A stretch of DNA of 64,000 nt from Strobilurus pachycystidiatus (taxonomy: Eukaryota; Basidiomycota; Agaricomycetes; Agaricales; Physalacriaceae): the NCBI GenBank assembly GCA_019915135.1, contig JAHLMK010000015.1:806001-870000 (forward strand), read 5' to 3'. Positions 1 to 64,000 of the stretch are shown in pieces (position 1 is the stretch's first letter; each line of letters begins with the position of its first letter). Both the position numbers and the translations under genes were made by a program. Under the pieces are notes generated by a model. The model did no database searches and had not been told where the DNA came from. It saw nothing but the letters and a program-made list of their open reading frames with translations.

Positions 1-55
1 TCGATGTAACCACTATCTCGAACATTCAGAGAAAACGTTGAGAACTTGCAGAACT

Positions 56-1176
56 TCATACCTCTACTGTTTTCGGCTTGCCTTTTTTCGTCTTGCCGCC
101 CATGCCAGTTGTAGGCGCGCCCTTGCCCCAGAGTGTCTCAGCAATCTGAGCGACGTATCAGTGAGTGTTCAGCACTCTCTAGAGTCGAATGTGAACGTAC
201 CACAGTGGCACTGGGCCCCATGATTTCCTTCGTCTTGGTATCATCTCGTTTTCCTCTAGCAGCATTGAGCTTAAGAGAGGAGATTGAGATCGCCAGCCCA
301 TCGACGTTCCGACCTTGCTTCACTGCCCCTGCAATGGCCGCGTATTCGGTGGGGGGATCTGGGGCGGTGGGAGGGAAGGGGATGGAGAGCTGAGCAAGGC
401 TCCATGGTGCAAGTGACCAGAGCTTCTTGTAGTCGTCCACGCTCATCCAAACGACGTAAAGCTGCAAGAAGTTGATACCGACCAACTTGAGACCCATGTC
501 TTCCGCCGCCTTGTACTCCAGAATGATGGGTTCGGGCCATTCCTTGAACGCCGACGAACCCTTGTTATTTGCGACGATGGTCTCGAGCATGGCGCGATCG
601 ACCTGGTAAAAGGGAGGATCGTGGGGAGTGAAGTAGAGCCTCAGCGTCTTGCGCAAGGAGGCGTCCGGCTTCAGCTTGAACCGCGCATACACCGGATTGC
701 CCTCAGCAGGGGGTTTTCCTTCAAGATTGCCGACAAAGTCCGTCCACAGTTTGAGCTGCCGTTCGTCGTTGTAATCGTAAGTTGTAGGTATCAAAATGCT
801 GGGCAAGACCGAGAGCGAGCCACCAACATCCCAGAGCTCGATGGGCTTGACAGAGACGTTTTTTTTCGTTTCCGTGTAGTCGTCCTCGCGCCGTTTAGAG
901 CTTGTAAGCCGCTTCTTGAGGGCATCCTTCGAGACGTACAACTTGAGAACCTTGTGCAGGAAAAATTCCTCGGTGGTCCCCCCGTCCCGTCCTTCGATGG
1001 GGCGAAGCGCCTTGTATACACCAGCCTCGCCTTGTAGTTTCTTGGCAACAGTCTCGATACCATCTTGTGACTCGAAGTTCGACTCGATATTGCCGGTGAA
1101 ATCAAAGGCCTGTAGAGTATGTATTGAGACTTCCGTCGGCGATGACAGCAACGAGACTTACTCTCTTGGATTCCAT
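56..1176 (-). CDS. Uncharacterised protein, three exons
   Basis: I do not recognise this protein. The model has a 15-base first exon (1162-1176, MESKR), an intron with donor GTAAGT, a main exon 201-1109, an intron 146-200 (donor GTACGT, acceptor CTCAG) and a last exon 56-145. Phases agree at both junctions, and the last exon ends in a Lys/Gly-rich tail (GGKTKKGKPK). Total is about 337 residues, soluble, with no signal peptide or membrane segment. The middle is rich in aromatic and Asp/Lys residues with several predicted strands (for example RKTLRLYFTPHDPPFY). A TATA-like element lies about 70 bases upstream of the ATG. The exon structure is well supported; the function is unknown. Confidence 0.7.
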
Positions 1177-1242
1177 TGTATCAGTAGTAGTCGCAGTGTC
1201 CGGAAAGAGCTGTGAACTGGAGTGATAGAGCGCAGTTTGCGA

Positions 1243-1250
1243 CTTTATAC
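1243..1250 (-). promoter_or_regulatory. TATA box of the 56-1176 gene
   Basis: The minus strand reads GTATAAAG about 70 bases upstream of the ATG at 1176, a plausible core promoter. Confidence 0.4.
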
Positions 1251-2020
1251 GTTTTCCGCCTTGAGCATGGGATGTGCTCGATAGAGAGTTAGTTTGACAT
1301 ACCCTCGAGTGCGACGTTCGTAGAATGCTGCGGGTGACATCGAGCTCAGAGTCTAGCCCGGATAGAGACCTCAGACGAGCCTTAGGTACGTGCCGCAGAG
1401 CATTGTCGTATTGTTATAACTGAAGGGAGAAATGGTGGGCCTATCGCGACACCGTCGGCATGAATTGTCCATGATGGATCATGGGTGGACCTTCAGATAT
1501 CGTCAGAGCTAACCTCTATGCGAGTCAAAATAGTGACTACGAACCCAGAAAAACAAGCCTGCAAGCCAGGGATGACTCTGCACAGACCAGTCGGAAGTTT
1601 GTCGCACCGTTCCTTGGCGAGGTCTCCATTGTTGTCTGCGTCCGTGACGGCGGCGATGCAGAACAGATGACTGTTCTACATGTCTATCAAGCAGGGAGGT
1701 TTCAAACAAGATGTATAACGGAGTTCTGGAGGAGTGATACCGGCAGGGACACGTTTCCAGTGCATATGAAGCCGAGAATGGTGGTGGTCTTGGTGGCCGT
1801 AAGTAGAGATAAGTGGGCCCTGTGCCTGCCTGGATCGCGTGCCGTTGGTAACCGGCGTCTGGAATTCCGGGTGGACCAAGTATTAGTAACGACTTCTAAA
1901 CTCTCAGTTTCAATCTTAGCTTCAACTTTCAAGTTTCGACGACCGTCGTCCGTGGACCGTCACGGTCGAGTCTCGAGTCTCTAGTATCTACCGACGACCG
2001 AGTCGGTGCAAGAAAAATAT
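1251..2020. other. Intergenic stretch, no gene seen
   Basis: Short overlapping open frames on both strands have no recognisable motifs or splice logic. A self-complementary GACGACCGTCGTC-type stretch lies near 1940-1965. Nothing else is seen. Confidence 0.5.
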
Positions 2021-2104
2021 TGGACACTGTGGGAATTGAACCCACGACCTCACGCAGGCATCATCAAATGCGAAGCGTGCGCGCTACCCCTGTGCCAAGA
2101 GCCC
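2021..2104 (-). tRNA. tRNA-Ala (anticodon CGC) with 12-base intron
   Basis: The reverse strand folds as a cloverleaf. The acceptor is GGGCTCT against AGTGTCC, with the G3-U70 pair that marks alanine tRNAs and one T-T mismatch at pair 5. The anticodon stem is CACGC/GCGTG, with anticodon CGC at 2072-2070. The T arm is GTGGG-TTCAATT-CCCAC, and the discriminator is A at 2021. A 12-base intron (2068-2057) follows position 37. A near relative is at 7864-7950. Confidence 0.85.
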
Positions 2105-2409
2105 ATGACAATACGTCTGATGGTTAACTGCTTGACCCACTCCTGGTTTCACACTCAGGTCATTACTTACTGTCGTGATGATTACATCCAACCATTTGGA
2201 CCTTGGTCTTGAGCGTCAAGTACACAGGCTTACAGAGGCCGCGACTTCCAGGAAGTGATTCTGTATGTCAAGTCTACACTTCCCCGACACGGACGCATCT
2301 CATTTGAGTCAGCGGCTGATTGTGGAGTCCTACCGTTTTCCCCGGAGCAACCCCGGAAAACATCGTCTCCCCGCGCCAGCCCCGCGCTCACAACCTTTCT
2401 TCCTCCGTC
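2105..2409. other. Spacer between tRNA-Ala and phosphatase gene
   Basis: About 300 bases that should hold the phosphatase promoter and 5' leader. I see no gene or clear TATA box. Confidence 0.4.
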
Positions 2410-3931
2410 ATGGCGATCCCATTGCCAGCACCGCCCAGCGTCGACGAGATTGTACCAGGACAGATATGGCTGGGCAAGTAAGTGTTCTTCCATTCAGCTG
2501 CGCGCCACAATAGCTGATTCAAATCTGCGCCAGTCTTGCTTCGGCACTGCAATCTGCGCCTGTCCTGGGATTGACGCACATTCTGTCTGTATGCCCTGAC
2601 CTTCCTGCATATCCAACCTCTTCCCTTCACCACCTCTGTATACCCATCGCAGATACCCCGCATTCAGATATCCTCTCCTATTTCCCCTCCGCTGTTAGTT
2701 TCATCGAGGACGCGGTCAATGGTGGTGGCAAGGTCCTCGTTCATTGTCGCATGGGCATATCGCGGAGTGCAGCCGTACTTTGTGCTTGGTGTGCGTATTC
2801 TCCAATCTTCCGCGTACACTTGGGGGGACAATCCTCTTTCAGCTTCTGGCGCGCCCGACTACGCTCGTCGAAATATCCGCTATGTCTCCAACATTTCCCG
2901 GTGACGCCTCGTCGATTCTTATGCGAATGCTGATAGCGTTCTTCCAGTTGTCCAAACACGCGCCCTCCAACCAGGCGCGGCCCTTGCTCTAATCCGTCAA
3001 AAACGACCTATAGTGTGCCCGAACTATGGCTTCATAGCGCAACTCGACGTCTATTGCACCTCTCACTTCGCGCCCCCGTTTCCCCACAAGGTCTGGAAGA
3101 AGAAGGTAAAGACCTGGCTGGGATACGTCGCAGATACCACCGCCATCGTCGAGGGGGAACTGTATCTAAGCAGGTTACGCCCCGTTCACTCTCCGATCGT
3201 CCAGGTATACTTACGCCAACCGATCTGATAGCGAATTTCCGAAGGACCCGCAACAAGAAGAGGCACTCCTCGTGGAGGTAGCAGCGAAATGTGTCGTTGC
3301 TGTATCCCCAGAATCTATCCCTGCACAAGGCCTCGAGGGGGTAAGTGTCGTACGAGGTGATCTCGATGCTCTAGACATGTGCGTCGAGGCATTGCAAGAA
3401 GCTGTCAAGCAAGGGGCGGTCCTTGTCCATTCAAAAATAGAAGCTAGGGCTTGTGTGGTCGTGGCCGCATATCGTAAGTGGCATACACACCTATCTACTC
3501 TTCTTGACTTAAGCATTGTTCTAGTCATGACTGCACGCCATATCAGTGTCTCAGACGCCCTAGCAATCATTCGCCACGCATTACCATTATTCGAGGCTGG
3601 TCCCAACGTCAAGCGCCGGTTAGAGGCCTACGCTGCGTCTTCATCTTCCGCACCAAGCCCGACCCTACACCCACTATCACCACACCCGTCGTCTTCGTCC
3701 ATAGTCTACACCACACCTACGCGATCCGGAGCAAAGGAGGCGCTGGAGGATAATTGGCGGTTCCCGTTGCCGAGTAGCTCGCCTAATGGTCATGGTCATG
3801 ATAACATCATGCGTTCGTCCCAGCCGACGCACGACGACCTCACTGCGCTGTCTGCTCACCTTCTCAGTGAGAGTGGTGTCGATATAGGCGCTTTTGGGGA
3901 GGCGTTGAAGGCGGCGCGGGTGCGTGGTTAG
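2410..3931 (+). CDS. Dual-specificity protein phosphatase with a second, degenerate phosphatase domain
   Basis: The start MAIPLPAPPSVDEIVPGQIW runs into an intron at 2478-2533 (GTAAGT...CAG); joining gives IWLGNLASAL, typical of DUSP N-termini. The first catalytic domain holds the signature HCRMGISRS (HCx5RS), with Cys nucleophile and Arg present, followed after further introns by RQKRPIVCPNYGFIAQLDVY, the usual end of a DUSP domain. A second region repeats the pattern (VLVHSKIEARACVVVAAYLM), but Ser replaces the Cys nucleophile and the P-loop Arg and Gly spacing is lost. The reading frame through the intron ending near 3523 restores this second domain. A Ser/Pro-rich tail follows. Likely cytosolic or nuclear, removing phosphate from Ser/Thr/Tyr. 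Exon borders between 2790 and 3260 are less certain. Confidence 0.8.
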
Positions 3932-4610
3932 GTGGAGGAGCCGTGATACCCGATATTCATGAGTATCTCTTGGCTTCACTGTTACCTTTACATATACAGC
4001 TGCGCTTTAATCTACGAGTAGAATTGACGCGTAATGCTTGCTTATTTCCAATGGACCTGGCATGGAGGGTTTCCGACTTGGCCTGGTTGGTATCATCGCG
4101 GACACTGCAGTGGTGGCTCATCCATCATCGATGCATCATCTATCGCCAGTCTATCGCACAGTTTCGCACTGGCTTATGATAAGAAGGTACGGGGTATTTT
4201 AAATTTACCATGAGTTCTACGAGCACTACGAGCACCCACAACTATGGCATTGATGACGAGTTCGGGTTCACCGCGGAATTTTCAATTTAAGCTTGGCTTG
4301 CCCTTCATCAAGTCCATGATGTTCCCTTCCGTTTCCTTGTCGTTGTCGCTGTCGTTGGCCAGTCCTTCACCCTGTCGAAGGGAAGCTAATCGGCAGGGTA
4401 CCGAATGAAGCCTGGAATCGGCCGGCAACGGCCATGTTTGACCGTCGTGCACCGTTCCAATGTTTCATTTAAGCGCTTGTACACACATCTACTCCTTTCC
4501 TTTTTCTCATTTACCACAGTCAGCTTTCTTCCTATACCGACTTGCGGCATACGGGAACACAAACTACGGCAGGATACGAGGATTAAAGCTTAAGCGGCAG
4601 TTTCACCACG
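3932..4610. other. Intergenic stretch, no gene seen
   Basis: Between the phosphatase stop and the protease ATG. Pyrimidine-rich tracts near 4490-4540 could be protease promoter or leader. No open frame is convincing. Confidence 0.4.
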
Positions 4611-7532
4611 ATGCCCTTCGCACGCGGCCATGGCCAGGAGGCTAATGAGCAGCATGGCTTCGATTTTGGAAACCCGGCCGCCTTCCCTTCGCATTCATCC
4701 TCCGCCTCGCAGCCTCTTTCCGATCTTGCCTCCTCCAGCTCGAATGCAGACAAGCGGACGACGCGAAAGCGAACGCGGCGACGTACACGGCGAACACCTT
4801 CCGATGGCACTGCCTCATCACTGGCACAAGCAGCTGGGAAGCGGGACGGGGAGGATGCAGATGGTGCAGGCGTCGTGTTGCCTTTGGCATACATAGGGTC
4901 CAGTGCATTCGATGCGTGAGTGTGCATTTTTGTCTTCTTTGAACTACTTGTCTATTTTCTACTCTATGTCCATTGTTCCCCAGTCATCTCGAGCATTTGA
5001 CCGCTTATTTCCCGTTGTCTTTCCCATCATTTCCATACCCCAACGCGTCCGCCAGACGTCCGCCACCCCAGTTCGCTTCCCGTACCTTGCTGCTTCCTGT
5101 CTTTCTGTTCTCATACTACTTAAGTTCAACATCGACTGAACTTCCCTCTCCCTAGGTCATATACCCTACCCGTGTTAGTCGGCTCTACGCGACAACGCAT
5201 GTATGTTCAGGTCGACTCGGGCAGTGGAGACCTTGTGAGCTTCCCATTCTTGTCACTCACAGCCACTGTTCTGACCAATGTCTCTTTTAATTTACGCTAC
5301 TAGTGGGTTGCTTCGACGTCCTGCTCTGACTCCTCATGCCCCTCTGCGAAACGACGTTCGACATCAGACGAGATGTCTATCACGAATGACCAAACCAAAG
5401 CCAACCTTCCCTCATGGCCAGCTTACAAACTACCATTCTCTCCCTTCCTTCCCATGACCGACTATTCCGACGCATCAACGCCACCACATCACGAACTATT
5501 GACATCGCTACCCGAAGACCCTCCACTACTTGCAAAACGAGCCGACTCACCACTGTACGACCCAGACTCCTCAAACTCTTCCATAGCGGCAGGAACGACC
5601 ATCCAAATACAATACTTGGTGGGCAGTGTCCAAGGCTTGATCCTATGGGACAGCGTGGGTCTCGATCTGAGCAATGCCATCGATAGCGCAGACGACGGTT
5701 GGTCCTTCGATTCTCTCAAATTACGTTACAGTAGGCTCAATACATCTATGCAGGTGCCACAAGTGTTGCTGACGCCGATGGCTCCTACCCGTGGACTGTA
5801 CCATCGCAGGCTTTGGTATCAGCCTCTGCCTTAACCTTCGAGCCTCTACGCCCTAATTTCTCTGGCGTTTTGGGTATAAGCCCACCCAGCAATAGCTTGA
5901 TATCAATCAACATTCCTGCCACTGACGATGCCCCAGTCGATGGGGCGACGTGGACTAGTAACATCTGGAGTAGCGCAGGTACGCCATTTACTGCCCTGTG
6001 CGAACGCAATTTGACAGATATTAGGGAATGGAAATGCTACCCTCGCCGAGAGCAATTGGTATCTACGACTGCTTCTAGATCGTCCGGATGGTGGCGTTTT
6101 AGGCGCACCTGGCGCGATTCTGGCAGTGGGAATGGAGCCTCCGTCGTCTTCCTATCCTCCCTACTATCGAGATGGCGGGAATGGCACTTTGGGGAAGATG
6201 GTGTACACGAACCCGCTCGCGTCTTTGGATGCTACGACGCATCAGGTTGTTGGGACCACGTACTGGCGCGTCCAGCTATCTTCTCTATCCGTTGCCGGGA
6301 AATCCATATCGCTCCCCTCCGCCTCAGGCACCACAGCAATAATCGACTCGGGGGTGCCTACAATCCTCACATCAAAGACAATCGCAGACGGGATATATGG
6401 TGCCATTGGTATTGGGCCAGGCGGGGACGGAAATTACTACCTCCCGTGCTCGACCATGTTGTCCGTCAATGTGACTTTGAAGATGACGCTGGGTGGTGGG
6501 GACGTTACTTTTCCTGTGCACCCTCTGGATCTGTCGGAGCGGAGGAGATCGAAGAACGACTGCATGGGTACCGTGCAAGTCAGCGATGGGATACCTGAGA
6601 GCGAGATCATCCTCGGCGTGGCGTTTCTGAGGAGTGTGGAGACGGTGTTTGGGTTCGATGGGCAGGTGGGTGTGAATGGGCATGGCGGATCTGCTGGTGT
6701 CAAGCTGGGGTTGAGGTCATTGGTGGATCCGGATGTCGCACAGAGCGAGTGGCAGACTGTGAGGGTGCAGGGCCAAGCGCTTGGCGGTAGCGGTGGCTCG
6801 TCTTCCGATGGGGGCGGGGGTGGCAGTGCGTCGTCCGGGAGCGGGATCAGCAAAGTTGCGGTCATTGCTCTGGCTGTCATTGGGAGTCTGGCGGGCATAT
6901 GCATCCTCATTTTCGCTCTCTGGAGATGGCTCAACGCTCGTCGAGAGCGGATGCAACGCGGAGAATACGAGTCGACGAATATGACCTCGCCGACCGCGCT
7001 TTATCGTCCTGCCCTACCGTCGCCACCACTGGAGAAGTCCTATCTGTTTGGCCTCATCAAGATCAAACGGACGCCAGAGGAAGTCGAGAAGAGGCGTCAT
7101 AGCGCGTGGGATGGGTATGCCATGGACGAGCTTACTGAGGACGAGAAACGGAAAAGCCGCTATGAGGCGTACATGGCTCGCCAACGCAAGTCGGACTATT
7201 CTGAGTTCGGTGTGATCAGCGGACATGACAGGGATCGGACGTTGGTCGCCAGCTCTTCGACGTATGGTGGCAAAGAATTTGGTGGGCTATCTGGGGATGA
7301 GAGTATGGGGAAGAAGGAGTTTGATGGAACGGATATGGATGCGTATGTGGATCCTTGGGATCCTTCGACGGGATTGGATTGGGGTGGGAGGTCTGGCGAG
7401 AGAGACGTGCTGCTGAGTACGGAAGGCGCGGAGACGAGAGGAGAGCGGCCGGAATTATCAACAGTACCTGAGGGACGTTCCAGTCTGAGCGGCGGCCCCC
7501 CGGTGCCCTGGAAGGAAGGTGGAGTTACTTGA
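4611..7532 (+). CDS. Membrane-anchored pepsin-like (A1) aspartic protease
   Basis: Exon 1 from ATG 4611 joins in phase across an intron (GTGAGT...CTAG near 4917-5155) to an exon encoding LPVLVGSTRQRMYVQVDSGSGDL, then WVASTSC: the first catalytic Asp with the flap-side strand. The second catalytic Asp is in TTAIIDSGVPTIL. Both motifs are DSG rather than DTG. Further along are a Gly/Ser-rich linker and one membrane helix (VAVIALAVIGSLAGICILIF), then a basic stop-transfer (ARRERMQR) and about 180 cytoplasmic residues rich in charged and Ser residues. The fold suggests a secretory or cell-surface protease with its active site outside. Oddly, the predicted N-terminus is hydrophilic with an Arg-rich stretch and no signal peptide, so a further 5' exon may exist. 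Confidence 0.8.
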
Positions 7533-7863
7533 GGACTGTATATTGCGTGAGGCAATATGGACTATGACCATTGGATCTCATATTCATTTCGATACCTATA
7601 TCTATCACTCACAATATTTGCATCGTGTATCATGTAGTCTTACATTACTGACAATCAACCATTCTCTTAGGTTTCCTGTCGAAGGCTAGTCATCGTCAAG
7701 TGTGGCGAATGCACGTCGACTTCCTTCAACTCTGATTTGCTGTGCTTCACATTCTAAGTAGTGACCATGGATCTCCGATCCAGATTTCACGTTATCTAAA
7801 GTTAACTGTTATGTATAGTCCTAAGTTTTTAGAATTGCTACAAAGGTTCCGGAGCAAAACAAA
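7533..7863. other. 3' region of protease gene, no gene seen
   Basis: AT-rich 3' flank of the protease up to the tRNA. No coding signal. Confidence 0.4.
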
Positions 7864-7950
7864 TGGACACTGTGGGATTTGAACCCACGACCTCACGCAG
7901 TCGTCGATGAAATTGCAAAGCGTGCGCGCTACCAACTGTGCTAAGAGCCC
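7864..7950 (-). tRNA. tRNA-Ala (anticodon TGC) with 14-base intron
   Basis: Cloverleaf on the reverse strand with acceptor GGGCTCT/AGTGTCC (G3-U70 alanine identity pair, T-T mismatch at pair 5 as in the copy at 2021-2104). The anticodon stem is CACGC/GCGTG, with anticodon TGC at 7917-7915. A 14-base intron lies at 7913-7900. The T arm is GTGGG-TTCAAAT-CCCAC, and the discriminator is A. Confidence 0.87.
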
Positions 7951-8160
7951 ATATCAGCACGTGATGGTGTGGCGTAGCATTGTTAAGCGGGTGGCCTCCA
8001 AATTGCCGGCTTGGGGAATTTTTGTCCTCCCTCGCTAACACTGTCTGTGAAAAATGAGCACCTTTGGCACGCTTGATCGTGCCAAAAGCGATTACTGAGG
8101 CGCCATATGGGTGCTCCGGGTCACAATGCATGTCGATCCTTGCATCCAGCCGGAGATATC

Positions 8161-8300
8161 TGGGAGGAAAGGTCGTTGCCGCCCTGATGTAGTCTCCCGT
8201 AGGCAGACTCGATCAAAGCTGACACTTTGATGGCTAGAGGCCACGATTTGGAGGCGATCTCTTCCAAGTCAGATATGTCAGTCGTCAAAGACTCTCCATG
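8161..8300 (+). pseudogene. Truncated tail of an ABM-domain gene
   Basis: This matches the 3' end of the complete ABM gene at 30947-31597, in the inverted orientation expected from the duplication. Only the LGGKV..ALM to MARGHDLE region is present. It is interrupted by an insertion of about 40 bases that introduces stops, and the original stop context is lost. There is no promoter or upstream part. A dead by-product of the duplication. Confidence 0.75.
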
Positions 8301-8480
8301 CCTCAGCACGCAATGATTCAGTGATTGTATATTTTGTATAGAATTGGGTCGTGTTGGGATGATGTTGTACAGAGGTTTGTGATGCTGTCTAATCTAGGAA
8401 GATGGAAGATGTCTAAATGATACAGTGGATAGCGTAAGGAGTTCGTGCAATGCAGGGTATAGGATGTTAAGAGATAGAGT

Positions 8481-9203
8481 TCAGAATTCAACGGCGACGT
8501 CCGCCTGCCACGCATTCTCCATCGGGTTCCAGGCGGAGAGAAGAACAACATTGTTGATGGTGATGCCGTTCGTACCGACGCGCCACTGAGGTGCAGAACA
8601 GGATTCATATTGGGTTTTCTGAGCGATTCGGAAGCGCATCAGCGACGGTGAACGACAAGTTGAGAAAATACTCACATCGATCCAGTGCATGAACATGGTA
8701 GCAATAGCAGTGCCCAGCTGAGCCCGAGTCATAGGTCCGAACTTGGTGTTGACTTCGACAGAACGGCACCAGTCAACATGTGAATAGCCGGGCCACTGAG
8801 CCAAAAGTCAGAGATGCTCAGGAAAGAAAAGGAGAAAGCGACATACCATGATATAAAAAGTAATCTTCGTCACGCCTGGTTTAAATACCAAATCATGACC
8901 ACCAATAAGTTCATGCGCAAGTTGCTCGTATCCACGCATGGCGAGTTCCGCCATCTTGACACCCTCGCCCGGTTGCCGACCTTTCCAGTCGAACGTGACG
9001 GGCTTGACGCCGCTGGTGCGTCCAACTTGGTTCCTCCATTTCGAGGTAGGAGAGTTGACCTCTATTGGAAGCTTCAGCCTTCTCGGATTTGAATGTCCGG
9101 AGTGAGCCTTCGCCTGTGAGGGAGCAGGAGTAGGAGCACGGCCCAGGCTAGTGTAGGACGTAGAAGGAATGGGAGTAGAGTGCAGAGGGTTCCTGTAGGC
9201 CAT
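8481..9203 (-). CDS. Uncharacterised protein, duplicated copy A
   Basis: Three exons: ATG 9203 to the donor after FYIM, a middle exon starting WPGYSHVDWCRSVEV, and a last exon starting KTQYESCSAPQWRV and ending VAVEF. It is about 205 residues, soluble. A Ser/Pro/Thr-rich N-terminus precedes a compact domain with conserved Trp residues (WPGY, VDWCRS, MHWID, WRVG, AWQADVAV). I recall similar uncharacterised proteins spread through mushroom-forming fungi, but know no function. The copy at 30007-30729 is nearly identical, including splice sites, so both seem under constraint or the duplication is recent. The minus strand carries a TATATAACC box upstream. Confidence 0.75.
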
Positions 9204-9250
9204 TGGAGCTGTGTTCGGATGTCGATGCCATTTCCGCTGAGCCAGAGCAG

Positions 9251-9259
9251 GTTATATAT
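9251..9259 (-). promoter_or_regulatory. TATA box of copy A
   Basis: GATATATAAC on the minus strand, about 50 bases upstream of the ATG at 9203. The same element is at 29951-29960 in copy B. Confidence 0.5.
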
Positions 9260-9719
9260 CGATACAGAAGAGCTTTGTCGACAAAGTGGAGGGCGCTTTA
9301 GCTGAGGAGAAAGACGGCCCATTGATCAATGCGACAAGGCGTCGGGAAAAGCGCTCGATCATGGCCCTGAAGTGTTTCTGGTCTTCAAAGGCATACTTCA
9401 AACGACGTTCAGCGTAATAGATTCAAGAAAGACACGCAAAGGGAGTCCCAGAGGCCGAGTGATAATAGCAAGAGTACGCCCTTGTTGTCAGTCACCATCA
9501 TAAAGGGAGGACGAGTAGCCTTTTTGGTGTGTGACAAATGTGAAATGGTTTCTTTGTGTGGGTGGACCTTCCAGGGCCAGAGCGCTCCGACCGTTTAGTG
9601 AAGCTTCAGGAAAAGCGCTTTGTCGGTAGACCATTCGCCCGCCGCGGTGATGGGCCGAGCTTTGATCGAGTCACAGACCCGCCAGGTTGAACGAAGGGTG
9701 TAAGACCTCAACAATGCGC

Positions 9720-10163
9720 CGCGGATACTGCCAGCGAGCTATACTCTACAGTAACTTCAAGGTCAGTGGTTTTCTGGACTTTCCAGGTATGTTTGCCAGC
9801 GGCGGTGGCTGACTTCCGAATGTTATAGCGCGTGAGAGTGAGGGCGTTCCGCCGGTGGTTTCTTGAAGGTTTGTCTCAAATAGTTCGTTCACTTCGCCTA
9901 GTGTCCAAACGGCTGCTGAATACGAATCGGCGCAGTCCCAGAGGATCGAATTCGAATGATGGCAGAGGGAAAAGGTCATTTCGGCTGCCTCGGGCCGACT
10001 CGCCTTCAAAAAAAAGTAGCGGCACAACTCCCTCTCCTTGCAACAAGCGTCACCACTACCATCTTACAATCCACTGTCTCAGAAGCCCTCCTTGATGTAA
10101 CCATCAACCTCTCTCTGGTGATCCTCTGGTCGGCGTCTTCACCGGAAGGTACATCTTCGTACC
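9720..10163. other. Non-duplicated spacer and LINE insertion target
   Basis: Single-copy DNA between the duplication border and the LINE. A plus-strand open frame starting at 9956 (MMAEGKGHFG) runs up to the insertion point and stays in frame with DNA on the far side of the element. No family is recognised. Confidence 0.35.
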
Positions 10164-10167
10164 TTTT
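10152..10167 (+). repeat. Target-site duplication, 3' side of LINE
   Basis: CATCTTCGTACCTTTT here is repeated exactly at 16503-16518. The last Ts merge with the poly(T) tract, so the true length is 12-16 bases. Confidence 0.9.
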
Positions 10168-10184
10168 TTTTTTTTTTTTTTTTT
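10164..10184 (-). other. LINE poly(A) tail
   Basis: Twenty-one consecutive Ts on the plus strand, that is an A tail at the 3' end of the minus-strand element, directly abutting the target-site duplication. Confidence 0.85.
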
Positions 10185-10379
10185 AATCCAATTAAGTCTA
10201 TTGTGCTCAAACATATGTAAGACTATTTAGTACTCGATAAAGTTGTAGAATGTCCGTTGTGCAATCTATCTAGTCTTCCGATTTCTATACAGAGGCTCGA
10301 GCACGCCGGATGGCGGATGATGCTCGTATCGATCCGTCTGGATCGCGGATAGGCTCCTGGCCTAAGGTGTAATGTGGGC

Positions 10380-13300
10380 TCAGCCGGGGTTGGCTGCTCT
10401 GGCTGCTTGCGCGGCTGCGACCTCTGCCATCTGTGCGTTGAAGAGATCTTCGAAACTCCAGCCTACGGGGGGCGTTCGCGAGCGTCTGCTTGCCCGCGTT
10501 GTGCGTTCTCGTCGCGTGTGTGTTTTCTTCTTCGGGGGAGGGGGTGGTTCAATGTCTCCAAAGGTAGTAATGAAGCGGCTTGTGTCGGCAATGTATTGGA
10601 TGAGATGCGGCGTGAAGTTGGCGTTGTTGAGTAGATTGGCCTCGCTTGGATTTTCGCGTCCCGACTTTGTTGCTCGACGCAATCGTACTCTCTGGGTGGA
10701 GTATGCCGGGCATAGGTAGAGGAAATGGCGTACTGTCTCCCTGGGGTAATGGCAATTTGGGCATGCTGGTGACTCTGCGACGCCGATGTTATGAAGATGG
10801 TGGTTGAGAGGCGCGTGGTTGGTGCGGAGCTGGGTGAGAATGGACGTGACTTTTCGTGAGAAGTTCGCTGTCATCTTCGCGTAACGCTTCCCTATCTCCT
10901 TCGTCGTTCCACCCGCTAGCCCTTTTGATTTCATGTACCGTCTCGATTTTCGCCACCTAGCATTGTGTTTCTCGTGTAGACGTGCCAGGTGAGTCCTCCG
11001 CGCCGCTGATGAGGAGATGGGTAGTGTGGAGTGGAATATCCGGGGTAGCTTGCGATTCGCCGTGGAGTTCTTCGCTGAGCTTGCCGCCAACTTTGCCTCT
11101 CGATCCGCTGCTTCGTTGCCTGGTACGCCTGCGTGTCCTGGAATCCATCGGATAGCCAAATGCGCGCCAGGGTGCTTCCTCTTCAGTTCCTCGACCTCTC
11201 CGTGTAGTGCGTCTAGCAGGTAGTGGGACGGAGCTGGCTGTCGTAGCTGGGTTGCCTGTAGCGCTGGTTGGCTGTCAATCACTATCGTCGCCCTCGTCAC
11301 CCTCGCCTGATCTCTCAACATCCTCACCCCCACCACCATTCCTGCACATTCCCCTTCGTAAACTTCGTGGTGCCGATCCGGTCCCAGGTGTACTCTTCTC
11401 GCCTCTATCTCCCTGTCCCCCACAAATAACACCGCCGACGCTCCTACCCCGCCCTCAAAGCCCGATCCATCCGTGTATACCCTCATCCCATCGTCCTCCT
11501 CGTCTATCTTTATTGCCTTCACTCCATTGTTGTCCGTCGCGATAACGCTTACCCTTGACTTCCAATTACTGGGGTATCGTATCGCCTTGATTTTCTCCAT
11601 TCTATCCGGTCGTATCCTATACATATGCATGAGCCAATTCAATGGTGCGCGATGTCTTTTGATCATTGGTGTTCGTCCTGCGCGTCTGACCCTCGGTGCG
11701 AGCGGGTGGGTTCCTGGTAAGCATGCGTATCGAATTGCTGCTCGCTGTAGGTGTTTGTCGACCATTAAGTCCATCGGGAGCATGTTGGCATGAACGTTGA
11801 GCGTGTCGCCTGCTGTTGTCTTCATTGCGCCCATGATGATGATTTCCGCTCGTCGATGGATGGATTCTAGCTGCCGTATGATGGGATGTGAGCTGCGTCC
11901 GTCCTTCCTCGTTTTGGCTACAACCCTCGTGGGGGTGAGGAAGACGTCCGCCCCGTAGAGCATCCTCGGAATGCCGATGGCCAGGTACGCTCTCCGCATG
12001 AACCGCTGATGGACTCCCTTCGCCACCTTTGCGATCCTCTTCATCTTCCCTAGAAAGTCGTCCCCCTTCTTGACCGCCACCGCCCCCTGTTTCCGCCATC
12101 TCAAACCCGAATCCAGGATGAGTCCTAGAAACGTTCCCTCTGTCCTTGCCTCGATCTCCCGACCCTCTATCTTGATGCTCCTTCCAATGTCTGGTACCCT
12201 CATTGTGCTGCCTGGCTTCTTGGGATTTGGCGCGTTCCGCAGCCGTGTGGTAAAATCGACCAGCTGCCACTTGGGGATCCCAAACACGCTCCCTCTCTTC
12301 TTTGCCCATTCCAGCACCCCGCCTTCTCCCTCCATCACCTCCTTCAGCTTCTCGTGCGTGCCTCCTTCTCCGTCAAACTTCTTTGCCCTTGCCGCCGCCG
12401 CAATGTCGTCAATGTACCCAAAGCTCGGGACTCCTCTTTCTGTGAGTAGCTTGAGAAGGCTCGCGTTGTATAGGATGTAGAGCAGCTGCGCGAAAGGATC
12501 GCCTTGATCAAAGCCATTTTCAACCCTGAAAGGAGAAGATGAGTAGTCGTCAAATTTGAGGTTTGTCTTCCTCGCGTCCAGCCTCCGCTCGAGCCACGCC
12601 GTTAGCTCCCTGGGTATCCCCACCATTCGAAGTTCATGCACCGCTACCTCGACATTTGCAGTCGGGTACGCCGCCTTCACGTCCAAGAAGAGGACCGACA
12701 TCACATCCCTTGCTCGCCACGCCTCCTTGATCATTGATACCATTACCTGTATCGAGTCTGTGGTGCATCTGCCTGGTCGTCCTCCAAAATGGTTCTTGGG
12801 TAGCAGTCCCTTCAGCTCGCATTGCGCTAGAGCCATGTCATTGACGACTGCGTTCAGGCCTCGTCCCCACCCATCTGACAGCACTATCGGTCGCCATGAG
12901 CTTGGGTCGCTGTAGTCCGACTTCCCTGGTTTCCTAAAGATGATGGTGGTGGATCTTGCCATTTCCTCCGGGTACGTGCTGAGTGTAAACGTCGCTCTGT
13001 AGATGGGTCCTATGAAAGGCGCCAGTAGCCCCGCGCAAGTGTGTAGAACGTCGTTCGGGACCGTTCCTGGCATCGTAGCTTTTCCTTTCTTCATCTTTTT
13101 GAAAACCTGTTCAATTTGATAGTCAGTGGGTGGGATGAAATTCCATGCGGGCGGTGGATATCCCTCAGGTGGCGGCGTCGTCTCAAAATTCGACTTGGGT
13201 AGAAAAAATTGTGATTTGAGAACATCGGCTTTTTCAGCGTTTGTTGTCGCATCTACTCGTACACCGTCTACTTTCACCGTAAGGTTAGGTATGCGTGTTC

Positions 13301-14534
13301 TGGCTCCATCCGACGAAGGCTGCGAGATGTAGCTGCACTTCGTCCAGATGTCATTGCCGTCGGTACTATCCAGCCAGCCATCCCAGCATTCATTCTTCTC
13401 TTCGCGTAGCGCGTCCGAGTACGAATTTCGTGCCAATCTCGCCACCTCATGTTGCCCATGTCCAGGTGTGTCTTTGAACTTTGCAGCTTTACGCTGTTGC
13501 TTTCGCATCGCTGTTCGCAGATCCGCGAGTCGTTTGTTGAACCAACGTTTGGAATGGGGTGAGGGTTTTGTCATTGGGACTGTGCCCTCGATTGCCTTCT
13601 GCACCGCGTTGTTCAGACGCTCGAAAGCCGTCCTCATCGCCGCCTGATTGTGGATTTCCCGGGGTTTGGGTATTTGTTTCAGTTCCGCTGTCAGCGCCTT
13701 CTTGAAATCGCCCCAGTCTGTCACCCGGAAGTTTCGACGGGGAGTCTCATCCGCTAGTTCTATTCGCAAATCTAGGATGCCTCGGATCGGTATGTGATCT
13801 GTCTTTGGGGGGCGATTGGCGGGGTATGTGTTGCACTGTACAATTGACGTTAGTAAAAACTCTGATATGAATACATTATCAACACGCGTATAGTTACCCG
13901 TCGCTTGTGCGACCAGCGTTGGTAGGGACTCTGGCAATGCCATCTTCAGCCCCCTCCTTGCGACTATGTCCAGGAGGACTTGCGCCATCTCGAGATTCTT
14001 CTTGGTAAAAAGGTGCGCGTTTCGCGGCTCGTCCCATAGCGGATGGTGCCTGTTGAAGTCCCCTGCCCATAGAAAGTGAGTATCAACAGTTCGTCCTGCA
14101 CGTTTGGGTATGTGCGCCCCAAAGTCAAAATCGTCAACGAGTTGAATCGTCGCGTTACTTTCGCATGCGTTATAGATGTTGACCACCATCAGGTTCATAT
14201 CCTCGCGCTGCAAAAGTATAGCCGTTACGTCTGGAGACGGTATCGGTATGTTGATCCAGCTGTCTGTTGAGAGACGCTTGTTCACCAGCATTATCGAGCG
14301 CGTACGCTTTTTGTCGTCCCTCTCTTGATGGTCCGGTGGGTATACGACGTGCCAGTGCGGGGTCGCCGACGTGTTACCCAGAAAATTGAAACATGGTTCT
14401 TGTATCAGAACCAAATCGTCGTCACGGTGTAATTCGTGTAGCATAAGAAGTTGAGCGTCCAGAGATTTATTGACGTTTATCGACCAGAATTTGAGCAGTC
14501 CATCGTCCCTTCGTGTCGGGCGGTTGTCCGTCAT
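10380..14534 (-). CDS. LINE ORF2: endonuclease, reverse transcriptase, RNase H
   Basis: 1384 residues, unbroken. N-terminal APE-type endonuclease (about 1-260) with the motifs LIQEPCFN, AGDFNRHHPLW and TDHIPI. Reverse transcriptase follows (about 470-800): motif A FLDVKAAYP, motif B FDQGDPFAQ, active site YIDDIAA. An RNase H domain near 1070-1210 shows the full D-E-D-D set: VYTDGSG, YEGECAG, VIDSQPALQ and GNEAADREA. Near the C-terminus is a CPNC...H...C zinc-type motif, as in related LINEs. The protein nicks target DNA and primes reverse transcription there. Its ATG overlaps the ORF1 stop (ATGA), suggesting stop-restart translation. Confidence 0.95.
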   Translation of the reverse strand: MTDNRPTRRDDGLLKFWSINVNKSLDAQLLMLHELHRDDDLVLIQEPCFNFLGNTSATPHWHVVYPPDHQERDDKKRTRSIMLVNKRLSTDSWINIPIPSPDVTAILLQREDMNLMVVNIYNACESNATIQLVDDFDFGAHIPKRAGRTVDTHFLWAGDFNRHHPLWDEPRNAHLFTKKNLEMAQVLLDIVARRGLKMALPESLPTLVAQATGNYTRVDNVFISEFLLTSIVQCNTYPANRPPKTDHIPIRGILDLRIELADETPRRNFRVTDWGDFKKALTAELKQIPKPREIHNQAAMRTAFERLNNAVQKAIEGTVPMTKPSPHSKRWFNKRLADLRTAMRKQQRKAAKFKDTPGHGQHEVARLARNSYSDALREEKNECWDGWLDSTDGNDIWTKCSYISQPSSDGARTRIPNLTVKVDGVRVDATTNAEKADVLKSQFFLPKSNFETTPPPEGYPPPAWNFIPPTDYQIEQVFKKMKKGKATMPGTVPNDVLHTCAGLLAPFIGPIYRATFTLSTYPEEMARSTTIIFRKPGKSDYSDPSSWRPIVLSDGWGRGLNAVVNDMALAQCELKGLLPKNHFGGRPGRCTTDSIQVMVSMIKEAWRARDVMSVLFLDVKAAYPTANVEVAVHELRMVGIPRELTAWLERRLDARKTNLKFDDYSSSPFRVENGFDQGDPFAQLLYILYNASLLKLLTERGVPSFGYIDDIAAAARAKKFDGEGGTHEKLKEVMEGEGGVLEWAKKRGSVFGIPKWQLVDFTTRLRNAPNPKKPGSTMRVPDIGRSIKIEGREIEARTEGTFLGLILDSGLRWRKQGAVAVKKGDDFLGKMKRIAKVAKGVHQRFMRRAYLAIGIPRMLYGADVFLTPTRVVAKTRKDGRSSHPIIRQLESIHRRAEIIIMGAMKTTAGDTLNVHANMLPMDLMVDKHLQRAAIRYACLPGTHPLAPRVRRAGRTPMIKRHRAPLNWLMHMYRIRPDRMEKIKAIRYPSNWKSRVSVIATDNNGVKAIKIDEEDDGMRVYTDGSGFEGGVGASAVLFVGDREIEARRVHLGPDRHHEVYEGECAGMVVGVRMLRDQARVTRATIVIDSQPALQATQLRQPAPSHYLLDALHGEVEELKRKHPGAHLAIRWIPGHAGVPGNEAADREAKLAASSAKNSTANRKLPRIFHSTLPISSSAARRTHLARLHEKHNARWRKSRRYMKSKGLAGGTTKEIGKRYAKMTANFSRKVTSILTQLRTNHAPLNHHLHNIGVAESPACPNCHYPRETVRHFLYLCPAYSTQRVRLRRATKSGRENPSEANLLNNANFTPHLIQYIADTSRFITTFGDIEPPPPPKKKTHTRRERTTRASRRSRTPPVGWSFEDLFNAQMAEVAAAQAARAANPG

Positions 14535-16339
14535 AGTCTATCCCTTTGAGTCGAGGTGCTTCTCGATCGAGACCCAAAGTTGAGCTGGCCTTGGCGCATG
14601 CTCGATTGCGACCGCGCCCGAGCCATCTGAGAAGGTTTCACCTGTGAGCTGAGCTGTGACGGCGTCTGTTGTGCGTCCTCGTCGTCTCTAGGTGATCTTG
14701 ACCGTCGGTTCTGGGATCTGGGCTGTCGTATCAGGTCCTCCATATCCGCCGTCATGGGTCGGAATGTAGTGAACGCCGTAGGTTGGCTACCCTTGTCGAA
14801 CATGCGCCCCAGTTCCGCAAAAGTCGGCTCTGCTATTTCCCATGTCGAGGGATCCGCGGTAGGGTAGAATCGATATTGGTTGTCGGTATTTCGCCTATTG
14901 AGTTCCTCGTTGGCCTTGATGAAAGCCGGGCATATTCGCTCCGCCGCTCCGTGTCCGTTTCGCTTGCATGTCGCGCAGTAGAATTTGTCCCGTTCGCTGT
15001 TGATGATGGTACATCTGTCGGTGCGATGATTAGTACTGGCGCATCGTCCGCATGTCGAGTCGTGCGGGCACGTCCTTGCGTCGTGCGTCCTTGGCATTTG
15101 GTGGCACGATAGACATCTTTGTACCTCCTTCCTGTCGCGTCTCACCGATATCATCTTCCCCTCAAACACCATCCCTCTCTTGATGACATAGTTCGCCTCT
15201 CCTCGCGTTGCCATTCCCACCATGACATGTCCGAAACGTTGATTCTCCTTCCTCCTGTCCACCGCCTTCAGCCATCGTAGTGATGTTATCGCACCCGTCA
15301 CTAAGCCGCTGTCCTTCTCAATGTTTCGGCGCGTCTCGTCATCGTCGATGTCCGCTGAGAGTGGGACAAATTGAGCGACAACGGGGAAGGAAGGGGGAAG
15401 TATAGTGCAGCCCGCTTTCTTGAAAGCCGCGTCGAGTATCTCTGTCGCCTCGTTGTTGCGTATCGTGATGGCAACTTCGGGGGAGTTCACGAGGATGCTA
15501 GTGGCTCCTGACGCCAGTTTCTTTGTTGCTATGACCCGAGTCTCCCCCGCCTCGAATGTGTCGGTCAGAGTCGCGCAGGCGGCAAGTGCGTCGGCTATGA
15601 GTTCTGTAGCTTCCAGTGCAATATCCTTCTCGGGCTGGTTGAGCAGTCCAGGCGTGGCAGCTGGCGTGAGTGGTTTGATGATGAAGCGGCGCTCTGCCGT
15701 ATCGCCTCTGGCTATAGCGTCGCCGTGCTGGGTGGGAAGCTGAGCTTGGGATGTGGGCTGCTGCGCCTGGTAGTAGTCGGAATCGAAAGTCGGAGGGGGT
15801 GATGCGTGGTGGGCCGCGATGTTGGCGTATGTGGGCGCCGTGGTGCGGTCAGTTGCGGCTCTCTTCAGATTCTCTGCGAGCTCCCTGTTGCTCTTCGTCT
15901 GTGCCTCGGCATGCACGGTCGCCTCCTCCTGCCTCGTCAGGTTTGTCGCCATAGAGTTCACGATCTCCTGTAGCCGTTTGTACTGGTCGTCAAAAAGTAG
16001 CGCCGTTGCGTTCATTTTCAGCGCGTCGTGCTCGTTGCCGTTCGCCACTTCCAGTTCCAATAGCGCGATTATTGCCAGTATACTGGGCTGTATCTTGGGT
16101 CTCGAGGTTTTCGGCACCGGTGACTTGTCGTTGTATGCCAGTTCTCGGAGCGCGTCTATCGCCATCTTCCTCGCCTCCCCCGGCCCCGTTCCTCTCCTCG
16201 CATCTCTTCCCAACAGCCCTGCTTCCGTCAGGATCATCCTCTGCGTCTCTATCTTCGTCGTCACTCCTTTCTCTCCTGCCCCTCCTCCCGGGTCATTCAT
16301 TCCTTCTTGCGGCGGTTCGGACGCGCCTCGCGGGGGCAT
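14531..16339 (-). CDS. LINE ORF1: RNA-binding Gag-like protein with CCHC knuckles
   Basis: 602 residues, unbroken. A Pro/Gly-rich start is followed by a likely coiled-coil region (about 115-165), a middle domain with RRM-like strand patterns (about 215-400), then three zinc-knuckle-like motifs at about 409-470. The clearest is CGRCASTNHRTDRC (CX2CX4HX4C), followed by CATCKRNGH...C. A Ser/Arg-rich tail follows. Such ORF1 proteins coat the element RNA. The stop codon TGA overlaps the ORF2 start in ATGA at 14534-14531. Confidence 0.92.
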   Translation of the reverse strand: MPPRGASEPPQEGMNDPGGGAGEKGVTTKIETQRMILTEAGLLGRDARRGTGPGEARKMAIDALRELAYNDKSPVPKTSRPKIQPSILAIIALLELEVANGNEHDALKMNATALLFDDQYKRLQEIVNSMATNLTRQEEATVHAEAQTKSNRELAENLKRAATDRTTAPTYANIAAHHASPPPTFDSDYYQAQQPTSQAQLPTQHGDAIARGDTAERRFIIKPLTPAATPGLLNQPEKDIALEATELIADALAACATLTDTFEAGETRVIATKKLASGATSILVNSPEVAITIRNNEATEILDAAFKKAGCTILPPSFPVVAQFVPLSADIDDDETRRNIEKDSGLVTGAITSLRWLKAVDRRKENQRFGHVMVGMATRGEANYVIKRGMVFEGKMISVRRDRKEVQRCLSCHQMPRTHDARTCPHDSTCGRCASTNHRTDRCTIINSERDKFYCATCKRNGHGAAERICPAFIKANEELNRRNTDNQYRFYPTADPSTWEIAEPTFAELGRMFDKGSQPTAFTTFRPMTADMEDLIRQPRSQNRRSRSPRDDEDAQQTPSQLSSQVKPSQMARARSQSSMRQGQLNFGSRSRSTSTQRDRL

Positions 16340-16502
16340 TCTCTTTTGGAGGTGTTGTGTGGACAGTTTGGGTGTTATTTGAAGATGTAAACAAGTATTT
16401 TATCGCTATTTTATCCTTGAAGCGGTACTGCGAACTCCCGTCGAACGGTCGTAGAGGACCGGGGTAAAAGTTGCCGGTGGTGGTACCGAATCAAGGAGCG
16501 AT

Positions 16503-16518
16503 CATCTTCGTACCTTTT
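16503..16518 (+). repeat. Target-site duplication, 5' side of LINE
   Basis: Exact repeat of the 16 bases at 10152-10167, marking the 5' end of the LINE at about 16502. Confidence 0.9.
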
Positions 16519-17312
16519 GCCTAGAAGTGCTCTTCTCTGCGCAACTTTGACAATGCTTAGGAGCGGCGCGTCGACGTCCTCATGGCAGATGTCGACGCAC
16601 ACACTCAAAGACCGAGCCTGCGGGTGGTACTTACATCTTTCACTGGCATTGTGTCAAAGTTCCCATCTTATCACCGCCCAACCACGCAACTCTTTTCAGC
16701 TTCCCTTCTTTCCATCTTGGTCTTTTGCATCGCTCTGTGCTCTTCTGTACCACTTCCATTCGCATTTGGGCTCTACCGTATCTTCTCGATGATCTTGGCC
16801 TCTCCTTCTTGTTTGAATCCACCAGCAATCGCACCTCGGCATATGATCAAAGTCCGTGGATCCGAAATCTTTCTTTGGCGTACTGGTCGCCATTTCTCGT
16901 CACAATGTTCCTGTGTCAGTGCCTCCGGTTGGCCCACTGCTGTTTGCACTTACAATACACGACGAACACCTCTAACAGCGGCGTCAGTCTCGCGGCACAA
17001 TCACGATTTCTCTGTTGGCCGATCATGATTCATCTTGCTCGTAATCAAACGTGCGATTTGAGACGACACCGTGGCGGATTACCTATCGTGGTATAGCTCG
17101 AATGGTCTCGCACCGACTTCTGTGTGTCACTATATATCGTGACCCACTCACTCTCATTTCCCTGTCTTTCGTTTCCTCCTTGTCCGTTGCTGTATCTTCT
17201 TTGGTCTTGCTTCATCGCGCTACCGAGAGGCCAAGGACTATCGGTCGTTGCATAGCAGACTCTGCTTCCACGCATCACGCTTTCTCATCATTGTTATCCA
17301 CTATCACTCAGA
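16519..17312. other. LINE flank, no confident gene
   Basis: Plus-strand open frames (for example 16582-17028, with one hydrophobic stretch near 16700-16800) have no recognisable domain. A TATATA-like element at about 17129-17138 may belong to the small secreted protein. Confidence 0.35.
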
Positions 17313-17537
17313 ATGAAACTCCCCCTTCTCGAAATCATCATGTTCGCCCTCCTCGGCGCTGTCGCCTCACAGCCCACAGTCAGATCCCCGTCATCACTCA
17401 CATGGTCCGGCTCCCGCCGCACCGCTGGAATGGGCCCAAACGCGCGTCGCATGGCCGAAGGTCTCCCACCCCTCCCCCCTGCGAGCAGGAGGGAGGCTGC
17501 GCTGAGAGGAGGACCCAGTGTGGTCGGCGGTTGGTAG
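17313..17537 (+). CDS. Possible small secreted protein
   Basis: 74 residues. The N-terminus MKLPLLEIIMFALLGAVASQ is a convincing signal peptide with cleavage near AVASQ. The mature part contains NARRMAEGLPPLPPASRR, resembling the (R/K)..GLPPLPP.R motif I recall from many small secreted proteins of mushroom-forming fungi. The protein may continue in downstream exons: typical relatives are longer. No enzyme motif. Probably exported; role unknown. Confidence 0.45.
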   Translation: MKLPLLEIIMFALLGAVASQPTVRSPSSLTWSGSRRTAGMGPNARRMAEGLPPLPPASRREAALRGGPSVVGGW

Positions 17538-18671
17538 AGATGCAAAGATAAGATGTGAAAGTGGAGGCTTCGTCGAAAGATGAGGTGACCTTGAAAGGAA
17601 ACTTCGATGCAGTGCACGATAAGGTATGTGCATTGTTGAGAGTTCGCGAGAATCAGGCTTTTACTCACGGCGCGCCCAGTCTCTCCTCGACGTCTCTTTG
17701 TCGTCGTCTCAGCAAGTACCCACATCGCATCAACTGTTGCACCCACCGCTCCATGATATGGCCGGGGCGCACATACACAAACGTCATACGTCGCCATACG
17801 GACCGACTCCTTCCTGTTCCCTTGCATCTTGTCGCCATATTACATTCTCATCATGACACCTTTTAGACATCATATTCGCTTCGTTCGTACTTTGACCTTC
17901 TTGCATACACTTGTGGAGTACTACTTATTCTGTCTATGGAGACCTTTGTTCGTTGTATGCCCTTCATTCGTCAAACTCAGACGTACAGTAGGTATTCAAT
18001 ATTAGATACTTACTTGGAATATCAAGATGCCATCTCTGTTCAGACAACACCGTAGTTGAAGATATATCAACTGACACGGACCGTTGTCGATAACGGTCTG
18101 GGCACCGAGTTGGTATCGGGCTGTCAAGTGAGGTTCGTTTGATTGATTTTCTCAACCCTCGTCGTGGAAAAAGCGGCGACAGAGCCAAACAAAACGAGAG
18201 CTGCTTCTGGTGAGCGTAGCCAGCGCGTTGCGTTGCCTTGGCCAGTCACCAGGTGTCCTGCTGCATGAGAAGCCTGCCAGACTCCGGACTCCGGAGTGTT
18301 TTATGTGCCGAAGGCCGTGGGCTTGATCTTCAAAAGCTGTAATGAACAAGTTCAAACAATGGCCATCTCTATCTCAAGGGAGCGGGCGTAAGCGTAAGTC
18401 ATCACGGCAATCATTTGTGTGGGCTAGTGTGGCGAGCAAAAGACTCGGAAGCACATTTCGAATCTCGATCACCGATCACATAGACCCGAAATGGCACTCA
18501 ACGCCGGTGCTCTTGCAGTGCAGGAAGACAGACAACTCTCTTGCAGTTACCAACGTAGCAGCGTGCAACTGAAGAGCAGGACGACGGTCCAACTGGATAG
18601 ACAATGTGCTGATGTATGACGATCCACGGATAGACAGCATTACATAGTAGCAGGCTGTCTAGTTCTGCCAA
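17538..18671. other. Intergenic stretch, no confident gene
   Basis: About 1.1 kb with only short open frames on both strands. It may contain 3' exons of the small secreted protein, but I could not define any. Confidence 0.35.
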
Positions 18672-18783
18672 GGCACTTTGCCGGAGTGGTTAACGGGTTG
18701 GCCTGCTATCTATTCGATCTCGTAATCCTAGATAATAAAGCCAATGCACTTTGTGCGCCTGCGTTCGAATCGCAGAGGTGTCG
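18672..18783 (+). tRNA. tRNA-Ser (anticodon GCT) with 30-base intron
   Basis: Class II cloverleaf. The acceptor is GGCACTT/AGGTGTC with discriminator G. The anticodon stem is TTGGC/GCCAA, with anticodon GCT at 18705-18707. A 30-base intron (18709-18738) follows position 37. There is a long variable arm (GCAC-TTT-GTGC), and the T arm is CTGCG-TTCGAAT-CGCAG. The long arm, G discriminator and GCT anticodon identify serine. Confidence 0.88.
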
Positions 18784-19352
18784 GATACTGATTTTTTTGG
18801 TGTAATTTAGATTATATACAGTGTACACTAAGCACTTCTTTCAACTTCTTAGTTCACACATGTCACATTTGGTGGGGTCCAAGGTCCAAGCCTCCAAGAA
18901 CCAAGAGTCAAGACTCCAAGGTCCCATTGCCCAAGGACCAAAACTCGCCACTCGACGACGGACGTCGCCGACCAGAGTCCAAGGACCAAGTTTCAAAATT
19001 GAGAACTCCATTGTCCAGATCATCAATGATTATCACCAATGGTCATTCGACCTTAAATTCATAAATCACTGTCCAAACGGCGAACTATGAACATCGCGAA
19101 GCCGCGCCGAGTGATTACCGTGGTTCCAACTTACCACTGTCACTGGCATGAGCGATCTCGGAACAGTGTCACATTCTACAGTATTCATACTAGATACATG
19201 GTTCGGAAATAGAGGAGACATCACATAGAGTAGCGCAATATATACAACTGCAATACATAGACATAACCTAGAACACACAACAATGTACACAATCTCGCAG
19301 AAGAGATCCCCAAGAAATATATACACGACATGCTGAGAGCACAGTCCAGTCT
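18784..19352. other. Spacer with CCAAG-rich low-complexity DNA
   Basis: Between 18880 and 18995 the words CCAAG, CCAAGG and TCCAAG recur in an irregular array. No gene seen. Confidence 0.4.
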
Positions 19353-22117
19353 TTATCGTCTCCTCGCGGCACCAGCTGGTCCACCAACACTCCTCCTTCC
19401 AAGGATCGCGCTCTTCCCCACACCACCACCCACACTTGACCTCACTTTCTTCTCCACTACAACGCTCCTCCTCCCCGTAGCCCCAGCAGCGCTCTTCCTC
19501 ACCTGCATGCCCCCAGCGACGGTATTGGGGGCCTGCGGGCCTGCGTCGGTCGAAGAAGATGACGCCTGAGGGGTCGAAGGGACCTGGCGCCTAGCAGCTA
19601 GTCGAGCAACAACAGTCGTACGCGAGATACGCGGCCGGCGCGCGCTGGCGGTTCTTGAGACCATGCTAGTATTGCCTGTGCTTGTCATCAGAACCTCAAC
19701 TGTAGAGATGATTGTAGAGATGGCTTACCTGCATCTTTAGACCCAGAAGCCACAGGAATTTTGCTTGGACTCATAGGGAACGTCGCCTCCGTCAGCGGGG
19801 TCTTGAAGATGCGTGACGGTGTCGGCAGAGGGGTCCTCGGAGCATTGATCCTAGCTTCCTTCGCGACTACAGGAGAGAGTGTAGACTCAGATGTCGATGT
19901 CGATGCAGGGGAAGCCCGCGCCAAACTCGACTTGGTGGGCTGCAAGAGCCTAGAGGACGTGCTAGTAGGTGTGACCTTCCTTGGTATAGTACTTGGTTTG
20001 GTCGTGGCGATACTGGCGCGTCCAAGGCTCCCCTTGTTGGCGGCCGGAGGTGCAAGACTTCCCCTTGTCACGGAAGAAACGCTGCTCCTCGTAGTGGAAG
20101 GAATTCGACCGCGTGTAGTCGAAGTGACGCTTCCTCGAGTGGATGAAGCGGCGGCGCTGCCGTTGATTGTAGAAGAGATACTTCCTCTGGTTGTAGACGT
20201 GATACTACCTTTGGGATTCGCATTGACAGTACCAGAACGCCGCAAAGAGGACTTTGGGCCCGTCGCTGCCGCGGTGGTCAGCGATCCACGTGTCGTCGAA
20301 GTGACGCTACTTCTCGCACTACTGCCGACACTGCCTCTGGTGGTCGAGGACACGCTTCCCAGGTTGCCTGAAGCAGATGAAACACTTGAGCGTGTCCCCG
20401 AACTACTGGCAGTAGTCGTGCTGCTGCGTTTGGGTACAAACTTCGGCGGACCCATACTTCCGACAGGCGTTACTTTCCTCGCCACAGGTTTCGCCGCCGT
20501 GATTGTTGGTCTCCTGGCAGTGGTAATAGGTGCAGACGGAGGCGCAGGCGCAGGCGCATCGACCTTCTTCTCCTCGCTCTTCTTCACCGCCACCTGAACT
20601 TTCTCCTCCGGTTTCTTCTTCTCCGCCTGCGCCTTCTTCCCACCGAATAAACTTCGCACAAATCCAAAGATTCCCTTCTTCGCCACGACAGGTGGAGGGC
20701 GTACGCCGCTGACTCTTCGCGCCGCGCTAGCACGCGGGCGACCATTGAGGCCACTCTGTCTTGGCCTGACGGTACTTGTCCTCGGTCGTCCGCCAACACT
20801 GGCCCGAGGGCGAGCACCACTGGCTCTTCCTCCGACCCTAGCGCTCTTCTTGATGATGTCCTTGTCGTCTTCTTCAACCTTCCGCTTCTTGAGGAGTCCC
20901 TTCGGTTCATTGATGGCCGCCATTCTAGACTCCAACTGTTCGTGGGCCTTCTCGAATCGGTCGTTCTTGGATTGTGACACCGAAGGTCTTGGAGTGGCAG
21001 TAGCGGCAAGCGATCGTCGGGGAATGGGCTTCACAGGACGCGTCGGGTCGATGGGAAGATCTGCGCGCCGCATCATCTCCTCCAGGACACTCTGAGTTAC
21101 CGATGGACGCGGCGTTACTTTCTCCTTCTGTGCATCGACCTTCTTCTCGTCTTCCTCGTCTCTTTCATCCTCTGTCGCAGTCTTCATCTCTTCGTCGGAT
21201 CTCTCCGCCTGGTACACTGCAGGCATAGGCGGTACGGGAGGCGGCAAGCTGAGAGAGGGGCGGAAGGACCAGCCACTGGCCCGTGGGGTGCCAAACTCGA
21301 ATCTGCCGTCAGATTTAGTGGACCTAGTGGGTGTACCAAGGTCTGCGCCTTTCAAAAGACGCGCAACGTCACGCGCAGGCGTACCAACTCCGCCTTCCAT
21401 GACCAGATCGAACGAAGTATGGAAGGCTGGAAGCATGGGCGTATCGCCGGCCATCCAGGCGGAAGACGAGGTAGTTGTTTGAGTAGGCGTTGTCGGTTGT
21501 GGGGGAGTAAAGATAGATGTCTGAGGAGGGGACGAGCTGAATCTGGGAATGTTGACTAGGCGGATTGTGCTGCCCGCTTCGACGTTTGCAGGCGGCGTGA
21601 ATGGCTCGATGAGAGGCGAGGGCGGCAGCGGAATCTGGTGGGGCTGCGGATCGGCGGAGCGGGAAGTGATGGTATCCGTTGGGGTCTGAGTTTGAGGGAT
21701 AGAAGACAAAGAGGTTGATTGGGAGGAGGTGGAACGCGCAAAGCCAAAAGAGGACACAATAGATTTGAGAGACATGGACGCTGCGAAAAGAAAGCGAATG
21801 AGCCAAATGGCAGAAAGAAAGCAAGCGAAGCGAACAAAGGGCGCACATTTTAAAGAGCCAAAGTCGGTGGAGCTCTCCTCTCTGATGCTGCCCAGCTGTA
21901 TCACCTCTCTTCCAACAACGGGCTCAACATTCTCCTTGGTGCCATAGATGGCGAGGGCGGGATTGTTGAGCGCAGCCAGCCTATCGGCCATCTCGCTCTT
22001 CTTTCCGCCGGGCTTCACTCCATGCGCCTTGCACAGTTTGATGAGCTGCTCCTTTTTCAGGGAGTGTAAGGCGGCAGCGTTGGAGAGAATCGACTCTGAG
22101 GCCGACTGCATCTCCAT
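19353..22117 (-). CDS. SAP-domain nuclear protein with Ser/Thr-Arg repeats
   Basis: Three exons. Exon 1 encodes an N-terminal SAP motif (about residues 18-50: LKKEQLIKLCKAHGV, then a basic GGKKSEMADRL helix), which binds AT-rich scaffold DNA in other proteins. A phase-1 intron (GTGCGC...CGCAG, about 21779-21846) removes an apparent hydrophobic stretch. The long second exon is Pro/Ser/Thr-rich and has a KKRK basic cluster, a series of ARPRAS/GRPRTS repeats, and many copies of a TTRGS-like word between about 550 and 720. A last exon (about 19353-19670) ends RRSVGGPAGAARRR. It is very basic overall, so chromatin, nuclear matrix or spindle binding is likely. It resembles NuSAP only in general design. 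Confidence 0.75.
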
Positions 22118-23161
22118 TTGCTAGAAAGGCGGATTCTCGGATTTTTCCGTGCTTTTGGACGATAGAATGTAGTGTGTCGCTAAAGACTCGTTAAGCAAGC
22201 GACGAGCGCGGGTGCGGGCTGGGGTAGTGCGTAGCGAAGGTGACCGTTGATTGAGGGCCGTTTGCCACTTCCTAATTCGGACCCAACAAGAAAGAGCACG
22301 TGATGGCGTTGGGTTTCGCGTTTTCTTTTTCCAACCGGGTTCAAACCGTACGTACGACTGTATAGCATCATCCAGGGAGAGAACATTACTGACAGTGGTG
22401 GAGCTTTGGAGATCGCGTCTCCGCTTCTTTCTCCCCATCAAGTTCGGGTTTTTGCGGATGCGCTGCTTCTGTGCTAAGTTATCAGTTTGGCTTGTGATAG
22501 ACTATATTGTGATTCTGTTCTGAGCTCGTAGGCTGAGCTTTTTGGCCACGCCCGGATATATGTTTCAACAGAGGCTCGCTGCCACTCGCCACACAACTGA
22601 AACATCTTTTCTCTAACAGCATCATGCCGTATCCATGCACATCGACTCATCGAGATATGAACATATATAATCATACAGTCCGACTTGTGGCGCTGGAGCC
22701 TCTCCATAGTTCCACATTGTCATACGAGGGGCTTAAGGTAGAAGCCTTGCTAGCTCTTAAGTGGATAAAATTATATCCACTAGCTACCAATCAGGCTACG
22801 GCGGCATACGAGTACACTCGGGGGGCCTCATCTACAGTTGAGGACGTTCAGTAGGAGCTCGAGAAATCTTTCCAAGTGCGCTTGACACGGTTAGTTGGCC
22901 TCCAACAATGGCGCCATCTCCTGACAGTCCTCGTTTCAGATGCAAGTCTTTTTCTGCTGACACGAGTAACTGGGTTGAACGGTACTGTATGATGCACAAC
23001 GTGTCTAGCCTGCAACAAGTTGAAGCTGTTTGTAACGCGAAAAGCACTTGCTTATCTCCAAATTCGCAATTTTTGACAAAGCTCACAGAGACCAGGATAA
23101 AGTGAATATTAATAGCATGTAAAGTATTCCGAAGTAATGATACATGGATAGGATGTATTAC
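22118..23161. other. Intergenic stretch, no gene seen
   Basis: Upstream of the SAP gene and downstream of the F-box gene. Short frames only, none with motifs. Confidence 0.4.
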
Positions 23162-24467
23162 TCAGACACACAACACCCCCTTCTCGTTGATGGTCGGGAA
23201 CAACCTCCTCACCGCGTTCGCCGCAACTCTGGGGATGGTTATCCTTATGGATTCCAAGGCACCCCCAGCCCCGGCGGCATGTTGCCCTACGTTGAACGCT
23301 AGCGCTCGATCAAGATCTGCCCATAACGCATCTGTAGAGTCGAACGAAATCTCCTCGATAACAAGGTCAAGCGTATTGACCCCGACGAAGGCACGCGAAG
23401 GGTACTCCAGTTGCGTGATCCACCAGCGCATGATCTCCACTGCCTGAAGTGGAGGCTCTCCCATGACCGTGCTTGTCAATGCAACGTGGGGGATCGCTCG
23501 ACCTGGACTTGTCTCGAAAGGAAGATAGTGGTTGATATTGGCTGCGTGCACAATCAGCTGGACTCCCAATGACCGTAAGTGTGAAGGGGCACGGACGTTT
23601 CAAGTAGCCCGGCGAGTAGCCGAAATACTTCAGTTCGGGCATCTGCGCGAGGACATCTCTGATCGTCTGAGTGATGAACGAGTTCGTGTGCATTGTCAGC
23701 CTGACGATCTGCGATAGTCTGACGGGCGTCCGAGACTGCACAAGGGCAGTGAGTGCTGCCCTCATAACCATCGCGTTGAGCGTCAGCGACAGCGTATGAA
23801 GATCAGCTGACGAACTTGGGGACATGACAGTCCCTTCCGAGTCATACGATGGCATGAAGGAGTAAGGCAGGATATTGAAAAGTACCAGCTCCCGGAGACC
23901 TATCGAATGAGATGATAGGTGGGAGTGGGCGCCGTATGGGTTCGAAAAGAGATCGAACACCTCGAAGACATCGCTCTTGAATTCGAGGCAGTCCAACTCT
24001 ATCCTCCTCACACGGGACATCGTCAGACGCATGGAGGACGATATCGCCGCCGGGATATCCGCAAGGCGCGCATACCCCGATATCGTCAACGATATGAGGT
24101 TCGTCATTAGCGGGAGGATATGCGGGACCGACTCTTCGCCGTAATCCGTCGGCGGCGGATTGACAACAAATGTCAGACTTTTGACAAGCGTCGCTAGAGA
24201 GTCGGGGCCTGTGGAGCTCTCTTCGCGCAATAGATCCAGGAAAGAGTCCGCCGTATTCCGGTCGTCCTCGACTGGTTTGAAGACGATGTTACAGAACAGA
24301 CGCGGTCGCGCGAAGAGGTACCATTGGCGACAAACGATGTTACAGGAGGAGATGGTCTTTAGATCGGTAGGAGGAAGAAATGACAGGATGAGGTCGACGA
24401 GCTCGATGGGCAAGGGAACGGGAGGATATATAGTGCTGTTTCCTGGCATCCCGTCCAGGCCGGTCAT
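23162..24467 (-). CDS. F-box protein
   Basis: The start at ATG 24467 gives MTGLDGMPGN. An F-box lies at about residues 18-60: PLPIELVDLILSFLPPTDLK, then CRQWYLFARPRLFCNIVF. The rest is an irregular leucine-rich region (LRELVLFNI, LHTLSLTL), as in the large F-box families of mushroom-forming fungi. To keep the frame, an intron of about 55 bases is needed near 23546-23601 (donor GTCCGT, acceptor CACGCAG). Its donor is weak, so a frameshift is possible. Likely an SCF ubiquitin-ligase adaptor; substrate unknown. Confidence 0.7.
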
Positions 24468-25806
24468 TGAATAGTTCAAGATGGTAGTGATGTGGTGTGG
24501 CAGAGAGCAAGGCCGCGTGGGTCAGAGGCTTTGAAGGCGGCGACAGTGAAGTAGGGAGAAAGGATGCCGCCGAACCTGGTGTAATCCACTCAAACTGTTT
24601 ACCGGTGTCTAAGCGAACCTGAGCGTGTAAAGGCAACCTTAAGTGCATGTGACGTCACAGCTAAATCGGAACTTATGTCTCTCAATTCTCGTTCTTCCTG
24701 ATTTGAATAATTGCACCTGTATACGACCAGTCTTCGAGCTTTGAGAGTCAGCAGACAAATCCGAGGGTTTGCCGAACAGGAATCACACTGTCACCGGCGT
24801 AAATGGCGAACCATCTTACCCTGCTCAAACACACGCTACATTCCTTGTTTGCGTACTAAGTATTACTTGTGGGGTGAAAGGACACTTGGCCGCATTGGAA
24901 GAGCTCCAATGACCGAGCAGGGGAGCTGGAGGCATGAGAGAAATCTATATACATGACAACGGAGTTGGTTCCCACTTGACTGATCCATTTATCTACTCGG
25001 TGGTGGCGACTTGACATTCAGGCGGACTACGCCCAGAATGACCTACGTTACATCACACTGGATCTCAGGGATATCCCCGTAGAATGCGGGACGGATTAGG
25101 ATACACACTCGGGGTGCATCCCTCATGAAGTACTTTGAGAATATAATTTGTGTTCAGACTACTTATTCTTGAACGAGTCTAATCATTCGCGGATTCACTC
25201 GCCATTAACCGAGAAGCGCCCGGCGGCCCCGTTATTATGAATTATTGCAGTTAAGTGACACAAGTACGCTATGTTTAGTATGTACGGCCGACGCCCATCT
25301 TTTCCGGGCTAGATCTCAGGCGTGAGAGGAAGGGGATTGACAAGAATATGGATAGCATAGATACACGGGGTTTCTCCATAAACATCGCCGCGATTCGGTA
25401 CAAATGAATTGAAATGATACTTCCGATACGTCTGGCAGGGCCTAGTGTGGACGACGGCGACGAAGACATCCACCATTCCTGGCACATCAGGCTCTGTGAA
25501 TCGGACTCGAATACACCATGCCTGTTCGCGTTTGCCCTAACTAATATGCCCATCGTAGCAGAGTGAGTGGCTACCATCAGCCTGAAGGCGAGTTGTTCAA
25601 GAGCGACCTGGCTTCACGGTTAAGCCATCGGTCAAGGAAATCCGCCATCGGTCAAGGAAATTCCCAAGGTACGCCTGATGACTTTATGACACTCGAGGTG
25701 CCTCGTGCACACCCCGCGAATGAGCACCTCGGATAAGGACATCGCGAAATTCCATGCTTATACTAGAGAAGAACGGTACGACGGTGTTCAGTTTGTAAAG
25801 GTCCAT
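24468..25806. other. Intergenic stretch
   Basis: About 1.3 kb with no gene. A short direct repeat of GCCATCGGTCAAGGAAAT occurs twice near 25625-25660. Confidence 0.4.
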
Positions 25807-26240
25807 TCAATGGCTGATGAGCTCTGGTTCGATGAGATCAGAGACAGTTGTTTTGCGACCCACAAACGCAAGGCTGTCTGTGATTGGGGCACTGAGTTCT
25901 GCACTATCAGTTTCGTCAATACCCTCGATATTCAGAGATCTTGGTTGAATTACTTACGTTGTAGGAAGAAGGATGTCGAGCTTTCCGTCGGCCACCTTTA
26001 AGGCCACTGCTCCTGTAATAGAGCGTTCGTCGGTCACATCCATCTGCAAGTTGGGGTGATCATGAATGGTTGAATGACACCAACTTGAAGAACAGAGTAC
26101 ATACGCCACAGGGAAGTCTTCCGCCTTGTCTATAGACACACCTGCTCTTCCAAACTTTCCAAACATCTACCAGATTGTACAACTCCGCGCCTTCGACAGC
26201 AAACGCTCTCGCAATCAGAAGGTCTCAAGTACGCGCGATA
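25807..26240 (-). pseudogene. Short-chain dehydrogenase/reductase relic
   Basis: Pieces of an SDR fold appear in order on the minus strand. An N-terminal ARAFAVEGAELY piece (near 26205) is followed by LQMDVTDERSITGAV (near 26040) and KLDILL before a GTAAGT donor, then a short exon ending at 25807. The glycine-rich cofactor loop, the NNAG motif and the YxxxK catalytic pair are missing, and stops break the frame. Reads as a decayed fragment. Confidence 0.5.
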
Positions 26241-26339
26241 TCGCCAATACGCCCGATCCCGCCCATATCGCCTGATCCCTTGCTGGCGCGAAAAGTCTGG
26301 TGGTAAAGTAGTTACAGATGCCTGGGGATGTCTAGAGAG

Positions 26340-28764
26340 TCAACTTGGCGATGCTATAGTTTCGCCAGCGTTTTCCTTCGAGGCCGGTTTCAACGGTGTC
26401 TCTCTCCTACCCCAACTCGTAAAGAACTTTAGTAACCACATCGGGCGCCAAGCAGCTGGAACAGGTGGGGGTTCACTGGGTTCTTCTTCCTTCACCGAGG
26501 CGACCGGCTCGTCATGGGGCTCGTAGTCGCTCTCTTTCCCACTCTTCGCGCTCGCTTCATTAAAAGCAGCCTCTTCCTCCGCCTCGCTTTCCGTTCTTCC
26601 CCACCGATCCACGCTGACCTCTCCACCACCAACGCGCCACTGCCGACCCTCTTCCTTCCATTTCTGGTCAATCCCTACAGCGCCTGCGGCGCCCTCACCT
26701 GCTAACAGCAAGGGCGGTGGTATACCATCTTTCATCGCCTCTTTGTCCTTCTGACCCGCCCGAGATCCAAAGACTTTGCTTCTCACTTCAACAACCTTCC
26801 TTCTGCCTCCGACGGCCACATGCCAAGCATCGCGTAATGACAGTTGTTCGGCCTCGTACCAGAGTGTGTTCACGGTCTGCATCATTTTGCCCGCCCGCGC
26901 CCTTTCTGAGTCCAGTTCCCCTAGTACACCGACTGCCGCAGCTCCCGGTCGAGAGGCGTCTAGCCCATGTTCAAGGGAAGTGTATACGTTGCGCAGGTGG
27001 GCAGAGGTATCTACCAATCGCGCATTCAAAAGGGCAGTAGCGCGAAGAACATTGGCAAGATGAGCTTGGCGTCGCATTAAGATAAGGCTTTCCCCCGCAA
27101 GGGCAACGTCAAGGCGCATGTACTCGAGGGGAAGGACCTTCGTAGACAATGATGGATACTGAGGGAAGGAACGCCGCTTGCTGAGTCGAGGGCGTGTTGA
27201 TGTCGGTGATTCGGCTTCTGGTGTCGGTGGTGGAATAGACCAAGAAGTGACGCGTGTGGTAGGCAATGGCCGTCCGTTCCGCCGTAGTGTCGACGGTAAA
27301 TTTGGTGTCGAGGGTATGAAGCTAGTTGGACTGGGAAGATTGATGTGTGAGGTGGATGGATTAAATGTGATAGGCGACAGTTCAGTTGGAGATGGATCGC
27401 GCGAGCGCGTGACAATTATGGGAGGAGGCGCAGCGAATGTCATAGCGGGAGTATTGACGGGGGACACCTGCCCACTGCTCAACATGTCGTCGTCGTCGTT
27501 CATGTTCACAATGACGGCAGGCTTCTTCTTACGATTACTCAACCTAGCAATATAGTGAGTGGACAGCAATTCATCTGCGATTTGAAACTCACCCTGCCCA
27601 TCGCTCAACTTTGCCTAAACGTTTATTCCAAGAGCTAAGACCTCCGAGAACATCGTCATCAGAGTCGCTCCCTCGATCTTCACGCTCATTTCCATCCCAT
27701 AAAGCCTTCAGCACCCCACCGAAATCTCTATCCTCCTCCTTGATCCGCTTGCCGATACCTCTCACGATATTCCCTAGGCTCTGCCCATCTTTGGAGGCAC
27801 CTACAAGGGTGTTAACGAATATTTGGAGGTCGCCGATGATTTCCGTGATGCTGCCGGCACCCGGGGACAGTTCGGAAGGAGCTCCTGCCGCCATTAACGA
27901 TGCCACAAGTGGAGAGTCGATACACGAGGAGTTGGAGGGGATTAATGGAGTCGCGTTTGGTGTGCGAAGGGATGTATGATGGTGATGGTTGGGGGCACTG
28001 GCAATGGCCAACGATAATGCTTGAGGCGAGGCGAAAGGGTCTCTGGGGACTATATGATGGGCAGCAGCTAGCCTGTTCCGTACGGCGAAGACAAGGGAGA
28101 ACAGCGCAGACACGACGCTTGGTGATGGTACACGCTCGCTGGCGTGATATTGCGAAGCCCACGATTGTAAAGCAGTCAGTGTCGCGTCACAGAGGAGACC
28201 ATCCTTTTCGCAGCTGAAGCCAAACAGACCAAGCGCGGTTTGGATATAGCGGACAAGATCCAGCACCGTCTGATTGAATTTGACTTCGGGTAGTTCGCGG
28301 GGAAAGAGGTAAGTGCCACAAAATCGCTCCCTGGTCGCCTCACTGGCGGAATTGAGAGTGAGAGCAGTACGCCCTGCGCTTCCCAGCCTCAGCAAGCTGA
28401 TATTGACGTGCATCTGCTCCCGCGCTTTGCCAAAGTCACCCTCGGGGACTAACACAATCGTGTAGTCACTGCGAAAGTGCGCCAAAGATGTGACCATGAT
28501 CGTGCCATATGTTAACTGCTTTGGGCGGGCATCTCGGCGCATACTGTGCACAGCTTCCTTCATGACATCCGGCGAAGTAGGGAGAAGAACATCCAGCACG
28601 ATGTTGTGAGCCAGATCCGAGGTATAGACGACCAAGAGAGGGTACGGATGATCCCGCGAAACGATCCATTTCTCTACGGCATACAGCTGGAAGCCTTGGA
28701 GCACAATTGTGCGCTCGTAGTTGAAGCCTGGTAAAGGCGCATGACCGGAAGGCACGAGGAGCAT
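26340..28764 (-). CDS. STB6-like protein (Sin3-binding family)
   Basis: Two exons joined by a 49-base intron (GTGAGT...GCTAG, about 27543-27591) in phase. The start ATG 28764 gives MLLVPSGHAPLPGF. The N-terminal domain (TIVLQGFQLYAVEKWIVSR ... LLVVYTSDLAHNIVLDVLLP) matches my memory of the STB6-like N-terminal domain of fungal proteins first linked to Sin3. The second half has a Pro/Ser-rich linker with a KKRRSF-like basic site, a helical region (LDVALAGESLILMRRQAHLA) and an acidic C-terminal part. About 780 residues, probably nuclear. The role in Sin3 repression is inferred from yeast naming only. Confidence 0.65.
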
Positions 28765-29490
28765 GGAAGTGGACCCGGCTACTATCAACTCCCGTTGAGA
28801 TCACAATAACCTGGTGCGAGGAGTGAGGATGGGAGAAGGAGAGGACACAAGGACTTGTGCGGTCGCAACACTGTATTATCTATGTGTCAAAAAAGCCTGG
28901 CACTTCGCCGGTCCCGTTGAGAGAGGGAGGAATGGTGGCGGAAATGGAAAGCACAGTGGTACACGATGGGTCCCTGCTAAGCGGTGCACGGAGGTGCGGA
29001 TCCCGAATTTCAATACAGGCCGTTCAGGCTTCTCGGTGAATGCGAATTCGAAGGAAACAGAGCGGGCGTAGGAAGTTAAGAGAGCAATTTAGGTGAGATA
29101 GCGACGATATGCCATGAGCAAGAGCAGCGTGAAGATGTCGGTGGGCAACATGTCATTGGATGCGCTGTCGTTCAGTATGCGCATGTCTCTAACTGAAGGT
29201 ATCGGCATCTATGCCTTGCCGTTATCTCAATCTTATCTGCCTTCCTTCTGTCTCTCGTCGTTCCTGTCTTCATTCTCAGCTGGCCGTCTGAACCGTATGC
29301 AGGCGCCGCATTACCTGTAATGCTACCAAAGTCACGATCCGGGACGGAATGAATAGGAACGTTCAAATTTCGGAAAAGTGCAGCTCAGAATAATTGGACC
29401 AGCCGACTGAAGGGTCTTAGGCAGGTTTTGGGGGAGGCAAAAAGTTATCCTTGGTGTCACTGCAGAGTCTAAGACACTGACAGTGTCTGC
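28765..29490. other. Intergenic stretch up to duplication border
   Basis: Holds the STB6-like promoter region. No convincing gene; the short frame at 29114-29320 has no motif. Confidence 0.4.
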
Positions 29491-29950
29491 GCGCATTGTT
29501 GAGGTCTTACAGCCATCGTCTAACCTGGCGGGTCCAGAAATCGATCAAAGCTCGGCCCATCCGCGCGGCGGGCGGTTGTATTCACCGACAAAGCGCTTTC
29601 CCTAGGCCTAACCCAGCGGTCGGAGCGCTCTGGCCCTGGATGGTCCACCACCACAAAGGAACCATTTCACATTTGTCACACACCAAAAAGGCTACTCGTC
29701 CTCCCTTTATGATGGTGACTGACAACAAGGGCGTACTCTTGCTATTATCACTTGGCCTCTGGGACTCCCTTTGCGGGTCTTTCTTGAATCTATTACGATG
29801 AACGTCGTTTGGAGTATGCCTTTGACGAACAGAAACAATTCGGGGCCATGATCGAGCGCTTTTCCCGACGCCTTGTCGCATTGATCAATGGGTCGTCTTT
29901 CTCCTCAGCTAAAGCGCCCTTCACTTTGTCGACAAAGCTCTTCTAGGTCG

Positions 29951-29960
29951 ATATATAACC
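29951..29960 (+). promoter_or_regulatory. TATA box of copy B
   Basis: ATATATAACC about 50 bases before ATG 30007. An out-of-frame ATG at 29979 lies between them, at about where transcription should start. Confidence 0.5.
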
Positions 29961-30006
29961 TGCTCTGGCTCAGCGGAAATGGCATCGACATCCGAACACA
30001 GCTCCA

Positions 30007-30729
30007 ATGGCCTACAGGAACCCTCTGCACTCTACTCCCATTCCTTCTACGTCCTACACTAGCCTGGGCCGTGCTCCTACTCCTGCTCCCTCACAGGCGA
30101 AGGCTCACTCCGGACATTCAAATCCGAGAAGGCTGAAGCTTCCAATAGAGGTCAACTCTCCTACCTCGAAATGGAGGAACCAAGTTGGACGCACCAGCGG
30201 CGTCAAGCCCGTCACGTTCGACTGGAAAGGTCGGCAACCGGGCGAGGGTGTCAAGATGGCGGAACTCGCCATGCGTGGATACGAGCAACTTGCGCATGAA
30301 CTTATTGGTGGTCATGACTTGGTATTTAAACCAGGCGTGACGAAGATTACTTTTTATATCATGGTATGTCGCTTTCTTCTTTTCTTTCCTGAGCGTCTCT
30401 GACACTTGGCTCAGTGGCCCGGCTATTCACATGTTGACTGGTGCCGTTCTGTCGAAGTCAACACCAAGTTCGGACCTATGACTCGGGCTCAGCTGGGCAC
30501 TGCTATTGCTACCATGTTCATGCACTGGATCGATGTGAGTATTTTCTCAACTTGTCGTTCACCGTCGCTGATGCGCTTCCGACTCGCTCAGAAAACCCAA
30601 TATGAATCCTGTTCTGCACCTCAGTGGCGCGTCGGTACGAACGGCATCACCATCAACAATGTTGTTCTTCTCTCCGCCTGGAACCCGATGGAGAATGCGT
30701 GGCAAGCGGACGTCGCCGTTGAACTCTGA
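30007..30729 (+). CDS. Uncharacterised protein, duplicated copy B
   Basis: Three exons with the same splice sites as copy A: ATG 30007 to FYIM|GTATGT, a WPGYSHVDWCRS exon to MHWID|GTGAGT, and a KTQYESCSAPQ exon ending VAVEL. About 205 residues. Differences from copy A in the coding part are very few (for example the last residue L for F). The conserved Trp/Asp pattern of the second half suggests a folded domain. Function unknown. Its neighbour downstream is the complete ABM gene in convergent orientation, with about 220 bases between the stops. Confidence 0.78.
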
Positions 30730-30946
30730 ACTCTATCTCTTAACATCCTATACCCTGCATTGCACGAACTCCTCACGCTTACCACTGTATCATTTAGACA
30801 TCTTTCAACTTACTAGATTAGACAGCATCACAACCTCTGTATAACATCATCTCGACACGACCCAATTCTATATCAAATATACAATCACTGAAGCGAATTG
30901 ATATCACTCAATCATTGAGTGCTGAGGCATGGAGAACCGACATCCC

Positions 30947-31597
30947 TCACTTAAAAGAGATGACCTCCAACTCGATAACCTCCAGATCGTGCCCTCGAGC
31001 CATCAGGGCGGCAGCGACCTTTCCTCCCAAATGGGCCGCCTTTCCCTCTTCAGACTCGAAGAAATCGACAATGGCAAGGTGTTCGGTGAACTCGACGGCA
31101 TACCACAATCGCGTGAAGTCCTCCTCGTTAACGAGGGGGAGGGCGCTCTAGAAAGAAAGCTGAGAACATTGCCCACTCGAAAAGAAAGCTCAGGTACGTA
31201 CGATAAGGAACTGCTTCAACTCGTCACTGGTGTCGTTGATCTTGACGAAGAGGCCGCACTTCAAAGTGCTGGACTTCGGGGCGTGGACCTTGCTGGCCAG
31301 AATTGACGCCTGTCCCACCACCATGTCGGGAGCTTGGGTGATGAGACTTTCAGCGTTTGCCATAAGGGCTTCGGGGATCTTCCCCGTCATGTGCGCGTTG
31401 CGCGAGGCGGCGTCCGGGAAGGTGTCGAAGATGGCATAAGTGTCAGCGCCCTTGTATTTTAGGGCGAGCCACTGAAGAGTTCCCTCTTCTTCGACGGCGA
31501 GAGACCTTCCTGCCTTCAAGAAGTCTTTGAGTGCCGAGGACTTGGGCTGGAGGGGGACGAAGAGGGCGAGAGTGGGAGTGAGAGTATGGGTAGACAT
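30947..31597 (-). CDS. Tandem antibiotic-biosynthesis-monooxygenase (ABM) domain protein
   Basis: Two exons. Exon 1 (ATG 31597) encodes a first ABM-like domain with TYAIFDTFPDAASRNAHMTG. The donor GTACGT follows ELKQFLI. Exon 2 begins SALPLVNEEDFTRLW and encodes a second copy of the same pattern, HLAIVDFFESEEGKAAHLGG, ending VISFK. The F-x-D-x-F ... R/K-x-A-H signature in both halves supports two ferredoxin-like ABM folds, about 200 residues. Such small proteins may oxidise or bind quinones and other small molecules; the substrate is unknown. A TATATAA box lies about 70 bases upstream. Confidence 0.75.
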
Positions 31598-31667
31598 AGC
31601 TAAAGAAGCTTATCGAAGCTTGGTAGGCAGATTGGATTCTGTGAAAACGACGAGAGAATACGGCTCC

Positions 31668-31674
31668 TTATATA
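31668..31674 (-). promoter_or_regulatory. TATA box of the ABM gene
   Basis: TATATAA on the minus strand, about 70 bases upstream of ATG 31597. Confidence 0.5.
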
Positions 31675-32808
31675 CGATTTTGCTCGAGAATAAGTTATGG
31701 GAACCTCTCACGATGATAGGCTTGATGACCGATGTCCAGCAATGTCTGTGACAGCGTGTAGGCTGCCCAGGCGACGAATCCGTTGAGCCCGTAATGAGCG
31801 CCGTCCTGAGGCCATAGTGTGTGCTCGCAATTCTCCCACCGCAGACTCCGTTGAGCCCGTAGTAATGATATCAGCAATATGGCCGCCCAAACCAGCCTGG
31901 CAAGTTCGAATCACGCAGAACCACGGCGTCGCAGTCAACACCGTGACTATACAGATGTGGAAGAAGGGAATACCGCTAGAAGGCGCCGTCCGCCCATGCC
32001 ACACCAACCAATTCGTGCGAAGAGAAGTTCATATCCGTGAGACTGGGTGTGTGGAGTGAAGGCAATAACCGCGGTCACTGCCGCCGTCGTGTCGTTGAGG
32101 AGCTTTGAGCGAGAGTCGCTATAGTCCTTGCAGTGAAGTTAAAGACGGGATGGCTCGGTTTCGTGGGGGTGAACAATGCGTGAGACAATTCCCGAAAACT
32201 TGTGTTCCTTTCAGCATAGACTCTTCAGGTTTCAAGCTTGCGGATAGAAAGCGCCACACCAGGAATCTGTCGAGGAAGGCCGGTCACAATAGTACGCAGC
32301 TCGATGGAAGGTTGGCGTCGTGGCTCATCTTCGACAACACTTGTGGGTGGGATCAATCCTTTCATGAAAGTCAGACTCCGGCATGTATTAGTCAGAGTGG
32401 AAATATACTAGCCGCGCAAATGGTCCTAGATGCGCACCACAGGCAGTATGTAAATCAGCTCAAGTCTCTGAGATAAGGATTGTCATGGCGAGATTGTACT
32501 CAGACTCCAACCTTGGAACCTGCTCGCGATTTTCGGTCGCTTTTGTGCTCTCAGGAAGAGGAGATTGCCTCCACGAACACGCTCCCGTCCGTGCTTCGTC
32601 CAAAGCAGCCCGAGATCGAAAGATCGGCGACAGTACAATATCTGACTATCGCGTTGTTGCAAAGGTCTTGGTTATGCAAAGCCTCCTCGGTCAAAAATCT
32701 GGAAGAGTTACTCATACAATTGCAATCACCATAGTATACACGCACATCTTCGCACACGCATCTAAAACTTCCGTCCTAACCTTTTCTAATCTTTACTCCA
32801 GCTTCGGC
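31675..32808. other. Intergenic stretch, possible short relic
   Basis: A plus-strand frame near 31878-32035 (MAAQTSLASS, then Arg-rich) could be a broken 5' exon. A CCGTTGAGCCCGTA word occurs twice (near 31781 and 31850). No gene can be defined. Confidence 0.3.
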
Positions 32809-34899
32809 TCAAGCCCCATCATCTTCACGATTCCCAGCTGTTTCCAAAGCTCTCTGCGCCTTGATCGCCTTCCACGCCTCTATTTTACCGTGGATGAAGT
32901 TGTTATACCATTGTCTCCCTTGCTCGCCGTTCTCTTTCGCCTTCTTGCGCGCGTCAACCACCTCCGCCTCCCACGTCCCCATGAAGTGCTCATACGCCTC
33001 CTGATATATCGGGTTATCCGCACTCAGTTCAGGATCCGAATCATGGTCCCGATGTGGTGCATCTCCGTACACATCATTGACCGCCATCACCTTCCGGCTC
33101 TTCATCACTGCCTTGCGCGACTTGGTCTTCGCACTCATGACCAAGTAGAAAAGGCTCCCGATCACTTCGACAGCCATCGTCTTGCAGGCCTCGGTATCGC
33201 GGCAAGTGGGTGTCTTCGCCGCAAGACAGCGTTCGACGAATTCGGTGGTATACAAGGCCCCCAAGTTCTTGGCTGTGTATCCGTCGGGACAAAGCTTATT
33301 GAGATCGAGCCCAATATCGACCGGCTCGTCCTGTTTAAGGCCACTCTGGCTTCTGCAGCGCTGCCCAAACTCTGCGGCCAAGAAATCTCGCGTCTGCTCC
33401 GTGTTCCAAGTACGGGGATCGGCGGCGTCGTACGGTGCTGGCCCTTTAGGTTTGGGTGGAACCGTCAAGAAAGGTGCAGCGTACGAAAGTGTGTTAGTAC
33501 TATGTATGCTGTCCTGAATGTGCGGCGAAACGTGGGCAATAATGACTGCACTCGATGGCTGGCGAGACTCGATGTCAAATAGAGGCTGCAGAATTCAGCT
33601 TTAATCAAGGCTACTTGGATGTGGAATGCCATACCTTGAGGAGCATAGTGAGTTTGTTTGACCGCCACGGAATGTGCACGAAGCCATCCTCGGCAGCCAT
33701 TTTGGCTTTAGCGCGGACGCATTCCTTGAGGTTCATGAGGCTTTCGTTGTTTTCCCGTGAGTCTTTCATGCGCTGCTTGTCGTGTCCCTTGGAGTCTTCG
33801 TATCGCTCGCTACCAGCCAGGCTACGAGAACCTTTAGAACGAAATTGTATATGAATGAAACTGAACACACTCGACTAAAATCAATTGTCCTTCTTCGGCG
33901 TAAGGGAGTGTCTTGTTCCTAATCCGTATGGTCAAAACAGCATGGCTTCGGCTACTTGATGCATTCCTGTCAGTAGCCATCACTCGTCGGTGTGAGAGTG
34001 CAGTGGTGATCAGCTCCTGCAGTTCTCCCGAGGTCCGCACGGTCGTAGCCTTCAGCCTTGGTCGGACGTTGCCCACCTGTTCAGAGTTGACCAACCAAAA
34101 ATTTACCCAGGAGAAGACGAACCTTATCTTCCTGGATGGGTACCTCCTCGCCAGACTGGTCGACAAGATCCGTAGAACGCTTGCCAAGAAGCTCAAGGAA
34201 GGTGACACTGAACTCAAAAAGTTCTTCGTTGTCCGGGACGTCAGGCGCAAGGCGCTTGCCGATGGCCCGGGCTGCGTCGAAGAGATCGCGGGAGATGCAC
34301 GATTCTATACCCTCCATGGTAAATGTCTTGCCGCTACTGGTTTGGCCATAAGCGAGGACACATCCGACGCCACCCGAGAGAGCAAGAGCCATAATCTGTA
34401 AATAATTTCAAAAAAAAATCAAACGCTGGACCATAGAGGTTGCATACGTCGTTCGCTACGACGGTCCTCTGATAGACCTCTTCGTTGCTCTGGTCTGGAC
34501 CGAAGGCAAGGTCGGCGCGATATTCCTTGTGTGTCAGGGTGTATCCGGACCACTACACATATGTAAGAAATGGAAGAGTATGAGTATGTATAGTACCTTC
34601 TTGCCCGGAACGTGAGCCACGAAAACACCTGGCTCAGCGCTCTTGGGTGTGATGCCGAGGCAAGTCTCGTGTGTCTTCGGCTCATCCTCGTTCTCCAACG
34701 CCTGAAATTTGGATTCTGCCTCTCCGTCGAGCGGTGGACGCGTCCGGAAGGCGACTACGACGCTCTTGAGTTCACCGTCCTTGACCTGCCCAAGCGGACT
34801 GAGGAAGCCTTTGGCGGGCTGTTGCTTATCAGTCCACTCTCTGAGCAGGCCACGGAACGTGGAGAGGTTTGAAGTGATCTCTAGTGCGGATGCTGCCAT
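32809..34899 (-). CDS. Kinesin motor protein with extra C-terminal domain
   Basis: Several short introns. The start ATG 34899 gives MAASALEITSNLSTF. The motor shows the nucleotide loop AYGQTSSGKTFTMEG, switch I NASSSRSH, and switch II DLAGSERYED, restored by an intron with donor GTGTGT and acceptor CGTAG near 33826-33872. It also shows HIPWRSNKLTMLLK, and ends THVSP-type as HVSPHIQDS and NTLSYA. The motor begins only about 50 residues from the N-terminus. After the motor comes PPKPKGPAPYDAADPRTW and about 190 residues of mainly helical, charged sequence, without a long coiled coil. ATP-driven microtubule motor or depolymerase; the short tail suggests a kinesin-13-like type, but this is uncertain. 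Confidence 0.85.
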
Positions 34900-35473
34900 G
34901 ATGGAAGGTGGATGGGTAGGTAGAGACTGCTCAATTGTTAGACTTACGTCGCGACATCCTTAAATAGGTCGATGTTTCGCGTGTCCCACATGTTCATCAA
35001 AGATGGGCGCCCCGGAACCGGATGAGCTCCTCGAGTCACTAATAGCTATGACTGTTGGCATTTTTCACGTCGTGGGTGAACGTCGCGTGAGTGGAATGAG
35101 TCTGAGGCCTTCTTTCTTGGGCGAACTTGCTGGGTCTGGAAGGGACTGTGTCAGCGTGCCGACGGAGAGATAAGGACGAGAAAATACCGGTGGATGCTCC
35201 GAGTCACCATCTTTCGAGTCAGAGTACTGTATCACCGCACTACGGGTGTCGGTGGGCGAACTTCGTCATGATGGTCTGGTAGAAAAAGGCGGTTGAAATG
35301 CCGGCCCGTCCAACCGCCCAACCTCATTGCCGTAATGCCGATGCTTTGCCCAGTTCAAGCAAGCATCAATACTTAGCAAGTTAGACTCAGATACATACAT
35401 ACAGCTAGCTCATAAATAATAGCAGCTCGAGGTACATACCTATATGTACAGTTTTAGCTGCTAGCCGGAATAT
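34900..35473. other. Spacer between kinesin and deacetylase genes
   Basis: Kinesin promoter region and deacetylase 3' flank. No gene seen. Confidence 0.4.
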
Positions 35474-37715
35474 TCAATCTTCAATGTCCATATCGCTACT
35501 GCTGCCCTCCCGGCTCTTGGAATTATCGGGTTCCGGTTGCGGGGTCAGACGATTCTCGTCTTCCAAGTCCTCCATTTGAGAGAGTACTCGCGCAACGGTT
35601 GTATGACCACTGGGTCCGGCGGCCAAATTCTCCACTCCCATCCTAAACGCGGTCTTCTCACCCAACTCTCGATGTGATGCATGATCCCGCCGTTCGCCCT
35701 CGCCTTCATCGTCGGAGTCAGACAGCTCTCCATCAGTTTGTCGTCTTGAATCCAGCATCGTGCGAGGGCGGCGCACATCAGGAGGTATCAGCTCTTCATC
35801 CACATTGGGGTCGTCCATCTCTTCGTCGATGGGCACGGTCGGTATATCTAGAACTGCTTTCAGCACGCTTTCGAATCAACAATAGCGAGAGTACCTGTCA
35901 TTTGAACACTGGGAGGACCGCCTGCATGTCGCAAATTTTCCATGACTTTCCGCTTCATCAGATCCAGGTATGACCGGGTGTTCTGATCGTCTGTGTTGGA
36001 GGCCTTGACATCCAGTTGGTATTCCGGCCCAAAGTACTCGTAGTATTCGGTTACCGGTATTTCTGGTTTATAATGCTCTGAGCTTTGCAAAGATTTCCAG
36101 GCAAAAAAAGTCACCCTACCTGGTCCAAGTTCCACACCGTTCACTAGGCCAGTTTCGAATGCCCATACACGACTGACATTCCGCATGGTATAGCCGCCAC
36201 CGCCTAGAAGTAACAAAGGCTTATTGAAAGCCTTGACGAATTTGACGCAATTGGCGTGACCTGTTGTCGACTTCTTCAATCGTTGCTGGCAGATAGCAGG
36301 ATGAGCTCGCCGAACGCACCTCTCATAGACAAATTCAGACACCCAATCTTATCGCGCGCAAGGGAGTCCGTGCCGCATTGTAGCACTATAGCGGAAGGAT
36401 CGTACGTATCCATTATCTCCTTGATGACCTACGTTCACCTGGAGTGAGAAAGGTCCGGCGGTGTGAGACGAGAAGAAGACTAACGGGCTCGAAAACGGAT
36501 TTGTAGTTCTCATCCGACATTCCATCTCGGAGAGGAAAATTGACAGAGTGGTATTTGCCTTTCGAAATTCCGATATCCTGCGATGTAAATGTCAACCACC
36601 GAGCCTAGGTATGTCATGACGGATCACATACTCGAAGTTCACCAGTTCCGGGGAAGAACTCTCCATACTTGTGAAAACTACACGTCATGACTCTATCAGT
36701 CGTGTAGAAAGCCTCTTATCAAGAAATGATCATGAGGGGGTAACTGAACGTGTTGTCTGCACGCACCTTCAACACCATCTCCATGGTGAACATCGATGTC
36801 GATGTAGAGGACTCGTTTATGAAATCTATGATACCGATCACATAAATGTATGGAAAGTGCGACTAGTGGACAACCAACCTTAAGAGCTCCAGTATGCCGA
36901 GAACGATATCTACAATGACATGAGACCTGGGACACGGATACGTACGTTAGACCTACCGTTGACGTAGCAGAATCCACTGGCTTCACTCTTCTTAGCGTGA
37001 TGAAGACCACCGGCCCAGTTGATAGCGATGTCACACTTGTTTCGACACAATCTCGCAGCACCCTCTGCACATATACTCATAAACAGCAGACGGATTGGCT
37101 GTTCCGGACGACTTACCCATGGAGCCGCCAGCAGATATGGAGCAGTACTCGGGAAGACCGTCAAAGACTGGACAGTCCTCACCGACGTTGTCTACGTGGG
37201 TGTATGTATTAGGCATGACCACATACCATTGAGCGTTGGTATACTCACACTTCACTTGCTCTTTCGAAAATACGTTCATATTGGTAGGCGTGATGCGGTG
37301 CAAGAATTCGATGTAGTCCTCAGAATGGAACTGCGTCATTTCGCGTTTAGACGCCGGTTTGGCGCGCTATTGAAATCGCTCGTAAACCTGACGTTAGTTC
37401 GAAGCGAACCTGTGAACATACGAAGATTTCCATTTTCTTGTACAAACCATAATTCATGACGAGCGAATGGCACATTCGTATTCTTGTTGGCTTCATACTG
37501 ATGAAATAGTCATCCAGCTATCCCCCTGCTGCAAGAAGCACAACGAACAAGTGGCCCGCACCGTAGTGAAACCCCCCGATGTCATTGTCGTAGAAATAGC
37601 ACTGGGGCAAACGGCATAAATCAGTTCAACCGCCCAGTACTAGGTGTCTGGAAGATGGGGGTACCACGCGCTTCTTTTGGCTTTCGTTCTCCAACGGGGT
37701 GGCCAAGGTAGACAT
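35474..37715 (-). CDS. RPD3: Class I histone deacetylase (Rpd3 type)
   Basis: An intron-rich gene. Exon 1 from ATG 37715 ([17 protein letters not shown]) joins by an intron (GTACCC...CCCAG) to [16 protein letters not shown]. Later exons give [76 protein letters not shown] (zinc ligands and charge relay), [17 protein letters not shown] and [18 protein letters not shown]. These are the class I signatures in order. A C-terminal acidic tail ([10 protein letters not shown], ending SDMDIED) is typical of fungal Rpd3. It removes acetyl groups from histone tails in Sin3/Rpd3 complexes. Note the STB6-like gene 8 kb away; the link is functional in yeast, not positional. Confidence 0.92.
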
Positions 37716-37984
37716 GGCCAAAACGCGGTGATAACTCGCTCGAGAGTCGCGACTGTCGATCGAGAAGGAAGTGGCAAGAGCAGAGTTGTAGAACCCCGGA
37801 CCCCAGTAGCCGATCAACTGATCGTCGCCACGAGTTCTTTGTCAGCAGAACAGCGCCACATTGCCATTGAATTGATTCCAAGGAGAGCGATTTTCAATGA
37901 GAATATAGCCGGGCAAATTTCACACAGGTAATTCAAGATATCGCCTGCGCGTCTCTACTCTTGGGCCAATGTACCCCACCAAGA

Positions 37985-38725
37985 TCAATCACACTCCTCG
38001 TTTATATACCATTGCTGCTCAAGCGAGCTATCCATAGCTTGTACAACGACCTCCAAGATGTTTAGTCAGGGACAGATGGCGTCAAGAGGCTTATTTACCT
38101 GACGTTGGTAGAATTTATCCTGACCCGCTGTCCAAAACCGGTTTTGGTATGGTTGTTGGATCTGTGGGCGTCATGATCAGGGAAGAGGGCGAGAATAGAA
38201 GCGTGGTAGCAAGCCGTACTTGATAGGTATCAGAGTCGACTTGGTTGATCTGCCAACTTGTAGGCCTACGGGACGTGTCGACGGTACCATTTGCCATGAT
38301 CTATGCTCGGATAGTTGATCACTGAATCCCTCGGTGGAACGAGCAGTCAGACTTACGTCTGCAAACCCAAATTCCGAAACAACACTTTGAATGTACCACA
38401 AGCCGTTATTGGCCGGGAAAATCAACCACTGGTCGAAAGTCAGCCGTTCGATCGTCGAAGTCACAAGAAAACACGTACAAGCTGTGAATTATCAGAGCTG
38501 CTGGGAAAATCAGGCAGGATAACTTGGTAGTCGATGGAGTAAGCGCGCGCAGAGGAAAGTGTCTTCGTGTTGACCAGCTTGACCTTGCACGCTGGCCTCA
38601 ACTATGGAAATGTAAATACATCCAACTTGAAGGACTGGAAGAGCGGAAATAGCCTACGTTGTTGAGATCTGTGGCAGCCATGCATAGCGAGACAAGACCA
38701 GAGAGGACAGCGGATTTGAAGAACA
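37985..38725 (-). CDS. Small secreted protein with QxW-like repeats (beta-trefoil/ricin-B-like?)
   Basis: Six short exons from ATG 38725. MFFKSAVLSGLVSLCMAA is a signal peptide. Exon joins in phase give, in order: KLVNTKTLSSARAYSIDYQV, SQLWLIFPANNGLWYIQS, ADIMANGTVDTSRRPTSWQI, YQNRFWTAGQDKFYQRQ, and the end LEQQWYINEECD. The three W motifs (QLWLI, TSWQI, QQWYI) are spaced like the QxW repeats of ricin-B-type lectins, so a beta-trefoil sugar-binding fold is plausible. It is about 155 residues, probably exported. It lies head to head with a similarly built gene at 39599. Confidence 0.6.
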
Positions 38726-39549
38726 TTTCGGCGTGCCAGTGAGTCAAGCAGACCAGGTGCGTGTCCAACAGAAATGGGTCCTGAGGTTAAGAGTCGAATG
38801 AGGTCCTCGGGCGGTCGGACACGGAGGCGAGTGAGGCCCGTTTTTTTTTACCTCAGAGAAGTACTTTGACACCGAGGGCTAGGCAATGAGACGTACTATA
38901 CAGCACATATCAATTATCTTCGAATCGAAGGAGGGTAATTCCGCACGAAGCCTAGAAGCGTAGTCTATCATCTCTACATAGGCTTAGAGCCGGTAGCCTC
39001 GACAGCCCAAGAGCAAGAGAAAGCGTAGATTCAAAGTCGTTTGTGCATTTCCACTGAATCGAGGCCCGAGGGGAGGCTACTTGACCCATGGGGTGATGGC
39101 GGGGGATCCAAAAGCGGCAGGCCGTTTTGGGTGCGATCGGGTCTCTCACGTGGCGTTGCCGAATTCCCCTTCGGACGACCACAGTGCACACACAAATGCC
39201 AGAAGGATTCAAAACGCCGAGGACTCATCTTTTTGCGGATGCATCCAGCCGCTTTTTCTCCTTTGCGCTCGGCTCAATACGGGCTCTTGACGAACGTTCA
39301 TACATTTCCATCAGTATATGCATGGAGCGCCCGACTGACAAGCGACACTAACAGCGTGTACGAGAAGACTTGTCATTACGTACATGGCACTCCATATGGT
39401 GATGCGCGGCAGGAAGACGTCCTCATTCACAGCCGACTGCTTCATTACGCCGAGCTATCTCGTCGACGACGGGAGTCCTTAGTCATCGTGTTTAAGATCC
39501 GCCACTTCCAGCGCTGTCGTCGGACTGATGACGGTCGATTAATGACCAC
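38726..39549. other. Shared divergent intergenic region
   Basis: About 0.85 kb between two head-to-head small secreted protein genes. Open frames such as 39041-39574 have no motifs. Holds both promoters. Confidence 0.4.
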
Positions 39550-39556
39550 TATAAAG
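39550..39556 (+). promoter_or_regulatory. TATA box of the 39599 gene
   Basis: TATAAAG 49 bases upstream of the ATG. Confidence 0.55.
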
Positions 39557-39598
39557 CATCGTTGCTTTTGTTGAAGTCTGCCTGCGACATCGTACACA

Positions 39599-40345
39599 AT
39601 GCTGTTCAAGCTTTTGACTGTTCCCACCCTCTTCGTTGCGTTCGGGTCGCGTGCCTTTTCTGTATATGTGGGGTTTCTTCGCATCGTCAAGAAACCTTGC
39701 TCGAGGTTGATCACGTCTCACAGGCTCATGAGTTCAAGCTCGTCAACAAGGTCTTTGGACCTGCGATGTTGTTTGGTCTGGGAGACCCTATCACTGTCGG
39801 TTTCTATGACGGCGAGGTCGAGTTCACTGAATATGTGTGTCTTAACCCTCGCATGGAACCCCTTCTACTTACCCGACTTCATTTCTAGTGGCGCGCGGAG
39901 AAAGCGGACACCGGTTTCAAGTTGAATTCAAAGCAGTTTTCAGAGAGTTGGGCATCCATCAGTACCATCAGTGTCAATGTATGTTTGGTCAATACCGCGC
40001 GGGTATCACGGTATTCAACGTTTTCTTCAGGAGGAAATCGTAATCGGCTTGCCCAAAGACGATGCGGATACGTTCTTCTTTCAGCCTGCTGAACATGGCG
40101 CGTACTTGGTGATTTTGTTTACGCGCTCTGAAGCATATGACTCTGATTCCTTGCTCAAGATCAAGCTTCCGAACGAGGACCTGGTCTGGGACATTCATCC
40201 TGTCAACGCCTCCGATGGTTGTCTTGATGGCGTGGTATGTCAACGGATTTCTTTCCTTTCTTGAACTCGTCGCTTACTTTGCCAGGTTTGGATGAGTCCC
40301 CAAAATGGGGAGGCGTCTCAGCGCTGGTACATTGAAGAGATTTGA
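39599..40345 (+). CDS. Small secreted protein, second of divergent pair
   Basis: Five exons. MLFKLLTVPTLFVAFGSRAFS is a signal peptide, then introns with donors GTATAT, GTGTGT, GTATGT and GTATGT. Joined pieces give HEFKLVNKVFGPAMLFG, WRAEKADTGFKLNSKQFSES, IVIGLPKDDADTFFFQP, LPNEDLVWDIHPVNA, and the end ASQRWYIEEI. The KLVN start of the mature part and the C-terminal QRWYI echo the gene at 37985-38725 (KLVN, QQWYI), so the two may be distant paralogues with a beta-trefoil-like fold. It is about 165 residues, with no catalytic motif. Exported; a role in sugar or protease binding is only a guess. Confidence 0.6.
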
Positions 40346-40945
40346 GGAATCACGCTTTGTTTACGATCTGTAACAATTACAAGCTGTATCACTCTTTATT
40401 CAAGTCCTTCTTCCAATGCTAACGTCGCCTTTGGTTGCCGTTCACTCGAATGATTCCAAGGATGATGATTCCATTTGCACTTGAATGTAGCGCCCGTCGC
40501 CCGAGCTGCCCTCTGAAACGGCCGTAGTAGCAGGAGCTTCGCCTACAGTACTAGGACCCAGAAGACCTTCTTGAGAACTCTAGAATTTTGTAGCAGAAGC
40601 GATATTTGAGACCGGTTCAGTACCTCCACTATTGAGGCTGTCCCGACGCTTATTTAGGACAGCCTTAGGCAGTGCTCATGAACCAACAATAGTGGCCATC
40701 GACAATGAGACAGAAAGGAAACATTCGACGCGACTTATGACTTTGAGTCTGGGTCTCGAGCCAGGCACCCATACAGGTGCTGCGGGCGCGAGTTGGAAGG
40801 TTATTCACTCGATCATGAGTAAGTGGCGCCGGCATTTACCGCGTCATGTCCTCCTGATTCTTCCATCACCATTCCCCGTTCCCATCATATAATTGCTTCA
40901 TCGTCGTGGTAGTATGACGCGTGGCATCTTCTACCTACTCTTCCC
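40346..40945. other. Intergenic stretch, no gene seen
   Basis: Upstream region of the kinase gene. A short frame at 40632-40892 has no motif. Confidence 0.4.
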
Positions 40946-42271
40946 ATGTCCCAGCTCTGTCTCGACATGAACGCCGAGCCTCTTGCTCCTCAGACTAAAC
41001 GTCCCTCGGCTCTCTTTCGGTCTCCCTCTAATAAGGTCTTTAAACTTCGGGTCAAACTGGTGCTCAAATCCGTCAACGTTCATTTCAACAAACTCAATCC
41101 TACTACGAACACATCTCCCTCCCCTCCCAATTCCCCACCTGTGACATCCCCTCTCTCCTCTCGCACGCCGACTTTTTCTGCAGGCAAAGGCGATATTCTT
41201 GCCGGTAGATATACCCTAGTCCGTGAACTGGGAAAGGGCGGCTTCTCTACTGTCTGGCTTGCGCGCGATGCCAGGTACGTCCTCCTGCCGATCTGTTACG
41301 ACTATTATTGACACTCGGATTGATATATAGCACGTCAACTGAGGTTGCCATAAAGATCCCAACCAGACACACACGGACTCAAGAGCTTCTTAAGCTGCGA
41401 CTGCTGCCTCCCGATGGTCAGCCCAGTCAGCTCACAAAGCTACTGGACCATTTCCCCTACCATCCTCACTCCTCCCTGACGTGCCTGGTGCTCGCCCTAC
41501 ACGGGCCAACCGTGGATGACCTCAAGTCTCACCTCGGTACACGTCGACTTCCCATAGGCGTTGTGAAACGGATGTGCGCCGATGTTTTGACAGCCCTCCA
41601 ATTCATGCATGGAGTTGGCCAGGGAATTGTCCACACCGACATCCAACCGCGTAACATCCTCTTGTCACAATCCGGTGGTTTATCGCTTCCTCAGACTCAG
41701 TGGCGCTTTGTCCTCGCTGACCTAGGACATGGTACGCATCGCTACTATCTGGTGATCCGAATAGTTTAACTTACACGCGTTCTGCGTAGCTGTTCCGCTC
41801 CCTCACACGGCCCCGCCATCGCCTAATATACAACCTCATGCCCTGCGAGCACCAGAGGTCATCCTCGGACGGCCGTGGGATTGCAAGGTTGATATATGGA
41901 ACTTCGGCTGTCTCGTCTACGAGTTTATCGTCGGCGGACCTCTCTTCGATCCATTCTTCACGGGGAAAGGGTACGATGGTATGACGCCCGCTCTGGTGCA
42001 TTTGCTGCAAATTATCGAGCAAATCGGCGAACCACCAGGCTCCATGAAGCCTGCCAAATACTTTGATGAACAAGGCGTTCTTCGATGTCCATTCCCGTTA
42101 CAACGGGCATCACTCACGGCGATCGTAGGCCTGGTCTGGAAGAATCCAGAGGCAGTGAGAGCCTTCGTTGAGTTTCTGCGGAAGATGTTGACAGTGGATC
42201 CTGACACACGCTGGGGGGCGCAACGTCTTCTTTCTCATTCTTGGGTATCGGAAATATGTACAGTAACATGA
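40946..42271 (+). CDS. SRPK-like protein kinase with altered catalytic loop
   Basis: Three exons from ATG 40946. After a Ser/Pro-rich N-terminus (about 80 residues), the kinase domain has the glycine loop LGKGGFSTVW, the VAIK lysine, the catalytic loop HTDIQPRNILL, the Mg loop LADLGH (DLG), the APEVILG motif, and DIWNFGCLVYEF. HTDI and DLG in place of HRDL and DFG, together with the APEVILG context, are SRPK hallmarks. The loop lysine of HTDIKPxN is Gln here, although Asp and Asn are kept. It is only about 410 residues, without a long spacer insert. Mushroom-forming fungi have many such SRPK-like copies, often of unknown target. Activity may be reduced. Confidence 0.8.
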
Positions 42272-44875
42272 TTTTGGTGTAGCTTTATCAGTCTCTCTTG
42301 GTGGGTCTTACGGGCATGCGTCTACCATATATATCTACCTAATTCACGCATTTTCCCTGAGTCAAGCGCACCGACGTTCGGCCCGACCTGGGCCCGACGC
42401 CCTCCTGCGTATGTAGGCGGACATATAGCTCCATATAGCCGTATCAAACCTACACCTACCGGTGAGGCTGTGCAGAGCTTTTTGTTCCTCCCCCTTCGTC
42501 GTCATACCTAAGCTTTGATGCGCCTTGAGCGCTTGAGCTCTCCGCCAAAGGCTGGGCCACCAGGAGACCGGTGGAAAGCTTTTTGGCTACTCGGTCTGCG
42601 AGATGTGCGCGACACCTGGTTCGCTCTTACATTTGTTGACATCGCTGACGACTCGCTTGCTCGCGCGCAAACTTCGGCCCCTACCCCTCGTCAGCAGACA
42701 TCGGGATGTCGTCCTAGCATGATATAGGGTACGTTTTTAAATGCCGTTCATCCTCGCATGGACTGACGGTTCGGACCGGTGCAAATGTGCTATATCTGCA
42801 CGCTCTCTAGTCTGTCCGCCGACGTCTGCGCGCGCGAAACAACATCACGATAAATGTGCCGCCAGAATCCGAGCGGTAAACCACGGACTCGACATAGATG
42901 ACTGCCACGAATAATTACCGAAGAACTCTCTGATTTGCCTCATCCCTATCATCGACCTTGGGTCCGCCCGAAGACCTCAACTCCCTCCGGAAGAGTCATG
43001 TCTGATCCCCTTCTTCCAGCTCTCTACCGATCAACTTTTGCTGCCTCGCTATGCGCCCGCATAGTCGGGCAAACTTTCGTCCTACGCATTGCAACTGTTA
43101 CGCACAACGCGGGGACGTCTTCACCGTCTTTCCAAGGATCACGGAGTGAATGGGACGGGACGACTGTGAGATCCGCTGCCACCCTTTGTTCTCGCGCCGC
43201 ATTCTATCATTTTTCTTGGGCCTTCTACCGATTCAGCGCGTCTGCACCAGGTCTGGGTAGAGACTAATCGAGGTCAGAATTCTATGCTCAAGTCTCTCCA
43301 CTTGCACGGCCATTCTTAGATATGATGAACAAAGTTGAACGCGTTATAATTGATTCCCTTCACAATGCAGTGCGTTTCTAAAATATGATAGGCTGCTGAT
43401 GCTCTCGGGCTACGCGGTTCATGACTTCGGCCTTCTATGCTCTGATGCAATGTTTTCTCACACGCTCACCGTGCTCGGCCAAACTGTTCCACAACCATCA
43501 ACTTCTCTCAACGTGGATCTGAGGCTACCTGTTCGTGAGAGAATGTTCACTGCCTTTCTGCGTGTATCTTATCATCTCTCGCAGTGCAGGTGCATTCTCC
43601 TCCTGAAACCAATCAGGTTTGATCTGTTGTCCGTACGTCAGTGGACATGCCATTGATCATGAAGGGTGTCTTCGGTCTACTTTCTACACGCTATGCATTA
43701 GTCCTCGAACTCTTCGTGGACGATCTACGTCTTGATGATCTCTCGCAGGCATAACCCTTTGATGATGTACTTTCGAAGATCATGGACCAAGGTCGACTTC
43801 TGGTTGACATGGACTCTGAGCTCATACTGGGCGTCAAACTACTTCAGCCGGGCGTCTTCCTGTTCTGCCGTCAAGTCCAGATTGTTTCACGCCATGTCAG
43901 CGCCTTCTTCTAGCTCTTCTTTGTGTCTGTGGCTTGGTTTTCGGGTGAGAATTGCTCACCTTGGGTACTCGGGAAGACTAATTTCTTTTGGCCAGGCGAA
44001 CAAAAACGAAATATGACATGACACGCAATAATTCTGTTTGACCGACTGTGCTCGCACCTGCAGCCTCAATTTCGACGCTACCGACAAGCAGAAATTCTCC
44101 GAACGAAAGCCAACATGCCAAATGGTAAGCGCTTTGGTTCTTCTTGACAATCCAAGATTTTTACAAGATGGCTGAAGATTAAACACCCGAAATTCACAGC
44201 GAACACGTTCTATCATGTCAGATCGATTCTGGGACAGTGATTATCAGCAAGGCCAGCATAGCAATCCATCGAAACTCCAGCTAAGCTACTAGCATCTTTT
44301 CATCATACAGATGGAGGACTACCCAACTCGATGCCAATATCGACATTGCGTCTAAGTACAGTGTTCAGGTGCTGATATACCATATCAGTAGAGGTCTCAA
44401 CCCGGGTCAACTCCGACGTCCAGGTACGGCCGAATACGAAGTACCGTTCGCACATTGAAAAAAGGTCATTCTCGCAAAGTGGCATGTTTTCCGGCATGAG
44501 GCTGAACTAAAACTGGGTCAGTAGCTAGATCCGGCTCAACTAGACCAACGCGTGTTAAAGCCTCGAACGGATACGCAAATGCACCAAGCGAAATGAAACA
44601 TGAAACGTATACCGTTGAGCGAACCGTGGCATCCGTGATGAAAACACAGCAGGCTCAAGAAGAGGACTAGTACACTTATGTCTAGATTGGGGTTCTTCTC
44701 CGGGCGCACAAAGCCCCACGTGGACCGGTGGATCTCTTTCGCGCTGTGCTGGAATCATACAAAGATCTGACCGTGAAAATTTCAGGACTCGAGGCCGACG
44801 CCTTGATGTTGATATGAAGATCGTTGTGCATACAAATACCGAACGTGGCGCGATGGGATTTGAGTGTATCCCAGC
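42272..44875. other. Long gene-poor stretch
   Basis: About 2.6 kb with short, stop-riddled frames on both strands. A plus-strand coding-like bias near 43650-44250 (frames broken by many stops) may be an old gene or element, but no family is recognised. Confidence 0.35.
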
Positions 44876-44882
44876 TATAAAG
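44876..44882 (+). promoter_or_regulatory. TATA box of Clp1-like gene 1
   Basis: TATAAAG 80 bases before ATG 44962. Confidence 0.45.
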
Positions 44883-44961
44883 TCGACCCTGGCTGCAACT
44901 TCTTTCAACTGTTCTCTACAATCGACGCAAGCTCAGAGCCGTTCGAGCATTCATTATCACT

Positions 44962-45634
44962 ATGAGACACCACCTCCTGGAACGTGGTGAAGATCCATTG
45001 CAGTCAGTTCTCTCACTAGTACTTGGTACCGAGACTGATGTCTTCCAGGATCCTTTACGACCAAATGCGCATTCGCAGATTCTCCTCGTCTTCAATCACC
45101 TTCACCAACATGCCATCCACAGTCACCTTGTCCATTACAGATACGAACGCGTCCCCTCGGGACCTACCGACACACCTCATCGCTTGCTTCAGCACGTCTC
45201 GCTCCAGGCCATATATTGTCCCCATCAATATTGACCGCTACAGACGCGTCTTTCGTACAGAAATTGTACCATCGACACCCCCTGTCCCTGCACCCACGCG
45301 TACACACACGACGATTACCATCCCCCTCGTCGTTCCCATTACCACCGTACCGCATCCTCTGTCCCTCGCCTTCCTCCTCCTGCAGGACATCAGCGACAAC
45401 GACATCGCGTTCCAGATGCTCCCGCCGAATGTCGTCGGCGAGTTCCCAAATGCCGCAGCTATGGCACAGGTGATGTCACTAATTGGTAAGGACGAGTTTG
45501 AAAGGCGTCAGGCTTGGAATGGGGGCATATGGAGGAACATACTCGGCTTGGGCGCGCGGAATGAGCGTGTTGTCGGAGTTGTGAGGACGGCGTGGAATGT
45601 CACCGCTGACGCGAAAAGGCTGAGGGGTTATTGA
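44962..45634 (+). CDS. Clp1-like protein, copy 1
   Basis: Exon 1 (44962-45002, MRHHLLERGEDPLQ) joins through a 46-base intron (GTCAGT...TTCCAG, 45003-45048) to the long exon. About 208 residues. It aligns by pattern with the neighbour at 47119: PTHLIACFSTSRSRPYIVP here against PTHALALFAPSSSNVSLYA there. Next is a hydrophobic IPLVVPITTVPHPLSLAFLL block against LPVQTLCFPHPPSYGPLVQY, and at the end GIWRNILGLGARNERVVGVV against GLWTNMRALGIHEDGIWEVV. This layout fits my memory of the Clp1 family, which in Coprinopsis acts downstream of mating-type genes in clamp formation. It is shorter and more divergent than copy 2. Confidence 0.5.
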
Positions 45635-47053
45635 CCGTTCATCGAGCTCGTTTCTTCCGATTCTATTTATTGATCGTCATTCTAGTAGTCCAGCATATTC
45701 GACAACTGTATGTACTAGTACTTCACCTAATAGAGTTCAGTCAAATGAGCGGGCAGTGGTGTACGTTCTCAGACATACTACCTTCGACTCATTTTGGTTG
45801 GTCTCCCAAGGCAGGCTTATGGGCGCTCACGGGGACTTTGATTCACGGTCTTCCGTTCTTTTTTTCAATACACGCCTTCCACCTTTGCCCCCCAATGATA
45901 ACGAATCTATTCAGTCCAGATCCAGTCCGATGTAGTACCTGTGCCTCGCGGCATGAATTCAAGAGGTTGGCAGATATTGTGCGCAGCTACGATTCTATCG
46001 TTCCTAAAGTAACGGCACTCAATTGCTACGATGTCTTCGGATCGCCAGATGCAGGTTCCCGGGTGGATGTATCTCCAAACTTTCTGTGGCGGTAATTTGT
46101 TGAGATACCTGCACACTATGGAGTGTTTAATACTGCTCCGTGGAATAGTGTCCACGAAAGCGAGCACAAGGCATTCGGGACGGGCCAACGTCGTCCGAGT
46201 CTATAAATGTCATGCAACGAATCTATCAGATCGTCAGCGAAAGAACAGCACCTGCTTAGAATGTGGCGAAACGCCAAATAGGCTGTGTGCCACTAGAAGC
46301 CTCGAGAACAATTCTCGCCCAGTGAGCTACACAGCGTCAATATGATTGACAGGTCTGAGGCATGATATCAAGTCTTTGATAGTGGGATGCGCTTCGGGCA
46401 CAGTCGACGATCCTTCAAGTTTGAAAAGAAAAGCTCGTAGATGTATCAGAATCAGTGTTTGATAGCCCCAGTGGAAGATGGCCGCGAGATCTCGACAGAG
46501 TGACAATAATTCAGACATTCACGAGGCCCGCCGCCAAACGGAGCGTCCCTGCCCGAGGTCGACGAAAACGTAAACGCGCGCCGCCTTTCCTTTCACAGAA
46601 TTGAAGGGAATCGGTGATCGGATGGGCGGGATGCGCCTGAAGCGACGAGTTCAGGGGAAGCCTTCCGCACAATAGTTGCGAACTTCGTTATCGACTGTCT
46701 AATCTGACTCAACAATAACAATGGAAGTATTGTTCACTTCCCATTGTTGCAAGCGCAGATCAACACAATTACTTTTGTTACCGGAGAATGCAAGGTTGAA
46801 GAGCGGTTTATTCTTCTGGCGGCATTGTTACTGTACGAGGAAGAAAGGGATGCCCTGTTTTGGAAGAAAGCGATTGTTGGCAGGAACCTGAAGAGAAACT
46901 AGAGAGAAACGAAGAGCAATTGGATTGATTTCTGCCTTTTCTGGCAAGTCGGTCGTGACGCGATTGCACAACAGGTGCAGACACGCGGATTGGCTCTCCA
47001 TCCCAGGTTATATCGCTCCCATTGTCCCTCAATTGCCTTTTGATCGTCGCGCG
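45635..47053. other. Intergenic stretch between Clp1-like genes
   Basis: About 1.4 kb. Short frames only, no motifs. Confidence 0.4.
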
Positions 47054-47060
47054 TATATAA
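47054..47060 (+). promoter_or_regulatory. TATA box of Clp1-like gene 2
   Basis: TATATAA 65 bases before ATG 47119, in a good core-promoter position. Confidence 0.6.
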
Positions 47061-47118
47061 GGACCCAAGAAAAGCATGTGTTGTCCCAGCATAACCCGCA
47101 GCATTATCCATCTCAGAA

Positions 47119-47937
47119 ATGGCCGTCCTCACTATCCGCAACGACACCCCAGTCAACGACAAGCGCCAGGCTAGGGCCTGCAGAGCCAAGGTCGCCGCGG
47201 TCACCAACCAGAAGCGCCTGACTCGCGCCACCAGCAGTGTCTTTGCCCGCGGAACCATCCCTCAGTACCTTCCGCGCCCCGCGTACCCTCCAGAGATGGA
47301 TGAGCCCGACTACCTCTTCTGCCTCGACAGACTCGCAGCAGAGGTCGGTCCCCGTGCGCTGTACGCGGTCTCGCAGTCATTCATCTCACCGCCTGCCGCG
47401 TCGAGCATCCTTCCCATCTCGGTCCCAGCCCGCATCGCCGGACCAGTCCCTCCCACTCATGCTCTCGCCCTCTTCGCGCCCTCATCCAGCAATGTATCCC
47501 TCTACGCTGTCCACGAAGACATTATTGCCGCACACTGCACCAATCTACCTGCTCTTGTGCACCCAGAGAACATTCCCGAAAACCACCTTCCCGTGCAAAC
47601 GCTCTGCTTCCCCCATCCACCGAGCTACGGTCCTCTAGTACAGTACCTGTACAGCCACCGCCAAGACGTGTTATTCAACGCGCTGTGTCCCGGTGTGCAG
47701 ATGTTCCCGCGACAGCCCCATCTCTCGCGATCAGAACCCATTGAACTCGACGAGGCGGACATGGAACGCGTCGCAAAGATGATTCACTCCATACACTCGC
47801 GCCAATCCATCTTGCAGTCGATGCAGTACATCCACGGTCTCTGGACCAACATGCGCGCCTTGGGCATTCACGAAGATGGGATCTGGGAGGTCGTCGACGT
47901 TGCATGGCGGCTCCACCGTGCTGCTCTTTTCGTATGA
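47119..47937 (+). CDS. Clp1-like protein, copy 2
   Basis: Single exon, 272 residues. After a basic N-terminus (MAVLTIRNDTPVNDKRQARA) comes a domain with DYLFCLDRLAAEVG, PTHALALFAPSS, a VHEDIIAAHCTNLPAL block, LCFPHPPSYGPLVQYLYSHR, and the terminal helix IHGLWTNMRALGIHEDGIW. I recall the pattern of a short polar hand-off, then HEDII..HC..LP and P-P.....YLY..R, from clampless/Clp1-like proteins of mushroom-forming fungi. That is memory of the family, not a search result. In Coprinopsis, Clp1 is needed for clamp-cell formation. A strong TATA box and no introns suggest regulated expression. Confidence 0.58.
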   Translation: MAVLTIRNDTPVNDKRQARACRAKVAAVTNQKRLTRATSSVFARGTIPQYLPRPAYPPEMDEPDYLFCLDRLAAEVGPRALYAVSQSFISPPAASSILPISVPARIAGPVPPTHALALFAPSSSNVSLYAVHEDIIAAHCTNLPALVHPENIPENHLPVQTLCFPHPPSYGPLVQYLYSHRQDVLFNALCPGVQMFPRQPHLSRSEPIELDEADMERVAKMIHSIHSRQSILQSMQYIHGLWTNMRALGIHEDGIWEVVDVAWRLHRAALFV

Positions 47938-48908
47938 CCATTGTTCCTCCATTTCCTTCCATGCATTTCACTCATACACACTACGCAATATGTATCGCTA
48001 GCATTCACATTGTACTACACATGACACATCCAGGCCTACTACGCACGAAAGAACAAAAGCTCTAATAAACAATCAATCGCCCACTTTCCATTGTGCACCC
48101 AAAATGAGGAGAACAATGCATTGTACATTGAGGGTAGTACATCAGCAAGCACATTACGCGTTTTGGACGCGCCCTCATCGCGATTGGAGCCGCCCGACCC
48201 TGTATACTGCCAAAAGTGCGCTTCTGTGCTCAGCTGGAAGGACATCATTGTCAAACCCACGATGCTCTCTACTTCGGTCACACGAAGGCGCATTGAAAGC
48301 GCTTGATCAGCGTGTTCCGGATCTCAAATCTCAGACCCCATACCATAGATGTCCATTCTTCTCGATGTTAGCATCGCCAAAACTCCATGTCGTACTGTCG
48401 CGAAAAAAACCTGTGTTGCTCGTCGAGCGCGTTCTGCCTGCCTCCCGCTGTCCTGCACTGCCGTCTGATGCCCAGAATACCCGCGATTCCAACACCCGAG
48501 GAAGTGACACCGTGGTACAAGCCGAAGCCTGAGACACTCAGTGGATGTATTTTTCAGTGCTGTTCACCCTCAGAGAGCCTCAAAGGCCACAAGTCTGGAA
48601 GTTACGCGTGGGAGCACAAACCCATCTCAATTTGGAACCGTATCGTTCCAGTTGCCATGCATATTGACGAAGATGCATAGTGACGAAGATATAGATGGTC
48701 AAAACTTGGTATACAGAGAAGCCTTACGATTGCTTGGGGAATACTTACCGGTCGGATGAAAGAAGAGATTGGGCAGTAGTCCACAGTCCATAGTCCGTCG
48801 TCCGTCGTCGTGGTATAATCGCTTTCGAAGGTCAACTCGATTATGGCAGCGTCCAATGAATAGAGAGGAGAATTAGTACAGAGGTAGCGGAGGAGGATGT
48901 GTATATCA
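47938..48908. other. Intergenic stretch, no gene seen
   Basis: About 1 kb. A run of GTCC/GTCG words lies near 48778-48812. Short frames lack motifs. Confidence 0.4.
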
Positions 48909-49518
48909 CTAGATGACAGTGTCCGTTCTGTCTGGCGATGACTGCTTTTGTTTCGACCTTGATTTGAAGCCATTCCCGTCACCTTCCTCTGGCCCCTTCG
49001 GCTGACGCTTCAGATCGAGACAGCTGTTGGACGAAACACCGTCGCCTGCTACCGATCCAAATATGCGCTCCCGTGCTTCACGATACCGCGCTTCCCGCTC
49101 GTCGAATTTTTCCCTGGGGCCCTCGTTCGAGTCTTTTTTAGACTGTTGGTTGAGACTGGACGATGGTCGTTTGAGAATGGTTATGGTGGGCTGGAATGCA
49201 GCGGCAGGTATGCTGCCTGTAGGAAGAGGGATAGGCGCGCGCGGCGGGGGAGCCGCAATAACAGGACTGGAAGGGGATGGGCGACGAGATTTCTGGATTT
49301 CTGGATCGACGTACGGAGGGCTAGGAGGCTTTGCTGGCTGAGGTATTATCTCCTCCTCGTCAGAGTCTTCCCAGTCGTCCTTGATAGGAAATCTCGGTTG
49401 GGCCATGGTCTATGCAGCGTCGTCAGCGGAGAAGATCGAGCGGAACGAGATTGCGGCGCACCGAAGAGGAAGAGGAGGTAGATGGGGAAGCCCAGTCGTC
49501 GGCAGTAGAGGAGTCCAT
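48909..49518 (-). CDS. SUZ-domain RNA-binding protein, small
   Basis: Two exons. Exon 1 (49462-49518) encodes MDSSTADDWASPSTSSSSS. A 52-base intron (49410-49461, donor GTGCGC, branch CTGAC) leads in phase to TMAQPRFPIKDDWEDSDEEE. The middle has TITILKRPSSS, and then REKFDEREARYREARERIFG, the core of SUZ domains (ILKRP followed by the EREARYREARERIFG helix). The tail is basic and Ser-rich. About 184 residues, mostly disordered. SUZ regions bind RNA and guide localisation. The two repeated DDW..SD acidic words are a small feature of the N-terminus. Confidence 0.75.
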
Positions 49519-50718
49519 ACCCAGACGCTCAAGCGCTCAAGTCCAAAGAATGAGAATTAGACTTTGAAAGATATGTAGAAGGTGATCGCGGTATCAAGAC
49601 AAGAGCAGAGGCCGATCATTCGCACTCAGTTGGGTGAGCCACCCAATCATGGCACTGAACGCCGACGACGACGAGACAAGAACGAAACCTACTGTCTCTT
49701 CCTCGCGTAATACTTTTCTCTGCTTATTGACAAAATCGTCTAACAGCGCTCAACAGTAGACAAGGATCATACTACACGTAGTAGCATTATCATCATTAAT
49801 CATTGCGCACTCAACATCCATGTATCATGCACAGGACGAATGAAGCACATGGAATATGGAGCAGGCAATATAAACTATCTCTGACCCGCCAATCTTGAAC
49901 GTCGATGTCCATGGTCTCAAATGAGGTGAAATGCGGGAATCCAAACATCAACAGGTAGAAGCGATGCTCTTAACTTTAGTGGCTTCCTTCTCTCGTCAAT
50001 CGCCCATAATCCTTTTCAGCGAGGCGTTATGATCGATCTCGCTTCGTGCCAGCATCGACCAAGCCGAACATGATGAATCCGAGAGAACGCTGTGTACGTA
50101 GTGCCGTGAATTCACAAATGCACCGTTAGTGCCCGACTGCTATGCGCGATGATAATCTCTGACACTGCGAGTGTATGCATCTGCACGACTTTTAAGTAGA
50201 GACAAAGCATCTGCGGATGGGGTCTCAGGTGTGTACGCTTCGGGAAATGCGAAGAGGTGGGTAGGGCTGTCCCCGGTCACCTGGACTTGAACGACGGAAC
50301 ACTGGGAGACTGAAATGGGTCCGAGTGGGAGCTGTAGTACGTGCCGCTTGTGACTAGGGTTTCGACATAGCCGCGGGCACAAATGGAATCTACAAAAGTG
50401 AACGCAGAGAGGGCGTGGGGCGGGTATGTTAATCAGTCTTAGCTCAATACACCATGCTCGTTCTAAAGCCTCCGGTAGAGAACCGGCAAGCGAAAGGGCA
50501 ACTGGGACGCCTCCCGCTGTCCACACAAACCATCACATGCGCAGGAGGATTCGAAGCACACAGAAGAGTCACGTATTGAATCTGCTTTATTTCGGGAAGT
50601 ACTGGCACTGCTAGAAAGGCAAGTGATGTCACTGCTGATAGAAAGATGCAACTGGTTTCTAAATTTCGCGTCGAGACAGTTTCACGCATGTGAGAGGAGA
50701 CGAACATACAAGGTGAAG
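49519..50718. other. Intergenic stretch with one doubtful frame
   Basis: The minus-strand frame 50140-50526 ends in a plausible protein-like tail (DALSLLKSRADAYTRSVRDY), but no upstream exons or family could be found. The rest shows nothing. Confidence 0.3.
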
Positions 50719-51499
50719 TTATGGCTTCTTGTTGGATTCGCCAAGGGACTTGACAGCGTCAATGACCTTGCTTTCTACCCGACTTCCCCATCCCATAGCT
50801 TCCTTGAACTTGAGGCCGGTCGAATCCTGTATCTTGTCAACTGCGGTCTCTACACCCTTGCCAAAGCTCTCCCTGCCGCTAGCCACTTTGTCTTTTAGCA
50901 TCTCCCAACCCATGGCTGAGTGCGCTTTTCCGAGCTCATGTTTTTGGGAGAGAGTGGGGAAGTAGGTGTCCTCCAGGTCGCTGAGATATTGCCGAATATT
51001 CTCTGATGTCTTGGGTAGTAGCTGGTGCATGGTGATAAAGAGGATTACGGGTGGGAGGCTGAAACGACTGAGCAGCATGCGATTGCGCGCCAAGACGGAT
51101 CCGCTGAGGGTAGCGATGCCGACGTAGAGGATGCCCGGGGTGACGGGCTCGGTTGGTGATATAAGGGATTTGACGCGGTCTAATGGCATTTGTAGCAGGC
51201 TCAAGGATGAAGAAAAAGTTACACACGTTCAACAGCATGCTCTATGCCAATCCATTTCGATACAACCCCATGCACCTGTGCGTATGCGTCGCCGTAGGTG
51301 TGGGTGACACTCCTCCGGACTTGTCCGATCTGCTTCTCAAGCGCAGACGGCGTCTCTTGGAGGACAATTTCCGGGGCATGTATTGGATAGATTGGAAGCT
51401 GAAAAATCGTCATTGATACCGACGTCGGTGAGCTGGAGAAGTGCGCACTTTCTCCTCCTTCGTGTCGCTAGCCAGCACGACGCCCACCGATGCAGCCAT
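50719..51499 (-). CDS. MICOS complex subunit Mic26/Mic27 (apolipoprotein-O-like)
   Basis: Three exons. ATG 51499 gives MAASVGVVLASDTKEEK, then an intron (GTGCGC...TTTTCAG) to LPIYPIHAPEIVLQETPSAL, and after AVE a second intron (GTGTGT...CATTAG) to RVKSLISPTEPVTPGILYVG. The LPIYP start, the Gly-rich first membrane segment (ILYVGIATLSGSVLA), a second segment (LPPVILFITMHQLLP), and the C-terminal helical tail are the layout of Mic26/27. It sits in the inner mitochondrial membrane and shapes crista junctions. About 230 residues, the usual length for fungi. Confidence 0.82.
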
Positions 51500-52993
51500 G
51501 ACTGTCCGACTCGCCTATCCATCGGGGATATCAGAGACTGTGATTACTGCAAGAAATTGAGCGCACTATCGTCGGAAACATGCCCAACTCGTTCTCGAGG
51601 TTGTGGTTGAAGGAGAAAGAGAAGACCAGCAAAGTGCCGCCGGCATTAGCCTCTTCAACCAGCACCATCATGCCGCCAAGTTCAAAAGCTGCTCTGACAC
51701 ATGATGCTTCTCTTGGACACACATTTGGCACGGTAAATATTTTCGAAAGGTAGTCGAAACAAAAGGGGCGAAGGTCCTACACTTCGCAATCCTCAAATGA
51801 CCGATATCACGAACCGTGAACGGTGTCTCTGGAAATCTCTCACTAGCGGCCTGACGATGGCCATCATGGAGGCTTGGTCAAATCAGTAACGAAGGACTGA
51901 TACACCCTAGGCAACGCTTTGACTTTTATACCGCGCTTGGACGCTGGACGTCGAACACATAGCTACTTTCGAGCTACTATTTGTTGTCGTTCGACTCTCG
52001 GGATCTCGCCAGCTGTTCTTACCTATCTGTGTTGACTGAACTAGCCCTCCTGATAGTGGAACTGACAGGTATGTCACTTGACTGTGGCACTAAATATGAC
52101 TAATCGTTTGGCGCCAACATAAGCGCCCATCCGAACCGTCACCGTCATGTTCAAGCGTCAAGTGTGAATCTTTTCTCTTCCATCTTACGCCTGGGTCAGG
52201 TCCATTGATACTATTGAGATTCAGTCTCGTATGGATACCACGGACTTCGGGTCGACTGTCCGCGCCGTACACACCGATTCACATCTGTACGCACACTGAA
52301 AATGCATTTTTTGCCTTCAGACCTATCCTCCGCCTGACCGCCCACTCTTTGCTCACATATTTGCCGCGATGATGGCTTATATTGTACCTTTTCGCCCACC
52401 ATCGCCCCCTTGATCCCCTCGGACCCACAAGAAAGATATACACTTTCTATACGCTCAAAACGACATTCCCAAAATCGGAAACTCTCTATATGGCTATGTA
52501 CACTCGGAGTTCCGGCGCGGTCCCCACAAACCACAAGCGCACCCAACAGTGAGTCCCCGTTTAGATATTCTGCCGCGTGACTGACGCGACTTCTACGACA
52601 TATAGAAAGACCCTAGTTTTTCACACGCAAAATCTCACCGGAGCCAATCGTCGGAATCCGGATGCAAAAGCAATCGAAGAGAGCAGAGTTGATTTTGCCT
52701 TGTATGGGATGCTGTACATCAGCGAGAGCTGGCCTACAAAAGGCGGCCAGAAAACGTAGGATGTCCTCCAGCAAAGCACAGTTTCAGTGTTTTACAGTCC
52801 TCCTCTTCTACTCCCTTCATTCCACAACCTTTTCCTCCCCACTCTTCGACGAGACTACCTTTCTCAAGGTGTGTTCGTCACACCGTCACTATTGCCAAAT
52901 TCTGACGGTTTCCCTCCCATTTCCCCCATTTTTTTTCCTTCTCATCCCTTATTCGTCACCTTTTTCGGCGATGATGGCTCATATTACGCAGAA
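51500..52993. other. Intergenic and forkhead 5' leader
   Basis: About 1.5 kb. Pyrimidine-rich leader near 52780-52960 just before the forkhead gene. No other gene seen. Confidence 0.4.
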
Positions 52994-54089
52994 ATGTATT
53001 CAGCATATCCCGAATCGCTTACCGGAAGGCGGACCTTCCCTTCTGCAGACGGTGGCCCCGGATCCGGCGTGTCACCTCTTCCCAAGTCGTATGCCCGGTC
53101 GGACAGGTCGTCCGAGGATGACCAGCCCTGGGTACCCCGAGGTGGTCATGGTGGTGGAAGCACAAGTGTGTCTGCCCGTGGCCAACATCGCGGTGGTTAC
53201 GAGCCTCACGCTGTCTACCACCACGCCTCTCCTACTCCTCAATACCCTTCACAGCACTACCAACCGCCGTACCCTCAGGTGGTACGTTACATCCCCGCAT
53301 TTTCTTTTATCCGCTCATCATTCTAATCAACGCCTGGTCCAGTCCGGCGGCTACTCTCAGCCTTCATACGGACACCCTCAAGCATACGCTTCCAACACAA
53401 ACTCCTACCCCTCACCCGGCCGTTATTCCTCATCCATGAAGGCAGAATCGTTTGACCAAGCCATCCCGACCGCTGAGCATGTCGACGACAGCGCAGCCAC
53501 CTACCGAAGCCACATTGTGGAGAACTGGCTTCGTGCGCAGGACCACCTTCGCGGCCTGCCGCCCAACATGCCCGTCCACCTCAACAGTCTCCAGAACCCT
53601 CAGAACGCCGGCGAACGCCCTCCATACACCATGCACCAACTCGCTGCCATAGCCATCGCCAGCCATCCCAGGAAGCGGGCCAGCTCAGCAGATATCCGTC
53701 GCATGCTGGAAGACCGCTACCCGTACTTCAGAGAGAATTCGAAGGAGCTTGCGGTTCGTCTCAGTTGCCCCCTACTTTAGATATGCCTGATGGAACATAT
53801 CTTCTAGGAAACGCTCAAGCACGCATTGTCATCGTACTACCTCTTCAAGCGCGTCGAACGCTCCGTGACCGAGCCTGGACGAGGCGGTCTCTGGGAGCTG
53901 GACGTGGTCACCAACCCCGGTGGACGTCGTACTCGCAAGCGTGGCCCCGGCGGTAGCAGTGGGAGCGGATCTTCGGATAGCCTCGAGTCCAGCCCATGCA
54001 TCGAAGAGTACTACGGTGGCGGAAGCCAGCAGGGGTCCCCATACATGTCGCACAATCAGTACCCGCAGCAGCAATACTACGGGCAATGA
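52994..54089 (+). CDS. Forkhead transcription factor
   Basis: Three exons from ATG 52994 (MYSAYPESLTGRRTFPSADG). The Pro/Tyr/Ser-rich N-terminus ends at PYPQV, then an intron (GTACGT...TCCAG) leads to SGGYSQPSYGHPQ. The forkhead domain is split by an intron (GTTCGT...TTCTAG): ERPPYTMHQLAAIAIAS, RASSADIRRMLEDRYPYFRE, NSKELA|ETLKHALSSYYLFK, and GRGGLWELDV. These are the H1, H3 recognition and wing parts, but recognition helix 3 reads KHALSSYYLF where the classic form is RHNLS. A Gly/Ser/Gln-rich tail (QYPQQQYYGQ) follows. Likely a nuclear DNA-binding regulator, target unknown. Confidence 0.8.
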
Positions 54090-54969
54090 AGTGGAATTCT
54101 CCTCTGCCTTTTCAGCGACACACGGCCAACCCCTTCGTCGTCCTGTTTGTGCTCGCTCCACACTCCTCTCATCACTTCCGACTTTGCATCCCATGTCATC
54201 CCTGCCATGACCCATTATAGGACAAAGAGGTCCATCTGACGTGTAATCCATCCCTCTTCTGTTCGTTCTTAGGCTTCCTTCGACTGTTGTAACTGTATAA
54301 ACCTCCATGCTGTTGTATTATGGCCCTCGAAAACGTTCTCACTATGCATCGTACATACTGCTTACATCTTATAGATACTGCACACTCCATTCTGTCTTCA
54401 TCTTGCTTCCCTTGGCTTCTCGGTGATAAATAGAGGGTCATCATGCACATTTGTACTGCACTTCGATAGGGTATCAATCATGCTTTCAGCCAGATTCAGC
54501 TAAGAGTTTCACAAGGATGGCCTTCGATTGAGGAAGACGGCGGAAGAAATTATTTCCGGAGAGCCTAGTCCTCTTCTTCGGCGGCGCCTGACGTTCGAGT
54601 TCTCTGCTTGAGGTGAGTCTTTTCCAAGGCCAACCAACCATGACCACCTAGTAGTACTACGCTGTTACTCCTAGCCTTCGCAATAGAGGCTTAATTTACG
54701 CGACAGACGGCCGCTCGATTCCTTTGAACAGGACGACTAGTTTGACAAATGCTTTTCATGCTCCAGGGAATAACGACTGTAGACGTGTAAGTAAGCTCGC
54801 ACTAACTCATGATCGACAGCCACCGGAATAGGCAGGTGATCGACATTTTGATCTCTCCGATCATTGGCAGTCTTTGTGAACTCTAAGCGCGTATTTCCTC
54901 GAACTTTGAGCTTTGAACATCGGAAAAATAAGCGTGGCGCATTTACTACCTTTGAAATGCACCCAAAAA
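54090..54969. other. 3' flank of forkhead gene
   Basis: No gene seen before the tRNA-Leu. Confidence 0.4.
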
Positions 54970-55077
54970 TGACAGAGATGGGATTCGAACCCATGCCCTC
55001 ATACGAGGATGAGAAACCTGTTTTTCAGGCAAGCTTTCGCTTGAGTCACACGCTATAGACCACTCAGCCACTCTGCC
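54970..55077 (-). tRNA. tRNA-Leu (anticodon CAA) with 24-base intron
   Basis: Class II cloverleaf on the minus strand. The acceptor is GGCAGAG/CTCTGTC with discriminator A. The D stem is GCT/AGC. The anticodon stem TGTGA/TCTCA (one T-T mismatch) carries CAA at 55043-55041. A 24-base intron (55039-55016) follows position 37. The variable arm is TCCTC-GTAT-GAGGG, and the T arm ATGGG-TTCGAAT-CCCAT. Confidence 0.87.
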
Positions 55078-55649
55078 GATGTACAAACGCCAAAAAGAAT
55101 TTATATCAGCCTTTGCCTTTGGTGCTCGATAACTCAAACCCTCGGCCTGAGTGCACTACGTTCACGTCTAGAAATGTAATGATCGGATTCGTCACATTCG
55201 TGGTGAAGATTCGAATGTGTTGTTTGTCAGTCAAGTTGACCAACTAAACCAGAACTCGGGGCTCAGGGAATGGATATGAGTGAGGTACTGAACGACCTAT
55301 CTTCACACATCCTCAGCACATCCTTGAGTTTGGTTTCGAGACTAGGGGTATGGGCTCGGACTCGAAAACATTTGACTCAACTAAGAGAGTGCTGAATGAA
55401 CTCTGGTAGAGGGTCAATCCCAGTACACCACTGAGTCCCCGCGAGTCCTGGTCCGGACACAATCAAGGGAGACCCGCTCCGAGTCACTCCACCACAGAAA
55501 TTTACTCCAGCCTGAGATCTGAGAGGCTGGAGGGATGATTGAATGTGGATGAACCGAAACCGCACAAAAAGCCATGCGCGTGGGTATAATGAGTAGGCAC
55601 CGCTTCGCAAGCGTGACGTGTGGGTATCTGGTTACAACGATAGGGCCAC
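55078..55649. other. Intergenic stretch, no gene seen
   Basis: From tRNA-Leu to the repeat field. No gene or motif recognised. Confidence 0.4.
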
Positions 55650-56500
55650 CATTGGACGATAGAAGATATTAGAATACCATCACTGGTATACGACAATCCG
55701 AGGCCACTCTTGATACTTGCCGTGGGATGGGAGATACCGGCAAAATGCGAGAGCATAGTCAGTATCAGGACTCACATCACGCTGCAAGAACGAGGCTATC
55801 AATGTCACTTGTGGGAGAATGGGAAATATTGTCACTGTGCTAGAACAAGGCCATCGCTGACACTCGCTCTGCTACAGGACTGAGGACGTCATAGTGCAAG
55901 AACGAGGCCACCATTGACGACGGGAAGCATGCATGCAGAAGTCGTGCTAGTGAACCAGCATGGTGCGACAGAACCAGCATGGTGCGACAGAACCAGCATG
56001 GTGCGACAGAACCAGCATAGTGCGACAGCAGACCTTACTGATGCTCGCCGTGCAACGAGCGATACTGCCATAAGGCTTGAAGAACGAGGCCGCCATTGAC
56101 ACTTGCTCTGCAGTGGAAAGCATAGCGAAAGGACCACCTGGTACTCGACACGCAGATGCTGGAGGATAACCGGCAACAAAGTGACATTGATGGCGCTTGC
56201 CGTGCAACCTGATATACATACCGTCACGATGCAAGATCGAGGCCTCCATCGACACTTGCTCTGTGACGGGAAGCATACGCAAAGAGACCATTTGGTACTT
56301 ACTCGACACGGGGAAGACAAGGCATTGATGATGCTCCGTTCGGTGGGAGATAACTTACCGCCATGATGTGACAACAAGGTACTCTTGCCACGCGTGGCGC
56401 GACGGGAATATACCATCATAGTGCAGCAACGCGACCAGAAGTATAGGGGAGTACCGCCATAGTGCGACACAAGGCCACTATTACATCAGCAAATCCGGGA
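55650..56500. repeat. Decayed minisatellite field
   Basis: The words (A/C)GAGGCC(A/G)CCATTGACACTT and CGGGAAGCAT recur about seven times at uneven spacing. The best copies lie near 55900, 56085 and 56240. Many copies are diverged. Contains the tidy 19-bp array at 55952-56027. Confidence 0.6.
55952..56027 (+). repeat. Tandem array, 19 bp x 4
   Basis: Four direct copies of AACCAGCATGGTGCGACAG, the last with one change (ATAGTG). No spacers. Confidence 0.9.
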
Positions 56501-57441
56501 AAAGTAGATACGGGTTACAGTTACCGATCGTCTGCAATCAACGGAGATATCGTATTATAATGTTGCTATAAGCTGGTATAAGCTTTTTGTGATTCTATCA
56601 TTACCTATAGTTTGCTGTAATGATTTTGGTGCATTACAAGGTCAGTATAGTATTTGCAGCATTTCATAGAGTACATACCGGTGCTGTGTCCATGTCACTC
56701 ATGACCCGCTCATGACAAGTCAGAAGATGGTAAACACCGGAGAAGCAGGCTGTTGTCATTGTAGAGCTCTATGCACACTTGTCTCATCGGTACATATTGG
56801 GTGACAGTGTCTCGTACCAGTCGTACCATGAGCAGACCCTGAGCAGGGTACCAGGGACTGAAGGAGAAACTCGAAATCGTCAAGTCCATTTGAAGCTCCG
56901 ATCGGTCCGAATGCTTACCGGTTGCCGAGGATAAAAAATCACTCTCAAACATGGGCTCGGTAATGATGCTGGTGCCTGACGTAACCAAATTAAATAAAAA
57001 GAAAAGAAAAGAAAAAGAAAAAAGAGAGGAAAAGAGAAAGAAAAGAAAGAAACTTGTTAGCGCACCTCGGGTGAATCAATCAGAGTTTTCCTGGGTTAGA
57101 TGGGGACCGTGGGCGACGTCGAGGAAACACATGTGCCCATTACGGGAAGTGCCATCATTGCCGCCCGACTTCCAGATCTGGCAGTCGCGCTCGCAAGATA
57201 GCAAATAATGCTCGCACTCAGAAGATATCGATGCGCCAGCTCTGTAAATTTTCTATTACAATGAATCATATGAAGTACACCGTCTACGATTTTACTAGAT
57301 TAATGATGATTTATTTACTATGCAGAGAAATCGTCTTGTGAAGCGAAGTTGTTATCTGCGGAGTTTGAATGGGCTGATGAGCGCATTCTCATCAGTGTCA
57401 TTTGTCTATCAACCACAACCACGTCGAACACCGAGAGACCT
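56501..57441. other. Spacer with purine tract
   Basis: A purine (A/G) run covers about 56988-57050. Otherwise no gene seen. Confidence 0.45.
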
Positions 57442-57461
57442 GACGCGCGGCACCGCGCGTC
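57442..57461 (+). repeat. Perfect short inverted repeat GACGCGCGG..CCGCGCGTC
   Basis: Nine-base arms separated by CA, about 240 bases past the stop of the large nuclease gene. Related GACGCGCG words occur at 62877-62897 on the other side of that gene. Confidence 0.5.
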
Positions 57462-57700
57462 TTGGTTTGCTTTTGACATCCGCCAACGTCAACGGAGGCC
57501 TCACCGAGATGCGCCTAGCTCGACGCTCGATTTTGCCTACTCGGATCGGGCGTACTCGTAGGGTGGCTCAGATGGACACTCCATTGGTGTCAATACGGTG
57601 CGTATACCTGCAGTATGTATTGATTCTTTGTTTTAATCTATTCATGCTATAATCTAGTGCTCTAATAGTCGTTTCATCATCCGCGCCGCCCACTCTCCGC

Positions 57701-60700
57701 CTATTCTTCCATCGATGCTGGATCGACACGTCGGGTTCGACTCCCGTTGGAAGACTCAACGATTCTCCTCTTGTGGCCTCTACGACTGTCCCCCGACGTC
57801 CCCTCTCTCTCGCAAAGCGTCGGACACTGCTTCTTTGGATTACGCTTGGGACGGCCAGGACATGCACGATCGCCGCAATCCCTGCATGGATTCGGGCAGG
57901 CATTACGACTGCTGTTTCCTTTGCATCGTGTCGCGAGATTTCCGCATTTGATGCATGTCCTCGGTGCGCGATCCTTTGTTCCATCTGAAGTCGACGTCGA
58001 AGGCGCGTTGATAGTCGCAGCATTGACTTCTGTCTCCGTCTGTATAGATGATCTTTGTGCCGGCGTCTGGCTCGCGACCTCGCTCGTTTGAACTGGTGCC
58101 ACTTCTGATGACGGCTCGACGGATGCGACTACACCATCAGGCAGGTCAAGCGTGCGCTTCGATTGGACGGCTCGCTTTTGCAGCCCTTTGCCGGAGCTTG
58201 GAAACACGACGCTTGACATCGAGTTGCTGGTTTCAGCGGTAGGCACCACATCTTTGAGGCCAGTACTAGGTGCGGCTGGTAAGGATCTCTGCGCGACGGG
58301 GACAACAGATGGTGCGTTCTTTACGCGATTCGCAATATCACGGATGAGTTTGTCGACATCCTTTCGGGCGTCGTACGTCGCCAGTCTCGTGTGTTTGACG
58401 TTGACTAAAGTTTTCCAGGCCCCGTACTGAGTTTTGAGATGTTCGATTAGCTGTAAAACTTGATGAGCATTCGCTCTGTCCAGTAATTGGATATATGCTT
58501 ACCTTGTAGAAGACGACTTTTCCATCGGCCTCTCGATTCCAGCGCTTTACTGCGTTGGCCCAGATTGGACCTGCTTCGCCGTTGAAGGCAGGATCTAATC
58601 GCATGAAATCCGAAAATAATTTGCGCTCGGCAGTGGTATGGACATTGAGGACAGCAAAACGGGTACCCTGGCGTCCAGCTAGGTAAGCATATTTCTTCGG
58701 CTTATCAAGAGAGTCGAATGACAAGATGTCGCCAGAATCTTTCACCGGTGCGGGAATTGGAAGTATGCCAAATACTTCGGTTGTTGGCTCATAGAGAGCG
58801 CCGTTGACCCAGCCAGCAACTGGCCGCAGCAATGGTACAAGCTTCCGTATGTCGTCGGAATTACACAGTGTCTGATAATGATTGATCAGCCACAGGTCAA
58901 AGTGTCCACGATACGGTACACCCGTCATGTTTCGTACGCCATTCTTAAATGGATGTCAGCCTAATTCCCATCAATCAGAGATCTTCCAACGTACACGCAT
59001 GTTGTGACGAAATGAGTAGTCCGTCAAGCGATTCACGGTATGTCGCGGGGATGCGCCATTGATTGGCATGCAACGGCGAATAGGGCGATGGACACCACCC
59101 TCCGTCGCGTTTGTACCTCGGAAGCAGCGATAAATTGGGAGCCCAGTCTCAGATGAGTATCCCATGAAATGATAGAGTGCCAGACCAGGCGGATCGGAGA
59201 TGTACCCAGCTCGGATAATGATCAGGATATTCTTGATTGTCTTCCAAGTCGATGCATTGAACAGAGGAAGACCAGTTTCTGCATCCTTCAGTGGTCCGTA
59301 TCTTTTGAAGACAGCAGCGACTACAGGATAGAGCTTCTCGGCAGGTGGAACAACAAATCGACAGTGCCTCTTGATGAAGCGAGGGTTAGACTGTAGACAT
59401 TCGTCCCAAGTCTGGGGCGGAGATTGGCGGGAGAGGTATGAGACGATCCGTTTTTGATCTTCACGATCAGGCAGGAAGATGGCGTCGCGAAGAGCTCTCG
59501 AGAACGTGACACGTAGTCCGTGGGCTTTGGGTACCCAGATCATTTGGAAAACATGGAAGATATCCTTGAGAACTCGGCTACGCGTCTCAGCTGGCCACGA
59601 GAGATCAGAGATGAAGTCCGAAATCTTCTGCCAGGCCGCTTCAGCAGTAGCATCACGTGTCAAGCCGCTGGAGTCATTAATAGTGTCTAGAAGAGCATCG
59701 ACATCAAAGCCAACATCGACACCATCAGACCCAGGCCCGGGAGCTGGCGCAGTGTCCGAGTCAGAGTTGACATCGAGGGCACGGACTGCCTCCTCAATGA
59801 CAAGTGTTGCCCGCGTATCTGCGGCTGCAGAAACAGGTGAAACTGTGCCATCGTCCTCGACCGGTGAGAACTCGGGAACATGAGTCTTCAGGCGATCTCG
59901 TTTCACCACGACGTCAAAGGGAAGAGCACCAAACGAAGAAAGGGATCGTGCCTCCTGCCCTTTTTTCGAATGAACAGACATGATAGCAGCTGGGACAAAG
60001 ATCTCCGTCACTCGAACAATGACCCGAGTTTTGGTGATACTGATCCCATCGAGCTCGATGACCTGGCCAAACTGGGGAGAAATAGAACCACGGGCAACAA
60101 TTTTGGTACGGTCATCCTGATAGATGAAGACATTGGTATCGGAAGTGGGTAAGGGATCCCAGGAGAGTGGCGACGGAATTTGCATCGAAGTCAGAGCCCG
60201 GTGGAGGAGAATAGATGCCCACACATCATTGGCAGCGTAACGGGTTTGTTCAGGGCTCAGAACATCTGCGTTCCACTCGGGGCTTACCCTCGTGGAGGGA
60301 TCCTTGTCAAGTCGTCGTTTGAGCACCTGAGCAGTCAAATCAGCGAGACTGATGCGTGCACTGGAGATCACGCCCATTTGCTTTGCAAGATGAGCTAGAT
60401 CGACGCCCCCAACAAATGGCTTTGAGGACTTGGCTTCGTCTTGAAGGTGACGTAAATCCTGAGCGATGTTTTTGCCGACTTTCAGAATGCGTGGATTCGC
60501 CAGAAGGGTAGCTAACTGCGGTGGAAAATGGCCTGAGACTACGTGTTTCGAAAGCTGCAAAGGTTACTGAGCAATGAAAGAATGTATAATGGATGGAACT
60601 GACCTGGAGAATCCATACCGTATCAGCAGATGCGATTTGAACGATGGCTGTTTGTCGTCGGTCATCCAGACCTTGCCGCCTCGCATCCAAATCAACGTTC

Positions 60701-62776
60701 CATTCGGTGTCAAGTGCAATGACTAGTTGCGCGTCTTCATCATCCGAAGTCGAGTCAATAAGCGTAAGAACCATTGTCTCAATCTCCGTTAGGGACGTGC
60801 ATATGATGACGTTGACCTCAGGGGGTATCGAGAGTACTTCCAGCTCATCGTGAGGCGATATGGCCTTGACACCCTCTCTGAGACTTGGTAGACACTTTTC
60901 GAGAAATGGCTTGTCTGCCATATTATCGGTGAAGACACACTTTGGCGGCGTGAGTCCGTACTTGTTGATGGATTCACACATCTCGGTAAGTGCGATCTCG
61001 AATTGCGAATGCGCCTTAGTTGGCACAAAGTCACATATACGAAGTTGACTATAATGATTTGTCCCCGAAAGAAGGCCATTGAAGACGACTTCTCCACAGA
61101 TTTTTGCGACCATCTTCGGGAGCTAAAAAAATGAGTAATTGTTGTGACTCGTGGCAGTAGTACACGGCATACCTTGAAGCTGTGATCAAATGAGAGAATG
61201 TCGGTAGGGATCATTGCCATATGCTGATGAAATTCCTGGGCGTGAGACTCAATGAACGCGTCGTAGATTTCTTTGCACCATAGGCCAGAGGGTATGCCGG
61301 CATGAAGTCCAGTGTCGTCCTTTTCGTCAAATGCTGGAAATGGCGAGTAGGTCCTGTTTGCATCTGCGCCGCCTCTACGAAACCGCCTGAGAATTGTTTC
61401 GAGATATTGCACTTCCAGCAACTGGTAACGTCGTCTATGAAGAACATTGAGCATATCGGAAAATTGCTTGGCTCCGACACCATTCTGGAAGCAGCATCGC
61501 AAAAATGCGAAGACAGCGCTAGAGACACCACTTCGGTGACTAAGAACTGCTGGAAACTCCGAGACGAGCTCTGGGGGAAGCATCTTCATGATAGCGGTGC
61601 TCCAGCTACGGTAGGTTCGGACTGGATTCTTGCACACCGTGCACCTGTAGCGAGGACCAAAGAGCCAAAAAGTATCCTCAAAGTCTACAACCCGCCGCGG
61701 CCGTGTCGAATGCTCGTGGCGGGTCATGCGACCGAGACATCCGTCTATTGGACATTTGATTTCGTCGACGAGGAGGAGTGGGTCCCAGTAAAAGAATCGG
61801 GGATTGAAGAGGTCCCATGGCGAGATATTAGAGCGTTGGAGGACGAAGAATGTTGGCGTACGGGGGCGCCAAAAAGACTGCATTTCATCGTAGACACATG
61901 TCTTCATACTTTTGATGTGGGCGACCTGTTTCTCGAAGACGCGCATGACCCACGATGGCGGCGGACGAGGATCAGAAGCGTTCTCTGGTATGGCTTCGCC
62001 TGTCGGGAAACCCTCATCATCATCGTCACCGTCCTCATCGCGTTCCCGGTCGTCATCCTCATCAACCCCAAAGCTCTCTGGTATGATCCTAAGTGGGTCC
62101 GCTGGAGGAATGATGTGCGTCTCTTCGGGTGTTGGGACGCTGGCAGGATTGGGCGTTGACGTCCTGTCTGGGAATGTCGTCCCGCGTTCCGCATCATTCG
62201 CATTGCTTGTGGCTGCCACAAAGATTGGGGCGATGGTCCTTGTTGAAGTAACGGGAAAGAGATTGACATTTTCTTGAAGCTAGTATTTGAAGTTAGGCAG
62301 ACAGTAGACACAGGACAATGGAAAGCATACCTGGGATTGCGAAGTGCCGAATCTATATATTTTATGGCGTCTGCGTCTTTTTTGCGCTCCGGAGTCCGAC
62401 TCGCCATCATCTGTCTCACTGGTCTCTGTCTCGTCGTCTTGTTCTCCGAGTTGAGGTTGCGAGGCTTTGGGAGGTCGTCCTCTTGGCCGCTTTACAAGGG
62501 GCTGACCATCTGGTAAGTCTTGCACAACCTTGCGTGGACGTCCGCGTGGGCGCTTGGGGGGCGGCGGCTCCAGAGGATCCCTGAGTTTTGGTGGTCGTCC
62601 TCGTCCTCGCTTTGCAGGTACTGAAGCAGATACAGACTCTGCTAGTGGGTAAGCACCGAGCTGGAGAAGAGAGAAGGATACACACCATCACACTGGGGAG
62701 AATATTCGTCTCCAGACATCTCATCGTCTCCTTCAGACAGAGTGCTGACCGCGCGAGTCTCTTCGTTGTTTTGCAT
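57701..62776 (-). CDS. Transposase-like protein with inserted DEDDy 3'-5' exonuclease and AT-hooks
   Basis: About 1.5-1.6 thousand residues in six or more exons. Exon 1 starts at ATG 62776 (MQNNEETRAVSTLSEGD). Next come three AT-hooks (KRGRGRPPK, KRPRGRPRK, KRPRGRPPK) and acidic stretches. A zinc-ribbon-like region follows (IKCPIDGCLG ... RYRCTVCKN), resembling what I recall as DUF6729. Then a helical region precedes SFDHSFK (first Asp, about residue 500) and VFTDN (second Asp). A complete DEDDy exonuclease follows: ALDTEW, NIAQDLRHL, YAANDVW. The host fold resumes at LKDIFHVFQ and RGTNATEGGVHR (presumptive Glu), and YRGHFDLWL follows. The C-terminal Cys-rich CIKCGN...CPNPCRDCG block and basic tail end at 57701. 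Mobile-element derived by inference. Confidence 0.75.
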
Positions 62777-63244
62777 GGGCGGATAGTCGTTCTGGGCCGT
62801 TGGGGAGGTGAAGAATGGATTCAGACAGGATTAATCGTATGAAACGATGTATTAAGATAAAATAAAGAGGGGGACGGACGCGCGCAGACGCGCGCGGTAT
62901 AGAGTACGAGAGTTGGGTTGATGTTAAAAGGGCCGTCTGCTCCTTTCGAGACTGTGGCCGATGCCTGGGAAAGAATAGCCATTTTCATTGAAACTCCGAC
63001 GATGACAACCCGAGATAACAAAACACCAGCATACGAATCGAGCCCAAACATGGATCAACATAACGCTGCTCTCTCCTCAACCACTACCTCCCTCAGCCGC
63101 GCCCTCGAAACTGCCGGTCTACGGGTTCAGCTGCACGATACTCTTCGTCCCGTCGCCCCCGCCCTACAACTTTCGCACCCCAACGCTCGAGCTTATACTG
63201 GACGACCACGTTGAATTGCTTTTGGAAGACGGCCACCCAAACAC
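62777..63244. other. Upstream region of the large gene; doubtful short frame
   Basis: Contains GACGCGCG words at 62877-62897. A plus-strand frame from 63002 (MTTRDNKTPAYESS) of about 70 residues has no recognised family. Confidence 0.35.
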
Positions 63245-63515
63245 TCGACGACGACGACCCGAATGCCCGACGACAAATACCTAAATGCCTGACGACGACG
63301 ACCCGAGCGCCTGACGACGACGACCCGAGCGCCTGACGACGACGACCCGAGCGCCTGACGACGACGACCCGAGCGCCTGACGACGACGACCCGAGCCTCT
63401 GACGACGACGACCCGAGCCTCTGACGACGACGACCAGCACGCCTGACGACGACGACCCGCACGCCTGACGACGGCTACCCGAACGCCTGACAACAACGAC
63501 CCGAACGCTAGACAA
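63245..63515. repeat. 22-bp minisatellite, about 12 copies
   Basis: Unit CCTGACGACGACGACCCGAG plus CG. The central copies are perfect, the edge copies degenerate. Because 22 is not a multiple of 3, all three minus-strand frames stay open with the same 22-residue period. Confidence 0.9.
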
Positions 63516-64000
63516 CGACCCACTGGACGCCAAACCACGACGTATTCACTAGATTGTGAGACCACTGGACGTCCGGCGCCGCCCGAGCCTGTTGACTCTC
63601 CCGCACTTAGACGATAACGACCAGTGTGTTGTCATTTGGCTCCGCTCGTGGCACTGTAATTAGAAATCTGCCTGTACCTAAATACTTTTATGCAACCATT
63701 TGCCCCACCTTTTGTTCGATGTGGTTTGGATGTCGTGTCACCGTTCCGGTTCCAATCTGTTCCCGATTTGATACAATAGTGGGAACGTCGGCTTCATATG
63801 ATGCTGTATTTGGTTATCGTCACCGGAAATCTTTATGAGTACGGGGCAGGACCGTAGTCGATATGCCAAATCATAGGTGTTTATGTTTCTCGCAGGTCCA
63901 CTATAGTAAGGTTATGATCTGTGGTATAAAGATGATACAATATTATAGTGATTACACGACGTGACAGTGAATTATGACACCCCATCAACTTTTCCCAGAT
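63516..64000. other. Window end, no gene seen
   Basis: AT-rich sequence with only short frames. Confidence 0.4.

What the first reader, a model, noticed from the sequence alone, without database searches (positions are those of the whole stretch)
57701..62776. Exonuclease domain inserted inside a transposase-like acidic triad
Seen: Asp in SFDHSFK, Asp in VFTDN, then a full DEDDy exonuclease (DTE, NIAQD, YAAND), then LKDIFH and GTNATEGGVHR. The last motif looks like the Glu-bearing TNxxEg element that closes the catalytic triad in IS256/MULE-type transposases. Known: DDE transposases commonly carry insertion domains between the second Asp and Glu. Inference: here the insert is a nuclease of its own, giving one protein two possible nuclease centres plus AT-hooks and zinc motifs. 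I know of no described system of this design.
Basis: partly seen in the sequence, partly recalled or inferred. Interest (0 to 1): 0.88.

Follow-up and report, generated by a model that had tools for sequence, protein, structure and literature searches.

The report
Jumping gene carrying its own exonuclease
A fungal jumping gene, of a kind first described in 2013, makes a cut-and-paste enzyme with a second, strand-trimming enzyme built into it; the fused design is already known, but this copy shows the element's exact ends and hints that it can multiply in place, head to tail.

Summary
Window 57701-62776 (-) is a seven-exon gene for a 1592-residue protein: AT-hooks, DUF6729 zinc region, D499, D569, a complete WRN-like DEDDy exonuclease, D1007xxH1010, E1161. 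It lies in a 6091-bp DNA transposon (56954-63044) with 21-nt inverted ends and an 8-bp duplication, CATGTTTG; uninterrupted counterpart sites exist elsewhere in the genome. The design is not undescribed: PMC3706591 (2013) reports a DEDDy exonuclease between the second Asp and DxxH of Dada transposases from Laccaria and Ectocarpus. Both sites are conserved in homologs and under purifying selection. Distances between the triad residues could not be measured; two models show DDE-like strand/helix order. Departures from the published Dada description: 8-bp duplications, true inverted ends, no recognisable small-RNA target. Also seen: head-to-tail arrays with 6-7 bp spacers, which where testable equal the 8-bp duplication minus 1-2 bp, and one insertion site present with one unit on one contig and three identical units on another. 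Verdict: new variant of a known kind.

The parts
56954..63044 (-). whole transposon, 6091 bp, oriented with the gene
   Evidence: same boundaries as the C1 copies; ends and flanks read
63045..63052 (-). 8-bp target site duplication CATGTTTG, upstream copy
   Evidence: single copy in uninterrupted counterparts
56946..56953 (-). 8-bp target site duplication CATGTTTG, downstream copy
63024..63044 (-). left (5') terminal inverted repeat arm, 21 nt
   Evidence: 76% complementary to the other arm
56954..56974 (-). right (3') terminal inverted repeat arm, 21 nt
62686..62776 (-). exon 1, start codon
62331..62641 (-). exon 2 (three AT-hook-like motifs, residues 44-89)
61173..62279 (-). exon 3 (DUF6729 and first Asp)
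60604..61122 (-). exon 4 (second Asp, first half of exonuclease)
58995..60554 (-). exon 5 (second half of exonuclease, DxxH, Glu)
58503..58943 (-). exon 6
57701..58450 (-). exon 7, cysteine cluster 1509-1556, stop
61329..61913 (-). DUF6729 match; zinc cysteines C310, C315, C347, C350
   Evidence: Pfam PF20499
61185..61187 (-). D499, first Asp of the triad
   Evidence: 77 of 78 homologs
60925..60927 (-). D569, second Asp of the triad
   Evidence: 82 of 83
60183..60843 (-). inserted DEDDy exonuclease, about residues 597-800, spans intron 4; catalytic D641, E643, D709, D786
   Evidence: Pfam; WRN fold match in homolog models; span transferred from the homolog model by alignment
59553..59564 (-). 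DxxH motif, D1007-H1010
   Evidence: 83 of 84 and 82 of 83
59100..59102 (-). E1161, Glu of the triad
   Evidence: 78 of 78

Best explanation
An autonomous, apparently intact DNA transposon of the Dada type, in its exonuclease-bearing branch. Its one protein is a DDE transposase (D499, D569, E1161, with D1007xxH1010) with a WRN-like DEDDy 3'-5' exonuclease inserted between the second Asp and the DxxH motif. Shown: intact gene, conserved residues of both centres, 8-bp duplication, inverted ends, uninterrupted counterpart site, purifying selection on both enzyme parts. Inferred: zinc and AT-hook parts bind transposon ends or target; the DDE centre cuts and joins the ends with an 8-bp stagger; the exonuclease trims 3' ends exposed during transposition (the role proposed in PMC3706591, untested; I give this role about 0.45). 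Inferred from junctions, about 0.35: the right end can also be joined 6-7 bp outside a left end, through a circle or between sister copies, giving head-to-tail arrays in place.
Against: Triad geometry not measured. No direct comparison with a verified Dada protein; animal Dada proteins were not reached by the searches. Three published Dada traits are not met: 6-7 bp duplication, absence of terminal inverted repeats, small-RNA gene target; the C-terminal CCHC motif is not met as written. Profile comparison with IS256 and MULE is not significant. No activity shown for either centre.
Confidence: 0.8

Rival explanations
1. A separate transposon superfamily with a Dada-like domain set but its own ends, 8-bp duplication and loose targets, rather than a branch of Dada.
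For: 8-bp duplications at unrelated sites, terminal inverted repeats, no small-RNA targets found.
Against: Domain order, zinc spacing, D-D spacing, DxxH, tandem copies and exonuclease position agree with the published Dada description, which names Laccaria members with this exonuclease; two Laccaria proteins are among the homologs (P0075 41% over 72%, P0078 37% over 53%), though I could not verify that they are Dada-1_LB and Dada-2_LB.
Confidence: 0.15
2. The head-to-tail arrays are assembly artefacts or ordinary unequal recombination, not products of the transposase.
For: Units are identical or nearly so. C40 is a short contig (102 kb) whose locus is identical to one on C6 over 640 and 40 flanking bases.
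Against: A right-end / 6-bp / left-end junction does not exist in a single copy, so misjoining a single copy would not create it; five junctions in four arrays have 6 or 7 bp; a pattern search allowing 0-14 bp found 3 places, all with 6 bp, and none with the reversed control; tandem zebrafish Dada-U1 copies are reported 6 bp apart too.
Confidence: 0.25
3. The exonuclease is a passenger or serves a structural or RNA-related role, not end processing.
For: WRN, RNase D, Rrp6 and Nibbler folds, which act on DNA or RNA, all match; Dada members without a reported exonuclease also make 6-bp tandem junctions, so those junctions do not need it.
Against: All four catalytic residues are conserved in 96% or more of the homologs with a residue there and dN/dS is 0.039, so catalysis itself is selected.
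Confidence: 0.4

Closest known systems
[quoted passage not shown] parts 1-3 of 4 read)
   Same: DDE transposase with DxxH; DEDDy exonuclease between second D and DxxH; N-terminal CCCC motif with similar spacing; introns; element length within 4666-10979 bp; tandem copies 6 bp apart reported for Dada-U1
   Different: Here 8-bp duplications instead of 6-7; terminal inverted repeats present; sites not recognisable small-RNA genes; C-terminal cluster lacks the His of CCHC
IS256 / MULE transposases
   Same: Motif order D, D, C/DxxH, TNxxE, seen by eye in two IS256-family proteins
   Different: No significant profile similarity; no exonuclease in the sequences compared
WRN / RNase D family DEDDy exonucleases
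   Different: Here embedded in a transposase, not next to a helicase

Membership tests
Dada | Conserved D, D, E and a DxxH motif after the second D | tested here: met
   D499, D569, D1007xxH1010, E1161 conserved; D-D spacing 70, against 68 in Dada-U6_DR; spatial triad not measured
Dada | DEDDy exonuclease between second D and DxxH (Laccaria, Ectocarpus members) | tested here: met
Dada | N-terminal CCCC zinc motif (C389, C394, C429, C432) | tested here: met
   C310, C315, C347, C350; homolog columns C310 69 of 71, C315 66 of 69, C347 67 of 67, C350 only 46 of 60
Dada | C-terminal CCHC zinc motif | tested here: not met
   C1509, C1512, C1519, C1528 and more cysteines, but no His in the listed stretch
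Dada | 6-7 bp target site duplication | tested here: not met
   8 bp at four independent sites: window, C20, C3 outer, C40/C6 derivative. The paper sees 8 bp around Dada-U1 and does not rule it out; its Dada-U6 sites show 6
Dada | Insertion in snRNA or tRNA genes | tested here: not met
   Rfam: 0 matches in 13 copy loci, where a target gene would be split, and 0 at E up to 0.1 in 6 loci with counterpart sites. The C40 and C6 derivative loci were not scanned. PMC3706591 gives no target for the Laccaria members
Dada | No terminal inverted repeats, short sub-terminal ones instead (as stated for Dada-U6 and Dada-U1) | tested here: not met
   21-nt arms at the very ends, 76% complementary
Dada | Sequence homology to a published Dada transposase | tested here: inconclusive
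   Laccaria proteins P0075 and P0078 found, identity with Dada-1_LB / Dada-2_LB not verified; Dataset S1 not readable here
IS256 / MULE | Transposase profile similarity | tested here: inconclusive
   hhalign probability 0.3 (IS256, 3 sequences) and 2.7 at best (MULE, 4 loci) percent
DDE / RNase H-like fold | D, D and E meet in one site of an RNase H-like fold | not testable with these tools
   Strand and helix order fits in two models, fold order recalled; coordinates not available; fold lists are filled by exonucleases
DEDDy exonuclease | Four acidic residues plus Tyr in a WRN-like fold | tested here: met
   Y782 81 of 85
KDZ (considered because of the 8-bp duplication) | KDZ transposase and CxC zinc domains | tested here: inconclusive
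   No KDZ or CxC model among the Pfam matches; no KDZ sequence was compared

The most novel reading that the evidence does not exclude
Besides ordinary 8-bp integration, this transposase has a second reaction that joins the element's right end 6-7 bp outside a left end (as a circle or between sister copies) and so multiplies the element, and its non-autonomous derivative, head to tail in place; the built-in exonuclease helps shape the ends. The 6-bp duplication assigned to Dada-U1 partly from tandem copies might then be a tandem junction rather than the integration stagger (this does not extend to Dada-U6, whose sites show 6 bp).
Probability: 0.35. Interest if true: 0.7.

Novelty: new variant of a known kind. 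Interest (0 to 1): 0.5.

Why it matters
One polypeptide with two metal-nuclease centres, both under selection, is a natural system for asking why a cut-and-paste enzyme keeps a 3'-5' exonuclease. The defined ends and duplications make the exonuclease-bearing Dada branch testable. The insertion site seen with one unit on one contig and three on another, with a junction 2 bp shorter than the duplication, gives a concrete DNA product to look for and bears on how the Dada-U1 duplication length should be read.

Tried and rejected
Literature: the bare Pfam name gave 0 papers. Passages only were seen of PMC12730594 and PMC12810828, in which the word exonuclease does not occur; PMC8869645 on fish Dada, no exonuclease; PMC12477816, one Dada family in Ectocarpus, no exonuclease; PMC8290104, searched for Dada and Dileera only; PMC4046053; PMC3985635, no Dada; PMC5718144, no Dada. 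PMC3706591 is the only description of the design that I found; searches. Repbase Reports and most subscription papers are not in that library.

Small-RNA target: not found for the sites tested; ARAGORN found one tRNA in 13 loci, in L015, about 3.5 kb from the element fragment there. C1 array: flanks found only at their own place, no duplication on the right. C27 copy: lacks the first 37 bp, no duplication. C16 and the second C20 locus gave no convincing duplication.

IS256/MULE profile test not significant; its best IS256 alignment puts the second Asp on the second Asp but DxxH out of register. PDB profile search without the exonuclease gave nothing relevant. Exonuclease-free relatives were not reached: of 23 homologs listed, 12 have both transposase parts and all 12 have a long insert between them; the other 11 show one part only. 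A cruder motif scan in that call flagged P0042 and P0085 as short; I did not follow these up. Fold searches list only exonucleases, so no known DDE structure appeared; that does not exclude one.

Full report
What is there. The gene at 57701-62776 on the minus strand has seven exons, six introns of 44-52 nt and an open frame of 1592 codons. Pfam finds DUF6729 and a 3'-5' exonuclease domain.

It is a transposon. The window copy and two copies on contig C1 share the same boundaries. The window element runs 56954-63044, starts GGCTCG and ends CGAGCC in the gene's direction, has 21-nt inverted ends, 76% complementary, and CATGTTTG on both sides. CATGTTTG alone is not rare: 3 matches in the window, 2.2 expected; what counts is its place at both ends and the joined flanks with one CATGTTTG, which match two other places at 99% over 144 of 144 bases. 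The element entered a dispersed repeat that includes a minisatellite at 63228-63520 and is shared with C4 and C1.

Copies. A search with the 529-aa frame gave 19 matching places, from 20 candidates scored (a lower bound by the tool's own note). Copies on C1 (two in tandem), C3 (two in tandem), C27, C20, C40 and C16 were compared.

Two enzyme centres. In the alignment with 86 homologs each triad, DxxH and DEDD residue is kept in 96% or more of the rows that have a residue there. Between the window and C1 copies dN is 0.069 and dS 0.59 over 1584 codons; dN/dS is 0.039 for residues 625-812 (exonuclease, 188 codons), 0 for 481-600, 0.061 for 991-1350, 0.056 for 260-480, 0.282 for the N-terminus and 0.231 for the tail (simple Nei-Gojobori counts in a script).

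Known design. Kojima and Jurka (PMC3706591; [quoted passage not shown] The claim of an undescribed design is therefore wrong. The Laccaria members bear no target name in that paper's table, and I saw no termini for them in the text read.

What differs. Both outer sides carry the same 8 bp at the window site, at C20 (GAAATTTC), around the C3 array (AGATAACC) and around a 641-bp derivative on C40 and C6 (GCGAGAGT). C1 and C27 show none, and the C40 autonomous array shows its 8-mer (TTGGTATA) on the right only, its first unit being truncated. Counterparts that span the site were found for window, C20 and C3, the C3 site lying in a tandem repeat of roughly 105 bp; none for C1; C27 and the C40 sites were not searched for counterparts. 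The 8-mers are unrelated by eye, and Rfam gave no match.

Tandem arrays. Four arrays were seen: C1, C3, C40 autonomous, C40 derivative. Their five inner spacers are TTTAGC, GATAACC, GGTATA, and GAGAGT twice. In the three arrays with a known outer 8-mer (C3, both on C40) the spacer is that 8-mer without its first 1-2 bases, on the side of the upstream unit's right end. For C1 the left flank AATTTAGC would fit, the right flank does not repeat it. A search for right end, 0-14 free bases, left end of the window family found three places, all with 6 bases, none with the reversed control. The derivative matches the window element at about 90% over 51 and 97 bases at its two ends, plus two short inner matches. 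It stands once on C6 and three times in tandem on C40: 0 differences among the three units, 641 of 641 identical to C6, left flanks 640 of 640 and right flanks 40 of 40 identical; a 600-base stretch of the left flank was found in these two places only. One insertion site thus exists with one and with three units. Whether C40 and C6 are two haplotypes, a recent duplication or two assemblies of one locus is not known.

Reading. PMC3706591 sees 8-bp repeats around Dada-U1 copies but proposes 6 bp for three reasons: tandem copies separated by GCGAAT, a tandem pair with no additional nucleotides under that assumption, and agreement with the Dada-U6 flanks; it does not rule out 8. The arrays here show the same 8 against 6, with 8 supported by unrelated sites and spanning counterparts. 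Dada-U6 sites, by that paper, show 6, so the point does not extend to them. The simplest single chemistry for the arrays is a join of the right end to a point 6-7 bp outside a left end (inference). Since Dada-U1 is not reported to carry the exonuclease, the shortening need not involve it.

Verdict. Observation confirmed; domain design known since 2013; the element is Dada-type but departs from the published description in duplication length, ends, targets and the C-terminal zinc motif, so I file it as a variant rather than a plain member, and its tandem amplification is worth a direct test.

Noticed in passing
G000 C40:43681-45615 (L061) and C6:1142860-1143500 (L062): 641-bp non-autonomous derivative of the window element: one unit on C6, three identical tandem units with 6-bp spacers on C40, same flanks.
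   Followed up: partly
window 10380-16339 (-): Looks like a non-LTR retrotransposon: 1384-aa frame with endonuclease, reverse transcriptase and RNase H matches, preceded by a 602-aa frame without a match.
   Followed up: no
window 56484-56953 and 63045-64000: Dispersed repeat with a minisatellite (63228-63520) in which the element sits; related copies on C4 and C1.
   Followed up: partly
L016/L017 (G000 C3) and L018 (C27): A second, diverged exonuclease-bearing family, with near-identical copies (99.6-99.9%), so several lineages of the element coexist in this genome.
   Followed up: partly
homologs P0085, P0087, P0086, P0091-P0103: Relatives outside mushrooms: a chytrid (Rhizoclosmatium), a diatom fragment (Nitzschia, P0102) and unnamed metagenome proteins, several with the exonuclease.
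   Followed up: no
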